Below, piece after piece: positions 1 to 64,000 of a stretch of DNA of 64,000 nt. The notes under the pieces are model-generated. The model did not search any database. It was not told where the DNA came from and saw only the letters and a list, made by a program, of their open reading frames with translations. Positions within the stretch are counted from its first letter, which is position 1, and the number at the start of each line of letters is the position of its first letter. This DNA is from Hypericibacter adhaerens. Its GTDB lineage: Bacteria > Pseudomonadota > Alphaproteobacteria > Dongiales > Dongiaceae. The DNA lies in contig NZ_CP042582.1 in NCBI RefSeq assembly GCF_008728835.1, positions 5,005,001 through 5,069,000 on the forward strand, in the 5' to 3' direction. The translations under genes were made by a program, and so were the position numbers.

Positions 1-876
1 GCCGACGCGGCCGACATCGGGCTGCACCACGTCGAGAGCGCCGCGATCCATCAGCTCGAGGAACTCGAAGCGCGAATTGAGCCATTCGCCGGCCGCGACC
101 CGCATCGGCGACGCCTTCACCAGCTTGGCATAGCCCTCGTAATCGTCGCTCGGCAGCGGCGTCTCGATGAAATAGATGTCGTCATCGGCGAACAGCTCGA
201 TCGCCCGCAGCGCCTCCTTCCAGTCCTGCCAGCAATAGGCGACGTCGACCATCAGCGTCATCGACGGCCCGACCGCCTCGCGGCAGGCGCGCACGATCCG
301 CGCGATCTCGCGGTCGTCGGGAATCTGCAGCGAATTGTGCGAATAGGGGCCCTTGATGCAGATCTCGAGCTTGGCCGCCTTGAAGCCCAGCCGCTTGGCC
401 TCGACCGCGCGATGCACCAGCACCTTGGTATATTCCTCGAGCGTGTTGCCGTCGGGCAGGAGCGAGGCATAGGGCGTGATGGTGTTGAGCGCCCCGCCCA
501 GGAGCTGCCAGCAGGGCTTGTTCTCGGCCTTGCCCCGGAGATCCCAGAGCGCCATGTCGAGCGCGCCCATGGCGCAGATGCCCAGGCCCCGGCGGCCGGT
601 CATGGCCGAGCCCTTGTACATGCGCTCCCAGATCCCCTCGACGTCTGTCGGGTCGGCGCCGATCAGCATCTCCTTGAGGCCCAGTCCCATGATGTGCGTG
701 CCGGGCGCCTCGATCATCGCTTTGGCGACCCAGGGGTTGGTGTCGGTCTCGCCGATCCCGACCAGGCCTTCGTCGGTATGGATCTTCACGACCAGATTGT
801 CCTGGGCCGAGCTGCAGGCGTCGGCGCGGTAGTCGGGCACCAGCAGGACGAAGCATTCGATCTCGGTGATCTTCAT
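1..876 (-). CDS. Mandelate racemase/muconate lactonizing enzyme family protein (3' end cut by window)
   Basis: Enolase-superfamily enzyme, probably a sugar-acid dehydratase. 292 codons are visible and the C-terminus lies beyond the window edge. The N-terminal capping domain (about 1-125) is followed by the beta/alpha barrel. Visible catalytic positions are Lys169 in a KLE motif (the KxK-type base), Asp211 (LMVDVA), Glu238 (FIETPLP) and Glu264 (AAGEWL) as the three metal ligands, and Asp287 in QPDVGRVG as the Asp of the His-Asp dyad. The matching His is off the window. The start ATG at 876 sits 11 bp after the stop of the ABC ATPase gene, so it is the last visible gene of an importer operon running 6664 to 1. 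That placement suggests it acts on the imported compound. The substrate cannot be told from sequence. Family is certain; dehydratase role is inferred. Confidence 0.9.
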   Translation of the reverse strand, partial: MKITEIECFVLLVPDYRADACSSAQDNLVVKIHTDEGLVGIGETDTNPWVAKAMIEAPGTHIMGLGLKEMLIGADPTDVEGIWERMYKGSAMTGRRGLGICAMGALDMALWDLRGKAENKPCWQLLGGALNTITPYASLLPDGNTLEEYTKVLVHRAVEAKRLGFKAAKLEICIKGPYSHNSLQIPDDREIARIVRACREAVGPSMTLMVDVAYCWQDWKEALRAIELFADDDIYFIETPLPSDDYEGYAKLVKASPMRVAAGEWLNSRFEFLELMDRGALDVVQPDVGRVG

Positions 877-887
877 GGTGGGGGTTC

Positions 888-2987
888 TCACGCCAGGGAG
901 CGGGGGGAAGGTGACGGCGACGCGCCGGGGGATGGGGCCGTCGCCTCGGACGGGGTCCATCGCGCGCGGGCGGCGAGTTCGTCGAGCGGCAGATGGCAAT
1001 AGATCGCGGCCCCGCGCCCGGTCTTGCGCCAGGGCGGCGTGGCGGTCTCGCAGACCGGACCCGGCTGCCAGGCGCAGCGACCGGCATAGGGACAGCCGGT
1101 CGCCATAGCGGGCCTGGCCGCAACGCGGCGGGCCGCGGGCATGGATCGGCGCGGACGGTCGGGATCGGGCACCGCCATCAGAAGGCTGTGGGTATAAGGA
1201 TGGAAGGGCGGGGCGAAGATGTCCTCCGTGCGGCCCAGCTGCATGAGCTGGCCCTGGAACAGCACGCCCACCTTGTCGGCAATCGAGCGGACCACGGCCA
1301 GGTCGTGCGAAATGAAGAGCATCGCCACCTGATGCTCGCTGCGCAGGCGGCGCAGCAGGTCGAGCACATTGGCCTGGACCGAGACGTCGAGGGCCGAGAG
1401 CACCTCGTCGCAGAGCAGGAGCGTGGGCCGCGCGATCAGCGCGCGGGCGATGGCGACGCGCTGGCGCTCACCGCCGGAGAGCTGGTCCGCATAGCGATCG
1501 GCATAGCCGGCATCGAGCCGGACATCGGCGAGCGCCTCGAGCACGCGCTCGCGCGTCGCCCGGCGGTCGAGATCGAAGAACATCTCGAGCGGACGGGCGA
1601 GGATCGTCCCGATCTTCGCGCGCGGATTCAGCGAGGCGTCGGGATTCTGAAAGATGTACTGGATCTCGCGGCGCTGATCGCCCGAGCGCTCGCGCACCAG
1701 GCCCGCCAGCTTCTGGCCCCGTAGCAGCACCTGGCCGTCATGAGGCCGCAAGAGACCGCTGACGGCGCGCGCGACCGTCGATTTGCCGCTGCCGGATTCG
1801 CCCACCAGCGCCAGCGTCTCGCCCTGCCCGATGGCGAGGTTGACATCGCGCACGGCGACGAAGGGAGCGGCCCCGAGGAAACGCGACAGGGCGCCACCCG
1901 TGGCGCCATAGGCGATCGAGAGGTGATCGAGGGCCAGCAAGGGCGGCTCGGGCTCGACCGTCGCGCGCGGGGCGGCGGCCTCGCCCGCCGCCGCCACGGC
2001 CGGGGCCAGCAGGGCACGCCAGCGCTGGCAGGCGACCTCATGACCGGGCGCGACGCGGTCCAGCGTCTGGTGGTTGACGGCGCAGCTCGCTTCGGCGAAA
2101 TCGCAGCGCGGCTGGAACGGGCAGCCGGCGGGAAGCTCGTTGCGGCGAAGCAGGCCGCGCAAGGGCCGGGCCGCCGGCTCGTCGGGCCGGTCGATGCGCG
2201 GGATCGAGCCGATGAGCCCGCGGGTGTAGGGATGGCGCGGCTGATGGAACAGCTCGGCCACGGGCGCGATCTCCACCATATGACCCGCATACATGACGCC
2301 GACCCGGTCGGCGATCTGCGACAGCAGCCCCAGATCGTGCGTCACATAGAGCATGGAGAGGCCGATGCGTTGGCGCAGATCGATCAGGAGCTCGACGATC
2401 TGCTCCTGCGTGGTCACGTCGAGGCCGGTGGTGGGCTCGTCCAGCACCACGAGATCGGGATCGCAGGCGAGCGCCATGGCGATGCAGACGCGCTGCTGCT
2501 GGCCGCCCGAAAGCTGATGCGGATAGCGCCCCAGCAGGGCCCGGGGAGTCGGCAGGCCCACCAGGCCGAAGAGCTCGGTCACGCGCGCGAGCGCCTGCGC
2601 CGCATCGGCTACGCGTTTATGCAGGCGCAGGATCTCGACCACCTGGTCGCCGACCCGCATGCCGGGATTGAGCGCGGTCGTCGGGTTCTGCGGCACGAAG
2701 CTGATGCGGTCGCCGCGGATCCTGTCGAGCTCGCGGCGCGGCAGCGTCAGGAGATCGCGGCCGCCGAACTCGATATGGCCGCCCTCGACGCGGGCGCTCG
2801 GATGGCGGTAGCCCAGGAGCTGCAGCGCCACCGTCGACTTGCCGCAGCCGGATTCGCCGACCAGCCCGAAGGTCTCGCCGCGCCGGATCGCGAAATTGAC
2901 GCGGTGGAGCACCGGCAGCCAGCCTTCCTGCTGCCGGTAGGAGACCTGCAGGTCGACGGCGCGCAGCAGGATCTCGGGCTCGCTCAT
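888..2987 (-). CDS. Peptide/nickel-type ABC transporter, fused double ATPase (DppD-DppF type)
   Basis: Cytoplasmic energising subunit of an oligopeptide-type importer, 699 aa. It contains two complete ABC domains in one chain. The first has Walker A GESGCGKST near residues 44-52, signature LSGGQQQRV and Walker B LVVLDEPTTGLD. The second has GESGSGKST near 393-402, LSGGERQRV and LLLCDEVLSALD. Each domain is followed by a cysteine-containing oligopeptide-transporter C-terminal extension (CPFQPRC and CPYAGRC). In most bacteria these are two separate genes (DppD and DppF), so this is a fusion. The start ATG at 2987 is chosen because it overlaps the permease stop in an ATGA junction and begins with MSEPEILL just before the first ABC domain. 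A longer reading frame upstream is only permease sequence in another frame. It lies in the operon with both permeases and the binding protein. Confidence 0.95.
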   Translation of the reverse strand: MSEPEILLRAVDLQVSYRQQEGWLPVLHRVNFAIRRGETFGLVGESGCGKSTVALQLLGYRHPSARVEGGHIEFGGRDLLTLPRRELDRIRGDRISFVPQNPTTALNPGMRVGDQVVEILRLHKRVADAAQALARVTELFGLVGLPTPRALLGRYPHQLSGGQQQRVCIAMALACDPDLVVLDEPTTGLDVTTQEQIVELLIDLRQRIGLSMLYVTHDLGLLSQIADRVGVMYAGHMVEIAPVAELFHQPRHPYTRGLIGSIPRIDRPDEPAARPLRGLLRRNELPAGCPFQPRCDFAEASCAVNHQTLDRVAPGHEVACQRWRALLAPAVAAAGEAAAPRATVEPEPPLLALDHLSIAYGATGGALSRFLGAAPFVAVRDVNLAIGQGETLALVGESGSGKSTVARAVSGLLRPHDGQVLLRGQKLAGLVRERSGDQRREIQYIFQNPDASLNPRAKIGTILARPLEMFFDLDRRATRERVLEALADVRLDAGYADRYADQLSGGERQRVAIARALIARPTLLLCDEVLSALDVSVQANVLDLLRRLRSEHQVAMLFISHDLAVVRSIADKVGVLFQGQLMQLGRTEDIFAPPFHPYTHSLLMAVPDPDRPRRSMPAARRVAARPAMATGCPYAGRCAWQPGPVCETATPPWRKTGRGAAIYCHLPLDELAARARWTPSEATAPSPGASPSPSPRSLA

Positions 2988-3877
2988 CGGTCGCCCAGCC
3001 GCACGCTGCGCCCGAGGATGCGCGCCAAGCCCTCGGTGAAGAGATTGAGACCCACCACCAGCGAGGCCAGCGTCAGGCCCGGCCCCAGCACGGTGACGGG
3101 CGAGACCATCAGCAGCGCCCGGTTCTCGCTGATCATCAGGCCCCATTCCGGCGTCGGCGGGCGCAAGCCGAAACCCAGGAAACCCAGCGAGCCCACCAGC
3201 ACCGGGGCGTAGCCGGCGCGCAGGGCGAACTCGACCAGGAGCACGCTGGTGGCGTTGGGCAGGAGCTCCCGGCGCATCACCGACCAGGGGCTTTCGCCCC
3301 GGAGCCGCGCCACCGTCACGTAGTCGCGCGTGGCGATGTCGATCGCGGCCGCGCGCGCCATGCGGGCGATGCGCGGCGCATAGACCAGCGCCACCACCAG
3401 CACCACCAGGACCGGATTGCCGGCGACCTCGGGACCGGCCGCGGCCATGGCCAGCAGCGCCAGCACCAGGAAGGGAATGCTGATCAGCGCCTCGATGAAG
3501 CGCTGCAGGATGTCGTCGAACCAGCCGCCGATATAGCCCGAGAGCAATCCCACGATGGCGCCGACGACGAGGCCCAGTGCTGTCCCTGAGAGCGAAAGCA
3601 GGATCACGATATGCGAGCCATGGACGACGCGGCTGAAGATGTCGCGGCTCAGCTGGTCGATGCCGAAGGGATGGGCCCAGCTCATGCCCGACAGCGGAAT
3701 GCCCGCGCCCATCTGCGCGAAGCCATAGGGCGCCCAGAACGGACCGGTCACGGCCACGACCAGATGGACCAAGAGGATGAAGGCGCCGATGCGGAAGCTC
3801 ATCGGCGTCCGGCGCAGGAAGGCGCCAAGGCGCCGGCGGCGCGGCTTCGGGGCGGGTTCGGCGGTGATGGCGGCCAT
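2984..3877 (-). CDS. Peptide/nickel-type ABC transporter permease (DppC type)
   Basis: Inner-membrane permease of a peptide/nickel-type importer, 297 aa. It has an arginine-rich cytoplasmic N-terminus (PRRRRLGAFLRR), a first membrane span near residues 27-50, and the typical DppC segment GIDQLSRDIFSRVVHGSH. Five further spans follow. The EAA loop that contacts the ATPase lies around residues 190-215 (VARLRGESPWSVMRRELLPN). Its stop overlaps the ATPase start by four bases (ATGA), indicating translational coupling, and it lies 7 bp downstream of the second permease gene. The transported compound is unknown. Importers of this class also carry opines, heme precursors, nickel chelates and oligosaccharides, and the neighbouring dehydratases point to a sugar acid or its conjugate. 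Confidence 0.94.
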   Translation of the reverse strand: MAAITAEPAPKPRRRRLGAFLRRTPMSFRIGAFILLVHLVVAVTGPFWAPYGFAQMGAGIPLSGMSWAHPFGIDQLSRDIFSRVVHGSHIVILLSLSGTALGLVVGAIVGLLSGYIGGWFDDILQRFIEALISIPFLVLALLAMAAAGPEVAGNPVLVVLVVALVYAPRIARMARAAAIDIATRDYVTVARLRGESPWSVMRRELLPNATSVLLVEFALRAGYAPVLVGSLGFLGFGLRPPTPEWGLMISENRALLMVSPVTVLGPGLTLASLVVGLNLFTEGLARILGRSVRLGDR

Positions 3878-3884
3878 CGTGGGA

Positions 3885-4835
3885 TCAGCGCCCCTTGAGC
3901 CGCGGATTGAGCAGGATGGCGCCGATATCGGCCAGGAGGTTGGCGGCGATATAGACGGTCGAGGCGATCATGACGGTCGCCTCGATGACCGGCAGGTCGC
4001 GCAGCTGCAGCGAATCGACCAGCAGGCTGCCGAAGCCCGGGTAGCCGAAGACCTTCTCCACCACCACCACGCCGCCGACGAGATAGCCCAGATTGAGCGC
4101 GGTCACGTTGAGGGTGGGCACCAGCGCGTTGGGCAGCGCATGGCGCAGCAGCACGCGGGCCGGCGGCAGGCCCTTGAGCTCGGCCATGCGCACATAGTCG
4201 GAATCGAGCACCTCGATCAGGTTGTCGCGCAGCATCCGCACGGCATAGACCGCCATGACGATGGCGAGCGTGATCGCCGGCAGGGTCATGGCCTCGAGAT
4301 ATTCGTGCCAGCCCGAGGTCTGGTCGACGATCGACATGGCCGGCAGGACCGGGATGGTGATGACGAAGAGGATGAGCAGCACCGTCGCCATCAGGAAGTC
4401 CGGCATGGAGAGCAGCACCAGCGTCAGCGCCGAGAAGCCGTGATCGACCATCCGGTCGCGCTTGACCGCCTGGATCAGGGCCGGGATCACGGTCAGCGGG
4501 ATATAGAGGATGAAGGCGTAGATCGAGAGCAGGACGGTGTTGTAGATGCGGGGGGCCAGGATATCGGTGACGCGGCGGCCGCTGACGAGGGAATTGCCGA
4601 GATCGAAGCTCAGCACGCCCCAGAGCCAGTGTCCGTAGCGCCAGATCGCGGGCTGGTCGAGGGCGAGCCTGGCCCGGAGCGCCGCCAGCGCCTCGGGCGT
4701 CGCATCGCGACCGAGAATGCGCGAGGCGACGTCGCCCGGCAGGATCTCGAGCATCCCGAACACGATGAAGGAGACCAGCAGCAGGGTGACGAGCGTCAGC
4801 AGGACGCGGCCGGTGACGAGGCGCAGCATGATCAT
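3885..4835 (-). CDS. Peptide/nickel-type ABC transporter permease (DppB type)
   Basis: Inner-membrane permease partner of the DppC-type subunit, 316 aa. The N-terminus has the DppB hallmark: a first span (LVTLLLVSFIVFGMLEILPGD), a short periplasmic helix with a residue run resembling ATPEALAALRARLALDQP, then five more spans. The EAA loop around residues 220-240 (MAELKGLPPARVLLRHALPN) is intact. Translation may start at the ATG at 4835 (MIMLRL) or two codons later. The gene lies between the downstream permease (7 bp gap) and the binding-protein gene, from which it is separated by about 300 bp holding a transcription terminator and a repeat. Permease expression therefore either needs read-through of that terminator or its own promoter. 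Confidence 0.94.
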   Translation of the reverse strand: MIMLRLVTGRVLLTLVTLLLVSFIVFGMLEILPGDVASRILGRDATPEALAALRARLALDQPAIWRYGHWLWGVLSFDLGNSLVSGRRVTDILAPRIYNTVLLSIYAFILYIPLTVIPALIQAVKRDRMVDHGFSALTLVLLSMPDFLMATVLLILFVITIPVLPAMSIVDQTSGWHEYLEAMTLPAITLAIVMAVYAVRMLRDNLIEVLDSDYVRMAELKGLPPARVLLRHALPNALVPTLNVTALNLGYLVGGVVVVEKVFGYPGFGSLLVDSLQLRDLPVIEATVMIASTVYIAANLLADIGAILLNPRLKGR

Positions 4836-4974
4836 CGGCGTCGCGTCCCCTCTTCCTGGCTCACGGCGATCGAACCTCGGCAGAAATCACGATTCAATCA
4901 GCATGGCGATTCTTTCGGCATCTCGCCCCGCCCGCATCGCCGTTCTTGGCTCATCTGTTGGCGCTGTCTTTGGC

Positions 4975-5054
4975 GTCATCCCCGCGAAAGCGGGGAACCA
5001 CCTCAAAGCTTGGTCCGCTGGATCAAGATGGATCCCCGCTTTCGCGGGGATGAC
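4975..5054. repeat. Extragenic palindromic (REP-like) repeat
   Basis: Two 22-bp arms in inverted orientation, beginning GTCATCCCCGCGAAAGCGG and ending in its complement, enclose about 36 bp. Each arm is itself an imperfect hairpin (CCCCGC/GCGGGG). A related mosaic copy occurs at 11586-11743, and a half-element GCGGGGATGAC occurs near 33045. It lies in the 305-bp gap between the DppB-type gene and the binding-protein gene. The rest of that gap holds the terminator at 5085-5133 and nothing else recognisable. Confidence 0.75.
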
Positions 5055-5084
5055 GTTGGAGCGCCGCCTTTAGAGCGCAAAGAG

Positions 5085-5133
5085 CAAAGAGCGAGAACGG
5101 CCCCGGGACGCTGCTCATGCACCCCGGGGCCGT
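5085..5133 (-). terminator. Rho-independent terminator after the binding-protein gene
   Basis: Read on the minus strand, a perfect 11-bp stem (ACGGCCCCGGG pairing across 5097-5107 and 5123-5133) is followed by a T-rich stretch (TTCTCGCTCTTTGCTCTTT). It starts 7 bp after the stop codon of the binding protein. Partial termination here would give more binding protein than permease, which is usual for importers. Confidence 0.75.
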
Positions 5134-5140
5134 CGTCGGC

Positions 5141-6664
5141 TTACTTGCAGCTCAGGTTCTCGAAGTTCAGGTTGAAGTTCTGCGCCAGCGGCGTGTAGCC
5201 CTCGCAGCCCTTGCGCAGACCCACCACCTGATGGACGAACATCGGCAGGATCAGGCCGCCTTCCTTCGCCAGCATCTCGCCCGCCTGCTGGTAGAGCTTG
5301 GTGCGGGCCGCGGGATCGACCGTGGTGTTGGCCTGGAGCAGCAGCGCGTCGTAGTCCGAACGACTCCAATGGGTCTCCGGCCATTTCGCGTTCTGCGTAT
5401 AGGCGACCGCCAGTCCCTCTCCGGGCGGACGCATCGACCAGGCCGAGGTGACGATCGACTTCTTGAGCCAGACATCGTCCCAGAAGCTCTCGGCCGGCGT
5501 CACGATGACGTTGATGTTGAAGCCGGCGGGCTTCGCCATCTCGGCATAGACCTGGGCCATGCGCACCATGCCGGGCACGCCTTCGGCGGTGTAGAGATCG
5601 AAGCTGAGGCCGTCCGGATAGCCGGCCTCGGCCAGGAGCTTCTTGGCGCCGGCGATATCCTGCTTGGGCGCCTCCTTCACGTAGGACGCGGGGTTGGGGA
5701 TCGGCACCGGATTGTCGGCGCCGGGCTCGCCATAGCCCAGGAGCACCGTGTCGATCATGGCCTGCCGGTCGACCACCATTTTCATCGCCTCGCGCACCTT
5801 CGGATTGTCGAAGGGCTTGGTGTCGATCCACATCGAGATCGTCATCGAGTTGGAGGCGCCGGTCTGCAGCAGCGTGACGTTCGGGTCGTCCTTGAGGGCC
5901 GGGATCACCGATGGATCGACGTTCAGCACCAGATCGACCTGGCCGGCCTTGATGGCCGAGACCGCCGCCACCGGCTCCTGCGCGACCGTGATGCGCAGGC
6001 AGTCGGCCTTGGGCAGGCCCGCCTGCCAATAGTTCGGGTTCTTCTTGAGGATGCGGACCGGCGCGTTCGGCGTGAACTGCTCCTGCATGAAGGGGCCGGT
6101 GCCGTCCTCGTGAAGGATCAGGTCTTCATGCTTGGCGCCGTCCGGCACGATGTTGGTGAACTTGTTGGTGATGAGCACCGGCAGCTCGGAGACGGGCTTG
6201 GGCGTGGTGAAGCTGACCGTGTATTTGTCGACCGCCTTGATGCCGTTGGGATCGAGGAAGGCCATCACCGCCTGGGCGCCCGAGCCCAGGGCCGGATCGA
6301 GCAGGCGCTTGAAGCTGTAGACCACGTCGGCGGAGGTGAAATCCTTGCCGCTGTGGAACTTCACGCCCTCGCGCAGCTTGAAGATCCAGGTCAGGCCGTC
6401 GGCCGAGGAAGACCATTCGGTCGCGAGCTCCGGCAGGACCTTGAAATTGTCGTCGACATCGACGAGGCGGTTATAGACGGCGAAGGTGTGATAGGCATCG
6501 TCGCCGGAATGCATGTCCGCGGGGTCCATGGACTGCTTCTCGCCGCTCCACTCGTACCCCAGCACCTTGACGCACTCGTCGCCAGCCGCGGCCCAGGCGC
6601 CGCCGCTCATCACCAGGCCCGCGCCGATCAAGGCGCAAGCCAGCAAGCCTGTACGATAGGTCAT
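5141..6664 (-). CDS. ABC transporter substrate-binding protein, family 5 (DppA/OppA type)
   Basis: Periplasmic receptor of the peptide/nickel-type importer, 507 aa, the usual length for cluster C binding proteins. A Sec signal peptide covers roughly residues 1-26 (MTYRTGLLACALIGAGL then AWAAAGDE). The mature protein has the SBP_bac_5 pattern, including LREGVKFHSGKDFTSADVVYSF and the C-terminal half with YAEMAKPAGFNINV. The start ATG at 6664 is preceded by GGAGGGTGGAGCG, a strong ribosome binding site. The frame extends further upstream, but that extension would bury the signal peptide. It is the first gene of the importer operon and its promoter region carries a perfect palindrome (6770-6793) proposed as the IclR operator. 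Substrate unknown. Confidence 0.95.
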   Translation of the reverse strand: MTYRTGLLACALIGAGLVMSGGAWAAAGDECVKVLGYEWSGEKQSMDPADMHSGDDAYHTFAVYNRLVDVDDNFKVLPELATEWSSSADGLTWIFKLREGVKFHSGKDFTSADVVYSFKRLLDPALGSGAQAVMAFLDPNGIKAVDKYTVSFTTPKPVSELPVLITNKFTNIVPDGAKHEDLILHEDGTGPFMQEQFTPNAPVRILKKNPNYWQAGLPKADCLRITVAQEPVAAVSAIKAGQVDLVLNVDPSVIPALKDDPNVTLLQTGASNSMTISMWIDTKPFDNPKVREAMKMVVDRQAMIDTVLLGYGEPGADNPVPIPNPASYVKEAPKQDIAGAKKLLAEAGYPDGLSFDLYTAEGVPGMVRMAQVYAEMAKPAGFNINVIVTPAESFWDDVWLKKSIVTSAWSMRPPGEGLAVAYTQNAKWPETHWSRSDYDALLLQANTTVDPAARTKLYQQAGEMLAKEGGLILPMFVHQVVGLRKGCEGYTPLAQNFNLNFENLSCK

Positions 6665-7090
6665 CGCTCCACCCTCCTCCCCATGAGGCGTTGCCCCGAC
6701 GCCGATCTTCCGCCGGTGCCGGGGGCCGGGCGAGCCGATAGCGGCGGCCACGCCCGATCCTTGTTTTCTCGAATTCCGAAATACCGGAATTCGGTGCGGT
6801 TATATAGACTCTCACAGTAGCGATGTTGGTTTTCCCAAGTCAAGAAAGCGCCGGCCCGCGTGGATCAGTGCGAAATGCCGGACGCGGCATCGGCGGAGGA
6901 CGCCGGGGCTCCGCACTCCGCCCGCCTCATCGACATAAGAAGATATGCCCAGCGCGCGATCGTCCAAGCGCCCCGGTCGGATTATCGCCCGCCGATTCCG
7001 GAATCGCGGATCACCGTTCGTCTCGTTGGACTTCATCATCGCCCATGTTAGCGTCCCCGCCCGCTGGCGGGATTGCGCAGGAGAGGGACG
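6665..7090. other. Divergent promoter region between two binding-protein genes
   Basis: This 426-bp non-coding stretch separates the minus-strand importer operon from the plus-strand gene at 7091. It holds the 24-bp palindrome at 6770-6793 and, next to it, an AT-rich GAGTCTATATAAC stretch on the minus strand that could be a -10 region. GAGTCTATA also recurs beside the related motif near 14670. Nothing else recognisable was seen. Confidence 0.5.
6770..6793. promoter_or_regulatory. Palindromic operator candidate for the IclR regulator
   Basis: Perfect inverted repeat CGAATTCCG, 6-bp spacer AAATAC, CGGAATTCG. On the minus strand it reads TTCCGGTATTTCGGAA, closely matching TTCCGGCATTCTGCAC (10355-10370) and TTCCGGTATTCTGGAC (14631-14646) at the other promoters of the island. 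It lies about 106 bp upstream of the binding-protein start codon. Confidence 0.6.
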
Positions 7091-8245
7091 ATGGCGGAAC
7101 GGCGGCTCAGCGGGATGACCTGGGGCCATCGGCGCGCGATCGATCCCCTGCTCGCGACCCTGCCGGAATTCCAGCGCCGTCATCCCGGCATCGCCGTCGG
7201 CTGGGATTCGCGGCCCCTGCACGGTTTCGAGTTCACGCCCATCGAGGAGCTCGCCGAGCGCTACGATCTCATCATCCTCGATCATCCCTTTTGCGGCGAC
7301 ATCGCCCGGAGCCGCGCGCTGCTGCCGCTCGACGAGCTGGTGACGCCGGCGCTGGCGCAGGCCTTCGTCGGCCCGTCGCTCGCGACCTACCGCTATGAGG
7401 GCCGGATCTGGGCGCTGCCGGTCGATGCCGCCTGCCAGGTCGCCGTCGCGCGGCCCGACCTCCTTTCCCGATACAACAATCCGCTACCGGCGACCTGGCC
7501 CGACCTGCTGCAACTGGGCGAGGCCGTGCGGCGCAAGGGGCAGAAGCTCGCGATCGGGCTCAGGGGCGTGCACAGCCTGATGACCTTCTTCACGCTCTGC
7601 GCCAATCTCGGACGGCCCTGCGCCACCGAGCCCGGGCGATCGCTGATCGATCGCGACACGGCGAAGCTCGCGATCGACGCGATCAAGGCGCTGCTCAATT
7701 ACTGTCCGCGCGAGGCGCTCGACTGGAACAGCATCGAGCTGCATGACGCGATGGTCGCGCGCGAGGACCTGGTCTTCTGCCCGGCGGTCTATTGCTATGC
7801 CACCTATGCCGAGGCCGACATCGCCCATCCGCTGCGCTTCTCGAACCTGCCGGGGCTGGTCGGCCCCGATCCGCGCGGCTCGACCATCGGCGGCGCGGGG
7901 CTCGGCATCTCGGCCAAGGTCAAGGACCGCGAGGCCGCCTTCGCCTATGCGCGCTACCTGATGGAATCCGCGACGCAGAGGACCTTCGCCGCGCATCACG
8001 GGCAGCCGGCGCGCATCGACAGCTGGGAGAATCCGGCGATCGTCCGGCGCTTCGGCGGCTGCTATCGCGACACGCGGGCGACGATGGAGGGCTGCTGGAT
8101 CCGGCCGCGCTATGCCGGCTATCTCGCCTTCCAGGCGGAAGGCGGCCGGCTCATCGAGCAGCATCTGCGCGGCGAGACCGCGTTCGGCACGCTGTTCGAC
8201 CGGCTGACGGATCTGCATCAGCGGAGCGCGAAGCCGCGCGCTTGA
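7091..8245 (+). CDS. Extracellular solute-binding-protein-fold protein without a signal peptide
   Basis: 384 aa with the fold of family 1 (sugar/iron type) ABC binding proteins. Visible landmarks are an N-terminal SGMTWGHRRAIDPL, the hinge-like YDLIILDHPF, then YEGRIWALPVDAACQVAVARPDLL and a C-terminal YARYLMESATQRTFAAHHGQPA. These resemble maltose-type receptors. Unlike them, the chain starts directly in the first beta strand with no signal peptide or lipobox, so as read it should stay in the cytoplasm. The ATG at 7091 follows AGGAGAGGGACG, a good ribosome binding site, and the only upstream start (TTG at 7073) adds nothing signal-like. No permease gene accompanies it. It may be a cytoplasmic ligand sensor, or export may use a route not visible here. 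Divergent from the importer operon. Confidence 0.7.
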   Translation: MAERRLSGMTWGHRRAIDPLLATLPEFQRRHPGIAVGWDSRPLHGFEFTPIEELAERYDLIILDHPFCGDIARSRALLPLDELVTPALAQAFVGPSLATYRYEGRIWALPVDAACQVAVARPDLLSRYNNPLPATWPDLLQLGEAVRRKGQKLAIGLRGVHSLMTFFTLCANLGRPCATEPGRSLIDRDTAKLAIDAIKALLNYCPREALDWNSIELHDAMVAREDLVFCPAVYCYATYAEADIAHPLRFSNLPGLVGPDPRGSTIGGAGLGISAKVKDREAAFAYARYLMESATQRTFAAHHGQPARIDSWENPAIVRRFGGCYRDTRATMEGCWIRPRYAGYLAFQAEGGRLIEQHLRGETAFGTLFDRLTDLHQRSAKPRA

Positions 8246-8255
8246 TCGTGGAGGT

Positions 8256-8274
8256 CCCTCCCCCGGCATGGGAG
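8256..8274. repeat. Left fragment of a paired-hairpin repeat split by the IS110 element
   Basis: CCCTCCCCCGGCATGGGAG matches the hairpin arm of intact repeats at 24147-24281 and 29240-29372. The remainder of the same copy continues on the other side of the IS at 9414. Removing the IS restores a contiguous arm whose length matches the intact copies. Confidence 0.7.
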
Positions 8275-8291
8275 AGCGACTGTGTTGCCAG

Positions 8292-9530
<1,239 letters not shown>

Positions 9531-10337
9531 CTACGGCGCACCCAGCCGGTGCGAGAGCCCGTCGGCGGCGGCGCGCACGGCTTCGATCAGCTTATCGCGG
9601 TTGGCCTTGCCGAGCCGCTGCTCCGGCGCCACCACGCTGATGGCGGCGATGCAGCGCCCCGAGGCGTCGATGACCGGGGCGGCCACGCAGCCGGCATGAT
9701 CGTTGGCCTCGTTGATCTCGACGGCATAGCCTTGGCGGCGGAACTTGCGGATCTGCTGGATCAGCTTCTCGACCTCCATCACCGCCTTGCCCGAGGGCGA
9801 CTGCACGATGGTGCGCTTCAGCATGTCCTGGAGCTTGGCGTCGTCGAAATCGGAGACCAGGAGCCGCGCAGCCGCGGCCCAATTGATCGGAACGCGCGAG
9901 CCGACCCGGCTGATGATGCGGATCGGATGGCTGCCCTCCTCCTTGAGGAGGACCAGCATCATCTCGTTCTCCAGCACCGAGAACTGCACCGTCTCGCCGG
10001 TCCGGTCGCGCAGCGCCTCGACCACCTGGCTGCCTTCCTTCAGGAGGTCGATCTGGCTGCGATACATCATGCCGAGCTCGAACAGCTTGCGGCCGAGGAA
10101 GAGGCGTCCCTCCTTGCCCATGCGCTCGAGATAGCCGGCGTCGGTCAGGGTGCGCGCCAGCTCATAGGCGGTCGATTTCGGGATTTTGAGCGACTGCACG
10201 ATCTCGACCACCGCGAGCGGCTCGCCGCGCGACAGCATCAGCTCGAAGATCTCGAGCGCGCGCCTGACGCTGCGCGAGCCGGAAGCGCCCTCCTCCTCGC
10301 CGTCCGCCGATCCCTTCGCCCGCCTCGCCATCGCCAT
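9531..10337 (-). CDS. IclR-family transcriptional regulator
   Basis: 268-aa DNA-binding regulator. An N-terminal tail rich in Gly/Glu (residues 1-20) precedes the winged helix-turn-helix (about 22-82: SVRRALEIFELML, then IPKSTAYELARTL). The C-terminal GAF-like ligand domain starts around residue 95 and contains the usual family motifs RIISRVGSRVPINWAAAARLL and YAVEINEANDHAGCVAAPV. The start ATG at 10337 follows GAGGAG. The gene is divergent from the dehydratase gene at 10431. The 93-bp gap between them carries two direct copies of YATTCTGCAC spaced exactly 20 bp. Related motifs precede the importer operon and the dehydrogenase pair, so it probably controls the whole sugar-acid island and itself. 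IclR members commonly respond to the pathway's substrate or intermediate. Confidence 0.93.
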   Translation of the reverse strand: MAMARRAKGSADGEEEGASGSRSVRRALEIFELMLSRGEPLAVVEIVQSLKIPKSTAYELARTLTDAGYLERMGKEGRLFLGRKLFELGMMYRSQIDLLKEGSQVVEALRDRTGETVQFSVLENEMMLVLLKEEGSHPIRIISRVGSRVPINWAAAARLLVSDFDDAKLQDMLKRTIVQSPSGKAVMEVEKLIQQIRKFRRQGYAVEINEANDHAGCVAAPVIDASGRCIAAISVVAPEQRLGKANRDKLIEAVRAAADGLSHRLGAP

Positions 10338-10354
10338 CGCTCCTCGTCGCTGAA

Positions 10355-10390
10355 TTCCGGCATTCTGCACTATCGTTCGATATTCTGCAC
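10355..10390. promoter_or_regulatory. Tandem operator candidate between IclR gene and dehydratase gene
   Basis: TTCCGGCATTCTGCAC (10355-10370) and TTCGATATTCTGCAC (10376-10390). The shared core YATTCTGCAC repeats with a 20-bp period, placing both copies on the same DNA face. Located 17 bp upstream of the IclR start on one side and 40 bp upstream of the dehydratase start on the other. Confidence 0.6.
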
Positions 10391-10430
10391 CATTAAGGTG
10401 AGCGCCCGGGATCGCCAGGGGAGGGCCACC

Positions 10431-11561
10431 ATGAAGATCACGGACATCGAGGTCATCGAGCTCAGGACGCCGGGCTGGACCGGCATGACCTTCGACGGCT
10501 CCTACGACAATTGCGTGGTGATGGTCCATACCGACCAGGGCGTCTCCGGCCTGGCCGAAGTCGATTCCGTGCCCTCGGTGATCAAGGCGATCATCGAGGC
10601 GCCGCGTTCCCACACCCATGCGATGGGGCTGAAGGCGATCCTCAAGGGCAAGGACCCCAGCCCGGTCGAGGCGCTGTGGGACGAGATGTACGATCTCACC
10701 AGCTATTACGGCCGGCGCGGCGCCGTGATCCACGCGATCAGCGCCGTCGATATCGCGCTTTGGGATCTGCGCGGCAAGGTGATGGGCAAGCCGCTGGCCG
10801 AGATCCTCGGCAAGAAACAGCGCGACCGCATCCTCGCCTATGGCACCGTCTACCCTTTGGGCGAGACGCCGGACGAGGTGCGCCGCACCATCGATCGCGG
10901 GCTCAAGCTCGGCCTGCGCTGCATCAAGATCGTGGCCGATCCCTTCTGGCGCGAGGATCTGGACAAGACGGCCTCGCTCATCCGCGCCGCGCGCGAGCAT
11001 GTCGGGCCCGACATCCGCCTCATGGTCGATGCCGCCACGGCCTGGAGCAAGGCCGAGGAAGGCCTGCCGCTGATGCCGATCTTCCGCGACTACAACTTCC
11101 ACTGGGTCGAGGCGCCGCTGCCGCTCGACGACATGGAAGGCCATGCGCGCTTCCAGGGCTTCGGCGTGCCGATCGGCGGCGGCGATCTCGGCCTCACCAC
11201 CCATTACGAGTATGAGCAGATGTTCGAGGTGGGAAGGATCGACATCGCCCAGCCCGACGTGACCATGGTGGGCGGCCTGACCGAGCTCCTGCGCCTCAGC
11301 GCCGTCGCCAAGAAGCGCGGCAAGCGCGTCGTCACCCACGGCTACAAATCCAACATCACCATCGCCGCCAATCTCGCGTTCCTGGCGCAGCATTGGGCCG
11401 AGGAGGTGCTGGAATACTCGACCAGCGAATCCGCCCTGCGCTGGGAGCTGACCAAGGAGCGCTTCCCGATCGAGAAGGACGGCAAGGTCACGGTGCCGAC
11501 GGCCCCGGGCCTGGGCGTGAGCCTCGATCCGAAGGTGGTGGAGCGGTTCCGGGTGACCTGA
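10431..11561 (+). CDS. Mandelate racemase/muconate lactonizing enzyme family protein (putative sugar-acid dehydratase)
   Basis: 376-aa enolase-superfamily enzyme, full length. The capping domain is at 1-125 and the barrel follows. Lys166 (RCIKIVADP) is the barrel lysine. Asp200 (LMVDAATAW) and Glu227 (WVEAPLP) are metal ligands. The third ligand position is Asp252 (IGGGDLGL) where most members have Glu. The His-Asp dyad is complete: Asp276 (QPDVTMVGG) and His303 (VTHGYKSN). The start ATG follows GGGGAGG. It is divergent from the IclR gene and is followed only by a repeat, so it appears to be transcribed alone. It is clearly a different paralogue from those at 1-876 and 12637-13803. Likely reaction: removal of water from an aldonic or uronic acid to the 2-keto-3-deoxy acid. 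The substrate is unassigned. Confidence 0.92.
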   Translation: MKITDIEVIELRTPGWTGMTFDGSYDNCVVMVHTDQGVSGLAEVDSVPSVIKAIIEAPRSHTHAMGLKAILKGKDPSPVEALWDEMYDLTSYYGRRGAVIHAISAVDIALWDLRGKVMGKPLAEILGKKQRDRILAYGTVYPLGETPDEVRRTIDRGLKLGLRCIKIVADPFWREDLDKTASLIRAAREHVGPDIRLMVDAATAWSKAEEGLPLMPIFRDYNFHWVEAPLPLDDMEGHARFQGFGVPIGGGDLGLTTHYEYEQMFEVGRIDIAQPDVTMVGGLTELLRLSAVAKKRGKRVVTHGYKSNITIAANLAFLAQHWAEEVLEYSTSESALRWELTKERFPIEKDGKVTVPTAPGLGVSLDPKVVERFRVT

Positions 11562-11585
11562 GGGCTGCGCGACGCGCAGCCTTCA

Positions 11586-11743
11586 GATCATCCCCGCGAA
11601 GGCGGGGATCCATGAACACGGACCGCGCCGACACTTGTTCGATGCGTGTTCATGGACCCCGGCCGTAGCCTGTCCTCGTGCGCGCCTACGGCGCGACACG
11701 GGGGCCGGGGTGACGAAAGAGTGAACGCTTTCGCGGGGATGAC
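11586..11743. repeat. Mosaic REP-like element with nested palindromes
   Basis: The outer arms ATCATCCCCGCGAAGGCGG and CGCTTTCGCGGGGATGAC match the element at 4975-5054. Inside are a perfect 10-bp inverted repeat CCATGAACAC/GTGTTCATGG, CCCCGGCC/GGCCGGGG, and CGCGCC-TAC-GGCGCG. It lies between convergent genes and may also act as a bidirectional terminator. Confidence 0.65.
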
Positions 11744-11756
11744 GGTCAGGCGACCC

Positions 11757-12605
11757 TCACCGCCCCCACGCCACGCATTCCTGCCTCTGCTCGCCCAGCC
11801 CCTGGATGCCCAGCGTCATCACGTCGCCGGGCTTGAGGTAGCGCGGCGGCTTCATGCCCATGCCCACGCCGGGGGGCGTGCCGGTGGTGATGACGTCGCC
11901 GGTCTGCAGCGACATGAACTGGCTCACATAGCTGACGATATGCGCGACGCCGAACACCATGGTGCGGGTGTTGCCGCGCTGCGCCTTCTGCCCGTTGACG
12001 TCGAGCCACATGTCGAGCGCCTGCGGGTCCTTGATCTCGTCGCCGGTGACGAGCCAGGGGCCGAGCGGGCAGAACGTATCGCAGCCCTTGCCCTTGTCCC
12101 ACTGGCCGCCGCGCTCGATCTGGTAGGCGCGCTCGGACACGTCGTTGCAGATGAGATAGCCCGCCACATGCGAGAGCGCCTCGGCCTCGGCGACGTAGGA
12201 GGCGGGCTTGCCGATCACCACCGCGAGCTCGACCTCCCAGTCGGATTTCTCCGAGCCCTTCGGGATCACGACGCGGTCGTTGGGGCCGCTGAGCGAGGAG
12301 GTCGCCTTCATGAAGATGATCGGCTCCTTCGGCACCGGCAGGTTCGATTCCGCCGCATGGTCCGAATAGTTGAGGCCGATGGCGACGATCTTGCCGATGC
12401 CGGCGACCGGCACGCCGAAGCGGGGATTGCCCGAGACCGGCGGCAGCTTCGCCGGATCGAGCGCCTTGAGCTTTGCCAGCCCCTCGGGACGCAGCGCCGG
12501 GCCGCCGAGATCGTCGATCGCGGCGCTCAGATCGCGCAGCTTGCCGCCCGCGTCGACCAGACCGGGCTTCTCGCGGCCGACATCGCCATACCGAACCAGT
12601 TTCAT
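11757..12605 (-). CDS. Fumarylacetoacetate hydrolase family protein (2,4-diketo-3-deoxy acid hydrolase-like)
   Basis: 282 aa, the usual length of the FAH-fold diketo-acid hydrolases and related lyases. The short N-terminal cap domain (MKLVRYGDVGREKPGL) is followed by the FAH fold from about residue 70: GKIVAIGLNYSDHA, metal ligands Glu124 and Glu126 (SDWEVELAVVIG) and Asp155 (CNDVSER), then LQTGDVITTGTPPGVGMG. Ligand positions are by family pattern. With the adjacent dehydratase and two dehydrogenases it fits the last step of the non-phosphorylating route in which a 2,4-diketo-3-deoxy sugar acid is cleaved to pyruvate and a hydroxy acid, as in L-fucose catabolism. It is the last gene of a minus-strand run 14612-11757 and starts 31 bp after the preceding dehydratase stop. 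Confidence 0.88.
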   Translation of the reverse strand: MKLVRYGDVGREKPGLVDAGGKLRDLSAAIDDLGGPALRPEGLAKLKALDPAKLPPVSGNPRFGVPVAGIGKIVAIGLNYSDHAAESNLPVPKEPIIFMKATSSLSGPNDRVVIPKGSEKSDWEVELAVVIGKPASYVAEAEALSHVAGYLICNDVSERAYQIERGGQWDKGKGCDTFCPLGPWLVTGDEIKDPQALDMWLDVNGQKAQRGNTRTMVFGVAHIVSYVSQFMSLQTGDVITTGTPPGVGMGMKPPRYLKPGDVMTLGIQGLGEQRQECVAWGR

Positions 12606-12636
12606 TTCTGCTGTTCCCTTGTCGCTGTCTCTGGCT

Positions 12637-13803
12637 TCAGCGCCGGTCGATGCGCCAGCGCGCCACCAGATCCTCGTTGAGCTCGATCCCCAATCCGGGC
12701 GCCGTCGGCAGCTCCATGAAGCCGTCGACCAGCTTGGGCTCGGGCGAGACCAGCTCGCGCCGGAGCACACTATCGAAAACCTGGGGCGATATATATTCGA
12801 AGATGGGAGCCGCGGGACAGGCCGCCTGGAAATGGCGCCCGACGGCCGAGGTGATCCCGGTCTTCCAGCCATGAGGCACGACCTGGGCGCCGTGGAGCTC
12901 GGCCAGCTCGGCGATGCGCTTGATCTCGGTCAGGCCGCCGCCGCGCGCGACATTGGGCTGCAGCACCGCGACCTTGCCGCGCTCGAGCCATTCGAGGCAC
13001 TCCCAGCGCGTGGCGGCGGCTTCCGCCCCGCCGATGCGGATCGGGCTGTTGGCGGCGAGCCTGGCATGCCCCGCCAGGTCGTCATGCTGCAGCGTCGCCT
13101 CGGCGAAGAAGATGTCGCAATCGCCCAGCCGGTCGAGCACCCATTTGGCGTCGTACCAGTTCTGCCAGCGATAGCCGAAATCGACCGCCATCAGGATGTC
13201 GGGCCCCAGCATGGCGCGCCCCTCATGGATCAGGTCGACCAGCTCGCGGTCGCTGACGAGATCGTAGAACAGCACCTCCATCTTCACCGCGCGGAAGCCG
13301 ATATCGAGGGCGGTGCGGAACTGGCGCTGGATCTCGGCCATCAGCTCGCGGATCGGGCGCCCATGGGCAAGGCCCGGATAGATGGTGCAATAGGGCCGGA
13401 GCTGCGGCCGGCGGGCGCCGCCCATGAGCTTGTAGGCGGGCACCCCGAGCTGCTTGCCGACCAGGTCGTGGAGCGCGATATCGATGGCCGAGATCGCATG
13501 GATGCCGAGGCCCCGCCGTCCTGGCCAGAAGGTGCCCTCGTACATCTTCTGCCAGAGCCCCTGGATCTCGAGCGGATCCTCGCCGATCAGAAGATCGATC
13601 GGGTTGCGGCTCCAATTGTGGGCCGAGGGCATCTCGAGGAAGGATTTGACCACCTCGGGCGGCGCGTCGGTCTCGCCGATGCCGAAGACGCCGTTCTCGT
13701 CGGTGACGCGGACGATCACCGTGTCGACCGTGCCGTCGAGATCGTCGGTCGCCTGGCCCGGCGCCCGGATCGGAATCACCTCAAGCCGGGCGATCTTCGC
13801 CAT
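12637..13803 (-). CDS. Mandelate racemase/muconate lactonizing enzyme family protein (putative sugar-acid dehydratase)
   Basis: 388-aa enolase-superfamily enzyme. Lys174 (AVKMEVLF), Asp208 (LMAVDFGYRW), Glu235 (FFAEATLQ) and Glu261 (IGGAEAAA) fill the lysine and three metal-ligand positions. His311 (VVPHGWKTG) is present, but the Asp partner of the His-Asp dyad is replaced by Asn284 (QPNVARGGG), which should alter the acid-base chemistry on that face. The start ATG at 13803 follows GGGGAACGC. It lies 50 bp downstream of the SDR gene and 31 bp upstream of the FAH-family gene, almost certainly co-transcribed with both. It is probably the dehydratase of this operon, or possibly an epimerase of the same superfamily. 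The substrate is unknown. Confidence 0.92.
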   Translation of the reverse strand: MAKIARLEVIPIRAPGQATDDLDGTVDTVIVRVTDENGVFGIGETDAPPEVVKSFLEMPSAHNWSRNPIDLLIGEDPLEIQGLWQKMYEGTFWPGRRGLGIHAISAIDIALHDLVGKQLGVPAYKLMGGARRPQLRPYCTIYPGLAHGRPIRELMAEIQRQFRTALDIGFRAVKMEVLFYDLVSDRELVDLIHEGRAMLGPDILMAVDFGYRWQNWYDAKWVLDRLGDCDIFFAEATLQHDDLAGHARLAANSPIRIGGAEAAATRWECLEWLERGKVAVLQPNVARGGGLTEIKRIAELAELHGAQVVPHGWKTGITSAVGRHFQAACPAAPIFEYISPQVFDSVLRRELVSPEPKLVDGFMELPTAPGLGIELNEDLVARWRIDRR

Positions 13804-13853
13804 GATGCGTTCCCCGTTTGCTGGATCGGCGAGCCCGCTTCGCGCTTGCGGGA

Positions 13854-14612
13854 TCAGTAGGTGGCGCGGCCGCCGGAAAGATCGAAGGTGAAGCCGGTGG
13901 TGAAGCTGCAGGCGGGCGACAGGATCCAGGCGATCATGGCCGCGCATTCCTCGAGCTCGCCGCAGCGGCGCATCGGGATCTTGTCGGTCATGTATTTCAC
14001 CGTCGCGTCGGGCAGCGCATCGACCAGCGGCGTGCGGATGACGGCCGGCGCCAGCGCATTGATGGTGAGGCCGGTCTCCGCATAATCCTTGCCCAGCGAC
14101 TTCACCATGCCGATCAGGCCGGCCTTGGTGGCCGAATAGGCGGTCATGCCGGCATTGCCCTCCTTGCCGGCGATCGAGGCCACCTGGAGGATGCGGCCGT
14201 AATTGAAGGGCAGCATATGGCGCAGGATCGCCTGGCTGACGATCAGGGCGCCCTTGAGATTGATCACATAGACGCGCTCGAAATCGGCGAGCTCGACCTC
14301 GTGGCCCTTGATGTTGGTCTTGCCGGTGATGCCGGCGCAATTGACCAGCCCGTGGATCTGGCCGAACTCCTTCGCGGTGGCGGCGATGGCCTTCTCGACC
14401 GAGGCCGGGTCGGTCACGTCGGCCCTGGCGGCGAAGCTCTTCGCCCCTTTCTCCGCGAGCGACCGAGCGGTCGCGGCGGCGCCCGCCTCGTTGGCATCGA
14501 GGCAGGCGACAGCGGCCCCTTCGGCAGCGAGGAAGCGGGCGGCCGCTTCGCCGATGCCGCTCGCCGCCCCGATCACGGCCAGGTTGTAAGGGCGGGTGGG
14601 GAAATGGCTCAT
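13854..14612 (-). CDS. Short-chain dehydrogenase/reductase (SDR) family oxidoreductase
   Basis: 252-aa classical SDR. The NAD(P)-binding motif GAASGIG lies at 15-21, LVNCAGITG near 89-97 corresponds to the NNAG region, and the catalytic Ser146, Tyr159 and Lys163 lie in ASIAGKEGN and YSATK. The C-terminal FDLSGGRATY is typical of the 3-oxoacyl-ACP reductase-like subgroup. The start ATG at 14612 is preceded by AGGA at suitable distance. It is the first gene of the operon SDR, dehydratase, FAH-family hydrolase, and is divergent from a second SDR at 14751. It probably oxidises a sugar-acid hydroxyl at another position, or acts on the polyol or aldose. The cofactor preference cannot be fixed with confidence. 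Confidence 0.9.
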   Translation of the reverse strand: MSHFPTRPYNLAVIGAASGIGEAAARFLAAEGAAVACLDANEAGAAATARSLAEKGAKSFAARADVTDPASVEKAIAATAKEFGQIHGLVNCAGITGKTNIKGHEVELADFERVYVINLKGALIVSQAILRHMLPFNYGRILQVASIAGKEGNAGMTAYSATKAGLIGMVKSLGKDYAETGLTINALAPAVIRTPLVDALPDATVKYMTDKIPMRRCGELEECAAMIAWILSPACSFTTGFTFDLSGGRATY

Positions 14613-14630
14613 CGGCGGGATCCTCGTGAC

Positions 14631-14666
14631 TTCCGGTATTCTGGACTTGATTATGAAATTGTGGAA
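14631..14666. promoter_or_regulatory. Operator candidate between divergent SDR genes
   Basis: TTCCGGTATTCTGGAC (14631-14646) matches the motif beside the IclR gene. A weaker second copy (AATTGTGGAA, 14657-14666) follows with the same 20-bp period. GAGTCTATA just downstream (near 14670) is shared with the importer promoter and may mark a -10 region. Confidence 0.55.
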
Positions 14667-14750
14667 CGCGAGTCTATACGAGCCGGGCGCCGCCCGCAAA
14701 CGACGGCGCATCGCCGGCGATCCACGCGCCCGCAAGACGGGATCTGTACC

Positions 14751-15500
14751 ATGAACGCCAAAGCGGGCCGGCTGGCCGGCAAGACCGCCTTCATCACGGC
14801 CGCGGCGCAGGGCATCGGCCGCGCCACCGCCGAAGCCTTCGCGGCCGAGGGCGCCAAGGTCTGGGCGACCGACATCGCGGCCGACAAGCTCACGGGCTTC
14901 GCCCATCCGGCGGCGATCCAGGCGCGCCGGCTCGACGTGACCGACGACGCGGCGGTGGCGGCGGTCGCGCAGGAGGTCGGCGCCATCGACATCCTCTTCA
15001 ATTGCGCCGGCTGGGTTCCGGCAGGCACGCTGCTCGACACCGGCAAGGCCGACTGGATGCGGGCCTTCGACATCAATGTCCACAGCATGTATCGCACGAT
15101 CCGGGCCTTCCTGCCGGGCATGCTGGCGCAAGGGCACGGCGTCATCATCAACACCGCCTCGGTGGTCTCCTCGCTGAAGGGCGTGCCCAACCGCGCCGCC
15201 TATGGCGCCACCAAGGCCGCCGTCATCGGCCTGACCAAGGCGGTCGCCGCCGACTATGTGACCAAGGGCATCCGCTGCAACGCGCTCTGCCCCGGCACGG
15301 TCGAGACGCCCTCCCTGCATGACCGGCTGCAGGCCTTCGCCGACCCGGCGGCGGCACGGCGCGACTTCATCGCCCGCCAGCCGATGGGACGCCTCGGCAC
15401 CCCTGAGGAGATCGCGGCGCTCTGCGTCTATCTCGCCTCGGACGAATCGGCCTTCGTGACCGGCACGGTGCAGGTCATCGATGGCGGCATGACGATCTGA
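14751..15500 (+). CDS. SDR family oxidoreductase, 2-keto-3-deoxy-L-fuconate dehydrogenase-like
   Basis: 249-aa classical SDR. It has the cofactor loop TAAAQGIG (16-23), Asp41 after beta-2 (ATDIAADKL), which favours NAD, NCAG at 84-87, and the catalytic Ser137, Tyr151 and Lys155 (YGATK). The overall pattern (LAGKTAFITAAAQGIG, RLDVTDDAAV, KGVPNRAAYGATKAAVIGLT, QPMGRLGTPEEIAAL) is very close to characterised L-2-keto-3-deoxyfuconate 4-dehydrogenases. That recollection is from family knowledge, not a search. This enzyme makes the 2,4-diketo acid that the FAH-family protein would cleave, so the island contains the three enzyme types of that route. It is divergent from the other SDR across the proposed IclR operator. 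The ribosome binding site is weak. Confidence 0.9.
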   Translation: MNAKAGRLAGKTAFITAAAQGIGRATAEAFAAEGAKVWATDIAADKLTGFAHPAAIQARRLDVTDDAAVAAVAQEVGAIDILFNCAGWVPAGTLLDTGKADWMRAFDINVHSMYRTIRAFLPGMLAQGHGVIINTASVVSSLKGVPNRAAYGATKAAVIGLTKAVAADYVTKGIRCNALCPGTVETPSLHDRLQAFADPAAARRDFIARQPMGRLGTPEEIAALCVYLASDESAFVTGTVQVIDGGMTI

Positions 15501-15520
15501 TCCCGGCGTTCTGATCTACG

Positions 15521-17368
15521 TCAGGTCTCGGTCGAGGAGCCGAACAGCTCGCTGTCGCCGAGCTCCTCGCTGCGGCGGCGCTCGAGCTCCCGGTTGTAGC
15601 GCTTGAGCACGAAGGCCTCGGTGACGAATCCCAGAACGCGCCGCGCCGTCATGTCGCCGACGACCGCCAGCGTCTCCACCTCCTGCTGCTCGAACTGGTT
15701 CAGGATGGTGCGGATCGGCGTGCCGGGCAGGATCGGTTCCTGCGGCTCGGGCAGCAGATCGCCGACGCGCTTGGCCGTCGCTTCCGCCGGCGCCGTCACC
15801 AGGTGAAGCGCTGCGGTGTCGAGCACGCCGCGAAAGCCGCCCGTCTCCTCGAGCACGAAGAGCCGCTTGACCGAGCCTACCGGGAAGGTCTGGCGCGCCG
15901 TCTCCAGCGTCTCGTTGACCGAGACGAAGACCGGGTCGCGGCGCATCAGCTGCCGGGCCGTGATGTCCGAAAGCCAGCCGACATCGAAGGCCCCGCGCAG
16001 CCTGAGGCCCCGCTGATGGAAGCGCCAGGTCGAGAAGGAATAGCCGAACCATTGCCGTGACGCGAAGGAGGCGAGCACGACCGAGACGATCACGCCGATG
16101 GTGATGTCGTAATTGCCGGTGGTTTCCAGCACCAGCAGGATCATCGTCACCGGCGCGCCGATGATGGCCGCGCCCACCGCTCCCATGCCCGCCAGCGTGA
16201 AGGTGATCTCGAAATTGGCGACGCTGGGCGAGAGCAGGGCCGCTCCCTTGCCGATGAGCGCGCCCAGGAGGCAGCCCAGGAACAGGGAGGAGCTGAACAT
16301 GCCGCCGCGCATGCCGGTGCCGACCGACAGCGCCGAGGCCGCGATCTTGGCGAGGAGGATTCCGGCCAGGGTGCCGACGGTGAAGACCCCGTCGACCGTG
16401 AGCTGGATGGCCCCGTGGCCGGCCCCCAGCACCTGGGGATAGAGCAGCGCCATCGCGGCCAGGCCCAGCCCCGCCACGAGCGGGCGCAGGCCCCGCGCCA
16501 TCTGCACCCGCTGCAGGACCCGCTCCACCCCGGTCACGGCGCGCATGGCCGCGATTCCGACCCCGGCCCCGGCGAAGCCGATGACGACGAAATAGAAGAA
16601 ATCGATGTTGGTGGGCGCCAGCTGCTGCGGCACCAGGAAGATCGAGTAGGTGCCGAAGACGGAACGGCCGACGAGGGCGGCGGAGACGCTGGCGAGCCCG
16701 ACCGGCGCCAGCGCCGCCAGCGAATAGCTGCCGATCACGAGCTCGAAGGCATAGAAGGCCCCCGCCAGCGGCGCGTTGAAGGCGGCGGCGATGGCAGCGG
16801 CCGTGCCGCAGCCGACCAGGATGCGCAGGTCGCCGCGGCGCATCCGGAAGAGCTGGCCCAGCTGCGAGGCGAAGCCGCCGCCGCTTTGGGTATAGGCCGC
16901 CTCCATGCCGACCGAGGCCCCGACGCCGGTCGAGAACAGGGTCATGGCCGTGAGCGAGAGGCTGTCGCGCAGGGACATACGGCCGCCATAGAGCGCGTTG
17001 GCCTCGATCGGATCGACCACGTCGCGCCCGCGCCAGCGCCGCTCGGCCGCCGCCACGAGGCCATAGAGGAAACAGCCCAGGATCGTCACCGCGGCGATGC
17101 GGATCGGACCGTCGGCATCGCCGGCGCTCAGATGGCCGATGAGGGGCGTGGCGAAGAGCAGCCAATGGATCAGGGCCAGAAGATGCTGCAGCAGGCAGGT
17201 CGCGGCCCCCACCACGAGCCCGATCGCCACCGCCAGCGCGATCAGGGTGATGCTGTTGTCGCGGGCCCGCTGCGCGAAGCCCCGCAGCAGGGCGATCTTC
17301 AAGCGCGCCAGGAACCTGGATTTGAACGGCCAGCGCAGCCGGAAGCGGAACGAGGAGATCGACGACAT
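15521..17368 (-). CDS. ClC-type chloride channel/transporter with C-terminal CBS domains
   Basis: 615-aa inner-membrane protein of the ClC family. The hydrophobic core of about 10-11 helices spans residues 40-460. The gating-glutamate segment reads GVGASVGMEAAYTQ, with Glu kept although the canonical GREGP is changed, and GTGMRGGMFSSSLFLG replaces the GIFAP-type motif. Two CBS repeats follow (from ITARQLMRRDPVFVSVNETL to TARRVLGFVTEAFVLKRY). The ATG at 17368 (MSSISSFRF) is preferred. A TTG at 17545 would add 59 residues of unlikely sequence. The protein probably moves chloride, fluoride or protons, with the CBS pair sensing adenine nucleotides. It converges with the SDR gene and is unrelated to the sugar-acid island. 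Confidence 0.9.
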   Translation of the reverse strand: MSSISSFRFRLRWPFKSRFLARLKIALLRGFAQRARDNSITLIALAVAIGLVVGAATCLLQHLLALIHWLLFATPLIGHLSAGDADGPIRIAAVTILGCFLYGLVAAAERRWRGRDVVDPIEANALYGGRMSLRDSLSLTAMTLFSTGVGASVGMEAAYTQSGGGFASQLGQLFRMRRGDLRILVGCGTAAAIAAAFNAPLAGAFYAFELVIGSYSLAALAPVGLASVSAALVGRSVFGTYSIFLVPQQLAPTNIDFFYFVVIGFAGAGVGIAAMRAVTGVERVLQRVQMARGLRPLVAGLGLAAMALLYPQVLGAGHGAIQLTVDGVFTVGTLAGILLAKIAASALSVGTGMRGGMFSSSLFLGCLLGALIGKGAALLSPSVANFEITFTLAGMGAVGAAIIGAPVTMILLVLETTGNYDITIGVIVSVVLASFASRQWFGYSFSTWRFHQRGLRLRGAFDVGWLSDITARQLMRRDPVFVSVNETLETARQTFPVGSVKRLFVLEETGGFRGVLDTAALHLVTAPAEATAKRVGDLLPEPQEPILPGTPIRTILNQFEQQEVETLAVVGDMTARRVLGFVTEAFVLKRYNRELERRRSEELGDSELFGSSTET

Positions 17369-17774
17369 CGCGAGGCCAACCCGTGCATTCACGCGGACGC
17401 CGACGGGCTTGGGCTTGCGATCGCCGCCGCATCCGGAAACTTCGACCCGGGGCTTCCACGCCGCTGTCGCGCCAGCGCCCCCGGCTTTCGTCGCGACGCC
17501 AAAAACCGCCTCCAAGGACGGTCTTACGGATCTGTCATACGACAATGACCGCCGCCGGAACCGGGCAACAGGACGGGGCCGACCGGTTTCCGACTCCTAC
17601 CAATTGATTGATTGGCCTATCAACCGTCCAAGGCTTGAATTCGTCGGTACTAATCGGCCGGTTAGATTGCAATTGCGACAGAAGCCGTGTCAGGCTGGTT
17701 CGTCAAGGGCATCAAGGAGATCGCGCCTGGTGCCGACGGGGTGAGGGGGCCCCGACTGGTTTCGGGAGAGCGTG
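17369..17774. other. Non-coding region between ClC gene and hybrid kinase gene
   Basis: About 400 bp upstream of two divergent genes. It contains a near-perfect palindrome TTGATTGGCCTATCAA (17608-17623, one mismatched pair) within an AT-richer patch, a plausible regulator site. GGGAGAGCGTG precedes the kinase start. No other feature was seen. Confidence 0.35.
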
Positions 17775-19568
17775 ATGGCCGGCGCGCAAACGCAGCCACC
17801 CGGCGTGGATTACCAAGCCCTGTTCCAGGCCCTGCCCGGTCTCTATCTGGTGCTGAAACCCGATGATCTGACGATCGTGGCGGTGACGGACGCCTATCTC
17901 GCCGCCACCATGACGCGGCGCGAGGAGATCCTCGGCCGCAACATCTTCGATGTCTTCCCCGACAATCCCGACGAGCCCGAGGCCACCGGCGTCGCCAATC
18001 TGCGGGCCTCGCTCCTGCGCGCGCGGGCGAACAAGACACCCGACGCGATGGCGGTGCAGAAATACGACGTGCGCCGTCCGGCCGAGCAGGGTGGCGGGTT
18101 CGAGGAACGCTATTGGAGCCCCTTCAACTCGCCGGTGCTCGACGCCGAGGGCAATGTCGCGCTGCTGATCCACCGGGTCGAGGACGTGACCGACTATATG
18201 CGCGCGAAGTCGCTCGAGCTCGAGAAGGAACAGCAGGCCAGGGCGCTCCATGAGAAGATGGAGGCCGAGATCTTCCAGCGCGCCCAGGCGCTGCAGGATG
18301 CCAACAAGAAGCTGCGCGACAGCGAGGCGCGGCTGCAGGTGCTCAACGACACGCTCGAGGAGCGGGTCAGGGACCGGACGCGCCAGCTCGAGGAGGAGAT
18401 CGAGGAACGCGAGCGCACCCAGACCGCGCTGCGCGAGGCGCAGAAGCTCGAAGCGGTGGGCCGGCTTGCCGGCGGCGTCGCCCACGATTTCAACAACCTC
18501 CTCACCATCATCCTCGGCTCGGTCGATCTGGTTCGCGACCAGGTGGCGCCCACGGGCGCCCGCCTGGTCGAGGCCATGGAGCATGCCGCGCTCCAGGGCA
18601 CACGGCTGACGCGCCAGCTTCTCACCTTCACGCGCCGGCAGGCGCTCCGGCCCGAGATCATCGATCTCGCCACCCGCTCGGAGGGCATGACCGATTTCCT
18701 GGCGCGCGCGCTCGGCGGCAATATCCGGATCGTCGTGACCTTCCCCCACGATCTCTGGCCGATCGAATGCGACCTCGGCGAGATGGAGCTGGCGCTGATC
18801 AATCTCTGCGTCAATGCGCGCGACGCGATGCCGGAAGGCGGGCTGGTGCGGATCGACGGGCGCAACGTGACCCTGCGCGGCGCCGATTATCCCGGCGCCG
18901 CCTATACCGGGGATTTCGTCGCCTTGAGCGTTTCCGACAACGGCACCGGCATCGAGCCCGACGTGCTGGCCCATGTGTTCGAGCCCTTCTTCACCACCAA
19001 GGTCGTGGGCAAGGGCAGCGGGCTGGGGCTGAGCCAGGTCCATGGCTTCGCCCAGCAGGCGGGCGGTCTCGCCACGATCGAAAGCAAGGTCGGCGACGGC
19101 ACGACCGTGACGCTCTGGCTGCCGCGCAGCTACGTGGATGCGCCCACGAAGGCGACCGACGATCGCCAGCACCTGGCGCGCGGCATCGGCCTGGTGTTGC
19201 TGGTCGAGGACAATGACGGGGTGGCCGAGACCGCCATGCGGATGCTCGACCTCATCGGCTACCGCTCCCATTGGGTGCAGGATGCGGGCACGGCGCTCGC
19301 CCTGCTCCTGGGCGGCCAGCGCTTCGATCTGGTGCTCTCGGATATCGTCATGCCGGGCAGCATGACCGGCCTCGACCTGGCGCGCCGCATCCGGCGCTAC
19401 TTCCCCTCGCAGCCGATCCTGCTGGTGACCGGCTATAGCGATGCCGCGGCCGAAGTGGCGGCGGAGGGATTCTCGATCCTGGCGAAACCCTATCGCGCCA
19501 ATGCGCTGTCCGACGCGATCCGGACCAGCCTCACCATCGCCAACCGGGCGCGGCGCAGCAGCGCCTGA
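17775..19568 (+). CDS. PAS-domain hybrid histidine kinase with C-terminal receiver
   Basis: 597-aa soluble sensor kinase. The PAS-like sensor is at about 13-140 (LFQALPGLYLVLKPDDLTIV through IHRVEDVTDYM). A long coiled coil follows at 143-225 (charged heptads, LEERVRDRTRQLEEEIEERE). The dimerisation/phosphoacceptor domain has His237 in GGVAHDFNNLL. The HATPase has the N box LINLCVNARDAM, SDNGTGI, FEPFFTTK and GSGLGLS. A receiver follows with Asp523 in LVLSDIVMPG and the Lys of LAKPYR. No membrane span, so it senses a cytoplasmic or redox/ligand cue. No separate response regulator is adjacent. The built-in receiver may pass phosphate to an unlinked partner. The ATG at 17775 is used; the preceding GTG would add one residue. 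Confidence 0.93.
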   Translation: MAGAQTQPPGVDYQALFQALPGLYLVLKPDDLTIVAVTDAYLAATMTRREEILGRNIFDVFPDNPDEPEATGVANLRASLLRARANKTPDAMAVQKYDVRRPAEQGGGFEERYWSPFNSPVLDAEGNVALLIHRVEDVTDYMRAKSLELEKEQQARALHEKMEAEIFQRAQALQDANKKLRDSEARLQVLNDTLEERVRDRTRQLEEEIEERERTQTALREAQKLEAVGRLAGGVAHDFNNLLTIILGSVDLVRDQVAPTGARLVEAMEHAALQGTRLTRQLLTFTRRQALRPEIIDLATRSEGMTDFLARALGGNIRIVVTFPHDLWPIECDLGEMELALINLCVNARDAMPEGGLVRIDGRNVTLRGADYPGAAYTGDFVALSVSDNGTGIEPDVLAHVFEPFFTTKVVGKGSGLGLSQVHGFAQQAGGLATIESKVGDGTTVTLWLPRSYVDAPTKATDDRQHLARGIGLVLLVEDNDGVAETAMRMLDLIGYRSHWVQDAGTALALLLGGQRFDLVLSDIVMPGSMTGLDLARRIRRYFPSQPILLVTGYSDAAAEVAAEGFSILAKPYRANALSDAIRTSLTIANRARRSSA

Positions 19569-19590
19569 GGCCGCGGCCGAAGGGCGGCGC

Positions 19591-19788
19591 TCAGCCCTGC
19601 TCCTCCGAGAACTCGGCCTCGAGCTCCGCCTCGAGGTCCAGCAGGTCCTGCGGGACGGGCTGGCCGGTGGCGCGCCATTCGTTCAGCTTCTCATGGAGCT
19701 GGAGATAGAGCTCGTGCTTGTCCTCGGGCTGATTCTCCATCTGCTCGAGCAGCGTCTCGATCTGGGCCTTGATGGCTTCGAAAGCCAT
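19591..19788 (-). CDS. Small conserved hypothetical acidic helical protein
   Basis: 65 aa, strongly acidic and predicted all-helical (MAFEAIKAQIETLLEQ, then NEWRATGQPVPQDLLDLE). Start ATG at 19788 follows GGAGGACGTCTC, a strong ribosome binding site, which together with the codon pattern argues that this is a real gene. It converges with the hybrid kinase gene. I recognise it only as a type of short conserved alphaproteobacterial protein with no known function. Helical hairpin length and charge suggest a partner-binding role, which is inference. Confidence 0.65.
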   Translation of the reverse strand: MAFEAIKAQIETLLEQMENQPEDKHELYLQLHEKLNEWRATGQPVPQDLLDLEAELEAEFSEEQG

Positions 19789-19898
19789 GAGACGTCCTCC
19801 CACTATGAACGGCGCGGGCCTTCGCCCGCTCTGGTGGGGAGTCTAGCCGCGATCGCCGGCCGTCGCCAGTGAGGCGCTTTAGCGCGGGGCTGGCGCCC

Positions 19899-21035
19899 TC
19901 AATCCCCCAGCGCGTTCAGGACCAGGCTGTGGAAATGGTGGAGCGCATGCTCGCTGATGTCGCTGCGCTCGGCATCCACGATATACCGGCCCTGGTGGTA
20001 GCCTTTCGAACGCAGGCCGCGCTGCACGCTCTCGACCAGCCCGATATCCTCGGGCTGCAGCACCCTGTCGACATACTCGACCGCGGCCCGTTCCTCGTCG
20101 TTCGGCTCCTGGCTCGAGAAATAGAAGTCCCAATATTCGCGGCAGGTCTCGGGGCCGGTCGGAATGATCTGCAGCACGCTCAGGTTCGGGCAGCCGGGGA
20201 AGGTGTTGAGGGTGATGTTGGGCCAGAGATACCAGCCCGAGAAATGCAGGCTGCTGTCCTGCCGCGCGGCATCGAACTTGTAGGCCTTGTTGTCGCCGCC
20301 GGTCATGGGGCCGATATGGCTCGAATAGATGCCGTGCGTGATCGAGCGGTATTTCTTGATGTCGATCAGGTCGGAGAAGGCCGGATGGGCCGGCGGGCAG
20401 TGATAGCATTCGAGATAGTTGTCGACGACGTTCTTCCAGTTGGCCTTGAGGTCGAAGGTCAGCCGGCGCGAGAAGGTCAGCTTCTCCACGTCGGGTACAT
20501 AACCTCGGACTTCTTTCGCAAGATCGCCCGATTGCACGGCGAGCGGCGGTGCCGCCGGGTCGAGATTGACGAAGAGGAAGCCCAGGAAGCTCTCGATCTG
20601 CACCTCCTTGAGGCAGAACTCGTCCTTGTCGAAGCCCGCCACCTTCTCGCTGCCGCGCGCCGAACGCAGGCTGCCATCGGCATGGTAGGACCAGGCATGG
20701 TAGGGGCAGGTGATGACCTTGGCGTTGCCTTCCCCCTGCAGCAGCTCATGGGCACGGTGGGCGCAGACATTGTAGAAGGCCCGGATGCGCTGGTCCTTGG
20801 CGCGGATCACCAGGATGTTCTGGTCGAAGATCGAATGCGTGAAATAGTCGCCGACATGGGCGACCTTCTCGCCATGGCCGATGAAGATCCAGCTCTTGAA
20901 GAAGATCGCGTCGCGTTCGCGCGCCAGGACCTCGGGTTCCCGGTAATAGGGGGCCGACAAGGTATAGGAGTGCGCGGGATCGACGTTGAAGCCGGCCAGC
21001 TTCGGCTGGCGGAGCGCGGGCTCGTCTCTCGGCAT
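19899..21035 (-). CDS. Rieske [2Fe-2S] oxygenase, alpha subunit (glycine betaine/carnitine-type)
   Basis: 378-aa oxygenase component. Rieske cluster ligands are Cys91, His93, Cys110 and His113 (CAHRAH, CPYHAW). The catalytic domain has the mononuclear iron motif DNYLECYHCPPAHP with Glu209, His212 and His217 and a later Asp expected. The sequence and size resemble the group that includes choline, glycine betaine and carnitine monooxygenases. The start ATG at 21035 follows GGAGAGG and is in the same frame as a longer upstream extension, which is rejected. No ferredoxin reductase gene is nearby, so electrons must come from an enzyme encoded elsewhere. The LuxR-type gene 126 bp upstream on the same strand is a likely regulator. 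Confidence 0.9.
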   Translation of the reverse strand: MPRDEPALRQPKLAGFNVDPAHSYTLSAPYYREPEVLARERDAIFFKSWIFIGHGEKVAHVGDYFTHSIFDQNILVIRAKDQRIRAFYNVCAHRAHELLQGEGNAKVITCPYHAWSYHADGSLRSARGSEKVAGFDKDEFCLKEVQIESFLGFLFVNLDPAAPPLAVQSGDLAKEVRGYVPDVEKLTFSRRLTFDLKANWKNVVDNYLECYHCPPAHPAFSDLIDIKKYRSITHGIYSSHIGPMTGGDNKAYKFDAARQDSSLHFSGWYLWPNITLNTFPGCPNLSVLQIIPTGPETCREYWDFYFSSQEPNDEERAAVEYVDRVLQPEDIGLVESVQRGLRSKGYHQGRYIVDAERSDISEHALHHFHSLVLNALGD

Positions 21036-21161
21036 GGCATCCTCTCCCAGGGAACGGGCGGCCCGGGACCCGGCCGCCATTTCGACGTCTGCCATTATCG
21101 AGGGCGCGAACCGCGCCACAATGGTGCCCGGGGGAACCAAGAGGAGCCCGCCAAAGGCCCG

Positions 21162-22205
21162 TTATTCGGGCATCAGCGCCCTTAGGAAAAGCAGGAACAC
21201 CTCGCGCTCCGAGGTGATGTCGAGCTTGTAATAGAGCCGGCGGCGGTGGTTCTTCACCGTGCCGCGGCCGATCTTGAGCTTGCGGGCGATCTCGCTCGAG
21301 GGATAGCCCTGCAGGATCAGCGCCACGATATCGCGCTCGCGCCGCGTCAGGTCGGCGCCCAGCATCGAGACCGGGTCGACGGCGCGGGGTGCCGGCTGCG
21401 GCGAGAGCCCCCGCGTCTCCAGCGCGATCATCCGTCCCGCCGGGGCCAGGGGGAAATCGGCGCTCAGGCTTTCGGCATGGAGGACACGGCCGTCGGCAAG
21501 GAAGACATCCGCCTCGGCGCCGTTCGCAAGCCCCCCGAGCGCCGGGCCGATCGAGGGATCGCGACGCTCCGCTTCCGCCCAGTCGGCATCCTCATAGACC
21601 CGGTGGCCCGAGCGGTCGAGCAGCAGCGTGGCGCGCGGCAGATGCAGGCCGGGCTTGCCCGGGTTGAAGCGCAGGTCGAGGAAGATCCGGCCGATATGGG
21701 CGTCATGCAGCCCGGCGGCAGCGGGATAGATCGCCTGCGCGCGCTCGATCTCGCGCTTGCTGAAGCGTCCCTTCGAGCGTTCGATGAAGAGGCCGATCGC
21801 CGAATGGCCGACATTGGGCAGGAACAGGCAGAGCTCGTCGGCGATATGGGCCTGGCGCTGGAAGAAACGATGATAGTCGCCGCGCCGCAGATCCGCCGAG
21901 GCCACCGACCGGTAGGGCACGACCCCGCAGCGTCTTTGCTCATGCCAGTGGCGATAGAAGGGGTCGAACCGGTAGAAGCCGGTCAGATAGAGGTCGGCCA
22001 GCCGATCCGGGAATTTCTCGCGATAGAGGAAGTCGGGCGCCGCATAGCGCGGATAGCGCAGTACCATCGCCATGTCATGCGGGATGGCGTCGCTCAGGAG
22101 ATGGAGCAGATGGCGATAGAAGGCATCGGTGCCGATCGCCTGCGCGGCCTTGCCCACCAGATCGAGCGTATGGGAATCGATGCTGCGCGACGACAAGGGC
22201 TCCAC
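21162..22205 (-). CDS. LuxR-family (C-terminal HTH) transcriptional regulator
   Basis: 347 aa. The C-terminal LuxR helix-turn-helix lies around 280-340 (LTRRERDIVALILQGYPSSEIARKL, then GTVKNHRRRLYYKL). The long N-terminal region has no receiver Asp pattern and no autoinducer motif that I recognise. It is rich in aromatic and Arg residues (FYRFDPFYRHWHEQRR) and probably binds a ligand. Translation is taken from a GTG at 22205. No better ATG is available. It is encoded upstream of the Rieske oxygenase in the same direction, so the two probably work together. Regulators of this layout often sit beside Rieske or amine catabolism genes. Confidence 0.85.
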   Translation of the reverse strand: MEPLSSRSIDSHTLDLVGKAAQAIGTDAFYRHLLHLLSDAIPHDMAMVLRYPRYAAPDFLYREKFPDRLADLYLTGFYRFDPFYRHWHEQRRCGVVPYRSVASADLRRGDYHRFFQRQAHIADELCLFLPNVGHSAIGLFIERSKGRFSKREIERAQAIYPAAAGLHDAHIGRIFLDLRFNPGKPGLHLPRATLLLDRSGHRVYEDADWAEAERRDPSIGPALGGLANGAEADVFLADGRVLHAESLSADFPLAPAGRMIALETRGLSPQPAPRAVDPVSMLGADLTRRERDIVALILQGYPSSEIARKLKIGRGTVKNHRRRLYYKLDITSEREVFLLFLRALMPE

Positions 22206-22362
22206 CCCGCTTGGCGGAACCGATCCTCATGGATGGACCCGCGCCCGGTCAAGCGCATGACGGCGGCATGACAGAAGGGCCGGTCGGTGACTCGCTTCCT
22301 ACCCGCGTGCTATCGTGACAGCCGGCAGCCCAACCTTGACGGCACAATCGGGGAGACATCCG

Positions 22363-22791
22363 ATGCGGGTGGGAGTGAGATCGCTGGGACTGGCGATGCT
22401 GATCGCGGTACTGGCCATGCCTCTCGAAGCGCAGCAGCTCTATGTCTATCCCGGCAAGGGGCAGACGCCCGAGCAGCAGGCCAAGGACACGCAGGAATGC
22501 CAGGGCTGGGCGGTGAGCCAGGCCGGAACCCCTTACCCCAGCGGGGAGCAGCCCAGCGGCGGCGTGCTCCGGGGCGCGGCGGGCGGCGCCATGATCGGCG
22601 TGGTCGGCGGCGCCATCGGCGGCGATGCGGGCCAGGGTGCGGCGATCGGGGCCGCGACCGGCGCCCTCTTCGGCGGCATCCGCCAGCATCGCCAGCGGCA
22701 GCAGCAATATAACCAGCAGCAGTACCAGGCCGACGCCTATAACCGCGCCCTTGCCGCCTGCCTGCAGGGCCGCGGCTACACCGTCAATTGA
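22363..22791 (+). CDS. Exported glycine-zipper protein
   Basis: 142 aa with a Sec signal peptide (MRVGVRSLGLAMLIAVLAM, cleavage near LEAQQ). The mature protein carries a glycine-zipper membrane segment (GGAMIGVVGGAIGGDAGQGA, about residues 75-100) followed by a Gln/Tyr-rich tail and a C-terminal ACLQGRGY motif typical of YMGG-like envelope proteins. Two Cys residues could pair. The start ATG at 22363 follows GGGGAGACATCC. It is followed 16 bp later by another small exported protein and probably shares a transcript with it. Envelope-associated function is inferred. Confidence 0.8.
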   Translation: MRVGVRSLGLAMLIAVLAMPLEAQQLYVYPGKGQTPEQQAKDTQECQGWAVSQAGTPYPSGEQPSGGVLRGAAGGAMIGVVGGAIGGDAGQGAAIGAATGALFGGIRQHRQRQQQYNQQQYQADAYNRALAACLQGRGYTVN

Positions 22792-22807
22792 GCCGGGGGA
22801 GCTTCCG

Positions 22808-23218
22808 ATGCGCATGAAGACAATCGCGCCGCTCGCCGCCGCCCTGGCGTCGCTGGCGAATCTCGCCTGGGCCGGCACGATCGATCCGGCGAAACCCGCC
22901 GTTTGCGCCATGATCGAGACCTTCGAATGCGTGCCGGGCGAGAATTGCATCGCCGACACCCCCGAGGGCATCAACCTGCCACGCTTCATCAAGATCGATT
23001 TCGCCGCGAACAAGGCCTATGGCGAGCACGCCTCCGGCGAGGAGCGGAGCGCCGATATCCTGACGCAGAAGGTCGATGCCGGGCGCATCATCCTGCAGGG
23101 CATCCAGAACGGAAATGGCTGGACCGCCATGATCGATCAGGCGACCGGCAACATGTCGCTGTCGATCGCGGGCAGCCAGGTCGGGTTCGTGATCTATGGC
23201 GCCTGCACGCAGATGTAG
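22808..23218 (+). CDS. Small exported protein of unknown function
   Basis: 136 aa beginning with a signal peptide (MRMKTIAPLAAALASLANL, cleavage near AWAGT). The mature part has four Cys (CAMIETFEC, ENC, GAC) compatible with disulfides and short beta strands such as FIKIDFAANKAYGEH and GNMSLSIAGSQVGFVIYG. The start ATG follows GGGGGAGCTTCC, and the gene is 16 bp downstream of the glycine-zipper gene. I do not recognise a named family. It is likely a periplasmic protein co-expressed with its neighbour. Confidence 0.7.
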   Translation: MRMKTIAPLAAALASLANLAWAGTIDPAKPAVCAMIETFECVPGENCIADTPEGINLPRFIKIDFAANKAYGEHASGEERSADILTQKVDAGRIILQGIQNGNGWTAMIDQATGNMSLSIAGSQVGFVIYGACTQM

Positions 23219-23221
23219 GCC

Positions 23222-24133
23222 TCAATCCGCCGGCGGCTCCGGATAGAAGATCGCCCCGGCCGCGAAGGCGGCCGGCAGATCGACGCCCGGTGCCACCTCA
23301 TGGCCCAGCGCCAGCAGCTCCGGCAGGAGATGCGTGTGCGGGCCCGCGATGGACGAGGTGCCGGGCGGCGGGATGGGGGTGCGGATCTCGGCGCGGGCCA
23401 AAGCGCTTTCGACCACGCGCACCGGGCTTTCCTTCAGGATCGCACCGCCGACGGCCGGCAGATAGTCCGGCCAGGGCAACCCCTTCGCCGCGTTCAGCAC
23501 GGCCATGAGGGCGGGATTGCCGGTGCGGATGCAGAACCGCATGGTGCCGCGCCCGATCCCCAGATCATAGAGAGGCTGCTGCCGCTCCGGAGGCTCGATC
23601 GCGCGCCGATCGGGCCCTAGCGAGGCGAGGCCGCCCGCGACCGGCAAGGCCGCCCGCTGGCGTGCCAGCGCGAAGACCAGGGCGAGCGGCTCGCTCGCGC
23701 CCGGTGTCTCGTAAAGGGCCAGCACCCGAACCGCGGGTCCGATCCCGAGCCGCAGCGCCCCTTGCGCGCTGCGCGCCGTGACGCCGCCCTCGGCAACGTC
23801 GAGATCGCAGGCCTCGCCCGGTGCCACGCGGAATTCCGCCACGGCGCCATAGCAGCCGACCGCCCAGCTGCCCTCGCGTCGTTGCAGCTTCTCCCGCACG
23901 AAGTCCCTCATCTCCGCCTCGGTCCAGGGCAGGCGCGCGAGCTTCAATCCGAGCCGCTCGAAACGGGTCGGCAGGCCCGCCCAGATCCGGCGACGCTCTG
24001 CCTCGCCGAGCTGGCGCCAGACCGCGATCTCCTCGCCCGAGCGCGCGCAGCCGAGGCAGAGACCGCTGCGCTCGTCCATGCGGCAAACCCCGATACAGGG
24101 ACTGGGCATCAAGGCGGAGGGTTGGAGGGTCAT
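23222..24133 (-). CDS. DUF1289-domain protein with long C-terminal region
   Basis: 303 aa. The N-terminal DUF1289 module (about residues 9-60) has four cysteines spaced CIGVC...CLGC, likely to bind an iron-sulfur cluster or zinc, followed by the helical AVWRQLGEAERRRIWAGLPTR. DUF1289 proteins are usually only 60-90 aa. Here about 230 further residues follow (DFVREKLQRREGSWAVGCYGAVAEF and beyond) that I do not recognise. They carry hydrophobic strands and a C-terminal GPHTHLLPELLALG histidine-rich patch. The start is at ATG 24133; an internal ATG at 24109 is possible. Convergent with the preceding exported-protein gene (3 bp apart). Function unknown. Confidence 0.75.
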   Translation of the reverse strand: MTLQPSALMPSPCIGVCRMDERSGLCLGCARSGEEIAVWRQLGEAERRRIWAGLPTRFERLGLKLARLPWTEAEMRDFVREKLQRREGSWAVGCYGAVAEFRVAPGEACDLDVAEGGVTARSAQGALRLGIGPAVRVLALYETPGASEPLALVFALARQRAALPVAGGLASLGPDRRAIEPPERQQPLYDLGIGRGTMRFCIRTGNPALMAVLNAAKGLPWPDYLPAVGGAILKESPVRVVESALARAEIRTPIPPPGTSSIAGPHTHLLPELLALGHEVAPGVDLPAAFAAGAIFYPEPPAD

Positions 24134-24146
24134 GTCACGCCATGCT

Positions 24147-24281
24147 TCCCCTCCCCCGTCTTCGGGGGAGGGCCAGGGAGGGGGAAGACGCGATGAGCGA
24201 TGCCATTCGAACTCTACAGATGCCCTGGTTGGTCGACCGAGTCACCCCCCTCCCTCACCCTCCCCCGGAACGGGGGAGGGG
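24147..24281. repeat. Paired-hairpin dispersed repeat, copy 1 (intact)
   Basis: The left hairpin is CCCCTCCCCC GTCTTC GGGGGAGGG. About 80 bp follow, then the right hairpin CCCTCCCCC GGAAC GGGGGAGGGG, with AGGGAGGGGGAAG and CACCCCCCTCCCT junctions facing inward. Same layout as copies at 29240-29372 and 30891-31016 and as the IS-split copy at 8256/9519. Confidence 0.75.
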
Positions 24282-24300
24282 ACAAAACTCCGCGCCGCCA

Positions 24301-24558
24301 TCACGATCTCAGCGCCCCCGCCAGCATGGCGCGGAACTTGCGGTCGCGCTTGAGGTGCCATTCGCGGCTCATGGCCTCGGGCCCCGTCCCGCAGCGTTCG
24401 GCATAGAGCAGCACCCAGACCCGGCCGCGCGTCGATTTGGCGCCGGTGCCGTCGTTATGCTGCTGCAGCCGGCGCTCCAGATCGAGCGTCCAGCCGACAT
24501 AGGTACGGCAATCGCGCCGGCGGCGGCTGCCCAGGACATAGACGAAACCCGGCGTCAT
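24301..24558 (-). CDS. GIY-YIG endonuclease-domain protein (single-domain)
   Basis: 85-aa stand-alone GIY-YIG domain of the YhbQ/UPF0213 type. The first strand is FVYVLGS (residues 5-11), corresponding to GIY. TYVGWT (19-24), corresponding to YIG, is followed by LERRLQQHNDG with the conserved Arg and Asn. A Glu in the later helix (REWHLKR) is consistent with metal binding. Start ATG at 24558 overlaps the stop of the Uup gene in an ATGA junction, so it is translationally coupled to it. A longer reading frame lies inside Uup and is rejected. Single-domain members are thought to act on DNA in repair or as nucleases of unknown target. Confidence 0.85.
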   Translation of the reverse strand: MTPGFVYVLGSRRRRDCRTYVGWTLDLERRLQQHNDGTGAKSTRGRVWVLLYAERCGTGPEAMSREWHLKRDRKFRAMLAGALRS

Positions 24559-26360
24559 GCCCTCTCGATCTCTTCGCGCTTGAGCTCCAGCTCGAGCCAT
24601 TCATGCTCGGCCTCGGCCAGCGCGGCCTCGCGCTCATGCAGGCCCGCCGTGGCCTTGTCGAAGGTCGCGCGATCGCGCGCATAGAGCGACGGATCGGCCA
24701 GCAGCCCCTGCAGCTTCGCGATCTCGGCCTGCAGCTTCTCCATCCGGGCCGGCAGCGCCTTCAGCGCGTGCTCCTCCTTGAAGGAGAGCTTGCGCCGCGG
24801 GGCGGGCGCCGCGCGCGGCGTCTCCTCCCTGGCCGCCCGCCGCGGCTTCTCGATCGCCTTCGCCTCGACGCCACTGCCACGCTGCAGGACCATGTCGGAA
24901 TAGCCGCCGGCATATTCGGCCCAGCGCCCCTGCCCCTCGCTGACGATGACGGAGGTCACGACGCGGTCGAGGAAGTCTCGATCATGGCTGACCAGCAGCA
25001 CCGTGCCGTCATAATCGGCCAGCATCTCCTGCAGGAGATCGAGCGTTTCCAGATCGAGATCGTTGGTGGGCTCGTCTAGAACCAGGAGGTTGGAAGGCCG
25101 CGCCAGCGCCCGCGCGAGGATGAGCCGCCCGCGCTCGCCGCCCGAAAGGACGCCGACCGGCGTGTTGGCCTGCTCCGGCGAGAACAGGAACTCCTTCATA
25201 TAGCCGATGACATGCTGCTTGCGGTCCCCGATCGCGACCGTGTCGCCGCGTCCGCCCGTGAGGGTCGTCGCCAGGGTCGCGGCCGGGTCGAGGCTGTCCC
25301 GGCGCTGATCGAGCGTCACCATCTGCAGATTGACGCCGAGCTTCACGCTGCCGCTGTCGGGTGCGATCTGCCCGGTCAGGAGATTGAGCAGCGTGGTCTT
25401 GCCGGCGCCGTTCGCGCCGATGATGCCGACCCGGTCCCCGCGCTGGATGCGGGTGGAGAAGTCGCGGACGATCGGATTGTCGCCATAGGATTTCGAGATC
25501 TTGCGCGCCTGGACGACGAGCTGGCCCGAGAGCTCGCCGGCGCTGGCCTCCATCGCCGTCATGCCCGCCGGCGCCTTGGCCGTGCGGCGCTGCTTGCGCA
25601 GCTCGAACAGGGCCCGCAGACGGCCCTGGTTGCGCTTGCGCCGCGCCGTCACGCCGCGATGCAGCCACTCCATCTCGGACGCGATCTTGCGGTCGAGCTT
25701 GTGCCGCGCGACCTCCTCCTGCTCCAGGATCTCGTCGCGCCAGCTCTCGAAGGCGGCGAAGCCCTTGTCGAGCCGGCGCGCGCGCCCGTCGCTGAGCCAG
25801 ACGGTCGCTTGCGACAGCGTCTCCAGGAAACGCCGGTCATGGCTGATCAGGATCTGGGCCGAGCGGGCCCCCTTGAGCTCGGCCTCGAGCCATTCGATCG
25901 CGGGCAGGTCGAGATGGTTGGTGGGCTCGTCGAGCAGCAGGATGTCGGGCTCGGGCGCCAGGGCGCGCGCCAGCGCCGCGCGCCGCGCCTCGCCGCCCGA
26001 GAGCCGCGCGGGGCTCTCCTCGCCAGTGAGGCCCAGCTGCTCCAGCAGGTATTTCGCGCGATAGGCATCGTCGCCCGGCGCCAGCCCGGCCTCGACATAG
26101 GCGAGCGTGGTCGCGAAGCCTGAGAGGTCGGGCTCCTGCGGCAGGTAGCGCAGCGTCGTGCCCGGCTGCAGGAAGCGCTCGCCGCCATCGGGCTGGATCA
26201 GGCCCGCCGCGATCTTGAGCAGCGTCGATTTGCCCGAGCCGTTGCGGCCCACCAGGCAGAGCCGCTCGCCCGCCGACAAGGCCAGCTCGGCGCCCTCGAG
26301 CAGCGGCGTGCCGCCGAAGGTCAGATGGATGTCGCGCAGGATCAGGATCGGTGGGGCCAT
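24555..26360 (-). CDS. ABC-F family ATPase, Uup-like
   Basis: 601-aa soluble twin ABC protein. The first domain has Walker A GRNGSGKST (38-46), signature LSGGEARRAALARAL and LLLDEPTNHLD. A charged ABC-F linker with HKLDRKIASEMEWLHRGVTARRKRNQ follows. The second domain has GANGAGKTT, LSGGERGRLILARAL and LLVLDEPTNDLD. The C-terminal coiled coil (about 525-601, FKEEHALKALPARMEKLQAEIAKLQ) is the DNA-binding tail that distinguishes Uup. Members bind ribosomes or branched DNA and suppress transposon excision in E. coli. The start ATG at 26360 follows AGGAGCGGCC. It is coupled to the GIY-YIG gene. Confidence 0.93.
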   Translation of the reverse strand: MAPPILILRDIHLTFGGTPLLEGAELALSAGERLCLVGRNGSGKSTLLKIAAGLIQPDGGERFLQPGTTLRYLPQEPDLSGFATTLAYVEAGLAPGDDAYRAKYLLEQLGLTGEESPARLSGGEARRAALARALAPEPDILLLDEPTNHLDLPAIEWLEAELKGARSAQILISHDRRFLETLSQATVWLSDGRARRLDKGFAAFESWRDEILEQEEVARHKLDRKIASEMEWLHRGVTARRKRNQGRLRALFELRKQRRTAKAPAGMTAMEASAGELSGQLVVQARKISKSYGDNPIVRDFSTRIQRGDRVGIIGANGAGKTTLLNLLTGQIAPDSGSVKLGVNLQMVTLDQRRDSLDPAATLATTLTGGRGDTVAIGDRKQHVIGYMKEFLFSPEQANTPVGVLSGGERGRLILARALARPSNLLVLDEPTNDLDLETLDLLQEMLADYDGTVLLVSHDRDFLDRVVTSVIVSEGQGRWAEYAGGYSDMVLQRGSGVEAKAIEKPRRAAREETPRAAPAPRRKLSFKEEHALKALPARMEKLQAEIAKLQGLLADPSLYARDRATFDKATAGLHEREAALAEAEHEWLELELKREEIERA

Positions 26361-26457
26361 GGCCGCTCCTTTACAGGGTCGGCTCGCGCGGCGGCAAGCC
26401 CCGACCGCCGCTCTCTCTTTGCGTCATCGAAATAACCGTTCGATGGAACCTTTTCTC

Positions 26458-26485
26458 CCTCGCCCCCACGAAGTGGGGGGCGAGG
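26458..26485. repeat. Single hairpin related to the dispersed repeats
   Basis: CCTCGCCCCCAC, loop GAA, GTGGGGGGCGAGG (one unpaired G). It resembles the right half of the repeat at 30891-31016. It lies in the 273-bp gap between the divergent Uup and aldehyde dehydrogenase genes, in which nothing else is recognised. Confidence 0.6.
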
Positions 26486-26633
26486 AAGGAAACGCCGATA
26501 CCCAACCGCCTGAAAGGACTGCGGCAATAGAACCTACTGTCGGTTTTCCGGGGCTTCTGGCAGCATCCGGCCGCGCGCCCGGACCCGGGGCGCGCGCCAT
26601 TCCTCATTTTCTCGTCATTCAGGAGCAACCCCC

Positions 26634-28136
26634 ATGGGGCATAGAGACATTCTCATCGCCTGCGGTCTGACGCCGGCCGAGATCGAGGGCGGTGCGATGG
26701 CCGTGCGCACGCCGATCGACGGCGCGGAGATCGCGCGCCTCAAGACCCATGGCGCCGCCGACATCGCGCCCCTGATCGCGAAGGCCAAGACGGCGTTCGA
26801 GCGCTGGCGCCAGGTGCCGGCGCCGCGCCGCGGCGAGCTGGTGCGGCTGTTCGGGGAGGAGCTGCGCGCCAACAAGGAGAAGCTCGGCCGCCTGGTCACG
26901 CTCGAGGCCGGCAAGATCCTGCAGGAAGGCCTGGGCGAGGTGCAGGAGATGATCGATATCTGCGACTTCGCCGTGGGCCTCTCGCGCCAGCTCTACGGCC
27001 TCACCATCGCCTCCGAGCGGCCCGGCCATTCGATGCGCGAGACCTGGCATCCGATGGGCGTCTGCGGCGTCATCACCGCCTTCAATTTCCCGGTGGCGCC
27101 CTGGGCCTGGAACGCGGCGCTCGCCTTCGTCTGCGGCGATCCCGTGATCTGGAAGCCGTCGGAGAAGACGCCGCTTTGCGCGCTGGCCGTGGCGAAGATC
27201 TTCGAACGTGCCGCGAAGAAATTCGGCGGCGACGCGCCGGAGGGATTGCTGCAGGTCGTGATCGGCGGCCGCGAGACCGGCCAGATCCTGGTCGAAAGCC
27301 GCGACGTGCCGATCGTCTCGGCCACGGGCTCGACCGCGATGGGCCGCGCCGTCAGCCCCAGGGTGGCCGAGCGCTTCGGCCGGGCGATCCTCGAGCTCGG
27401 CGGCAACAATGCCATGATCGTGGCGCCCTCGGCCGATCTCGAGCTCGCCTTGTGCGCGATCGTGTTCTCGGCCGTCGGTACCGCCGGCCAGCGCTGCACC
27501 AGCCTGCGGCGCCTGATCCTGCATGAAAGCGTCCATGACACGCTCCTCCCGCGGCTGACCGCCGTCTATGGCAAGCTGCCGATCGGCGATCCGCTGACGC
27601 AGGGCGTGCTGGTCGGCCCGCTGATCGACGCGGCCGCCTTCGCCGGCATGAGCAAGGCGCTGGAACAGGCGAAGAAAGAGGGCGGCACCCTCCATGGCGG
27701 CGGCCGGGCGCTGGCCGACCGCTATCCCAACGCACATTACGTTCATCCGGCGATCGTCGAGATGCCGTCGCAGACCGAGATCGTCCGGCACGAGACCTTC
27801 GCGCCCATCCTCTATGTGATGAAATACCGCGAGCTGGCCGAGGCGATCGCGCTCCACAACGCGGTGCCGCAGGGCCTCGCCTCCTGCATCTTCTCGACCG
27901 ACATCCGCGAGACCGAGACCTTCCTGTCGGCGGTGGGCTCGGATTGCGGCATCGCCAACGTCAATATCGGGCCCTCGGGCGCCGAGATCGGCGGGGCCTT
28001 CGGCGGCGAGAAGGAGACGGGCGGCGGGCGCGAATCGGGCTCGGATGCCTGGAAAGGCTATATGCGCCGCCAGACCAACACGGTGAACTATTCGCGCGCC
28101 CTGCCGCTGGCGCAGGGCATCAAATTCGAGATCTGA
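26634..28136 (+). CDS. amaB: Alpha-aminoadipate semialdehyde/L-piperidine-6-carboxylate dehydrogenase (ALDH7 type)
   Basis: 500-aa NAD-dependent aldehyde dehydrogenase of the antiquitin (ALDH7) group. Catalytic Glu254 (LELGGNNA) and Cys288 (TAGQRCTSLRR) are present. Family markers are the Rossmann-region FNFPVAPWAWN and the tail GGEKETGGGRESGSDAWKGYMRRQT. The ELGGNNA and GQRCTSLRR patterns separate this group from generic ALDHs. It oxidises alpha-aminoadipate semialdehyde, in equilibrium with piperidine-6-carboxylate, to alpha-aminoadipate in lysine catabolism. The next gene, 9 bp downstream, is a saccharopine dehydrogenase that makes this semialdehyde, which supports the assignment. Start at ATG 26634 after AGGAG. 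Confidence 0.88.
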   Translation: MGHRDILIACGLTPAEIEGGAMAVRTPIDGAEIARLKTHGAADIAPLIAKAKTAFERWRQVPAPRRGELVRLFGEELRANKEKLGRLVTLEAGKILQEGLGEVQEMIDICDFAVGLSRQLYGLTIASERPGHSMRETWHPMGVCGVITAFNFPVAPWAWNAALAFVCGDPVIWKPSEKTPLCALAVAKIFERAAKKFGGDAPEGLLQVVIGGRETGQILVESRDVPIVSATGSTAMGRAVSPRVAERFGRAILELGGNNAMIVAPSADLELALCAIVFSAVGTAGQRCTSLRRLILHESVHDTLLPRLTAVYGKLPIGDPLTQGVLVGPLIDAAAFAGMSKALEQAKKEGGTLHGGGRALADRYPNAHYVHPAIVEMPSQTEIVRHETFAPILYVMKYRELAEAIALHNAVPQGLASCIFSTDIRETETFLSAVGSDCGIANVNIGPSGAEIGGAFGGEKETGGGRESGSDAWKGYMRRQTNTVNYSRALPLAQGIKFEI

Positions 28137-28145
28137 GGCGAGCCC

Positions 28146-29219
28146 ATGCTGTTCACGAAGATCGCCGTCCTGGGCCTGGGCAAGGTCGGGACGTTGGCCG
28201 CGTTGCTGCTGCATGAATCCGGATTCGAGGTGACGGCCTTCGACATGAAGGCGCCGCGCGATCCGCTCCCCTTCCCGGTCCAGCCGGCCGACCTGAAATC
28301 GGAATCCGATCTGCGTCAGGCGCTGGGCGGCGTCGAGGCGGTGCTCTCCTGCCTGCCCTATCACCTCAACGCTTCGCTCGCCCGCATCGCCCATGGGCTG
28401 GGGCTGCACTATTTCGATCTGACCGAGGATGTGCCGACCACCAAGGCCATCATCGATCTGAGCAAGACGGCCAAGGGCCTGATGGCGCCGCAATGCGGCC
28501 TGGCGCCGGGCTTTGTCGGCATCGTGGGCTCCGACCTCGCCCGCCAGTTCGATCATTGCCGCTCGATCCGCATGCGCGTCGGCGCCCTGCCGCGCAACCC
28601 GACCGGCCTCATGGGCTATGCCTTCAACTGGTCGCCCGAGGGCGTGGTCAACGAGTATCTCAACGATTGCGAGGTCATCGAGGAAGGCCAGAAGAAGCTG
28701 GTCTCGCCGATGGAATGGATCGAGACGCTCTATATCGACGGGGTGCGGCTCGAGGCCTTCACCACCTCGGGCGGGCTCGGCACCATGTGCGACACGTTCC
28801 TCGGCAAGGTCGACAATATCGACTACAAGACCATCCGCTATCCCGGACATGTGCAGCTCATGAACTTCTTCTTCCATGAGCTCCTGATGCGCGAGCGCCG
28901 CGAGCTCGCGGGCCAGATCCTCACCCACGCCAAGCCGCCGGTCGACGATGACGTGGTCTATGTCCATGTCGCGGCCGAGGGCACAGTGAACGGGGCGCTC
29001 CGGCGCAAGGAGTTCGTGCGCGCTTATTATCCGCTGGAGCTCGCGGGCGCGCGGCGCACGGCGATCTCCTGGACCACCTCGGCCTCGGTCGCCTCGGTCA
29101 TCGAGATGGTCCGCGACGGCGCGCTTCCCGCGCAGGGCTTCCTGCGCCAGGAGGACATCCCGCTGGCGCCTTATCTCAAGACGACGACGGGGAAGCTGTT
29201 CCAGACGGGTGGGCGATGA
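28146..29219 (+). CDS. Saccharopine dehydrogenase family protein (L-glutamate forming)
   Basis: 357 aa. The N-terminal Rossmann fold has AVLGLGKVGTLAALLL (about 7-22). SCLPYHLNASLARIA and FDLTEDVPTTKAI follow, then the saccharopine dehydrogenase C-terminal domain with APGFVGIVGSDLAR and the conserved QLMNFFFHELLMRE. It oxidises saccharopine to alpha-aminoadipate semialdehyde and glutamate, the substrate of the upstream dehydrogenase, so the two form a lysine-degradation operon. The preceding step, lysine-ketoglutarate reductase, is not in the window. Function rests on family plus context. Related proteins also include carboxynorspermidine synthase and homospermidine synthase-like enzymes, less likely here. 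Confidence 0.85.
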   Translation: MLFTKIAVLGLGKVGTLAALLLHESGFEVTAFDMKAPRDPLPFPVQPADLKSESDLRQALGGVEAVLSCLPYHLNASLARIAHGLGLHYFDLTEDVPTTKAIIDLSKTAKGLMAPQCGLAPGFVGIVGSDLARQFDHCRSIRMRVGALPRNPTGLMGYAFNWSPEGVVNEYLNDCEVIEEGQKKLVSPMEWIETLYIDGVRLEAFTTSGGLGTMCDTFLGKVDNIDYKTIRYPGHVQLMNFFFHELLMRERRELAGQILTHAKPPVDDDVVYVHVAAEGTVNGALRRKEFVRAYYPLELAGARRTAISWTTSASVASVIEMVRDGALPAQGFLRQEDIPLAPYLKTTTGKLFQTGGR

Positions 29220-29239
29220 GCGCAGATTTAGTAAGTAAT

Positions 29240-29372
29240 CCCCTCCCCCAACTTTGGGGGAGGGCGAGGGAGGGGGATGACTCGGTCGGTGATGCAAGAA
29301 CGCACGATCCTCGCGCGGCATCTTCTATCGAGTCATCCCCCTCCCTGACCCTCCCCCTGAACGGGGGAGGGG
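29240..29372. repeat. Paired-hairpin dispersed repeat, copy 2 (intact)
   Basis: CCCTCCCCC AACTT TGGGGGAGGG, then GAGGGAGGGGGATGACTCG, a middle segment, the inverted CGAGTCATCCCCCTCCCT, and the closing hairpin CCCTCCCCC TGAA CGGGGGAGGG. The outer and inner arms are all mutually inverted. This copy served as reference for locating the IS110 insertion point. Confidence 0.8.
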
Positions 29373-29388
29373 ATAAGAGTCGCTTCGC

Positions 29389-30129
29389 TCATCCTTGCGG
29401 TGCCGGATACCCGACCGGGAATCCGCTGACGAGCCGCAGATGGTTGAGCAGGCCCAGCGACACCTCGCCCGTCACCGGCAGGCCGTAATCCTGCTGGTAG
29501 CGGCAGATCGCATCGCGGGTGCGCGGCCCCAGCCTGCCGTCGGCGCTGCCCGGGCGATAACCCTTCGCCTGCAGCGCCTCCTGCACCGCGGTGGTGTAGA
29601 TCGCGAACAATTCCGGCGACACCGGGATCTCCGTCGCCGCCGACACCGGCATCGCCGCCAGGTCGTCGCCGGTCGGTCCGGTGGCGGATGGAGACGCCAT
29701 GGGACGGGGTGAGCTGGCGACGCCTGACGGCGATCCGGCGTCAACGCTCGCCTGAAGGCGGGCGCTGCGCACGGGCGGGTTGGTGTAGCGGAGATGGCTG
29801 AGCAGGGCCTGGCTCGGCTCGCCATCGACGGGCAGCCCGGCATCCTGCTGATACTCGCCGATGGCCTGGCGCGTGCGCCAATCGACCGCGCCATCGGCAC
29901 TGCCGGGATCGTAGCCATGGATCGCGAGCTGCCACTGCAGCTCGCTGATCTCCTGGACGGTCAGCGGCTGCGTCTCGTACGCGCCGTATGTTCCGTAGGC
30001 GGTCTCGTCATCGTAGCCCTGATCCTGCGCCGCTGCGTTCTGGGCTGTCCCCGTACCGCCCAGCAAGAGGACGGCGGCGAGGGCCCAGCCGAGCCGATGG
30101 GGCGAGATCAGAACGGGCGTGGCGGTCAT
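29389..30129 (-). CDS. Exported protein with two peptidoglycan-binding-like domains
   Basis: 246 aa. The signal peptide includes RLGWALAAVLLLGGTGTAQ and is probably cleaved before NAAAQD. Two repeats of the PG_binding_1 type follow, at about 57-118 (EISELQWQLAIHGYDPGSADGA, WRTRQAIGEYQQDAGLPVDG) and 175-238 (AVQEALQAKGYRPGSADGRLG, RTRDAICRYQQDYGLPVTGE). Each ends with an LLxHLR motif and they are joined by a Ser/Pro-rich linker. It is probably anchored to the cell wall in the periplasm. No catalytic domain is present. Start ATG at 30129 follows GGAGGAAAGC. It is downstream of the glycine-zipper lipoprotein gene, 77 bp apart, same strand. Confidence 0.85.
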   Translation of the reverse strand: MTATPVLISPHRLGWALAAVLLLGGTGTAQNAAAQDQGYDDETAYGTYGAYETQPLTVQEISELQWQLAIHGYDPGSADGAVDWRTRQAIGEYQQDAGLPVDGEPSQALLSHLRYTNPPVRSARLQASVDAGSPSGVASSPRPMASPSATGPTGDDLAAMPVSAATEIPVSPELFAIYTTAVQEALQAKGYRPGSADGRLGPRTRDAICRYQQDYGLPVTGEVSLGLLNHLRLVSGFPVGYPAPQG

Positions 30130-30206
30130 GCTTTCCTCCGCGCGGCAGGGAGAGAAATCGCTCTCCCTGCCTTTCCATCGATGAGCGCTGTTTCAGGCGC
30201 CCTGCG

Positions 30207-30701
30207 TCAGGAGGCGACGCGCCAGCTGCCATCGGGCTCGCGGCAGGCCGTGCCATGCGCCGTCTCCGGACGACCGTTGACGATGATCGTCGTCTGGTAT
30301 TCGCGGCAGTACTGGCCGCTCGGCTGCTGATAGGTCTGCTGCGGCACGGTGTAGCCGTAATTGCCGTTGTTCGGGTTGTTCCAGCGCGAATACTGGCCGT
30401 CGGGGTAGCGCTCGAGCGCCACCTGCTCCGCCTGGTAGGCCGACTGGCGGTCCGCCTGGTCGAGGCCGCGGCCGATCTGGTTGCCGATGAAGCCGCCGAT
30501 GACCACGCCGGCCGCGGTCGCGATGAGCTGACCCGTGCCGTGGCCGATATTCGAGCCGGCCCAGCCGCCGAGCGCGGCACCGCCCAGCGTGCCGATCGTC
30601 TCCTTCGAGCCGAGGCCGGTACCGCCATAGCCGCTCGCGCAGGCGCTCAGCGTCGAGGCGAGCAGGACGGCGGCGGTGATCTTCTTGAGGTTCGTGTTCA
30701 T
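30207..30701 (-). CDS. Glycine-zipper outer-membrane lipoprotein (17-kDa surface antigen-like)
   Basis: 164-aa lipoprotein. The signal peptide ends in a lipobox (LASTLSAC, Cys20), then a glycine-zipper 2TM segment at about 35-75 (IGTLGGAALGGWAGSNIGHG, VVIGGFIGNQIGRGLDQAD). A Tyr/Asn-rich C-terminal part follows with two Cys (GQYCREYQTTIIVNG, HGTACREPDGSW). The pattern is that of Rickettsia 17-kDa antigen-like proteins. Start ATG at 30701 follows AAGGAGCTCGATC. Tandem TGAACG sites 118-134 bp upstream match those at the PepSY promoter, so it is a candidate target of the neighbouring response regulator. Confidence 0.88.
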   Translation of the reverse strand: MNTNLKKITAAVLLASTLSACASGYGGTGLGSKETIGTLGGAALGGWAGSNIGHGTGQLIATAAGVVIGGFIGNQIGRGLDQADRQSAYQAEQVALERYPDGQYSRWNNPNNGNYGYTVPQQTYQQPSGQYCREYQTTIIVNGRPETAHGTACREPDGSWRVAS

Positions 30702-30818
30702 GATCGAGCTCCTTCTCCATCGAAAGCGGGAGCTGCGACGGGCATCGCTCAACTCGAATCGCCCCTGCAGCATGGAACGCAGTCTGCCGGGGTCAGACTG
30801 AACCCACTCTGAGGGCGC

Positions 30819-30835
30819 CGTTCATCGGGCGTTCA
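30819..30835 (-). promoter_or_regulatory. Tandem TGAACG site upstream of the lipoprotein gene
   Basis: On the minus strand TGAACG-CCCGA-TGAACG, two hexamers with an 11-bp period, the layout of OmpR/PhoB-family sites. The same hexamer pair and period occurs at 33397-33413. A further half-site TGAACC lies at 30799. Confidence 0.6.
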
Positions 30836-30890
30836 GGATTGGAGGGACGGGAGAGTGGTGGATAAGGGGCTGATCGGATTGTCGATTTTC

Positions 30891-31016
30891 TCTTCCTCTC
30901 CTCCCGCTTGCGGGAGGAGAGGGCAGGGTGAGGAGGGTGGTGAAGCTCGTGGCGCTTCATCCTGAGAGGCCCCCCTCACCCTACCCTCTCCCCCATTTCA
31001 TGGGGGCGAGGAAGAG
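30891..31016. repeat. Paired-hairpin dispersed repeat, copy 3 (variant)
   Basis: CTCTCCTCCCGC TT GCGGGAGGAGAG, a middle segment, CCCCCCTCACCCTACCCTCT, and a closing hairpin CCCCCATTTCATGGGGG. It contains TACCCTCTCCC (30982-30992), nearly identical to the target of the IS110 element. It lies between the sensor kinase stop and the lipoprotein promoter. Confidence 0.7.
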
Positions 31017-31024
31017 ATCTGCCC

Positions 31025-32359
31025 TTACGTCGACGGCAGCGTGAGAATCGCGCGCAAGCCGCCCAGCGGCGAATCCTCGAGTGCCACCGTGCCGTCATAG
31101 AGCTCGGCGATCTCGCGCACGATGGCGAGGCCGTGCCCCGTGCCCGGCACGCGCTCGTCGAGCCGCTTGCCACGATGGAACACCGCGTCGCGCTGCTCGG
31201 GCCGCAGGCCGGGCCCGTCATCGTCGACGGTGAAGCGGATGCGGTTGCCCTCCTGCCGCCCCGCGACGAGAACGCGGGTCTTCGCCCATTTGCAGGCGTT
31301 GTCGGCGAGATTCCCCAGCATCTCCTCGAGATCCTGGCGCTCGCCGCGGAAGCCCAGGCCCGCGGGAACATCCGCCTCGATGCGGACCGGGCGGTCGCGA
31401 TGGATGCGCTCGAGCGTGCGGCGCAGATCCTCGGCGACGGGCGCGCATTCCGTCCGCACGCCCAGGACCTTCGCCGCCGCGGCCGTTCGCGCGCGGGCGA
31501 GATAGTGATCGATCTGCTGGCGCATCGAGGCGGTCTGGCGCTTGACCGTCTCGGCCAGCGGCCCCTCGGCGGTGCTGGATTCGTTGGTCAAGACCGAGAG
31601 CGGCGTCTTCAGCGCATGGGCGAGATTGCTCACCTGGGTGCGGGCGCGCTCGAGCACGGCGGCGTTGTGCTCGATCAGCACGTTGAGCTCGTCCGAGAGC
31701 GGCGTGATCTCGGCCGGGAACTGGCCGTCGAGCCGCTGCGCGCGCCCCGTCCGCACCGCGATCACCGCCCGGCGCATGCGCCGCAGCGGCTGGAGGCCGA
31801 ACCAGATCTGGATCAGCATCGCCACGATCAAGCCCAGCCACAGCAGGCCCAGCGACCAGAACAGCGTCGCGTTGAAGCTGTGCACCGCCGCGTCGATCTC
31901 GCTGGTCTCGCCGGCGACGCCGAAGCGGAAGCGATGGGTAGAGCCGGGCAGCGTGATCTCGCGCTCCACCAGCCGCAGCTTCTCGTCGTCGGGGCCGGTC
32001 ACGTCGTGGCTGAAGGCCTCGGTCGTGGCGGGCTCGCGGCTCAGGCTCAGATCCTGATCCCAGAGCGAGCGCGAGCGCAGCAGCGGCTTGCCATCCTCGG
32101 CGATCTCCCAGTACCACCCTGAATAGGGTTGATCGAAGCGCGGCTCGCCGACGCTGCGCGTCAATTGCGGCTGGCCTTGCGCGTCGAGCTCCGCGACCGC
32201 GACCAGGCCTTCGAGCAGCACCACGAGGCGGGAATCGAAATTGCGCTCGACCGTGTCCTCGAACAGGCGCGAGAGCGCGAAGCCGCCGGCGAGCAGCGCC
32301 ACCGCGATCCAGACGCCGGCGCCGACCAGAAGGCGCAGCGCCAGCGAGCGCGCGGCCAT
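31025..32359 (-). CDS. PhoQ-like sensor histidine kinase
   Basis: 444-aa membrane kinase. Two spans (about 8-28 and 170-190) flank a periplasmic sensor of about 140 aa, with YSGWYWEIAEDGKPLLRSRSLWD. HAMP is followed by the phosphoacceptor His in SNLAHALKTPLSVL (near residue 248). The HATPase has LGNLADNACKWAK, DDDGPGL and GTGHGLAIV. The sensor and HAMP pattern is that of the PhoQ-like, envelope- and cation-sensing subgroup. It starts directly after the response regulator stop (TAGATG), so the two are translationally linked. Function: phosphorylates the adjacent OmpR-family regulator. The signal is unknown, but the neighbouring PepSY proteins point to the envelope. Confidence 0.93.
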   Translation of the reverse strand: MAARSLALRLLVGAGVWIAVALLAGGFALSRLFEDTVERNFDSRLVVLLEGLVAVAELDAQGQPQLTRSVGEPRFDQPYSGWYWEIAEDGKPLLRSRSLWDQDLSLSREPATTEAFSHDVTGPDDEKLRLVEREITLPGSTHRFRFGVAGETSEIDAAVHSFNATLFWSLGLLWLGLIVAMLIQIWFGLQPLRRMRRAVIAVRTGRAQRLDGQFPAEITPLSDELNVLIEHNAAVLERARTQVSNLAHALKTPLSVLTNESSTAEGPLAETVKRQTASMRQQIDHYLARARTAAAAKVLGVRTECAPVAEDLRRTLERIHRDRPVRIEADVPAGLGFRGERQDLEEMLGNLADNACKWAKTRVLVAGRQEGNRIRFTVDDDGPGLRPEQRDAVFHRGKRLDERVPGTGHGLAIVREIAELYDGTVALEDSPLGGLRAILTLPST

Positions 32360-33031
32360 CTAGTCCTGCTCGTCCGGCGGCGCCAGGCGGTAGCCCAGCC
32401 CGCGCACGGTCGCGATATAGTTGGCGCCCAGCTTCTTGCGCAGCCGGCCCACGAACACCTCGATCGTGTTCGATTCGCGGTCGAAATCCTGCTCGTAGAT
32501 ATGCTCGGTCAGCTCGGTGCGCGAGACGATCTTGCCCTTGTGATGCATGAGATAGTCGAGCAGGCGGAATTCCTGCGCGGTGAGCTTGACCTGCACCCCG
32601 TCGACGGTGACGCGGCCGCTTGCGGAATCGATGCGCAAGGCCCCGCATTCGAGCTCCGCCGAGGCATGGCCCGAGGCGCGCCGGATCAGCGCCCGGATCC
32701 GCGCCAGCACCTCCTCCATCTGGAAGGGCTTGGTCACATAATCGTCGGCGCCGGCATCGAAGCCAGCCACCTTCTCGCTCCAGCGGTCGCGCGCGGTCAG
32801 GATTAGGACCGGCATGGTGCGGCCGTCGCGCCGCCAGCGCTTCAGCACCGAGACGCCGTCCAGCACCGGCAGGCCGAGATCGAGCACCACCGCGTCATAG
32901 GGCTCGGTATCGCCGAGGAAATGGCCTTCCTCGCCGTCGCCCGCCACATCGACGGCGTAGCTCGCGCCCGCGAGCGCCGCCTTGAGCTGGCGCGCCAGGT
33001 CGGGATCATCTTCGACGACGAGGATTCTCAT
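32360..33031 (-). CDS. OmpR/PhoB-family response regulator
   Basis: 223 aa. Receiver domain with the acidic pocket VVEDD (5-9), phosphoacceptor Asp51 (AVVLDLGLP) and the conserved Lys in VTKPFQ. The C-terminal winged helix runs at about 130-220 (LTAQEFRLLDYLMHHKGKIVSRTEL, and IEVFVGRLRKKLG). The ATG at 33031 gives the typical MRILVVEDD start. A GTG nine bases upstream is possible. It is in an operon with the sensor kinase and, 27 bp upstream, a PepSY protein. Tandem TGAACG sites in the divergent PepSY promoter and at the lipoprotein gene suggest autoregulation and a small envelope regulon. Confidence 0.95.
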   Translation of the reverse strand: MRILVVEDDPDLARQLKAALAGASYAVDVAGDGEEGHFLGDTEPYDAVVLDLGLPVLDGVSVLKRWRRDGRTMPVLILTARDRWSEKVAGFDAGADDYVTKPFQMEEVLARIRALIRRASGHASAELECGALRIDSASGRVTVDGVQVKLTAQEFRLLDYLMHHKGKIVSRTELTEHIYEQDFDRESNTIEVFVGRLRKKLGANYIATVRGLGYRLAPPDEQD

Positions 33032-33058
33032 GCGATGCACACTCGCGGGGATGACGGG

Positions 33059-33370
33059 TCAATCGCCCTGGACATCGAGGATCTGGCCGCTCCGGCCATC
33101 GACGCCGATATCGAGGGCCTTCCCGTCCTTGGTCAGGAGCCGCACGCGATAGATCCAGCGGCCGCCCATGTCGAGAAGCTGGGTGTCGAGCACCTGCCCT
33201 TTATAGCGCTGGCGGACCGCCTTGAGGATGGCGCCCAAGGGCTTCACCTCGCCCGATTCGACCGCGGCGCGCGCCCGGTCCTGGTCGCTGTCCGCGCGGA
33301 CCGGGCCCGCGCCCAGCAGCAGCAGAGCGACGAGGCAGGACAAGCCCATGCGGAGAAATTGCCGGCGCAT
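33059..33370 (-). CDS. Exported PepSY-domain protein
   Basis: 103 aa with a signal peptide (LRMGLSCLVALLLLGAGPVRA) and one PepSY domain over the rest (EVKPLGAILKAVRQRYKGQV, YRVRLLTKDGKALDIGVDG, GQILDVQGD). PepSY modules are periplasmic and often inhibit proteases or modulate sensor kinases. As the first gene of the PepSY/regulator/kinase operon it may tune the kinase, by analogy with other such operons. Divergent from a second PepSY-like gene at 33495, sharing the TGAACG promoter region. Confidence 0.88.
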   Translation of the reverse strand: MRRQFLRMGLSCLVALLLLGAGPVRADSDQDRARAAVESGEVKPLGAILKAVRQRYKGQVLDTQLLDMGGRWIYRVRLLTKDGKALDIGVDGRSGQILDVQGD

Positions 33371-33396
33371 GAGGGCTGCGTTTACTCCCCGATAGC

Positions 33397-33413
33397 TGAA
33401 CGGGACATGAACG
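33397..33413 (+). promoter_or_regulatory. Tandem TGAACG site in the divergent PepSY promoter
   Basis: TGAACG-GGACA-TGAACG with an 11-bp period, and an inverted half-site CGTTCA at 33428-33433. It lies 27 bp upstream of the PepSY operon start and 82 bp upstream of the plus-strand gene. Confidence 0.6.
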
Positions 33414-33494
33414 GGCCGCTCCGGCTGCGTTCAAGTTGGGCGGGTCAGAATGACCGTCATTGAAGATCGCAGACTTGAAGAAAGGAAACCAGTC

Positions 33495-33962
33495 ATGCGC
33501 AGCTTCCTGATGATCGCCGGCCTTGCCGGCCTGCTCGCCTCGGCCTCTCCGGCCTTCGCCGCCGGCGGCCCGGGCAACAGCGACCGCAATCCCGGCCAGC
33601 AGAACCCCATCGTCCTGGCTCATGGCGAGTCCGATTGGGGCCAGCCGAACAACCAGCCCTGGAGCAATCCGAACGGCGGGTACAACTCGAACCACAATCC
33701 CGGCGGCTATGGGTCCGGCTGGAACGGGCCGGGCGCCAATCACAATCCGGGACCGGGCTGGAACAACGGCCAGTACCAGCATCAGCCGCTGCCGCGGCCC
33801 GTCATCAAGGCCCGCCTCCAGCACCAGCAGTTCCATGACATCGGCGACTGGCGCTTCAAGAACGGCTACTACCGCGTCCGGGCCGAGGATCGCTACGGCC
33901 ATGACGTCAAGCTGATCGTCAACGCCTATAGCGGCCAGATCGTGTCCGTGAACCGCGATTGA
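33495..33962 (+). CDS. Exported Asn/Gly/Pro-rich protein with C-terminal PepSY-like domain
   Basis: 155 aa. Signal peptide (MRSFLMIAGLAGLLASASPAFA), then about 65 residues of low complexity rich in Asn, Gly, Pro and Gln (GWNGPGANHNPGPGWNNG), then a compact domain (ARLQHQQFHDIGDWRFKNG, YYRVRAEDRYGHDVKLIVNA, SGQIVSVNRD) that looks like PepSY. Start ATG at 33495 follows AAAGGAAACC. Divergent from the other PepSY gene across the TGAACG site, so probably part of the same regulon. A terminator hairpin follows the stop. Confidence 0.8.
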   Translation: MRSFLMIAGLAGLLASASPAFAAGGPGNSDRNPGQQNPIVLAHGESDWGQPNNQPWSNPNGGYNSNHNPGGYGSGWNGPGANHNPGPGWNNGQYQHQPLPRPVIKARLQHQQFHDIGDWRFKNGYYRVRAEDRYGHDVKLIVNAYSGQIVSVNRD

Positions 33963-33984
33963 CGTCCGGCGTTCAGCCAAGCGA

Positions 33985-34014
33985 GAGAGCGGTCCGGGCA
34001 GGGACCGCCTCTTT
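33985..34014 (+). terminator. Rho-independent terminator after the PepSY-like gene
   Basis: Stem GCGGTCC (33989-33995) / GGACCGC (34002-34008), extended by GAGA/CTCT with a bulge, followed by CTCTTT. Starts about 25 bp after the stop codon. Confidence 0.55.
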
Positions 34015-34053
34015 CCGTGCTCGAGATATTGGCACCTGGACCTCGGCGACAGG

Positions 34054-34272
34054 CTAGGCCTGTCCAGCGCCGATCAGGACCCAGCTCAGGCCGCGTCCCA
34101 CAGCGAGAATGAACGCGCCGCCAGCAGCAACCGCCACGCCGGTAAGCCAGGGGTTGCCGCCGCCATGATCGAAAATCAGCACGTACCCGATATAGCCGGT
34201 GCCGATCAGCATGAGCAGGCCGCCGATGCAATCGCCCGCCAAACGCAGCCATTGAGCGAAGTCATGGAGCAT
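34054..34272 (-). CDS. Small two-span membrane protein
   Basis: 72 aa starting MLHDFAQWLRLAGDC, with two hydrophobic helices (about 12-33, GGLLMLIGTGYIGYVLIF, and 45-65, GVAVAAGGAFILAVG) joined by a Gly/Asn-rich loop. Start ATG at 34272 is preceded by AAAGGTGTCGTC. A longer in-frame start seven codons upstream has no better site. I do not recognise a family. It lies between the PepSY-like gene (convergent) and the desaturase gene upstream on the same strand. Confidence 0.6.
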   Translation of the reverse strand: MLHDFAQWLRLAGDCIGGLLMLIGTGYIGYVLIFDHGGGNPWLTGVAVAAGGAFILAVGRGLSWVLIGAGQA

Positions 34273-34329
34273 GACGACACCTTTGGTTTGCAAAGCCTCG
34301 AGAGGATTCCCCTCGCGGCTGCCGTTTTC

Positions 34330-35394
34330 CTAGGCGGGTTTCTCCACGGATGGATGGCCGGCAGCGGACCCGCGGCGGGAAAAGCCGACCATTCGCTCGG
34401 CATCCTCGTCCCAGAGCGCCAGCCAAACGGATCGGAGGCCGGCCCCGACCGTCAGCGGCGCCCGCGTCCGCAGCGCCGGGATGGCCTCGTAGCAGGCTTG
34501 CAGCCGGTAGTTCGGCACGCGCGGCGCAAGATGATGGATATGGTGAAATCCGATGTTACCGGTAAACCACTGCATCACGCGGGGGAGACGCAGGCAGGAC
34601 GAGCCTTCCAATGACGCGGATGCAAAGCTCCATTGCTCTTCCCGGTTCCATTGCGAGCTGTCGAAACGGTGCTGCAGGGCGAACAGCCAGACGCCGATGA
34701 TCGAGGCGACGACAATGATGAGCGCCTGTATCAACAGCACTTCCCAGAATCCCAGCCAGAATCCGAGCCCGAGCAGCACCCCGGCGAGCACGGTGTTGGT
34801 GATATGCACCGAGCGTCGTTCCTGCGTCCAATTCTCCGGCGTGTCGAACGGCACGCGGTAGAGAAGGATGAAGACCAGCGGAGGCAGAATGACATGGGCG
34901 ACGATCGGATGGCGCACCGCCCGGTAGAGAATCCGGTCGTGCCACGGCAAGGCCCGATACTCCTTGACGGTCAGGCATGTGGTGTAGATGTCGGCGCCGC
35001 TATGCCGCCGGTCGAGATTGTTCCAAACCCCGTGATGAGCGGCATGATGCCGGCGCCAGTTGGCATAGGGCGTCAGGGTCAGCAGCCCGCAGATCCTGCC
35101 GGCGAGCGTGTTGGCGGCCCGGGACACGAACAGCGATCCGTGACCGCAGTCGTGCTGAAGGATGAAGATTCGCACCAGGAGCGCGCCGGCCGGAATTGCC
35201 AGCACCATGCCGAGCGGCAGCGACAGATGGATGAGCTTGTACATGGCAGCCCACGCGACCAAATAGAGGCCGATCGAGCTGACAAGCTGCCAGATACTGC
35301 TGGAGAGGCGGGGCGATTCGAACGAGGAAATGGCGGATCGCAGCGACTGGCTGGCGGATGCGCCGGTGTCGCCGGGCGACGGGGCTGTAATCAA
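34330..35394 (-). CDS. Fatty acid desaturase (acyl-lipid omega-6 type)
   Basis: 354-aa membrane di-iron desaturase. The three histidine boxes are complete: HDCGH (81-85), HHAAHH (116-121) and HHIHH (284-288). Hydrophobic segments lie at 35-56, 60-80, 165-180 and 200-240. The LPRVMQWFTGNIGFHHIHHL segment is typical of delta-12/omega-6-type desaturases in proteobacteria. It introduces a double bond into acyl chains of membrane lipids with electrons from ferredoxin. Translation is taken from a TTG (35394) since no ATG occurs before the first span. The ribosome binding site is poor, so the exact start is uncertain. Confidence 0.9.
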   Translation of the reverse strand: MITAPSPGDTGASASQSLRSAISSFESPRLSSSIWQLVSSIGLYLVAWAAMYKLIHLSLPLGMVLAIPAGALLVRIFILQHDCGHGSLFVSRAANTLAGRICGLLTLTPYANWRRHHAAHHGVWNNLDRRHSGADIYTTCLTVKEYRALPWHDRILYRAVRHPIVAHVILPPLVFILLYRVPFDTPENWTQERRSVHITNTVLAGVLLGLGFWLGFWEVLLIQALIIVVASIIGVWLFALQHRFDSSQWNREEQWSFASASLEGSSCLRLPRVMQWFTGNIGFHHIHHLAPRVPNYRLQACYEAIPALRTRAPLTVGAGLRSVWLALWDEDAERMVGFSRRGSAAGHPSVEKPA

Positions 35395-35527
35395 CGGAAA
35401 CAGGGCCTCATATGAAAGGTACGAGCAGGATCAGCATGCCGTCGAATAGAGTCTCGCAGACGGCACGTCCTGCTTTCGGAATCACGCAGCGCCGACACGG
35501 TCGACGCCGGCCTTGATCGGTGCCGGT

Positions 35528-35965
35528 TCAGCCGGCTACCGCATTGACGACAGCGACGCCCGCGGCGCGGTGCTCGGCAAGCCTCGCTTGCTGTTGGCGC
35601 GCGGCCTCCGTCTCGCTCAGGCTCCACGCCAGCAGCGTGATTTCGAATCCTTCCATCTCGTGCTTCAACAGCCACTCGACGAGTTGCACGTGCTCGGCGG
35701 CTCGTTTGACGGTTGTGCGCTTGCCTGGCAGGGTCACCAGATCGGGCGCCTCACGCCCCTTCCAGGCGTAGATGAAAACCTCTCCCGTGGGCCGGTGTGT
35801 GATCTCGCCGATCGACATTTCACCCCAGATGCCGGCCGCCTGCCGCGCCGCCTCGTCGTTCAAGCGCAAGGCACGCAGCCGGTCGATCTTACTGCGTTGG
35901 TCCGCTTCGGCAGGGCTCGCCGTGCGCCCGCTGCGTGAATTCCGCGCCATATTCTGCTCCGTCAT
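35528..35965 (-). CDS. Hypothetical protein
   Basis: 145 aa, no signal or membrane segment. N-terminal third is basic and polar (NSRSGRTASPAEADQRSKID). It is followed by a helix (RLNDEAARQAAGIWG), a short beta segment (EVFIYAWKG) and long helices (TVKRAAEHVQLVEWLLKHEM, LSETEAARQQQARLAEHRA). I do not recognise a family. Start ATG at 35965. It is upstream of the desaturase in the same direction with a 133-bp gap. The composition fits a real gene, but support is limited to frame and codon use. Confidence 0.5.
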   Translation of the reverse strand: MTEQNMARNSRSGRTASPAEADQRSKIDRLRALRLNDEAARQAAGIWGEMSIGEITHRPTGEVFIYAWKGREAPDLVTLPGKRTTVKRAAEHVQLVEWLLKHEMEGFEITLLAWSLSETEAARQQQARLAEHRAAGVAVVNAVAG

Positions 35966-36410
35966 CGAGGCGACATGCCTGCATTATCGAGACCGGTGGA
36001 TCTCCGGCAGGCGGTAGCGAAAAAACGACTTTTCTCGAGATCGCGGGAGCCGGGCCGGCGCCGAAGTTCCGGATATCGGGCGGGCTGACGAGAGCCTCTC
36101 CCGCAGACGCCCGAAAGCGCCGACAAGGCACAACAGCCACGATCCGGCCGGATGATGGCGGAAGAGTCGGGCGCGTTGGAGAACTCCAGCTTGCTGCCCC
36201 ACGTCCTGGCTTTCCTGCCGGGATATCGCCTGAGGATCGCCCCCAGGCCGCGGTCGCTCGAATCAGCTGAAGGCCAGATGCTTAACGGGCCGTATTGCGG
36301 GAACGCTCGACTGGCGCTTCCTGCTCAGGACCATAGGCGCTTTTCCCATCTCTGTCCGATTTATTTTGCAAGGCGGAAGTTCGGCACGCCGCCGCGCCGG
36401 CAGAAAGCTG
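35966..36410. other. Non-coding region, nothing recognised
   Basis: 445 bp between the hypothetical gene and the 3' end of the CHASE3 kinase gene. Less GC-rich than the genes, with scattered A/T runs (GAAAAAACGACTTTTCTCG forms a weak stem). No promoter, repeat or RNA gene could be supported. Weak open frames on the plus strand lack ribosome binding sites. Confidence 0.4.
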
Positions 36411-37901
36411 TCACTGATCGGACGGCAAGGCCGCTCGTGGCGACGCGGAATCTGCGCGCGGCAGATAGATATCGACGACCGTACCGCGCTTCGGCTCGCT
36501 CCGAATCTCGACATGGCCGCGCGACTGCCGCGCGAAACCGAGCACCATGGAAAGACCCAGACCCGAGCTCCGGCCCCCGACCTTGGTGGTGAAGAAGGGT
36601 TCGAACGCCCGGCCCAGAACCTCCGGTGTCATGCCGGTGCCGGTGTCCGACATTGAAAGCGTGACGTAATCGCCGGGCGCGAGACTGGGCTTCCCGGCCG
36701 CTTCGCCGGCCGACAGCGACATGTTGGCGGTCTCGATGGTCAGCTGGCCGCCATCGGTCATGGCGTCCCGGGCATTGATCGCGAGATTGACGAGCGCGGA
36801 TTCGGCCTGGACCGGATCGACCAGGACAGGCCAAGGATCTTCAGCGAGCCGCAGCTGGATCTCGATTCCGACGCCGAAGATCGGCTGCAGCAGTCCCAGG
36901 GTCGAGGAAACCAGCTCGTTTACGTTGATCCTTTCGGGCTCCAGCGATCGCCGCCGCGAGAAGGCCAGGAGCCGATCGATGAGCGCAGAACCCTGAAGGC
37001 TCGCTCTCATGCAGACGCTCATAAGTTCCTCGGCCTTGCCGTCCGCTCCCATGCGCTTTTCGAGCTGGCTCAGGCCGCTCACAACGATGGCCAGCAGATT
37101 ATTGACATCATGGGCCATGCCGCTCGTCAGCTGGGCGACTGTCTCCATGCGCTGGGCTCGAGCGAGCTGGCTCTCCGCGACTCTGCTTGCGGCCAGATCC
37201 TGGAGAAGCATCGCTTCGGACCGCTGCCGGCGATCCACCTCCTTTTGCGTCAGATGGAACGCCCAGAGGATGACCATCGCGCTCGCCAGGATGCCGGCGA
37301 ACAGGATCAAAGCGGAATTTTGGACGTAGGCGCGGGCATTGCTCAAACGCGACCGGGCGCTATCGGACTCCGTCGCTACCACGCCGACGATCGTTTCCCG
37401 CATCTTGTCGGTGAGAGCCCTGCCCTCGTCGATGCCGGGGCGCACGATGGCGGAAAGGCCCCGACCCTGCCGGGCGACGATGAGCGCCTCGAGCCGATCG
37501 ATGCGGTCGCTCAGCATCGGGCGGAGCTGGTCGACGCGCCGCCATTGGCTGGGATTGTCGCCGAAGAGCTGGCTCAATTGCTGAAGGGATTGTGGGGCCT
37601 CGGTTGCAGCGGCCCGGTAGGCATCGAGATAGGTCGGATCGCCCGTGATCAGGTAGCCTTCCTGATTGTCTTCGGCCCTGCCGAGGAGCGACAGCAGATG
37701 TTCGGCCTCGCCACGGACATCGCGCACATGCTGCACGATGCCGTCCGCAGCGGCCAAGCCGTGAATCTGGTAGTAGGTTGCTCCAAAGAGGCCGCCCACC
37801 AGGAGGATGGCCAGCCACAGAGCGATTCGCCGCCCCCATCGATGTCGCAACCCGCCGAAAGGGGGTTCGTGTCGCGATCGACTGGCGTCGGCAACGGACA
37901 C
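36411..37901 (-). CDS. CHASE3-domain sensor histidine kinase
   Basis: 496-aa membrane kinase. Span 1 is at about 24-45 (GRRIALWLAILLVGGLFGAT). The CHASE3 periplasmic helical domain runs about 48-190 (RGEAEHLLSLLGRAEDNQEGYLITGDPTYL). Span 2 is at 195-215. Then come a short coiled coil and phosphoacceptor His264 (SGMAHDVNNLL). The HATPase has LVNLAINARDAM, SDTGTGM, FEPFFTTK and SSGLGLSMV. The chosen start is a GTG at 37901, seven bases after AGGGAGGG. An upstream extension lacks a site and is basic low-quality sequence. No cognate response regulator is adjacent. The receiver-only protein at 41867 is the nearest candidate partner. Confidence 0.88.
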   Translation of the reverse strand: MSVADASRSRHEPPFGGLRHRWGRRIALWLAILLVGGLFGATYYQIHGLAAADGIVQHVRDVRGEAEHLLSLLGRAEDNQEGYLITGDPTYLDAYRAAATEAPQSLQQLSQLFGDNPSQWRRVDQLRPMLSDRIDRLEALIVARQGRGLSAIVRPGIDEGRALTDKMRETIVGVVATESDSARSRLSNARAYVQNSALILFAGILASAMVILWAFHLTQKEVDRRQRSEAMLLQDLAASRVAESQLARAQRMETVAQLTSGMAHDVNNLLAIVVSGLSQLEKRMGADGKAEELMSVCMRASLQGSALIDRLLAFSRRRSLEPERINVNELVSSTLGLLQPIFGVGIEIQLRLAEDPWPVLVDPVQAESALVNLAINARDAMTDGGQLTIETANMSLSAGEAAGKPSLAPGDYVTLSMSDTGTGMTPEVLGRAFEPFFTTKVGGRSSGLGLSMVLGFARQSRGHVEIRSEPKRGTVVDIYLPRADSASPRAALPSDQ

Positions 37902-38234
37902 GGCAGGCTCCCTCCCTAGCTCCGCTGGCTGTCGCTGGCCACGGGTCAATCTCCATTCCTGTTGAGAACCGACGCCTCGGCCGTTATCGGCGAGAACGCC
38001 GTTCGCTGTTCGCGGTTCGAAAGGCCGGATCGCGAAACCCCGCCGAGCGGGAAAGCGCAACGGCACAGGCGTGAAAAGCGACCGTCGGGATCGCGCTCTG
38101 TGGTTTGCGCCGGCTCCACTCAATCGCCGGCGTCATTCCCGCTTGATCTATCGGTGCCGTTCTTCGAATCACCATTCCCGAGCTTGGGCGAGATCGCGAT
38201 CCCGGGATTTTAAACCGTTTTCACGGCGACGCAT
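37902..38234. other. Non-coding region between kinase and downstream small gene
   Basis: 333 bp upstream of the CHASE3 kinase gene. AGGGAGGG just upstream of 37901 is the proposed ribosome binding site. The remainder shows no repeat, palindrome or RNA that I can support. Confidence 0.4.
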
Positions 38235-38570
38235 CTAGACGACCTCGGAAGCGGATCGGGCGATCGTGTAGGCGCTCGACACCGTGTCGGTCAGTTCCTG
38301 GACCAGACGGGCCAGGTCTTCGATCATTGCCGTCTCGGGCATATCCAGGGGATCGATGCTGGCGAGAATCCCCACCGCCCGTTCGTAACCGGCAATGGCG
38401 GGCGCCATGCCGATCGCCGGATAGGATGAATCGATCATCTTCAGTCTATGGACGATTTCCTCGAGCGCGCGGATCGATCGCGTGCATTCCTGAACCAGTT
38501 CCGCCCGCAGATTGGCGATGGTCCGGGCCCCGCCCGCGGCGAGGGTGGGATGTTTCACGACGGCGCCCAT
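38235..38570 (-). CDS. Hypothetical helical protein downstream of chemoreceptor
   Basis: 111 aa, cytoplasmic, predicted all-helical (TIANLRAELVQECTRSIRAL, EIVHRLKMIDSSYPAIGM, MIEDLARLVQELTDTVSSAY). Start ATG at 38570 follows GGGGGCC. It lies 96 bp downstream of the chemoreceptor gene on the same strand, so it may be co-transcribed and act in the same signalling complex, which is inference. No family recognised. Confidence 0.6.
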   Translation of the reverse strand: MGAVVKHPTLAAGGARTIANLRAELVQECTRSIRALEEIVHRLKMIDSSYPAIGMAPAIAGYERAVGILASIDPLDMPETAMIEDLARLVQELTDTVSSAYTIARSASEVV

Positions 38571-38666
38571 GGTGGCCCCCTGCTCCTGATGACGCCGATC
38601 CGAGGCGGTGGGGCCGGGGTGGGCTGGCGAACGCGCCAGCGCCCCGGCCTCCCCGACGACTCGGGA

Positions 38667-40739
38667 TCAGGCTGCGCGGATCTTGTTGAGGAAGCCGTCG
38701 ACCTCGCCGCGCAGGACCTCCGCCTGCTTGGCGAGCTCGCCGGCCGTCGAGAGGACCTGCGCCGAAGCGGCACCGGTCTGGCTCGCCGCCTGCGTCACGC
38801 CGCCGATGTTGGACGACACCTCCGACGTGCCCGCGGCCGCCTGCTGGACATTGCGGGCGATCTCCTGGGTCGCGGCCCCCTGCTCCTCGACCGCCGACGC
38901 GATCACCGTGGCGATCTCGCTGATCTTGGAGATCGTGCCGCCGATGCCCTCGATGGCGTTGACCGAGCCGGCCGTGGCGTTCTGCATGGCCTGGATCTGG
39001 CCGGCGATCTCCTCGGTCGCCTTGGCCGTCTGGTTGGCCAGGGACTTGACCTCGGAGGCCACCACCGCGAAGCCCTTGCCGGCCTCGCCCGCGCGCGCCG
39101 CCTCGATCGTGGCGTTGAGCGCCAGGAGGTTGGTCTGGCTGGCGATGTCGTTGATGAGCTGCACGATGTTGCCGATCTTCTGCGCGGCCTCGGCCAATCC
39201 CTTGACCTCGGCATTGGTCTTCGCCGCCTCGCCGACCGCACGGCCGGCGATGTCGGTCGATTCCGACACGCGACGGCTGATCTCGGCCACCGAGCTCGCA
39301 AGCTCCTCCGCGGCCGACGCGACCGTCTGCACGTTGGTCGAGGCCTGCTCGGAGGCGGCCGCCACCGCCGTCGACTGGCGGGAGGTCTCCTCCGCCGTCG
39401 CCGACATGCTCTCGGCGGTCGACCGCATCTCGGTCGCGGCCGAGGCCAGGATGCCCAGGAGGCCCGAGACCGACTCGTCGAAGCTCTTGATGTAGCCTTC
39501 GATCGCCTTCTGGCGCTCTTCCTTGCGCGCCTGCTCCTTGCGCTGCTCCTCGGCCAGGCGGTCCATCTCGATGGCGTTCTGCTTGAACACCTCGACCGCG
39601 TCAGCCATGCTGCCGATCTCGTCCTTGCGGCCGAGCGCCGGCACGATGATGGTCTTGTCGCCGCCGGCGAGCTTGCCCATGGCCGCCGTCATCGCGACGA
39701 CGGGCTTGGCGATGCCGCTGCCGATGAGCCAGGCGATGACCAGGCCCAGCGCGATGCCGCCCAGGCTCAGGATGATCGAGAGCATCTCCGAGCTGTCGAT
39801 CACGCCATGGGTCTCGTCCTCGACCTTGTTCTCGTCGTCGGACGCGTCGGAAGCGATCGCCTCGGCGTCGCTCGTCACGGCTTCGGTCTGCTCGGCGATG
39901 GTCTCGTTGACCAGCTTCTCCATGTCGGCGTCGACGGCCTCGCTCTTCTTGAAGGCCTCGTCATAGCCGGCGATGAGCGTCTTGATCTCCTCGACCTGGG
40001 CGTTGAGCGCGGGGTCCGAGACGACCTTCTCGATCTGCTCGATGGCCTTCTCGGCGGAGGCGAAAGCCTCTTCCGCCTGCTCGGCCGAGCTGCTCTCGCG
40101 GCGCTCCAGCATCAGGTTCGAATAGAGGCGCGCCTTCATGACCTCGTAAAGGGCCGTGCCGGCGAGGATGGCCGCATTGCTGTTGCCGCTCTGCGTCGCC
40201 TTCTGCATCAGCGCCTCGAGGCCGTCCGAAACCTTCGGCCCGGCGACATCGAGCACGTCCGAAGCGATCTTGACCCGCTCGGCTTCGAGCTCCTCGACCT
40301 TGCCGAAGCTGGCGATGATCTCCGACAGCTTCGAGCTGACATCGCCGAAGGCCTTCTTCTGCGTATCGTCGGACGAATGCTGCTGGCCCGTCTCGATCTC
40401 GGCCTGGAGCTTCTTCTCGACATCGCCCGCATCCTTGGCGGCGTTGGTGTCGCGCGTGCCGACATAGACGTCGATATTGCGCCGCAGCTTGACCACGTCG
40501 CGCTCGATGTTGCTGGCGTCATCGACGATGTTCACGGCGCCGATATATTCGCCGAACTGCGTGCCGATCGAGCTGAAGCCCATGAAGGAAATTCCGGACA
40601 CGGTCGCCAGCAGGAGCAGGACGAGCCCGAAGCCCGACAGCACCTTGGTCTTGACCTTCATGTTGGCGAAGGTCGCCAGCAGGCCACCCTTGCTCGTATT
40701 CACAGGCCTCGCATTCGCAGACAAGGACGTGGTCGACAT
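38667..40739 (-). CDS. Methyl-accepting chemotaxis protein with helical (HBM-like) sensor
   Basis: 690-aa transmembrane chemoreceptor. Span 1 is at about 26-50 ([18 protein letters not shown]). A long periplasmic helical bundle runs 50-315, with an unusually acidic stretch near its end ([19 protein letters not shown]). Span 2 is at 316-340, then HAMP. The cytoplasmic signalling hairpin has its tip around 523-566 ([35 protein letters not shown]). The sensor length and the [17 protein letters not shown] helix fit helical bimodular-type domains that bind organic acids. Start ATG at 40739; an upstream TTG in frame adds five residues. No C-terminal CheR-binding pentapeptide is seen (ends NKIRAA). 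No che genes nearby. Confidence 0.93.
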
Positions 40740-40785
40740 AATCGCTATCTCCAATGGCCGGGACCCTCGTCCCGGGCGGCTGTCG

Positions 40786-41598
40786 TTAAAGGGATTGCAG
40801 CAGGAACCGGCGGTTCACGCCCTGGACCGGCCTTGCGTTTGAAGGGAAGAGCGCGGCGAACTTCCGTATCTGGTCTTCGGATGCCTCGATCGGCTGCTTG
40901 AACATCGTCCAGAGAACGCCCTCGCTGCATGGCGGCGTGGTGAGGGAGCCCTGATAGCGGAAGAAGCCGCGCTCTGTCGGCAGCAGGCTCGCGGGGGTGA
41001 TCTGCGTGCCGACGTCCTGGACCGGTCCTGCCACCGCCGGCATTCCCGCCCAGATGGGTTGCAGGGCGGCATTCTCGGCGCCCTGCTGGATGAAGACGCC
41101 GAGCACGGCCAGCTGACCGCTCTCGGCGCGATGAACGAAATGCAGCTCCAGATCGAAGGCCCGGCCGGCGAGAAGATGCTCGCTCGGATGATGGAAATGG
41201 AACTGCAGGAGCTCGAAACTGCGGCCGTCGATCCGGCTGCGCGAGCCCGGATCGCAATTCACCTGGATGGTGTGGCCGTTATTGAGGATCTTGAGGGGCA
41301 TGGGCCGGAAGTCGGGCTCGACGCCGGCAAGCTGAGCGCTGATGGCGTTCTTCAGGTCGATCGGGGTCTGCTCGAACCCCAGCTCGCAGACCTTGAAGTC
41401 GGCCGAAAGCTCGCCCCAGTTCTGCGGCCCGGCTTCGCCCTCATAGCTCCAATGCGCCGCTTCACCGTGGGAGGCAGTGCCGGAGTCGGCGAGGACGTCC
41501 CGCGACTTCATGAGCGACAAGCAGATCGGACAAGCGGCGACACCGGTCGCGAGGCGTCGAATGACATGGCGGCGTGAAATGGGGGTGGTCACGATCAT
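40786..41598 (-). CDS. Alpha-class carbonic anhydrase, exported
   Basis: 270-aa periplasmic zinc enzyme interconverting CO2 and bicarbonate. The N-terminus [19 protein letters not shown] resembles a twin-arginine or Sec leader. The mature domain starts with [16 protein letters not shown]. Zinc ligands His134 and His136 ([12 protein letters not shown]) and His153 (ELHFVH) are all present. NNGHTIQVN (His109 region) and [12 protein letters not shown] are typical of the class. An ATG lies at 41598, but GAGAGGG abuts it. The GTG two codons later (41592) has better spacing and may be the real start. It lies 46 bp upstream of the chemoreceptor gene. Confidence 0.93.
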
Positions 41599-41866
41599 TC
41601 CCTCTCAATTGACCCTGCCGGTCGGCGATCACCGCCGGTTCCCGCGGTCGCGATGGCCGCTCAAATCGGCCTTCAAACCCGCGGACATAAATTCCTGGGT
41701 CCCTGATATAGGTAGGAGTCCTAATGATTTACTTAAAATGCCCTGTAATACTTCGGCTATAGACCATCGGTCGCCGGACCGTGGCAGCGCCCCTAAAGGT
41801 TGCAGACGGCGCGCGCGAACCGGCGGCGCCAGGGTCGGATCGATGGATCTTTCGGACGAGCGGCTG

Positions 41867-42247
41867 CTACGACGAAGCGACCGGCAGCAGCTCTTTGACG
41901 GCGGCCAGCAGTTCCGCGTCGCGGAAGGGCTTGAAGAGCGTGCGGTGCGCGCCCAGCGCCTCGGTCAATGCCAGGGCCACGACGGCCGGCAGCTCGCGGC
42001 CACCACCGGAGATGGCAATGATGGAAATCTTCCCGTTCACCCCGCGGACCGCCTTGATGACCTCCGTGCCGTCGGCCTGCGGCAGCAAAACGTCGGTCAC
42101 AAGCAGATCGTAGGCCGTGCGGCGCAGATGTTCGATGGCGGCTTGGCCGTCTCCCGCTTCCACGACCTCGTGACCGGCCTCCTGGAGAAGGGCGCGCAGC
42201 ATCGATCTGAACTCTTTATTGTCCTCGACGAGCAGAATTCTTGCCAT
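41867..42247 (-). CDS. Single-domain response regulator (receiver only)
   Basis: 126 aa comprising only a receiver domain. It has the acidic pair in LLVEDN (5-10), phosphoacceptor Asp52 (LLVTDVLLP), the Thr/Ser position in IAISGGG, and Lys in LFKPFRDAEL. No output domain follows. The start is 9 bp downstream of the MarR-family stop, so the two form an operon. It may relay phosphate in a chemotaxis-like or phosphorelay pathway. The orphan CHASE3 kinase at 36411 has no receiver of its own and is a candidate donor. Confidence 0.92.
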   Translation of the reverse strand: MARILLVEDNKEFRSMLRALLQEAGHEVVEAGDGQAAIEHLRRTAYDLLVTDVLLPQADGTEVIKAVRGVNGKISIIAISGGGRELPAVVALALTEALGAHRTLFKPFRDAELLAAVKELLPVASS

Positions 42248-42256
42248 GACACCGCC

Positions 42257-42742
42257 TCAACTGTCGTTCGGCGATGGCGGCGCCGACGAGGAGCCGGCAA
42301 TCGCCGCATAGACGTTGCGTGCCGCAACCGCCAGGATCTCCGCCGCCTGCACCTGCTGCTGGGGGAGAAGACCCTCCAGCGCATCGACGAGGAGATTCAG
42401 CGGATCGGAATCCAGCAGCCCTCGTCCCTCCGCCGTGAGACCGATCCGCATGACGCGCCCGTCCGACGGATCCTTGTTCCTGACCACCAGCTTCTTGCGG
42501 ACGAGCGCCGAGATCGTATCCGAGGCCGCGGCCTTGCTGACGCAGTGGGCGCGCGCGAAATGGGTGAGCGTCTGCACGCTTTCGTTCGCCCGGGCGAGGT
42601 AGCGCAGCGCGCCCCACTGCGCGGGATTCAAGCCGTGGACGAAGGATTGGCTGTAGATCAGCCGCATCGTGTGGTCGAGCAGTTCCGCCGTCGCGCGGAG
42701 CCGTCTGTCACCCGCCCTGCGGTTTCGGCCCCCGGGCTTCAT
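42257..42742 (-). CDS. MarR-family transcriptional regulator
   Basis: 161 aa. Winged helix-turn-helix with TLTHFARAHCVSKAAASDTISAL (recognition region) and the wing VVRNKDPSDGRVMRIGLTAEG. Dimerisation helices lie on both sides. The N-terminus is basic (KPGGRNRRAGDRRLR). The ATG at 42742 is used; a TTG three codons upstream is possible. It is paired in an operon with a receiver-only protein, which is unusual. The ligand and targets are unknown. Confidence 0.88.
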   Translation of the reverse strand: MKPGGRNRRAGDRRLRATAELLDHTMRLIYSQSFVHGLNPAQWGALRYLARANESVQTLTHFARAHCVSKAAASDTISALVRKKLVVRNKDPSDGRVMRIGLTAEGRGLLDSDPLNLLVDALEGLLPQQQVQAAEILAVAARNVYAAIAGSSSAPPSPNDS

Positions 42743-43211
42743 CGGCGGCAATCATCGAGCCTCTGCGGCAGGCGGGGCGACAGAGCGATTTTCCCGCCAA
42801 CTGCTGCAGGGTCCATGGGCCGGTCGTGATGATGCCCCTGACGGGCGTTGTTTCTCGTGGTGCGCAAACGCATCGACTCGGGCGATTCGCACCCATCGGC
42901 ATTTCTACTTATCACGCTCGCCGCAGCGCGGCTTCAAGCAGTTTGGTGAAATCCATCGCCTGAAGGATAGATGTCCTTCCGCATAGGCCCCTCCGACAGG
43001 AGGAAGGCGAGGTCCGATCCCGCGACGAAGCTATCCCGGTGGACAGATAATGAACCTGGAAGCGTGAAGCGGACGCCGGTTCCTGGCGCCATCGACAGGA
43101 CTCCGGGCTTTATCCGCCGACATCGCGCTATAAAATGGGCCGCGGGTGGAGGGGCTTGCGTCGGCGGCAGGGGAGTGCCGGCGTCGCGCCCAGGGGAACG
43201 GAGAGTGCCTC
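42743..43211. other. Non-coding region between MarR gene and membrane protein gene
   Basis: 469 bp between divergent genes. It holds GGAGAG before the membrane protein start at 43212. No clear palindrome, repeat or RNA gene was seen. The MarR operator is expected here but could not be picked out. Confidence 0.4.
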
Positions 43212-44051
43212 ATGCGACGTCCGCGACTGGCGCGAAACATCGCGCTCGGATTCTTCGTCTTTGGCCTCATCGTTTCGCCGGGCGTGTTCCTGATCCCGGA
43301 CGGCACGATCCCACGGGCGTTGCATAGCGGGCTCGCCATTGCGGGCCTGACGTCGCTCATATTGGGCGGCACCTTCGCGCTCGTGCAGCACGAAGAGACG
43401 CGTGCCCAGGACCGGCTGCGGCGGGGCGAAGGCGTGCTCGCCCGCTGGCGGATCGATCCTTTGGCCTGGAAAGATTTCCTCGCGCTCAATCACCAGGCGA
43501 GCGCCGAGCAGGGCGCGCTGCCCAATCAGCTCACGCCGGTGAAGGAAACGCCGCCCGAGGGCATCGAGATCGTGGTCGCGAGAGACGGCGTGGAAGTGGG
43601 CGGCGATTTCCAGCATGTGCCGTTCCGCGGCACACCGCGTGTCGAAAGCGTCTACCGCCTCCGCAATAACCGGTCGGCCGGTATCGAGCTCATTCTCCGG
43701 TACCCGACAAAATTCGGCTCGACCCGGCTGGCGCTGCGCTATCCCCTTCCGGCCGGCGACGAGGAGCTCGCCGCCAGGCTCCTCCTGCACTACCAGGCCT
43801 CGGAGCAGGCGACGCGCGGCAAGCCGGCGCTCGTTTTCCGCAACCCCAAGCTCTCCCGGGCGGTCCTGCTGACGATTCTCCTGTTATGCGCCGCTTCCTT
43901 CGCGGGCGGCCTTCTGCTCAAGGAGCAGGCGGCATTGGGCGATCTGCCTCTCTATATGGCGGTGATCGGCGCGGTCGCCGGCATCGGCGCCGCCCTCCTC
44001 CTGCTGATCATGCAGATCGCGCTCGCGATGGATGCGCGCCGCCAAGGGTGA
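43212..44051 (+). CDS. Membrane protein of unknown function
   Basis: 279 aa. Two N-terminal spans (about 9-29, NIALGFFVFGLIVSPGVFL, and 36-58, LHSGLAIAGLTSLILGGTFAL) are followed by a soluble domain of about 145 residues (IDPLAWKDFLALNHQASAEQG, IEIVVARDGVEVGGDFQHVPF, TPRVESVYRLRNNR). Two further spans lie at 217-237 and 248-272. The middle domain would face the cytoplasm or periplasm depending on orientation. Start ATG at 43212 after GGAGAG gives a basic N-terminus (MRRPRLARN), consistent with an inside start. Convergent with the enoyl-CoA hydratase gene. No family recognised. Confidence 0.7.
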   Translation: MRRPRLARNIALGFFVFGLIVSPGVFLIPDGTIPRALHSGLAIAGLTSLILGGTFALVQHEETRAQDRLRRGEGVLARWRIDPLAWKDFLALNHQASAEQGALPNQLTPVKETPPEGIEIVVARDGVEVGGDFQHVPFRGTPRVESVYRLRNNRSAGIELILRYPTKFGSTRLALRYPLPAGDEELAARLLLHYQASEQATRGKPALVFRNPKLSRAVLLTILLLCAASFAGGLLLKEQAALGDLPLYMAVIGAVAGIGAALLLLIMQIALAMDARRQG

Positions 44052-44084
44052 CGGCGAGCCGGTATCCGCTTCGCCGGAAAATGC

Positions 44085-44870
44085 CTAGCGGCCCTTCCAG
44101 ACCGGCGCACGCTTCTCCGCGAAGGCCTTCGCCCCCTCGAGCTGGTCCTCGCTCGAATAGAGCTTGTCGACGGTCGGAAAGCCCCGCCGGTTGATGCGCC
44201 ACAGGGCCTCGTTGAAGGGCATGCCTTCGGATTCGCGGACCACCTCCTTGATGGCGGCGAAGACCAGCGGCGGGCCTTCGGCCAGCATCTGGGCGAGCTC
44301 GCGCGCCCGGGCCATGAGATCGGCCGCCGGCACGACCTGATTGGCGATGCCCCGCATCAGCGCCTCGGCGCTGTCCATCCAGCGCCCGGTCAGCAACAGA
44401 TCCATCGCGACGTGATAGGGGATGCGCCGCGGCAGCTTGATGGTGGCGGCGTCGGCGAGCGTGCCGGCCTTGATCTCCGGCAGCGCGAAGCGCGCAGGCT
44501 CGGCCGCGATGATCATGTCGGCCGAGAGCGCCAGTTCGAACCCGCCGCCGACCGCCATTCCGTTCACGGCCGCGATCACCGGCTTGTTGAGGTTGGGCAG
44601 CTCCTGAAGGCCACCGAAGCCGCCCACGCCATAATCGGAGATCGGGCCCTCGCCCGAGGCACCCGCCTTGAGGTCCCAGCCGGCGCAGAAGAACTTTTCG
44701 CCGCCGCCGGTGACGATGGCCACCCGCAGGTCGGGATCGTCCCGGAAGCTGGCGAAGGCGGCGCCCATCAGCCGGCTGGTCGCCGCGTCGATCGCGTTCG
44801 CCTTCGGACGATCCAGCACGACCTCGAAGATGGCGCCGTTGCGGCGGGTGATGACCGGACCTGACGACAT
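44085..44870 (-). CDS. Enoyl-CoA hydratase/isomerase family protein, carnitinyl-CoA dehydratase (CaiD)-like
   Basis: 261-aa crotonase-fold enzyme. Oxyanion-hole segments are KFFCAGWDLKAG (about 60-71) and VNGMAVGGGFELALSADM (about 103-120). The catalytic-loop region reads LPEIKAGTLADAATIKLPRRI. The N-terminal LDRPKANAIDAATSRLMG, the GWDLKA motif and the C-terminal AFAEKRAPVWKGR are very like carnitinyl-CoA dehydratase CaiD, as known from the family. CaiD hydrates crotonobetainyl-CoA to carnitinyl-CoA, but related crotonases act on other enoyl-CoAs. It is downstream of the GntR gene on the same strand (143 bp). The acyl-CoA ligase and thioesterase nearby could act on the same CoA thioester. 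Confidence 0.88.
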   Translation of the reverse strand: MSSGPVITRRNGAIFEVVLDRPKANAIDAATSRLMGAAFASFRDDPDLRVAIVTGGGEKFFCAGWDLKAGASGEGPISDYGVGGFGGLQELPNLNKPVIAAVNGMAVGGGFELALSADMIIAAEPARFALPEIKAGTLADAATIKLPRRIPYHVAMDLLLTGRWMDSAEALMRGIANQVVPAADLMARARELAQMLAEGPPLVFAAIKEVVRESEGMPFNEALWRINRRGFPTVDKLYSSEDQLEGAKAFAEKRAPVWKGR

Positions 44871-45013
44871 GGCTCAACCTTCCCTTGCTCGGAACATATG
44901 CGGACGCGGTTCCACCGGCGGCAAAACCTCCGCCGAGTGGCGTGAGAATCGGGCAGACCCGGAGAAGATGATGGCGATCCAGCGACGATCTTCGTCGGCG
45001 CCGCGACCGGGTC

Positions 45014-45724
45014 TCAGTTTATGCCGTCGGTCCGGCGCTGGCGCAGCATTTCCAGCGCCGCGCTGCAGGCCCGCCTGACATGGTCCTTGCAGGCCTCTTC
45101 CGCCGCGTCGGGCGCCCGCTTGCTGATTGCCTCGACGATCCGGGTCATCTCGCCCAGGCTGCCCGGCGACCGGCCCGGCCTCGACATCGAGGTCGCGCGC
45201 AGATAGACGATCCGCGCGTTGAGGGAACGGATCATGTCGCGGATCAGGTTGTTCCCGCATCCTTCCAGGAACACTTCGTAGAAATGGGCCGTTTCCGCGA
45301 CGATGCGCCGGACATCGCCGGTCTCGAACGCCTTCTCCAGCCGCTCATTGGCCGCGCGCAGTCGATCGATGTCGCGATCCGTGGCCCGCGACGCGAACAG
45401 CCGGCCGGCAAGCCCCTCCAGCGCTTCGCGCACCTCGTAGATCTGCTGCGCCTCCTCCAGGGTGACCGTCGCCACGATCGGACCCTTGTTGGGCACGTTG
45501 TGGACCAGTCCTTCGGATTCGAGATGGCGGAGCGCTTCGCGGACGCTGGTGCGGCTGACGCCCGTGAGCTCGCACAGCTCGCGCTCGATCAGGCGGTCGC
45601 CAGGCTTGAAGCGGAAGTCGAGGATGGCGTTGCGCAGAACGTCGAGGACCTGCTGGCGAAGGGTGATATTGGTGCGCTTGATGCGCAGCGAAGAAAGCTC
45701 TGCTCCCTCGGCCTTTTCAGCCAT
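45014..45724 (-). CDS. GntR-family regulator with FCD ligand domain (FadR-like)
   Basis: 236 aa. N-terminal winged helix-turn-helix at about 20-88 (QQVLDVLRNAILDFRFKPGD, ELCELTGVSRTSVREALRHLESEGLV). The all-helical FCD domain follows, with metal/ligand positions including RDIDRLRAANERL, HFYEVFLEGCGN and the C-terminal HVRRACSAALEML. A palindrome ATAATAC-C-GTATTAT (45737-45751) sits 13 bp upstream of its ATG, the usual place for autoregulation. The 10-mer ACCGTATTAT from this site recurs at the promoter of the DUF1185 operon (55655-55664), so it probably governs the island from 44 to 61 kb. Confidence 0.93.
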   Translation of the reverse strand: MAEKAEGAELSSLRIKRTNITLRQQVLDVLRNAILDFRFKPGDRLIERELCELTGVSRTSVREALRHLESEGLVHNVPNKGPIVATVTLEEAQQIYEVREALEGLAGRLFASRATDRDIDRLRAANERLEKAFETGDVRRIVAETAHFYEVFLEGCGNNLIRDMIRSLNARIVYLRATSMSRPGRSPGSLGEMTRIVEAISKRAPDAAEEACKDHVRRACSAALEMLRQRRTDGIN

Positions 45725-45736
45725 ATCCCCACCTCT

Positions 45737-45751
45737 ATAATACCGTATTAT
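45737..45751. promoter_or_regulatory. Palindromic operator candidate of the GntR regulator
   Basis: ATAATAC-C-GTATTAT, 7-bp arms around one base, in a GC-rich genome. It overlaps a possible -10 (TATAAT at 45736-45741 region). Part of it, ACCGTATTAT, is repeated at 55655-55664 in inverse orientation. Confidence 0.6.
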
Positions 45752-45863
45752 CTCTTATACCGCTTGCCTCCCCCGTCGGCAAGACGGCGGTTCAAACGGG
45801 ATTCAGCCTAGAGCATTCGCGCAAAACGAGCATCGGTTCGCGGGCGGGGATGCGCCCGGTGGC

Positions 45864-45918
45864 AAAAACAAGGGCGGGAGCGGCGTCCGATCCCGAAGGA
45901 CCGGACGCCGCTCCCGCC
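45864..45918 (-). terminator. Strong rho-independent terminator after the monooxygenase gene
   Basis: Perfect 17-bp stem GGCGGGAGCGGCGTCCG (45873-45889) and its complement (45902-45918) with a 12-base loop. On the minus strand it is followed by CTTGTTTTTG. It separates the monooxygenase operon from the GntR gene. Confidence 0.85.
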
Positions 45919-45947
45919 TCGTCTTCAGTCCCGGTGGGTCGCCGCGA

Positions 45948-47021
45948 TCAGACCGCCGCGACGCGCTTCTCGCGGGCCGGCGCCGCGGCGAATTCGGGCA
46001 TCACTTCCTTGATGAAGAGCGCCAGCGAATGCTTCTGCTCGGCCAAGGGCTGGCCGAAGGCCGCGGAATAGCAGAAATAGTCGACGCCGAGCGCCTCATA
46101 GCGCTTCAGCTTCGCGATCACCTCGTCCGGCCTGCCGAACATGAGATTCTCCCGCATCGCCGCCAGATCGAACTCGCTGCGGTTGGCGAAGCCGGAGACG
46201 TCGAGCGTCTCGACGAAGCCGTTGGTGACGCCGCCCAGATTCTTGAAGAGGTTCTCGAACTGACCCATCTGCCGGATGGCGCAGCGGATCGGCACTTCCC
46301 AGCCGTCGGGCCGCTCATAGACCGAGGTATGGCGCATGGTCATGAAGGCGGGCCGCGCGACGCCGGGATTGTTCTTGAGCGCCGTCTCGAAGCGCTCCTT
46401 GTAGAGCTCGACCTCGGCGAAGGGGCGCGAGAGCGCCCAGGTCATGATGTTGCAGTCGTTCTTGACCGCCCAATCGAAGGTGCCGGGATCGCGCGCCGCG
46501 ACCCAGATCGGCGGATGCGGCCGCTGCAGCGGCTTCGGCACGGAGGTCGCGGTCGGGAAGGACCAGTATTGGCCCTTATGCTCGGTGTCGCCCTGCCACA
46601 GCCGTTTCAGGACCGGCAGCATCTCCTGCATATAGGCGACGCCCACATGCTGATCGATGCCGCCCAACAGGCGATCGAACTCGCGCTGATAGGCGCCGCG
46701 GCCGATGCCGAACTCGAGCCGGCCGCCGCTCAGGAGATCGAACAGCGCCGCCTCGCCGGCGAGCCTGAGCGGATGCCAGTAGGGCGCCACCACCACCGCC
46801 GTGCCCAGCCGGATGCGCGAGGTATGGGCCGCCCACCAGGCCAGAAGCTGGAACGGTCCCGGCGACACGGTCATCTCGATGCCGTGATGCTCCGCGGCCC
46901 AGGCGATCTCGAAGCCGCCGGCATCCGCCATCTGCACCATCTCCAGCACCTCGCGCGCCACGTCGCGCATGCTGACCTCGGGGCTGAGGCGTTCCATATT
47001 GATGACGAGGGTGAACTTCAT
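45948..47021 (-). CDS. LLM-class flavin-dependent monooxygenase (luciferase-like)
   Basis: 357-aa (alpha/beta)8-barrel flavoenzyme using reduced FMN supplied by a partner reductase. Visible family elements are MKFTLVINMERLSPE, AWAAEHHGI (about 55-63), RIRLGTAVVVAPYWHPLRLAGEAALFDLLS, the phosphate-binding RLEFGIGRGAY, and HPPIWVAARDPGTFDWAVKN. The start ATG at 47021 follows GGAGGACGCAACCC and overlaps the flavin reductase stop in an ATGA junction, so the two components are coupled. The enzyme probably inserts oxygen into a small organic substrate, as RutA (uracil ring opening) or alkane- and nitrilotriacetate-type monooxygenases do. Substrate unknown. Confidence 0.93.
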   Translation of the reverse strand: MKFTLVINMERLSPEVSMRDVAREVLEMVQMADAGGFEIAWAAEHHGIEMTVSPGPFQLLAWWAAHTSRIRLGTAVVVAPYWHPLRLAGEAALFDLLSGGRLEFGIGRGAYQREFDRLLGGIDQHVGVAYMQEMLPVLKRLWQGDTEHKGQYWSFPTATSVPKPLQRPHPPIWVAARDPGTFDWAVKNDCNIMTWALSRPFAEVELYKERFETALKNNPGVARPAFMTMRHTSVYERPDGWEVPIRCAIRQMGQFENLFKNLGGVTNGFVETLDVSGFANRSEFDLAAMRENLMFGRPDEVIAKLKRYEALGVDYFCYSAAFGQPLAEQKHSLALFIKEVMPEFAAAPAREKRVAAV

Positions 47022-47662
47022 GGGTTGCGTCCTCCGTGACGGGCATCTGGCGTGAACGATGAAGCTGCCGGAGCGCGCGCGCCGGCCGGCGAAGCGGGTC
47101 TCAAGCTGTCGAAGCGGAGATAGTCGCCGCCGCAATAGCCCAGCGGTCGGGCATCCTGATGACCGAGGCGCGTGACCTCGCCGATCAGGATGAGGTGATC
47201 GCCGGCCTCCACTGCATCGTGGCGGTGGCAGTCGAGCCAGGCGAGCGAGCCCGCGATGAGGGGCGCCTTGTCCGTTTCGTCGCGATACTCGATCCCGGCG
47301 AACTTGTCCGGCAGGGGCGAGGCGAAACGCTGCGAGATTTCAGCCTGGGACTCGCTCAGGATGTTGATGGCGAAATGCCGTGCGGCACGGAAAGCCGGGA
47401 AGCTGCCGGCCCGGTGCGCGATGCAGACCAGGACCAGCGGCGGCTCCAGCGATACCGAGGTGAAGGAATTGGCGGTGAAGCCGCGCGGCTTGCCCTCGGC
47501 ATCGAAGGTGGTCACCACCGTCACCCCGGTGATGAGGCTCCGCAGCGTCCGCCGCAGCACCGCCGGTTCGACGGGCGGTGGGGAAGACGGCGTCCTTTCG
47601 GTTCCGGCGATCATGGCGGCAAGCCTAAACGGGACCGGCCGGGCGATCTTCCTCCGGTTCAT
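47018..47662 (-). CDS. Flavin reductase family protein (partner of the LLM monooxygenase)
   Basis: 214 aa in the frame used here. The flavin reductase-like split barrel starts near residue 35 (AVLRRTLRSLITGVTVVTTFDAEGKPRGFTANSFTSVSLEPPLVL), then HFAINILSESQAEISQRFAS and the C-terminal GDHLILIGEVTRL with GGDYLRF. It supplies reduced FMN or FAD from NAD(P)H. The first 16 residues are of low quality, and the start may instead be the ATG at 47614. Neither has a clear ribosome binding site. Its stop overlaps the monooxygenase start. It is analogous to RutF, HpaC and similar two-component partners. Confidence 0.9.
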   Translation of the reverse strand: MNRRKIARPVPFRLAAMIAGTERTPSSPPPVEPAVLRRTLRSLITGVTVVTTFDAEGKPRGFTANSFTSVSLEPPLVLVCIAHRAGSFPAFRAARHFAINILSESQAEISQRFASPLPDKFAGIEYRDETDKAPLIAGSLAWLDCHRHDAVEAGDHLILIGEVTRLGHQDARPLGYCGGDYLRFDSLRPASPAGARAPAASSFTPDARHGGRNP

Positions 47663-47700
47663 AGGAGAAAGGTGGCTTCGCCTCCTATGATCGGAGCCCC

Positions 47701-49536
47701 TTAACCGCCGATCGCCGTCCGCAGCCGGAAGGCGACGTCGAGCGCCAGGCGGGCCTCCCGATCCTCGAGATCGATCCCGAAGAGATCGCCCAGCCGCTGC
47801 AGGCGGTAGCGCAGGGTCGTGACATGGATCCCCAGCGCATCGGCGCAGGGCTGGTAGCGGCAGCCATGGGTGAGAAAGGCATCGAGGGTCGGCAGGAAGC
47901 TCGACCGGTGACGACGGTCGTAGGCCGCCAGGGGCTCGAGCGTGTCCTGGACGAAGCGGCGCAGGGCCGCCTGGTCGGCCGAGGCCAGCAGCCGGGCGAA
48001 GGGGCCGAACTCGGCTTCCGACACCAGCCCGCGCCGGTCGAGCCGCCGCGCCAGATCGAGGATGCGCGCGCAGTCCTGACGCGCCGCCTGGTAATCCTTG
48101 AGCTCACGGCAAAGCCGGCCCAACGCCGCGATCGGCTTGGTTCCCGTGATCCATTCCATCTCGCGCAGCAGGCGCTCGATCAGCCGCGTGGCCGACTTTT
48201 CGCCCGAAGCGCGTTCCGGCAGGAAGACGACGGCATCCTCGCCGTCGAAACAGACGGCGGCGCCGGGATGCTGCAGGCTCGCGACCCGGAGCAGCCCGCG
48301 CAGGATCATCGCCCGCATATTGTCGTCAGGCGGCCGGTCGGCCGTGGCACCCGGCGCCAGCACCAGCAGACGCGCCGGCGCATCGAGCGCCAGGCCCAGA
48401 TGGCCGGCGCGCGCCATCGTCTCCGCCTCGTCGCGCCAGTTGCCGCTGAAGAGCCGGCCGAAGAACTCGCTGTTGGTCTCTGCCTGTGTCGCGAAGCGCA
48501 CATGAGCGCGCATCAGCTGCACCGCGAGCGCGAACCGGGCTTCATTGGCCAGCAGCGCGTCGAACGCCTCGAGCGGCCGGCCACCGGTGAAGAGCACCAT
48601 GCCGCCCAGGACCGATCCGTCGACGAGCAGCGGTTCGATCATCGCCTCGATCGTGAGATCGATCCCCATGAGAGCGAAAGCGAGGGGCTGGCTTTCCTGG
48701 AAATGGGTCGGCTTCGCGGCGCGCATCACGCGGCCCAGCTCGCGCGCACCGTTCTGCTTCAGCTTCGCGGCCCACTCGCCGTCGGCGATCCGATCCGGCA
48801 GCGGCGACCGGCGAGCCAGGACCTGGTTCGAGGTCAGGTCGACGACCAGGATCGGATGCGGCAGGAATTCGGCGACCAGATCCACGATCGTCGCGAGCGA
48901 CCGGCCGGCCAGCACGGATTCCATCGTGGCCGCATGCAGATCGAAGGCCCGGCGGAGGCCCGCCGCCTGCTGCCGCTCGGCATTCAGATGATGCGCCTTC
49001 TCGACCGCGAGAGACGCGAGGCCCGCCGCCGTCTGCAAGAACACCAGCTCGTCCTCGTCGATCTTGCGCCGCTCGCCGGCATGGACCGACATGACCATCG
49101 CGCGGCCCTTCCCGTCACGCGACTGCAGGGGAATGAGGACGACCGTGCGATAGCCGCGCTGACGTGCCTCCTGCATGTAGTCCGGGTAGTCCGGCGCCTG
49201 CTGCGCGTCGGCGATGATCAGCGGTATGCCGGTTTCCAGCACGCGCACGGTCGGACTGGTGGCGAGGAGCCACTGCCGCCGGGTCCGGCGCGTCTCCTTG
49301 AAATCCGGATCGTGGCGGGCGACGAGGACCGAATAGCCGCTCTCCCGGTCGAGCGCCATGATGGCGCTCGAGGACCAGATCGAGTTCTGGCAGATCGCGA
49401 AGACAATCCGCTTCAGGACATCGCCGAGCTCGGTGCCCGAATTCACCATGCTGGCGATCTGGCCGAGGCTGCGCAGCCGCTGCGTCAGGCTCGAAGAGTC
49501 CTCGCGAGGGGGGCGCCGTTTCGGCCGCTCAGCCAT
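47701..49536 (-). CDS. PucR/CdaR-type regulator with N-terminal GAF domain
   Basis: 611 aa. The N-terminal GAF domain runs about 15-190 (SLGQIASMVNSGTELGDVLKR, YRTVVLIPLQSRDGKGRAMVM, LQTAAGLASLAVEKA). A second sensory region of about 190-350 follows with PHPILVVDL. A long GGDEF-like but degenerate linker leads to the C-terminal PucR helix-turn-helix at about 535-605 (FLPTLDAFLTHGCRYQPCADAL, GIHVTTLRYRLQRLGDLFG). PucR-type regulators activate purine, aldarate and amine catabolic genes. Start ATG at 49536. It lies just upstream of the reductase and monooxygenase genes on the same strand and divergent from the thioesterase, so it probably activates one or both. Confidence 0.9.
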   Translation of the reverse strand: MAERPKRRPPREDSSSLTQRLRSLGQIASMVNSGTELGDVLKRIVFAICQNSIWSSSAIMALDRESGYSVLVARHDPDFKETRRTRRQWLLATSPTVRVLETGIPLIIADAQQAPDYPDYMQEARQRGYRTVVLIPLQSRDGKGRAMVMSVHAGERRKIDEDELVFLQTAAGLASLAVEKAHHLNAERQQAAGLRRAFDLHAATMESVLAGRSLATIVDLVAEFLPHPILVVDLTSNQVLARRSPLPDRIADGEWAAKLKQNGARELGRVMRAAKPTHFQESQPLAFALMGIDLTIEAMIEPLLVDGSVLGGMVLFTGGRPLEAFDALLANEARFALAVQLMRAHVRFATQAETNSEFFGRLFSGNWRDEAETMARAGHLGLALDAPARLLVLAPGATADRPPDDNMRAMILRGLLRVASLQHPGAAVCFDGEDAVVFLPERASGEKSATRLIERLLREMEWITGTKPIAALGRLCRELKDYQAARQDCARILDLARRLDRRGLVSEAEFGPFARLLASADQAALRRFVQDTLEPLAAYDRRHRSSFLPTLDAFLTHGCRYQPCADALGIHVTTLRYRLQRLGDLFGIDLEDREARLALDVAFRLRTAIGG

Positions 49537-49774
49537 GGGCGAAATGCATCATGGAGCCGAAGGCGGAGCAGGCCCGCGATGGCGAGGTTCGATGCCTCAC
49601 GCGACGAAAATCCTTGCACAGGAACCCGACATATCTAACGTGGCGGTCCCTGCCGATCAACCGACGCTCCGGCGTGGCGTTCGACGCGGCGGACGAAGGG
49701 ACCGCGACACCTGCCAATCTCCTCCGAGGCCCAGGAACGATGCGACGCGACACTCTAGGCGAAAGCCGGTCCGC

Positions 49775-50260
49775 ATGAGCCGGCGAATCTATTTCGAGGG
49801 CGAGGTCAGAACCGAATGGATCGACGAGTTCGGCCATATGGGCTATCTCGACTATCAGCGGGTTTCCGACATCGCCACCATGGCCTTCTGGGAGGAGATG
49901 AACGGGGGGCGTGGACAGGAGGCGCGCCAGGACAACGAGTTCGCGATCGTCGACGTGCATGTGCGCTATCTGCGCGAGCTCAGGCTGGGCGATCCCTTGA
50001 AGATCGCGACCCGGCTCGTCGGCTGCGACCTCAAGCGGTTCGGCCTGCTGCATGAGATGAGCAGCGGCGACAAGCTCTGCGCCACGATCGGCTTCCTCTG
50101 CCTCAGCTTCCATCTGGGCGAACGGCGGGTGCGTCCCTTCGCGAAGGATGTCGCGGCCCGCCTTGCCGCGGCCCTCGATCCCGAAGCGGCCCAGGATCCT
50201 TCCCTTCCCGCCTGCCTGGTCCCCGCCTTGTCCTGGCGGCTGCCCGCGCCGTCTGCCTAG
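49775..50260 (+). CDS. Hot-dog-fold thioesterase family protein
   Basis: 161 aa with the 4-hydroxybenzoyl-CoA thioesterase pattern. The helix-start TEWIDEFGHMGYLDYQRVSD (about 13-32) contains the catalytic acid and the GHM motif. It is followed by a long helix and strands EFAIVDVHVRYLREL and DPLKIATRLVGCD. Such enzymes hydrolyse acyl-CoA esters. A related protein, betainyl-CoA thioesterase, acts in carnitine breakdown, which would fit the CaiD-like gene, but the substrate cannot be set from sequence. The ribosome binding site of the ATG at 49775 is weak. Divergent from the PucR-type gene and convergent with the acyl-CoA ligase. Confidence 0.85.
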   Translation: MSRRIYFEGEVRTEWIDEFGHMGYLDYQRVSDIATMAFWEEMNGGRGQEARQDNEFAIVDVHVRYLRELRLGDPLKIATRLVGCDLKRFGLLHEMSSGDKLCATIGFLCLSFHLGERRVRPFAKDVAARLAAALDPEAAQDPSLPACLVPALSWRLPAPSA

Positions 50261-50283
50261 GACGAACGCGGCCGGCGGCCATA

Positions 50284-52449
50284 TCAGCCGGTCGTGCCGG
50301 CAACATCCGCACTTCTGGCGAGCGCATCCACGGCGACAACGCCCCGCCCGCGCGGCAGGACCATGACCGGATTGAGCTCGATCTCGAGGAGGCTGCGATC
50401 CTTCTCGAGCGCCAGACCCGCCAGCTTGAGCACGGCATCGCCGAACGCCTCGACATCGCCGGCGGGCCCGCCGCGATAGCCCTCGAGGATCCGAGCGATC
50501 TTCAGGCCGGCGATGGCCTCCATCAGGTCGGGCCTGGTCAGCGGCAGCAGCAGGGTCGCGACATCGCGGGCGAGTTCGACCCCGGTGCCGCCGGCCCCCA
50601 CCAGCAGCACATAACCGAAGCTCTCGTCGCGCCTGATGCCGACCATCATCTCGGCAACGGGCTTGGCCGCCATGCGCTCGACCAGGAAGCGGTCGGGCAG
50701 CGGCCCCTCGACATGCTGCCGCGCCGAGCTCTTGATCGCGGCGACCGCCTCCGCGACGGCCGCGGCGCTGGCGAGACCGAGGCGGACCGCGCCCGCCTCG
50801 GTCTTGTGCGGCAGGGCGGCGCTGACGAGCTTGATGGCGACCGGAAACCCGATCGCTTCCGCGGCCGCGATCGCCTCGCTCTCGCGGCAGAGGCGGCCCG
50901 CCGGAACCGGAACGCCGGCACCGGCGACCAGCCGCTTGCTCTCCCATTCGTCCAGCACCCGGGCGCTTCCAGCGATCGCGCGCGGCTCGGCCAGGCGATA
51001 GCGGTCCTCGGCATCGCCCGCGCGCAGCCGCTCGCGCCGCGCGCCATAGGTGGCGGCGGCCGCGAACGCGAACAGCCCGTCGCGGATTCCCTGCAAAGGG
51101 GCGGCACCGCTCGCGAGGGCGAGATCGCGGATATCCTGGGTCAGGCATTCCGGCAGCGTGCTGCAGACCGCGGCTGGAATCTTCGCCTTCCGCGCCGCCG
51201 CCAGGAAGCCGCGCGTGTCGGCCGTGTTGCTGATCCGGTCGATGTCGGAGCCCAGCGGCGGGAAATCCTGAATCAGGACGGTGGCGTCGTAGCCGTCCGC
51301 GAGGAAGGTCGAATGCGCCGCCTCGACCTTGTCCTCATGACCCCAGATCGCGGTGTTGTAGTCGAGCGGGTTGCTGACATTCGCGAAGGAGCCGAGCTGC
51401 GCCACGAGCCGCTCCCGGGTGGGTGCGCCGGGCTGGGGCAGCTCGAGGCCGTATCGCTCCGCCCAGTCGGCGACCATCTCGGCATCGCCGCCCGAACAGG
51501 TGAAGGCGCCGAGCCGCCGGCCGGCCGGGATGCCGCCATGGGTGAACATCTTCAGCGTCTCGAGCAGCTGCGCCGGCGTGTCCACCCGCGTGATCGCCAG
51601 CCGATGGAACAGCGCGTTGTAGGCCTCGTCGGAGCCCGCGAGCGAGCCGGTATGGCTCACGGTCAGGCGCGCCCCGATCGCCGAGGCCCCCGTCTTGAAG
51701 GCGACGATCGGGATGCCCTTGGCGGCGGCGCGGATCGCGACGCGGGCGAAGCGCGGGATGTCGCGCAGCATCTCGATATGCAGGCCCACGGCCGAGACCG
51801 ACGGATCCTCGAGCAGGAACTCGATATAGTCCTCGATCCCCAGCACGCTCTGGTTGCCCGAGCTGATCACATGCGAGAAGGCGGCGGAGCGGTCGTTGAA
51901 GGTGAGGTTGATCGCGAACATGCCGCTCTGGGTGATCACGGCCGGCCCGCGTTCGGTCCGGCTGCCCGGTTGCCCATAAGGCCAGAGCGCGACGCCCTTC
52001 ACGTAGTTGATCACCCCGTAGCAATTGGGGCCGACGATCGCCATGGAGCCGGCGGCCTCGATCAGCGCGCGTTCGAGCGCCAGGCCCTCCGCCCCCATCT
52101 CCTTGAAGCCCGCCGCATAACAGACCACGCCACCGGCGCCGCGCCCGGCAAGCTCGCCCAGCGTGCGAACGGTGAGTGGGGCCGGCACGGCGAGGAAGAC
52201 CGCGTCCGGCGCTTCGGGCAGATCCTGGACGCTGGGGTAGCAGGGAAGGCCGGCAAGCTCGCGCCGCTTGGGATTGACGGCCCACATCGGCCCGTCGAAT
52301 CCGATCTTCTGGCATTGCCGCGCCGCCTCTGCCGCCTCGTTGCCGCCGATGAAAGCGACATGGCGCGGCGCAAAAAGCCGCTCCAGATTGCGTCGCCGGT
52401 CTCCCGTCAGGCCCGTTCGTGCGGGTTCCGAAGGCGCTGCCGATGTCAT
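50284..52449 (-). CDS. NDP-forming acyl-CoA synthetase (acetate--CoA ligase family)
   Basis: 721 aa with all the domains of ADP-forming acyl-CoA synthetases in one chain. The CoA-binding Rossmann domain comes first (LFAPRHVAFIGGNEAAEA, residues about 30-150). The succinyl-CoA ligase-like domain has the phosphorylated His near 265 in TVSHTGSLAGSDEAY. A second flavodoxin-like part follows, then the C-terminal ATP-grasp region (AGAGVPVPAGRL, VERMAAKPVAEMMVGIRRDESFG, EIELNPVMVLPRG). Start ATG at 52449 follows GAGGGGGATCA. It activates a short or branched carboxylic acid, or runs in reverse to make ATP from an acyl-CoA. In the island it probably handles the same acyl group as the CaiD-like hydratase. 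Confidence 0.92.
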   Translation of the reverse strand: MTSAAPSEPARTGLTGDRRRNLERLFAPRHVAFIGGNEAAEAARQCQKIGFDGPMWAVNPKRRELAGLPCYPSVQDLPEAPDAVFLAVPAPLTVRTLGELAGRGAGGVVCYAAGFKEMGAEGLALERALIEAAGSMAIVGPNCYGVINYVKGVALWPYGQPGSRTERGPAVITQSGMFAINLTFNDRSAAFSHVISSGNQSVLGIEDYIEFLLEDPSVSAVGLHIEMLRDIPRFARVAIRAAAKGIPIVAFKTGASAIGARLTVSHTGSLAGSDEAYNALFHRLAITRVDTPAQLLETLKMFTHGGIPAGRRLGAFTCSGGDAEMVADWAERYGLELPQPGAPTRERLVAQLGSFANVSNPLDYNTAIWGHEDKVEAAHSTFLADGYDATVLIQDFPPLGSDIDRISNTADTRGFLAAARKAKIPAAVCSTLPECLTQDIRDLALASGAAPLQGIRDGLFAFAAAATYGARRERLRAGDAEDRYRLAEPRAIAGSARVLDEWESKRLVAGAGVPVPAGRLCRESEAIAAAEAIGFPVAIKLVSAALPHKTEAGAVRLGLASAAAVAEAVAAIKSSARQHVEGPLPDRFLVERMAAKPVAEMMVGIRRDESFGYVLLVGAGGTGVELARDVATLLLPLTRPDLMEAIAGLKIARILEGYRGGPAGDVEAFGDAVLKLAGLALEKDRSLLEIELNPVMVLPRGRGVVAVDALARSADVAGTTG

Positions 52450-52604
52450 TGATCCCCCTCGATGGATCGCCGCCGGTGGGGGGCGTCCGTCCCGTCTTCT
52501 TTGGCGGTGTCGCACCGGTCAGCTGCAACCGGCACGACCCTTTTTCATGGCCATGGCGGCCCGGGCAAGACCTTCGGGCGGCGCCTTCTGACTCATTCCA
52601 GATT

Positions 52605-52625
52605 GTATTATAGCATAGAGTATGC
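52605..52625. promoter_or_regulatory. AT-rich promoter/operator candidate of the importer operon
   Basis: GTATTAT (52605-52611), one arm of the GntR palindrome, overlaps the palindrome GCATA-GAG-TATGC (52613-52625). It lies about 90 bp upstream of the binding-protein gene in an otherwise GC-rich region. Confidence 0.45.
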
Positions 52626-52715
52626 AGAATTAGATAATTGCTTCAGCCGAGAAGCAAGGCGCGTGAGCCCTGGGAGGCGCGCGCCCAAAAACAGAGGAAA
52701 CGTCAGGAGATTCAG

Positions 52716-53756
52716 ATGGCGAGGATGAAACGGGCAGGAGGGTTGCGGCTTGGCGCGGCGACGCTGCTGGTGGCGTTCGCGGTCGGGCTCGGAGTGGCGA
52801 AGGCGGACGGTCCCGTCACCTTCGTCGGCTGGGGCGGCGAAGGCCAGGATGCCATGAAGAAGGCCTGGGCCGACCCCTATGAGGCCGCGAGCGGCGTGAA
52901 GGTCCTGCAGGACAGCCCGACCGACTACGGCAAGTTCAAGGCCATGGTGGAGAGCGGCAACGTCACCTGGGACGTGGTCGATGTGGAAGGCAGCTTCGCC
53001 TACAAGGCCGCGGCCGAAGGGCTGCTCGAGCCGCTCGATTTCAGCGTGATCGACAAGACCAACCTCGATCCGAACTTCGTGTTCGATCATGGCGTCGGCA
53101 GCCTCACCTGGTCCTGGGTCCTCGCCTACAACAAGACCTCGCTGGGCGACAAGACGCCGGAAGGCTGGGCGGCGTTCTTCGACACCAAGACCTATCCGGG
53201 CGGCCGTGCGGTCACCAAATGGCTGGCGCCGGGCATGCTGGAAGCGGCTCTGCTGGCCGACGGCGTGCCCGCGGACAAGCTCTACCCGCTCGATATCGAC
53301 CGCGCCTTCAAGAAGTTCGATTCCATCAAGAAGGACATCGTCTGGTGGGATTCGGCGGCACAGTCGCAGCAGCAGGTCGCCTCGGGCGAGGCCGCGATGG
53401 GCATGCTCTGGAACGGGCGCGCGCATCTGCTGGAAACCTCGGGCGCGCCGGTCACCGTGAGCTGGAAGGAGAACCTGGTCACCGCCGACTATGTCGTGAT
53501 CCCGAAGGGCACGAAGCATAAGGCCGAGGCCATGAAACTCATCGCCCAGGTCGTGAGCGCCCAGGGCCAGGCGACCCATTCGGCGCTGACGGCCTATGGG
53601 CCGGTCAACACCCAGGCCGAGGCGCTGATCCCGGCGGATGTGAAGCCGGCTCTGCCCTCCAACCACACCGACGGCCAGATCGTGATCGATCTCGGCTATT
53701 GGGAAAAGAACATCGATGCGATCAACAAGCGCTGGTATGAGTGGCAGGCTCAGTAG
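52716..53756 (+). CDS. ABC transporter substrate-binding protein, polyamine (PotD/PotF) type
   Basis: 346 aa. Signal peptide (LRLGAATLLVAFAVGLGVAKA, cleavage near residue 28) and then the SBP_bac_8 fold beginning TFVGWGGEGQDAMKKAWADPY. Internal motifs include YGKFKAMVESGNVTWDVVDVE, TWSWVLAYNKTSL, FDTKTYPGGRA and MGMLWNGRAHLLE. These are typical of spermidine/putrescine and related cation receptors. The ligand could be a polyamine, a quaternary amine or a related N-compound. Start ATG at 52716 follows AGGAGATTCAG. First gene of the plus-strand operon running to 61024, whose ATPase is six genes downstream. Confidence 0.93.
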   Translation: MARMKRAGGLRLGAATLLVAFAVGLGVAKADGPVTFVGWGGEGQDAMKKAWADPYEAASGVKVLQDSPTDYGKFKAMVESGNVTWDVVDVEGSFAYKAAAEGLLEPLDFSVIDKTNLDPNFVFDHGVGSLTWSWVLAYNKTSLGDKTPEGWAAFFDTKTYPGGRAVTKWLAPGMLEAALLADGVPADKLYPLDIDRAFKKFDSIKKDIVWWDSAAQSQQQVASGEAAMGMLWNGRAHLLETSGAPVTVSWKENLVTADYVVIPKGTKHKAEAMKLIAQVVSAQGQATHSALTAYGPVNTQAEALIPADVKPALPSNHTDGQIVIDLGYWEKNIDAINKRWYEWQAQ

Positions 53757-53858
53757 TTCTATCGAGGTTCTGTCGTTGAATTGACGGCCGATCGCGGGGC
53801 GGCGGGCCGGACCCGCCGCCCCGCCTCGGATACAGCTTCGGGATTCGCCTTGCCTGCC

Positions 53859-54731
53859 ATGCAACAGGAAGCCACCGCCGGGCTGCGAGCGGCAGCCGCC
53901 AGGATGAACCGGCCGGCGCGACGCTCCGAGGGGCGCTATGCGCTGCCCGCCTTCTTCTTCCTGTTCTTCCTCTTCGTCGTTCCGCTCTCCTCGCTGCTGC
54001 TGCGCAGCGTCACGGATCCCGTGCCGGGGCTCGGCAATTACGCGCAGCTCCTGACCGACCAGACCTACGGCAAGGTGCTGTTCAACACCTTCGCCGTCGC
54101 GGGCATCGTCACGATCGTGTCGCTGGCGCTGGGCTACCCCGTCGCCTGGCTGCTGGTGCTGCTGCCCTCGCGCGTCGCGCGCTGGCTCTTCGCGATCCTG
54201 CTGCTGTCGATGTGGACCAACCTCGTCGCCCGCACTTATGCCTGGCTCGTGCTGCTGCAGCGCACCGGCGTGATCAACCGCGCGCTGATGAGCCTCGGCC
54301 TCACCGACCACCCGATCCCGCTGGTCAACAATCTCATCGGCGTCACGATCGGCATGACCTACATCATGCTGCCCTTCGTGATCTTCCCGCTGCAGACGCG
54401 CCTCGCCGCGATCGATCCCGCCATCATGCAGGTGGCCGCGATCTCCGGCGCACGGCCGACGCAGGTGTTCTTCCGCGTGCTGCTGCCGCTGTCGCTGCCC
54501 GGCATCTATGCCGGCGGCCTCATGGTCTTCGTCATGGCGCTGGGCTACTACGTCACGCCCGCCATGCTGGGCGGCACCTCGGGCATGATGCTGGCCGAGC
54601 TGATCGGCGTGCAGGTCCAGTCGCTGCTGAACTGGGGTCTCGGCAGCGCCGCCGCCTTCATCCTCCTGTCCGTGACCCTGGCGCTCTATGCCCTCTATGT
54701 CCGCTCGGTCGGATTCGGCCAGGTGAGATAG
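53859..54731 (+). CDS. ABC transporter permease, PotB type
   Basis: 290-aa inner-membrane permease. Six spans: the first at about 35-53 (LPAFFFLFFLFVVPLSSLLL), then between 85 and 285. The EAA loop reads VAAISGARPTQVFFRVLLPLSLPGI. The order is typical of the first permease of polyamine-type importers. The ATG at 53859 (MQQEAT) is chosen. A TTG at 53781 would add 26 residues and a later ATG (53904) is possible; none has a clear ribosome binding site. Encoded 102 bp after the binding protein and 6 bp before the second permease. Confidence 0.9.
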   Translation: MQQEATAGLRAAAARMNRPARRSEGRYALPAFFFLFFLFVVPLSSLLLRSVTDPVPGLGNYAQLLTDQTYGKVLFNTFAVAGIVTIVSLALGYPVAWLLVLLPSRVARWLFAILLLSMWTNLVARTYAWLVLLQRTGVINRALMSLGLTDHPIPLVNNLIGVTIGMTYIMLPFVIFPLQTRLAAIDPAIMQVAAISGARPTQVFFRVLLPLSLPGIYAGGLMVFVMALGYYVTPAMLGGTSGMMLAELIGVQVQSLLNWGLGSAAAFILLSVTLALYALYVRSVGFGQVR

Positions 54732-54737
54732 GCGGCC

Positions 54738-55538
54738 ATGCTGCTCTCCCTCAACCGCATGGGCCCCGGCCGGTTCGGCCTCTACGCCATCGGCATCCTG
54801 GTCGCGGCTTTCCTGCTGCTGCCGATCGTCTTCATCGCGGCCTTGTCCTTCGGCTCCTCGCGCTGGCTGGCCTTCCCGCCGCCCGGCTGGACGCTGCAAT
54901 GGTACGAGGAATTTTTCGCCGACAGCCGCTGGATCGACGCCATCCTGGTCAGCATCCGGGTCGGCGCCGCCGTGATGGCGGCCTCGATTCTGCTGGGCCT
55001 TCCCGCTTCCTTCGCGCTGGTGCGCGGACGGTTCCGCGGCCGCGAGCTGCTGCGCGCCTTCTTCATCGGGCCGATGATCGTGCCCCTGATCATCCTCGCC
55101 ATCGCTCTCTATGGGCTGTTCCTGCACATCGGCCTCAACGGGACCTTCATCGGCTTCGTGGCGGGCCATCTCGTCATCGCGCTCCCCTTCTCGATCATCT
55201 GCATCAGCAACGCGCTCGAGAGCTTCGACGAATCGATCGAGAAGGCCGCGATCATCTGCGGCGCCACGCCGGCCCAGGCGATCTGGCGCATCACGCTCCC
55301 CTCGATCCGCATGGGGATCTTCGCCGGCGCCCTCTTCTCCTTCCTCGCCTCCTGGGACGAGGTGGTGGTCGGCATCTTCATGGCCAGCCCCGACATGCAG
55401 ACGCTGCCCGTGCGGATGTGGAACACGCTGCGCAACGACCTGTCGCCCGTGATCGCCGCGGTCTCGACCCTCCTCATCCTCGTCACCATCGCCATCCTGG
55501 CCGTGGTGATGCTGGTCCAGAAGAAGCGCGCCCGGTAA
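54738..55538 (+). CDS. ABC transporter permease, PotC type
   Basis: 266-aa inner-membrane permease, the second of the polyamine-type pair. The first span is at about 14-37 (FGLYAIGILVAAFLLLPIVFI). The PotC-like periplasmic SSRWLAFPPPGWTLQWYEEFF follows, then five further spans. The EAA loop reads AAIICGATPAQAIWRITLPSI, and ASWDEVVVGIFMASPDMQTLP is near the fifth span. Start ATG at 54738, 6 bp after the PotB-type stop. A 188-bp gap with an AT-rich promoter-like patch separates it from the DUF1185 gene. Confidence 0.92.
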   Translation: MLLSLNRMGPGRFGLYAIGILVAAFLLLPIVFIAALSFGSSRWLAFPPPGWTLQWYEEFFADSRWIDAILVSIRVGAAVMAASILLGLPASFALVRGRFRGRELLRAFFIGPMIVPLIILAIALYGLFLHIGLNGTFIGFVAGHLVIALPFSIICISNALESFDESIEKAAIICGATPAQAIWRITLPSIRMGIFAGALFSFLASWDEVVVGIFMASPDMQTLPVRMWNTLRNDLSPVIAAVSTLLILVTIAILAVVMLVQKKRAR

Positions 55539-55640
55539 AGCGCCCCCCCCCCGCGCGACGGTCGGGCTCTGGATTACGCTGCCGGGGGGTGAAACGGCGG
55601 CAAAATCCGCATTTCGGCTTGGCACTGGCGGCACGCACCT

Positions 55641-55664
55641 ATAATATGAATACCATAATACGGT
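55641..55664. promoter_or_regulatory. Internal promoter/operator candidate before the DUF1185 operon
   Basis: ATAATATGAATACCATAATACGGT. It contains TATAAT and the 10-mer ATAATACGGT, the exact complement of ACCGTATTAT at the GntR gene. It lies about 65-85 bp upstream of the DUF1185 start. Confidence 0.5.
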
Positions 55665-55726
55665 CAGTGCGGATCGGTGATCCGAAGGGATGGATCTGGC
55701 CGTCTTTCGGAAGGAGATGGCCGTCG

Positions 55727-56320
55727 ATGTCCCTGCGTGTCCGCAAGCTGGTCCGCTATTCCGAGGATGTCCTGATCGAGGGGGGCAAGAGCGCCGACGC
55801 CCCCATCCGCATGGTCGCGGTGGCGGCGGTCCTGGCGAATCCCTGGGCCGGCCGCGGGTTCGTCGAGAATCTCCGGCCCGAGATCCTGGCGATCGCGCCC
55901 AAGCTCGGCGAATTGCTGGTGCCCGGGATCATCGAGGCCTGCGGGAGCGTCGAAAAGGTCGAGGCCTATGGCAAGGCGGCCGTGGTCGGCACCAGCGGCG
56001 AGATCGAGCATGCCTCGGCCCTCATCCATACCTTGCGGTTCGGGAACCTCTTCCGGGAGGCGGTCGGCGGCAAATCCTATCTGAGCTTCACCAACAAGCG
56101 CGGCGGGCCGGGCTGCGCTATCGCCGTGCCGATGATGCACAAGCTGGACGAAGGCCTGCGCTCGCACTACCTGACGATCGAGTTCACCATCAACGACGCG
56201 CCGGCTCCCGACGAGATCGTGGTGGCGCTGGGTGCCTCGACCGGCGGCCGCGCCCACCCGCGCATCGGCAACCGCTATCTCGATATGAAGGAGATGGCGG
56301 AAGAGGGCAACCGTGCATGA
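55727..56320 (+). CDS. DUF1185 (amino acid synthesis, PF06684-type) family protein
   Basis: 197 aa, soluble. Recognisable family pattern: KLVRYSEDVLIEGGKSADAPIRMVAVAAVLANPWAG at the N-terminus, ENLRPEILAIAPKLGELLVPGIIEA, EKVEAYGKAAVVGTSGEIEHASA, and SYLSFTNKRGGPGC. The family is called amino acid synthesis from a structural resemblance, and its real reaction is not known to me. It commonly accompanies luciferase-like monooxygenases, flavin reductases and alpha/beta hydrolases, as here. Start ATG at 55727 after AAGGAGATGG. Its stop overlaps the hydrolase start (ATGA). Confidence 0.85.
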   Translation: MSLRVRKLVRYSEDVLIEGGKSADAPIRMVAVAAVLANPWAGRGFVENLRPEILAIAPKLGELLVPGIIEACGSVEKVEAYGKAAVVGTSGEIEHASALIHTLRFGNLFREAVGGKSYLSFTNKRGGPGCAIAVPMMHKLDEGLRSHYLTIEFTINDAPAPDEIVVALGASTGGRAHPRIGNRYLDMKEMAEEGNRA

Positions 56321-57126
56321 GCCTCAGCGAAGGCAATCTGCGCGGCACGCATTTCCGCAGCGCCGGCGAAGGTCCGCCGCTGGTCCTGGTTCACGGGGTG
56401 GGGGCCGACCTGGAGATGTGGACGCCGCTGGCGGCCCTGCTCTCGCGCCATCGCCGCGTCGTCACCTATGACATGCAAGGCCATGGCGAGAGCGCGGCTC
56501 CGCCAGGGCCCTACAGCCTCGCCGATTTCGTGCGCCAGCTCCGTCGCCTCGCCGAGGATATGGAGCTCTCCCGCTTCGACCTGGCCGGCTTCTCGATGGG
56601 CGGTCTGGTGGCGCAGGGCTTCGCGCTCGAGCATCCCGGCTCGGTGAACCGGTTGATCCTGGTCAACACCGTCTATGATCGCAGCACCGCGGAGCGGCAG
56701 GCGGTGCTGGCGCGGGTCGAGGAGGCGCGATCGGGCGGCTATCTCGCGGGCGTCGAGGCGGCGATCGAGCGCTGGTTCACGCCGGCGTTCCGCACGGTCC
56801 GGCCCGAATTGATCGAGCCCATCCGCAGGCGCATGATGACCAACGACAAGGCGGCCTATGTGGCCGCCTATGCGGTGTTCGCGACGGCCGACGAGGCGCT
56901 GGCGCCGCAGCTCGGCCGGATCGAGGCGCCGACCCTGGTCATCACCGGCATGGAGGATCAGCGTTCGACACCGGCCATGGCCCAACGCATGGCCGCCATA
57001 CTGCCGCGGGCGAGGCTGCAGCTTTTCCCCGGTCAGCGGCATATGACTCCGATCGAAGCGCCGGACCGCATGGCCGCGGTCATCGACGAGTTCCTGGGGG
57101 CACCGGACGCCGAGCGACAGGGATAG
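56317..57126 (+). CDS. Alpha/beta hydrolase fold protein (RutD-like architecture)
   Basis: 269 aa. The oxyanion motif HGVGADLEMW lies at about 26-35. Nucleophile Ser93 is in GFSMGG. Acid Asp214 (GMEDQRS) and His242 (GQRHMTPIE) complete the triad. The size and the DMQGHGES motif fit the group of carboxylester, C-C bond or aminoacrylate-type hydrolases that follow oxygenases. It is coupled to the DUF1185 gene by an ATGA overlap and lies 4 bp before the aldehyde dehydrogenase gene, so it probably acts on a ring-opened or hydroxylated product. The exact substrate is unknown. Confidence 0.92.
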   Translation: MSLSEGNLRGTHFRSAGEGPPLVLVHGVGADLEMWTPLAALLSRHRRVVTYDMQGHGESAAPPGPYSLADFVRQLRRLAEDMELSRFDLAGFSMGGLVAQGFALEHPGSVNRLILVNTVYDRSTAERQAVLARVEEARSGGYLAGVEAAIERWFTPAFRTVRPELIEPIRRRMMTNDKAAYVAAYAVFATADEALAPQLGRIEAPTLVITGMEDQRSTPAMAQRMAAILPRARLQLFPGQRHMTPIEAPDRMAAVIDEFLGAPDAERQG

Positions 57127-57130
57127 CAGC

Positions 57131-58615
57131 ATGAACGAGATCGTGAACTATTCGATGTTCATCGATGGCCGCTGGACCGAGGCGGCGGACGGCAAGCGGC
57201 TCGGCAGCGTCAATCCCGCGACCGGCGAGGACTGGGCCTCCTTCCCCGAGGCCGGAATCCGCGATGTCGACGCCGCCGTCAGGGCCGCGCACAAGGCGAT
57301 GACCGAGGGACCTTGGTCCCGCATGACGGCGAGCGAGCGCGGCAAGCGGCTCCGGCGCCTGGCCGATCTGCTGGCGGCGCAAGCCGACGATGTCGCCAAA
57401 CTGGAGACCACCGATACGGGCAAGCTCATCCGCGAGACCCGCAGCCAGACCCGCTACACCGCCGAATATCTCAACTATTTCGCCGGCGCCGCCGACAAGC
57501 TCGAAGGCGCCACGCTGCCGATCGACAAGCCCGACCTCTTCGTGATGACGATCCGGGAGCCGATCGGCGTGGTGGCCGCGATCGTTCCCTGGAACTCGCA
57601 GCTCATGCTCACGGCGGTCAAGCTGGGCCCGGCGCTCGCCACCGGCAACGCGATCGTCATCAAGGCGTCGGAGCATGGGCCCGTGCCGCTCCTGGAGCTG
57701 GCGCGGCTCTGCGCCGAGGCCGACATCCCGCCCGGCGTCGTCAATGTCGTGACCGGCCTCGGCGATCCTTGCGGCAAGGCGCTCACCACCCATCCGCTGG
57801 TGGCGCGCATCGCCTTCACCGGCGGGCCTTCCACCGCGCGCCACATCATCCGCAACAGCGCCGAGAATTTCGGCGTCGTCACGCTCGAGCTCGGCGGCAA
57901 GTCGCCGATCCTGGTGTTCGACGATGCCGACCTCGACAGCGCCGTGAACGGCATCCTCGCCGGCAATTTCGGCGCCACGGGGCAGAGCTGCGTGGCGGGG
58001 ACCCGCGTCTTCATCCAGGCGAGCGTCTATGACGAGGTCCTCGGGCGCGTGGCCGAGCGGGCGAAGCGCATCCGCATCGGCAATCCGATGGAGGAGCAGA
58101 CCGAGATGGGGCCGCTCGCGACCAAGGGCCAGCGCGACAATATCGAGCGCGTGGTCGCGGCCTCGCTCAAGGAGGGCGCCTCGCTGGTGACCGGCGGCTC
58201 CCGTCCGGCGGCACAGCCCAAGGGCTGGTATTTCGAGCCCACGATCCTCGCCTGCGAGACGGCGGCGGTGCCGGTCGCGCGCCAGGAGCTGTTCGGCCCG
58301 GTCCTGAGCGCCTTCCGCTTCAAGGACGAAGCCGACGCGATCGCCGCGGCCAACGATACCGAGTTCGGCCTCGCCGCCGGCATCTTCAGCCGGGATGGCG
58401 GCCGCGCGCTGCGCGTGATGCGGCAGCTGCGCACCGGCATCGTCTGGATCAACAGCTATCGCGCCAGCTCGCCGATCGCGCCCTTCGGCGGCTACAAGTC
58501 CAGCGGCACGGGCCGCGAGGCCGGCCGCGAATCGCTGCTCGACTACACGCGGACCAAGACCGTGTGGATCGATACCTCGACCAAGCCCATGGGCGACCCG
58601 TTCATTATGCGATGA
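57131..58615 (+). CDS. NAD(P)-dependent aldehyde dehydrogenase
   Basis: 494-aa ALDH. Catalytic Cys287 (GATGQSCVAGTR) and Glu253 (LELGGKSP) are present, with the Rossmann-region VPWNSQLML and C-terminal GGYKSSGTGREAGRE. It resembles betaine-aldehyde and aromatic-aldehyde dehydrogenases rather than the ALDH7 enzyme at 26634. It would oxidise an aldehyde produced by the oxygenases or hydrolase of the operon. Start ATG at 57131. The next gene, the ATPase, begins 82 bp downstream. Confidence 0.92.
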   Translation: MNEIVNYSMFIDGRWTEAADGKRLGSVNPATGEDWASFPEAGIRDVDAAVRAAHKAMTEGPWSRMTASERGKRLRRLADLLAAQADDVAKLETTDTGKLIRETRSQTRYTAEYLNYFAGAADKLEGATLPIDKPDLFVMTIREPIGVVAAIVPWNSQLMLTAVKLGPALATGNAIVIKASEHGPVPLLELARLCAEADIPPGVVNVVTGLGDPCGKALTTHPLVARIAFTGGPSTARHIIRNSAENFGVVTLELGGKSPILVFDDADLDSAVNGILAGNFGATGQSCVAGTRVFIQASVYDEVLGRVAERAKRIRIGNPMEEQTEMGPLATKGQRDNIERVVAASLKEGASLVTGGSRPAAQPKGWYFEPTILACETAAVPVARQELFGPVLSAFRFKDEADAIAAANDTEFGLAAGIFSRDGGRALRVMRQLRTGIVWINSYRASSPIAPFGGYKSSGTGREAGRESLLDYTRTKTVWIDTSTKPMGDPFIMR

Positions 58616-58697
58616 ACAGGAGAGCCTTCCCGATGGAGCAATGCCGGCCGATGGCCTCCGATGCACCCCATGCGGCCCCCGCCGAAGCAGGGGCCGC

Positions 58698-59798
58698 ATG
58701 ACGAAGGAGGCTGCACCCGGAATCGTCAGCCTGCGGAACCTCGTCAAGCGGTTCGGCGCGGTCACGGCCGTCGATGGCGTCTCGCTCGAGGTGGGCGAAG
58801 GCGAGTTCCTGACCTTCCTCGGCTCCTCGGGCTCGGGCAAGACGACCACGCTCTTCATCGTGGCGGGCTTCGAGGATGCCACCAGCGGCGACGTGCTGAT
58901 CGACGGCAAATCCGTACTCGGCGTACCGCCGCACCGGCGCAATATCGGCATGGTGTTCCAGCGCTACACGCTGTTCCCGCATCTCAACGTCCATGAGAAC
59001 GTCGCCTTCCCGCTCTCGGTCCGGCACCGGCCGAAGGCGGAGATCGAAGCTGCGGTCAAGGAAGCGCTGCGCCTGGTCCGGCTGGAGAGCTATGCCGAGC
59101 GCAAGCCCGGCGCGCTCTCGGGCGGCCAGCAGCAACGCGTGGCGCTCGCCCGCGCCCTGGTCTATCGGCCGCGCTTCCTGCTGATGGACGAGCCGCTCGC
59201 GGCCCTCGACAAACGGCTGCGCGAGGAGATCCAGGGCGAGATCCGCCGCATTCACCAGGAGACCGGCGTGACGGTGCTCTATGTCACGCATGACCAGGAG
59301 GAGGCGCTCCGGCTCAGCGACCGGATCGCCGTCTTCAGCCATGGACGCATCGAGCAGGTCGGCACCGGCATCGATCTCTACCAATCCCCCAAGACGGCCT
59401 TCGTCGCCGGCTTCATCGGCAATTCGAACTTCATCGCCGGCACGGTCGAGGGCAGCGGCAATAACGGCACCGCGGTACGCCTGCCCGACGGCAATCTCTG
59501 CGCGATCAACGGGACGAAGCCGCCCGAGGGCAGCCGATCGGTCTCGCTCATGATCCGGCCCGAGCGGGTGCGGCTCTGTACCAGCGCCGCCGCCACGGGA
59601 TCGGACTGCGCCGTCAAGGTGCGCATCCGCGAGATCACCTTCCTCGGCGAGAACCTGCATTACACCGCGACCACCGACTGGGGCCAGGTCCTGTCGATCC
59701 GGGAATCCTTCAGCGGCACCGCGTCCGGTCCGCTCGCGGTCGGGTCCGAGGCCTATGCCGCCTGGCGGCCCGCTGATCTTCATCTGTTTCCGTCTTGA
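58698..59798 (+). CDS. ABC transporter ATP-binding protein, polyamine (PotA) type
   Basis: 366 aa. ABC domain with Walker A GSSGSGKTTT (about 43-52), Q-loop VFQRYTLFPHL, signature LSGGQQQRVALARAL, Walker B LLMDEPLAALD and H-loop YVTHDQEEAL. A C-terminal TOBE region follows (about 270-366, SLMIRPERVRLC, IREITFLGENLHYTA). TOBE places it with the MalK/PotA group. It energises the PotB/PotC-type permeases encoded 3 kb upstream; the enzyme genes are inserted between them in one operon. The ATG at 58698 is chosen because the preceding frame is unrelated sequence. Confidence 0.93.
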   Translation: MTKEAAPGIVSLRNLVKRFGAVTAVDGVSLEVGEGEFLTFLGSSGSGKTTTLFIVAGFEDATSGDVLIDGKSVLGVPPHRRNIGMVFQRYTLFPHLNVHENVAFPLSVRHRPKAEIEAAVKEALRLVRLESYAERKPGALSGGQQQRVALARALVYRPRFLLMDEPLAALDKRLREEIQGEIRRIHQETGVTVLYVTHDQEEALRLSDRIAVFSHGRIEQVGTGIDLYQSPKTAFVAGFIGNSNFIAGTVEGSGNNGTAVRLPDGNLCAINGTKPPEGSRSVSLMIRPERVRLCTSAAATGSDCAVKVRIREITFLGENLHYTATTDWGQVLSIRESFSGTASGPLAVGSEAYAAWRPADLHLFPS

Positions 59799-59857
59799 GG
59801 CCGGGCGGCGGAAGACCGCCCCAGGCAACGCGTTTCGAGGGAGGAATTGCCGTCATC

Positions 59858-61024
59858 ATGAGTCCCGAAGGCCGCTCGATATTCGATCCGAAGCTCTATG
59901 CCAATGTGCTCCGCCCGCCGCTGCAGGCCGAGTCTCTGCCGGCCTGGTGCTATACCAGCGAAGCGTTCCACGGCCGCGAGATCGAGGAGATCTTCTACCG
60001 CAACTGGATCTGCATCGGCCGCGAGGACACGCTGCCGGAGGCCGGCGACTATCGGGCCTTCGAGTATTGCGGCAGGAAGCTGATCGTGATCCGGGGCCAG
60101 GATGGCCGGATCAATGTGCTCGACAATGTCTGCCGCCACCGCGGAACCCTGCTGCTCACCGGGGCGGGACGGGTCAAGGTGATCCTCTGCCCCTTCCACC
60201 ATTGGGGCTACGGTTTCGACGGGGTGCTGCGCGGCGCCCCCACGATGGAGCAGACGGAGGGCTTCGACAAACGCGAGTACGGGCTCAAGGCCTATGAGGT
60301 CGAGACCTGGAACGGCTTCATCTTCATGCGTCTCGTTCCCGGCGGCCCCGGTCTCGCCGAGGCCATGGGCGACATGGACCGGCTCGTCGCCCCCTACAAC
60401 CTGCCCGACATGGCGCTCGCGCGGTCGAAGACCTTCACCGTCGCCTGCAACTGGAAGCTCTTCATCGACGTCTTCATGGAGGACTACCACGTCAAGCCGG
60501 TGCATAAGAGCTCGATCGCCGGCACCTATACCGCGCCCGAGCCGCTGGAGCGGATCAACGGGGATTTCGCCACCATCTTCAACCCGCATCAGGGCACCAG
60601 CGCGCTGCTGACGGGCGAACAGTATCTCGCTTTCCCGCCGATCCTGGGCCTCACCGGCAAGGCCGCGGCCGGCACGCGCTATCTCTTCTTCTATCCGACC
60701 TTCGCCTATGCCTGCACGGTCGACTGCATGTGGTTCTTCGAGATCTATCCGGAAGGGCCGTCGCGGACGAAGGTGGTCATGAACATGTGCTTCCCGCGCT
60801 CCACCGTGGCGCGCGCGGATTTCGAGCAGAAGTTCAAGGCCTACGAGACCCGCTGGGCGGTCTCCATGCAGGAGGATGTCGACGTGCTCGAGCGCCAGCA
60901 GGCCGGATTCGAGACGGACCAGTTCACGCCGGGCCGCTATTCCCCGCTCGAGCCCGTCGTCAGCATGTTCGCCAGCTGGCTGGTGCGTCATGCGATCGTC
61001 ACGCCGCAGGAGCGCGCACGCTGA
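59858..61024 (+). CDS. Rieske [2Fe-2S] aromatic-ring/amine-type oxygenase, alpha subunit
   Basis: 388 aa. Rieske ligands are Cys92, His94, Cys111 and His114 (CRHRG, CPFHHW). The catalytic mononuclear iron region FIDVFMEDYHVKPVHK has Glu208, His211 and His216. It is distinct from the Rieske protein at 19899. It resembles single-component alpha subunits that demethylate or hydroxylate quaternary amines or aromatic acids. No beta subunit or reductase gene accompanies it. The ATG at 59858 is about 12 bp after GGGAGGA. It is the last gene of the importer operon, so it likely acts on the imported compound. Confidence 0.9.
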   Translation: MSPEGRSIFDPKLYANVLRPPLQAESLPAWCYTSEAFHGREIEEIFYRNWICIGREDTLPEAGDYRAFEYCGRKLIVIRGQDGRINVLDNVCRHRGTLLLTGAGRVKVILCPFHHWGYGFDGVLRGAPTMEQTEGFDKREYGLKAYEVETWNGFIFMRLVPGGPGLAEAMGDMDRLVAPYNLPDMALARSKTFTVACNWKLFIDVFMEDYHVKPVHKSSIAGTYTAPEPLERINGDFATIFNPHQGTSALLTGEQYLAFPPILGLTGKAAAGTRYLFFYPTFAYACTVDCMWFFEIYPEGPSRTKVVMNMCFPRSTVARADFEQKFKAYETRWAVSMQEDVDVLERQQAGFETDQFTPGRYSPLEPVVSMFASWLVRHAIVTPQERAR

Positions 61025-61215
61025 CCACGCCGCCGTCCTTCATACGGCGCTTCGATCCGACTATCTGACGCGGGTTCCGAATTCGACGGCCGCCGCGATG
61101 GCCGGCGTTCCGGCGCCGGCAGGCGTTCGGCTTGACAGCCGGCAGAGGGTGAAGGGATAAGGACGGGAACTCCCCCGGCGCTCCTTCGGGATCGCCACCG
61201 GCCAGCGGAACCGCC

Positions 61216-62796
<1,581 letters not shown>

Positions 62797-62897
62797 GATC
62801 GGCCGCGAACAGCTCTGCCGCACCCGACGCTCGGGGCCAATATCCTTCAGCCGCCTGAATCGCCATCGATCCGGATGAAGCGGAGGAAATCGACATC

Positions 62898-63518
62898 ATG
62901 GCCGACGAGCTCGTCTTCTATACCCATCCCATGTCGCGCGGCCGCATCGCCCGCTGGATGCTCGAGGAGCTGGGCCAGCCTTACCGCACCGAGATCCTGG
63001 ATTATGGCACGAGCATGAAGGCGCCGGACTACCTCGCCATCAACCCGATGGGCAAGGTCCCGGCCATCCGTCATGGCGACACGATCGTGACGGAATGCGC
63101 CGCCATCTGCGCCTATCTCGCCGACGCCTTTCCGCAGGCGGGCCTGGCGCCGCCGCCCGGCGATCGCCAACGTGGACCCTATTACCGCTGGCTGTTCTTC
63201 ACGGCCGGCCCGATCGAGGCGGCCGCGACCAACAAGGCGCTGGGCGTCGCGATCCCCGAGGATCGCCGCCGGATGGTCGGCTACGGCTCCCCCGCCGATG
63301 CGCAGAACGCGTTGGAGACCGCGGTCTCGGGCCGCGATTACATCACCGGCGACCGCTTCTCCGCGGCCGATGTCTATGTCGGCGCCCAGATCGGCTGGGG
63401 CCTGCGCTTCGGCACGCTCGAGAAACGGCCCGCCTTCGAACGCTACTGCGAGCGGCTCAGCCGCCGACCGGCCGCGATGCGGGCGAACGAGATCGACGAC
63501 GCCCTGATGGCGAAATAG
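62898..63518 (+). CDS. Glutathione S-transferase family protein
   Basis: 206 aa. N-terminal thioredoxin-like domain (ELVFYTHPMSRGRIARWMLEELG, then INPMGKVPAIRHGD with the cis-Pro and TECAAICAYLADAF with the glutathione-contacting Glu). An all-helical C-terminal domain follows at about 90-206 (GRDYITGDRFSAADVYVGAQI, the conserved N-cap Asp motif). Ser12 in HPMSRGR is a plausible catalytic residue. Start ATG at 62898. It lies 101 bp after the HerA-like gene and converges with the TIM-barrel gene. Substrate unknown. Confidence 0.92.
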   Translation: MADELVFYTHPMSRGRIARWMLEELGQPYRTEILDYGTSMKAPDYLAINPMGKVPAIRHGDTIVTECAAICAYLADAFPQAGLAPPPGDRQRGPYYRWLFFTAGPIEAAATNKALGVAIPEDRRRMVGYGSPADAQNALETAVSGRDYITGDRFSAADVYVGAQIGWGLRFGTLEKRPAFERYCERLSRRPAAMRANEIDDALMAK

Positions 63519-63526
63519 CCGGCCGC

Positions 63527-64000
63527 TCAGACGGCGCGCTTGTGCCGCTCGATGCAGGTGGCGATGACCTCGTCCATCGGAAGCCGCCACCACTGCTCGG
63601 AGAAGATCTCGACCTCGGCATAGCCGCGATAGCCCGCGGCCTCCACCAGGGCACGGACGGCGGGGATGTCGACGATGCCGTCGCCCATCATGCCGCGATC
63701 GTTCAGGAGATGCCGGGTCGGCACCAGCCAGTCGCAGACATGGAAGGCCTGGAGCCGCCTGGCGCCGGCGCGCGCGATCTGCGCCGCGAGCGCCGGGTCC
63801 CACCAGACATGATAGATGTCGACAGCCACGCCGAGCCCGCGGCTGCCATCGGGATCGAGCGCTTCGCAGAGATCGAGCGCCTGGCCCAGCGTGTTGATGC
63901 AGCCCCGGTCGGCCGCCATCATCGGATGCAGCGGCTCGAGCGCGAGCGGCATCTTCGCTGTTTCGGCGAACTCCAGAAGATACGCGATCTCCTCGGCGAC
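63527..64000 (-). CDS. Sugar phosphate isomerase/epimerase-like TIM-barrel protein (5' end cut by window)
   Basis: C-terminal 157 codons of a xylose-isomerase-like TIM barrel. The frame is open to the window edge (VAEEIAYLLEFAETAKM). Metal-ligand style positions are visible: Glu in LALEPLHPMM, Asp/His in VAVDIYHVWWDP, His in AFHVCDWLVP, and Glu in YAEVEIFSEQWW. The internal ATG at 63952 is not the start. Members epimerise or isomerise keto sugars or act in inositol and hydroxypyruvate metabolism. Confidence 0.88.
   Translation of the reverse strand, partial: VAEEIAYLLEFAETAKMPLALEPLHPMMAADRGCINTLGQALDLCEALDPDGSRGLGVAVDIYHVWWDPALAAQIARAGARRLQAFHVCDWLVPTRHLLNDRGMMGDGIVDIPAVRALVEAAGYRGYAEVEIFSEQWWRLPMDEVIATCIERHKRAV

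What the first reader, a model, noticed from the sequence alone, without database searches (positions are those of the whole stretch)
30982..30992. Predicted unoccupied target for the same IS110 element in repeat copy 3
TACCCTCTCCC at 30982-30992 matches the target-loop guides at 10 of 11 positions around a CT core (30986-30987), better than the other intact repeats in the window, which read ACCCTCCCCC. The repeat family therefore seems to supply safe extragenic landing sites, and single-base differences among copies should decide which are used.
Basis: inference. Interest (0 to 1): 0.6.

Follow-up and report, generated by a model that had tools for sequence, protein, structure and literature searches.

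The report
Empty landing site for RNA-guided transposon
A short stretch inside a repeated palindrome matches, at 10 of 11 bases, the RNA guide of a jumping gene whose six genome copies all sit in such repeats; it is a believable empty landing site, but 12 other empty sites read exactly the same and the principle is already known.

Summary
TACCCTCTCCC lies at 30982-30992, with the CT core at 30986-30987, in an intergenic palindromic repeat pair. The window's IS110 element (8277-9413, minus strand) has a readable bridge RNA whose target-loop guides specify (C)AACC-CT-CTCCC. The genome holds six identical copies, all in the same repeat family and the same register. Two of them have flanks with exactly the finding's 11-mer.

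Genome-wide counts support guide-dependent choice. Perfect matches are occupied at 3 of 4 sites, single-mismatch sites at 3 of 151 (Fisher P = 1.3e-4). The finding's own 11-mer class is 2 occupied and 13 empty, so this site is one of 13 equivalent empty targets. The best empty target is elsewhere (genome 1846592-1846602). One copy sits in AACC-CT-CCCCC, so the match is a preference, not a requirement.

Guide and target change together in five unrelated relatives. The only same-genus genome held lacks this transposase and lacks the repeat pair at this locus, but shows empty repeats at two of three occupied loci tested.

This is a new member of a known kind: IS621, ISPpu9, ISPpu10 and ISPa11 already show IS110-family elements landing in REP repeats. 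The modest extra is a natural, genome-wide occupancy test of guide matching.

The parts
30982..30992 (+). Candidate target TACC-CT-CTCCC of element A (one guide mismatch, first base); empty
   Evidence: identical 11-mer flanks copies L001 and L004
30986..30987 (+). CT core dinucleotide of the candidate target
   Evidence: register set by the six insertion junctions
30970..31018 (+). Second half of the extragenic palindromic repeat pair, holding the target
   Evidence: same half-repeat at 11 or more other empty sites; hairpin fold
30890..30937 (+). First, inverted half of the repeat pair
31025..32359 (-). Histidine kinase gene ending just beyond the repeat; the candidate core lies 38 bp from its stop codon
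30193..30720 (-). Next ORF on the other side of the intergenic region (no Pfam match)
   Evidence: both neighbours conserved in G001
8277..9413 (-). Element A, IS110-type insertion sequence, 1137 bp counting one CT core
   Evidence: boundaries from six copies
8292..9215 (-). Transposase gene of element A (likely start ATG at 9215; the open frame runs on to 9386)
   Evidence: PF01548 and PF02371 above cut-off; translation
9233..9413 (-). Left-end non-coding region with the predicted bridge RNA
9302..9370 (-). Target-binding stem-loop of the bridge RNA
9345..9351 (-). Left target guide CAACCCT
9321..9327 (-). Right target guide GGGAGAG (complement of CTCTCCC)
9280..9286 (-). Left donor guide ACAGTCG, equal to the element's right end
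   Evidence: sequence; conserved across relatives
9247..9252 (-). Right donor guide GCAAGG, pairs with the CTTGT left end
   Evidence: sequence; conserved across relatives
9412..9417 (-). Occupied target of the window copy, left part AACC plus CT
8270..8276 (-). Occupied target of the window copy, right part CT plus CTCCC

Best explanation
30982-30992 is an empty, one-mismatch target of the IS110-type element present in six identical copies in this genome. The element's circular form would be joined at a CT core by its DEDD/serine transposase. A bridge RNA encoded in the left end would select the site: its left guide (C)AACCCU pairs with the bottom strand left of the core, and its right guide GGGAGAG pairs with the top strand CTCTCCC. 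The repeat family supplies well over 100 near-matching sites between genes. Base differences at guide-contacting positions grade how often a copy is used. Shown here: junctions, register, guides, covarying RNA structure, guide/target covariation, occupancy gradient and empty orthologous repeats. Inferred: transcription, RNA binding, activity today, and future use of this particular site.
For: Six copies at identical register in the repeat. Consensus RNA with two stem/internal-loop/hairpin units, 13 of 29 pairs with compensatory change in four diverse relatives. Guides match their own target best in all seven elements compared. Occupancy: perfect 3/4; TACC-CT-CTCCC 2/15; G or C in the first place 0/13; AACC-CT-CCCCC 1/29; two-mismatch classes 0/69. 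Perfect versus single mismatch P = 1.3e-4, or 6.6e-5 without L004 and 1.5e-3 without L004 and L005. G001 has no element A but carries the orthologous empty repeats, with a CT core, at L005 and L006.
Against: Only six insertions, so the gradient rests on small numbers; perfect versus TACC-CT-CTCCC alone is P = 0.037. One copy (L002) sits in AACC-CT-CCCCC. Thirteen empty sites share the finding's 11-mer. The original core bases of an occupied site cannot be read, because the element brings its own CT; at L004 the partner arm of the palindrome suggests CC. No expression or activity data.
Confidence: 0.85

Rival explanations
1. The element recognises the palindrome's structure (hairpin) rather than a guide-matched sequence, so all repeat copies are equivalent and the 11-mer is incidental.
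For: All six copies are in the palindromes; the repeats fold into strong hairpins.
Against: Over 120 empty sites of the type ACCCTCYCCC with poorer guide match stand against three used ones, while 3 of 4 perfect ones are used. Relatives 42-59% identical in transposase use unlike targets that match their own guides.
Confidence: 0.08
2. The match at 30982 is a chance similarity without functional meaning.
For: A 10/11 match is expected about once per 64 kb of this composition.
Against: It is at the homologous position of the occupied repeat, and the identical 11-mer is occupied at two other loci.
Confidence: 0.05
3. Matching flanks reflect retention rather than choice: the element lands broadly in repeats but remains or spreads only from copies whose flanks still pair with the guides.
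For: ISEc21 minicircle formation depends on the flanking target bases (PMC11187229), so flanks matter for leaving too.
Against: The six copies are identical inside, so recent, with little time for filtering. Orthologous empty sites already had the CT core.
Confidence: 0.12

Closest known systems
IS621 (IS110 family, E. coli) and its bridge RNA
   Same: CT core, left-end bridge RNA with target and donor loops, targets inside REP elements, 11-bp target, graded mismatch tolerance including a commonly used single mismatch (PMC11208160).
   Different: Different guides and target; here about five left-side and five right-side non-core positions match, as in relatives with a longer right guide. The evidence here is natural copies only.
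ISPpu9 / ISPpu10 of Pseudomonas putida and ISPa11
   Same: All copies at one position of a REP; ISPpu9 and ISPpu10 are dissimilar elements sharing one REP target with 2-bp direct repeats (PMC1525189).
   Different: Here the two elements use the repeat in different registers. The host genome has no Y1_Tnp (REP-associated transposase) match.
seekRNA-guided ISEc21 (IS110 type)
   Same: Upstream non-coding RNA with matches to both target strands (PMC11187229).
   Different: ISEc21 targets a site inside another transposase gene, not extragenic repeats.

Membership tests
IS110-family insertion sequence (IS110 group) | DEDD N-terminal domain plus C-terminal Transposase_20 domain | tested here: met
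   PF01548 91.3 bits and PF02371 75.3 bits, both over cut-off
IS110-family insertion sequence (IS110 group) | Non-coding region upstream of the transposase that encodes a two-loop bridge RNA | tested here: met
   Fold and covariation, 13 of 29 pairs with compensatory changes
IS110-family insertion sequence (IS110 group) | Two target guides and two donor guides matching target and element ends | tested here: met
   Target guides tested against other elements' targets; donor guides read from sequence and conserved
IS110-family insertion sequence (IS110 group) | Insertion at a short shared core without further target duplication | tested here: met
   CT at both ends only; orthologous empty repeats in G001
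IS110-family insertion sequence (IS110 group) | Circular intermediate and RNA-dependent recombination | not testable with these tools
   needs experiment
REP (repetitive extragenic palindrome) | Many copies, extragenic, palindromic, paired in inverted orientation | tested here: met
REP (repetitive extragenic palindrome) | Associated REP-type Y1 transposase (RAYT) in the genome | tested here: not met
   PF01797 gives no match in G000, while the control search rings in E. coli and others; so 'REP-like' is safer

The most novel reading that the evidence does not exclude
Two IS110 elements with transposases 37% identical have been separately programmed onto one extragenic repeat family with cores offset by two bases (AACC-CT-CTCCC and AACCCY-CT-CCCG). 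They would compete for and exclude one another at the same copies, so single-base variation among repeats would set which element may land where.
Probability: 0.3. Interest if true: 0.45.

Novelty: new member of a known kind. Interest (0 to 1): 0.3.

Why it matters
It gives a natural, countable test of bridge-RNA target choice. One genome has about 150 sites within one mismatch of the guides and six recent insertions, so mismatch tolerance can be read from occupancy and compared with the laboratory data on IS621. For this single site the value is small: it is one of 13 equivalent empty copies.

Tried and rejected
A first boundary script failed because loci were in genome orientation (repaired). 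Rfam found no family over its threshold in the element or the window. A free search for guide pairs over all CT positions gives many spurious scores of 12-13.5, so the test was redone with junctions fixed by the element ends and with swapped and random targets. The wider family (17 genomes) and the named genome collection held no close relative of the element (best full-length matches 54-59% identity), so strain-level comparison at 30982 was not possible. The only same-genus genome lacks the repeat pair there.

Full report
OBSERVATION. The 11-mer TACCCTCTCCC is at 30982-30992 with CT at 30986-30987. It lies in the second half of an inverted pair of palindromic repeats (30890-30937 and 30970-31018) in the roughly 300-bp space between a histidine kinase gene (31025-32359, minus) and an ORF without a Pfam match (30193-30720, minus). 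As a bare 10/11 match it is unremarkable: two in the window against 1.02 expected by shuffling. Its repeat context carries the meaning.

THE ELEMENT. The genome (5.87 Mb, one contig) holds six copies of the window's IS110 element, called A here, and eight of a second IS110 element, B. The six A copies do not differ from one another inside the element; all differences lie in the last bases next to the junction, which belong to the target. The element runs from CT-TGTATCTAG to ACACAGTCG, 1137 bp counting one CT. In the window it is 8277-9413, minus strand. The transposase carries both IS110 domains. The open frame of 364 aa probably starts at its inner ATG (9215), because the upstream part overlaps the RNA region (inference).

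THE GUIDES. The left-end region folds into a long stem enclosing an internal loop with CAACCCUCU on its 5' side and GUGGGAGAG on its 3' side, followed by a second stem-loop. Aligned with the left ends of relatives from Leptolyngbya, Nitrospira and Ktedonobacterales, the consensus has two such units, and 13 of 29 pairs show compensatory changes. The second loop (CCGAACAGTCGCC ... CCGTATC.GCAAG) is conserved, as expected of a donor loop; the target guides vary. In all seven elements compared (A, B, Roseibium, Ktedonobacterales, Leptolyngbya, Nitrospira, Cellvibrionaceae) an element's own RNA matches its own target better than any other RNA does, 13-14 of 14 against at most 12. At most 4 of 2000 random targets do as well. 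This argues that A's site is chosen through these guides.

OCCUPIED SITES. The joined flanks of the six copies read TACC-CT-CTCCC (L001, L004), AACC-CT-CTCCC (L003, L005 = window copy, L006) and AACC-CT-CCCCC (L002). So the finding's 11-mer is exactly the flank sequence of two copies. All six lie outside plausible coding ORFs (for L002 the overlapping stop-to-stop frame has its likely ATG downstream of the site, my reading).

EMPTY SITES. Exact pattern scans of the genome give these empty counts: AACCCTCTCCC 1 (1846592-1846602, minus); TACCCTCTCCC 13, including this finding; G/CACCCTCTCCC 13; AACCCTCCCCC 28; TACCCTCCCCC 8; G/CACCCTCCCCC 61. All 13 TACCCTCTCCC sites are in the repeats by their context. 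All sites at one mismatch from the guide 11-mer number 148. Occupancy is therefore 3/4 for perfect matches and 3/151 for single mismatches, P = 1.3e-4. The two mismatches that are used are T in the first position (2/15) and C in the eighth (1/29). All other single mismatches are 0/107.

Two cautions. The core of an occupied site cannot be read, because the element brings its own CT. At L004 the opposite arm of the palindrome suggests that the copy had CC there. Dropping L004 leaves P = 6.6e-5; dropping L004 and L005 leaves P = 1.5e-3. The step from perfect to the finding's class is weaker, P = 0.037.

RELATED GENOMES. One other genome of the genus is held (G001). It has no match to the element A transposase. 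At the finding's locus both neighbouring genes are conserved at 82-83% identity, but the intergenic space is about 100 bp shorter and has no repeat pair. At copy L006 it has the empty repeat with AGCC-CT-CTCCC; at copy L005 (the window copy) an empty repeat with TGCC-CT-CCCCC; at L003 no such repeat. The repeats are therefore older than the insertions at two loci, and the repeats themselves turn over between species.

VERDICT. The predicted target is plausible and the general inference, that base differences among repeats grade their use, is supported. The site is not exceptional, and CCCTCTCCC is not strictly required. IS110 elements choosing REP sequences, guided by a bridge RNA, with a frequently used single mismatch, are established for IS621 (PMC11208160). 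ISPpu9, ISPpu10 and ISPa11 were shown in REPs in 2006 (PMC1525189). I file it as a new member of a known kind.

Noticed in passing
L007-L014 (genome copies of a second IS110 element, not in the window): A second IS110 element (transposase 37% identical, eight copies) sits in the same repeats with the core two bases further on (AACCCC/T-CT-CCCG); its left-end RNA has matching guides. Copies L007, L012 and L014 share flanking sequence and may not be independent insertions.
   Followed up: partly
L184:71-216 (G001, orthologous to the window copy's site): In the related genome the orthologous repeat is interrupted by a 146-bp sequence with inverted ends TGCAGGA.TGTCCGGGGAA, flanked on both sides by GCTTTTG-like bases; it looks like a small non-autonomous transposon in a repeat hairpin.
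   Followed up: no
L018 (genome 970778-970788, minus) beside copy L001: An empty TACCCTCTCCC lies in the same inverted repeat pair as an occupied identical site, a natural side-by-side control.
   Followed up: no
window 35776-35786: AAACCTCTCCC, also 10/11 with a CT core, outside the repeats and empty; expected by chance about once per window.
   Followed up: no
whole genome G000: Well over 100 palindromic repeat sites but no match to the Y1 transposase family (PF01797) that often accompanies REPs, so what spreads these repeats is unknown.
   Followed up: partly
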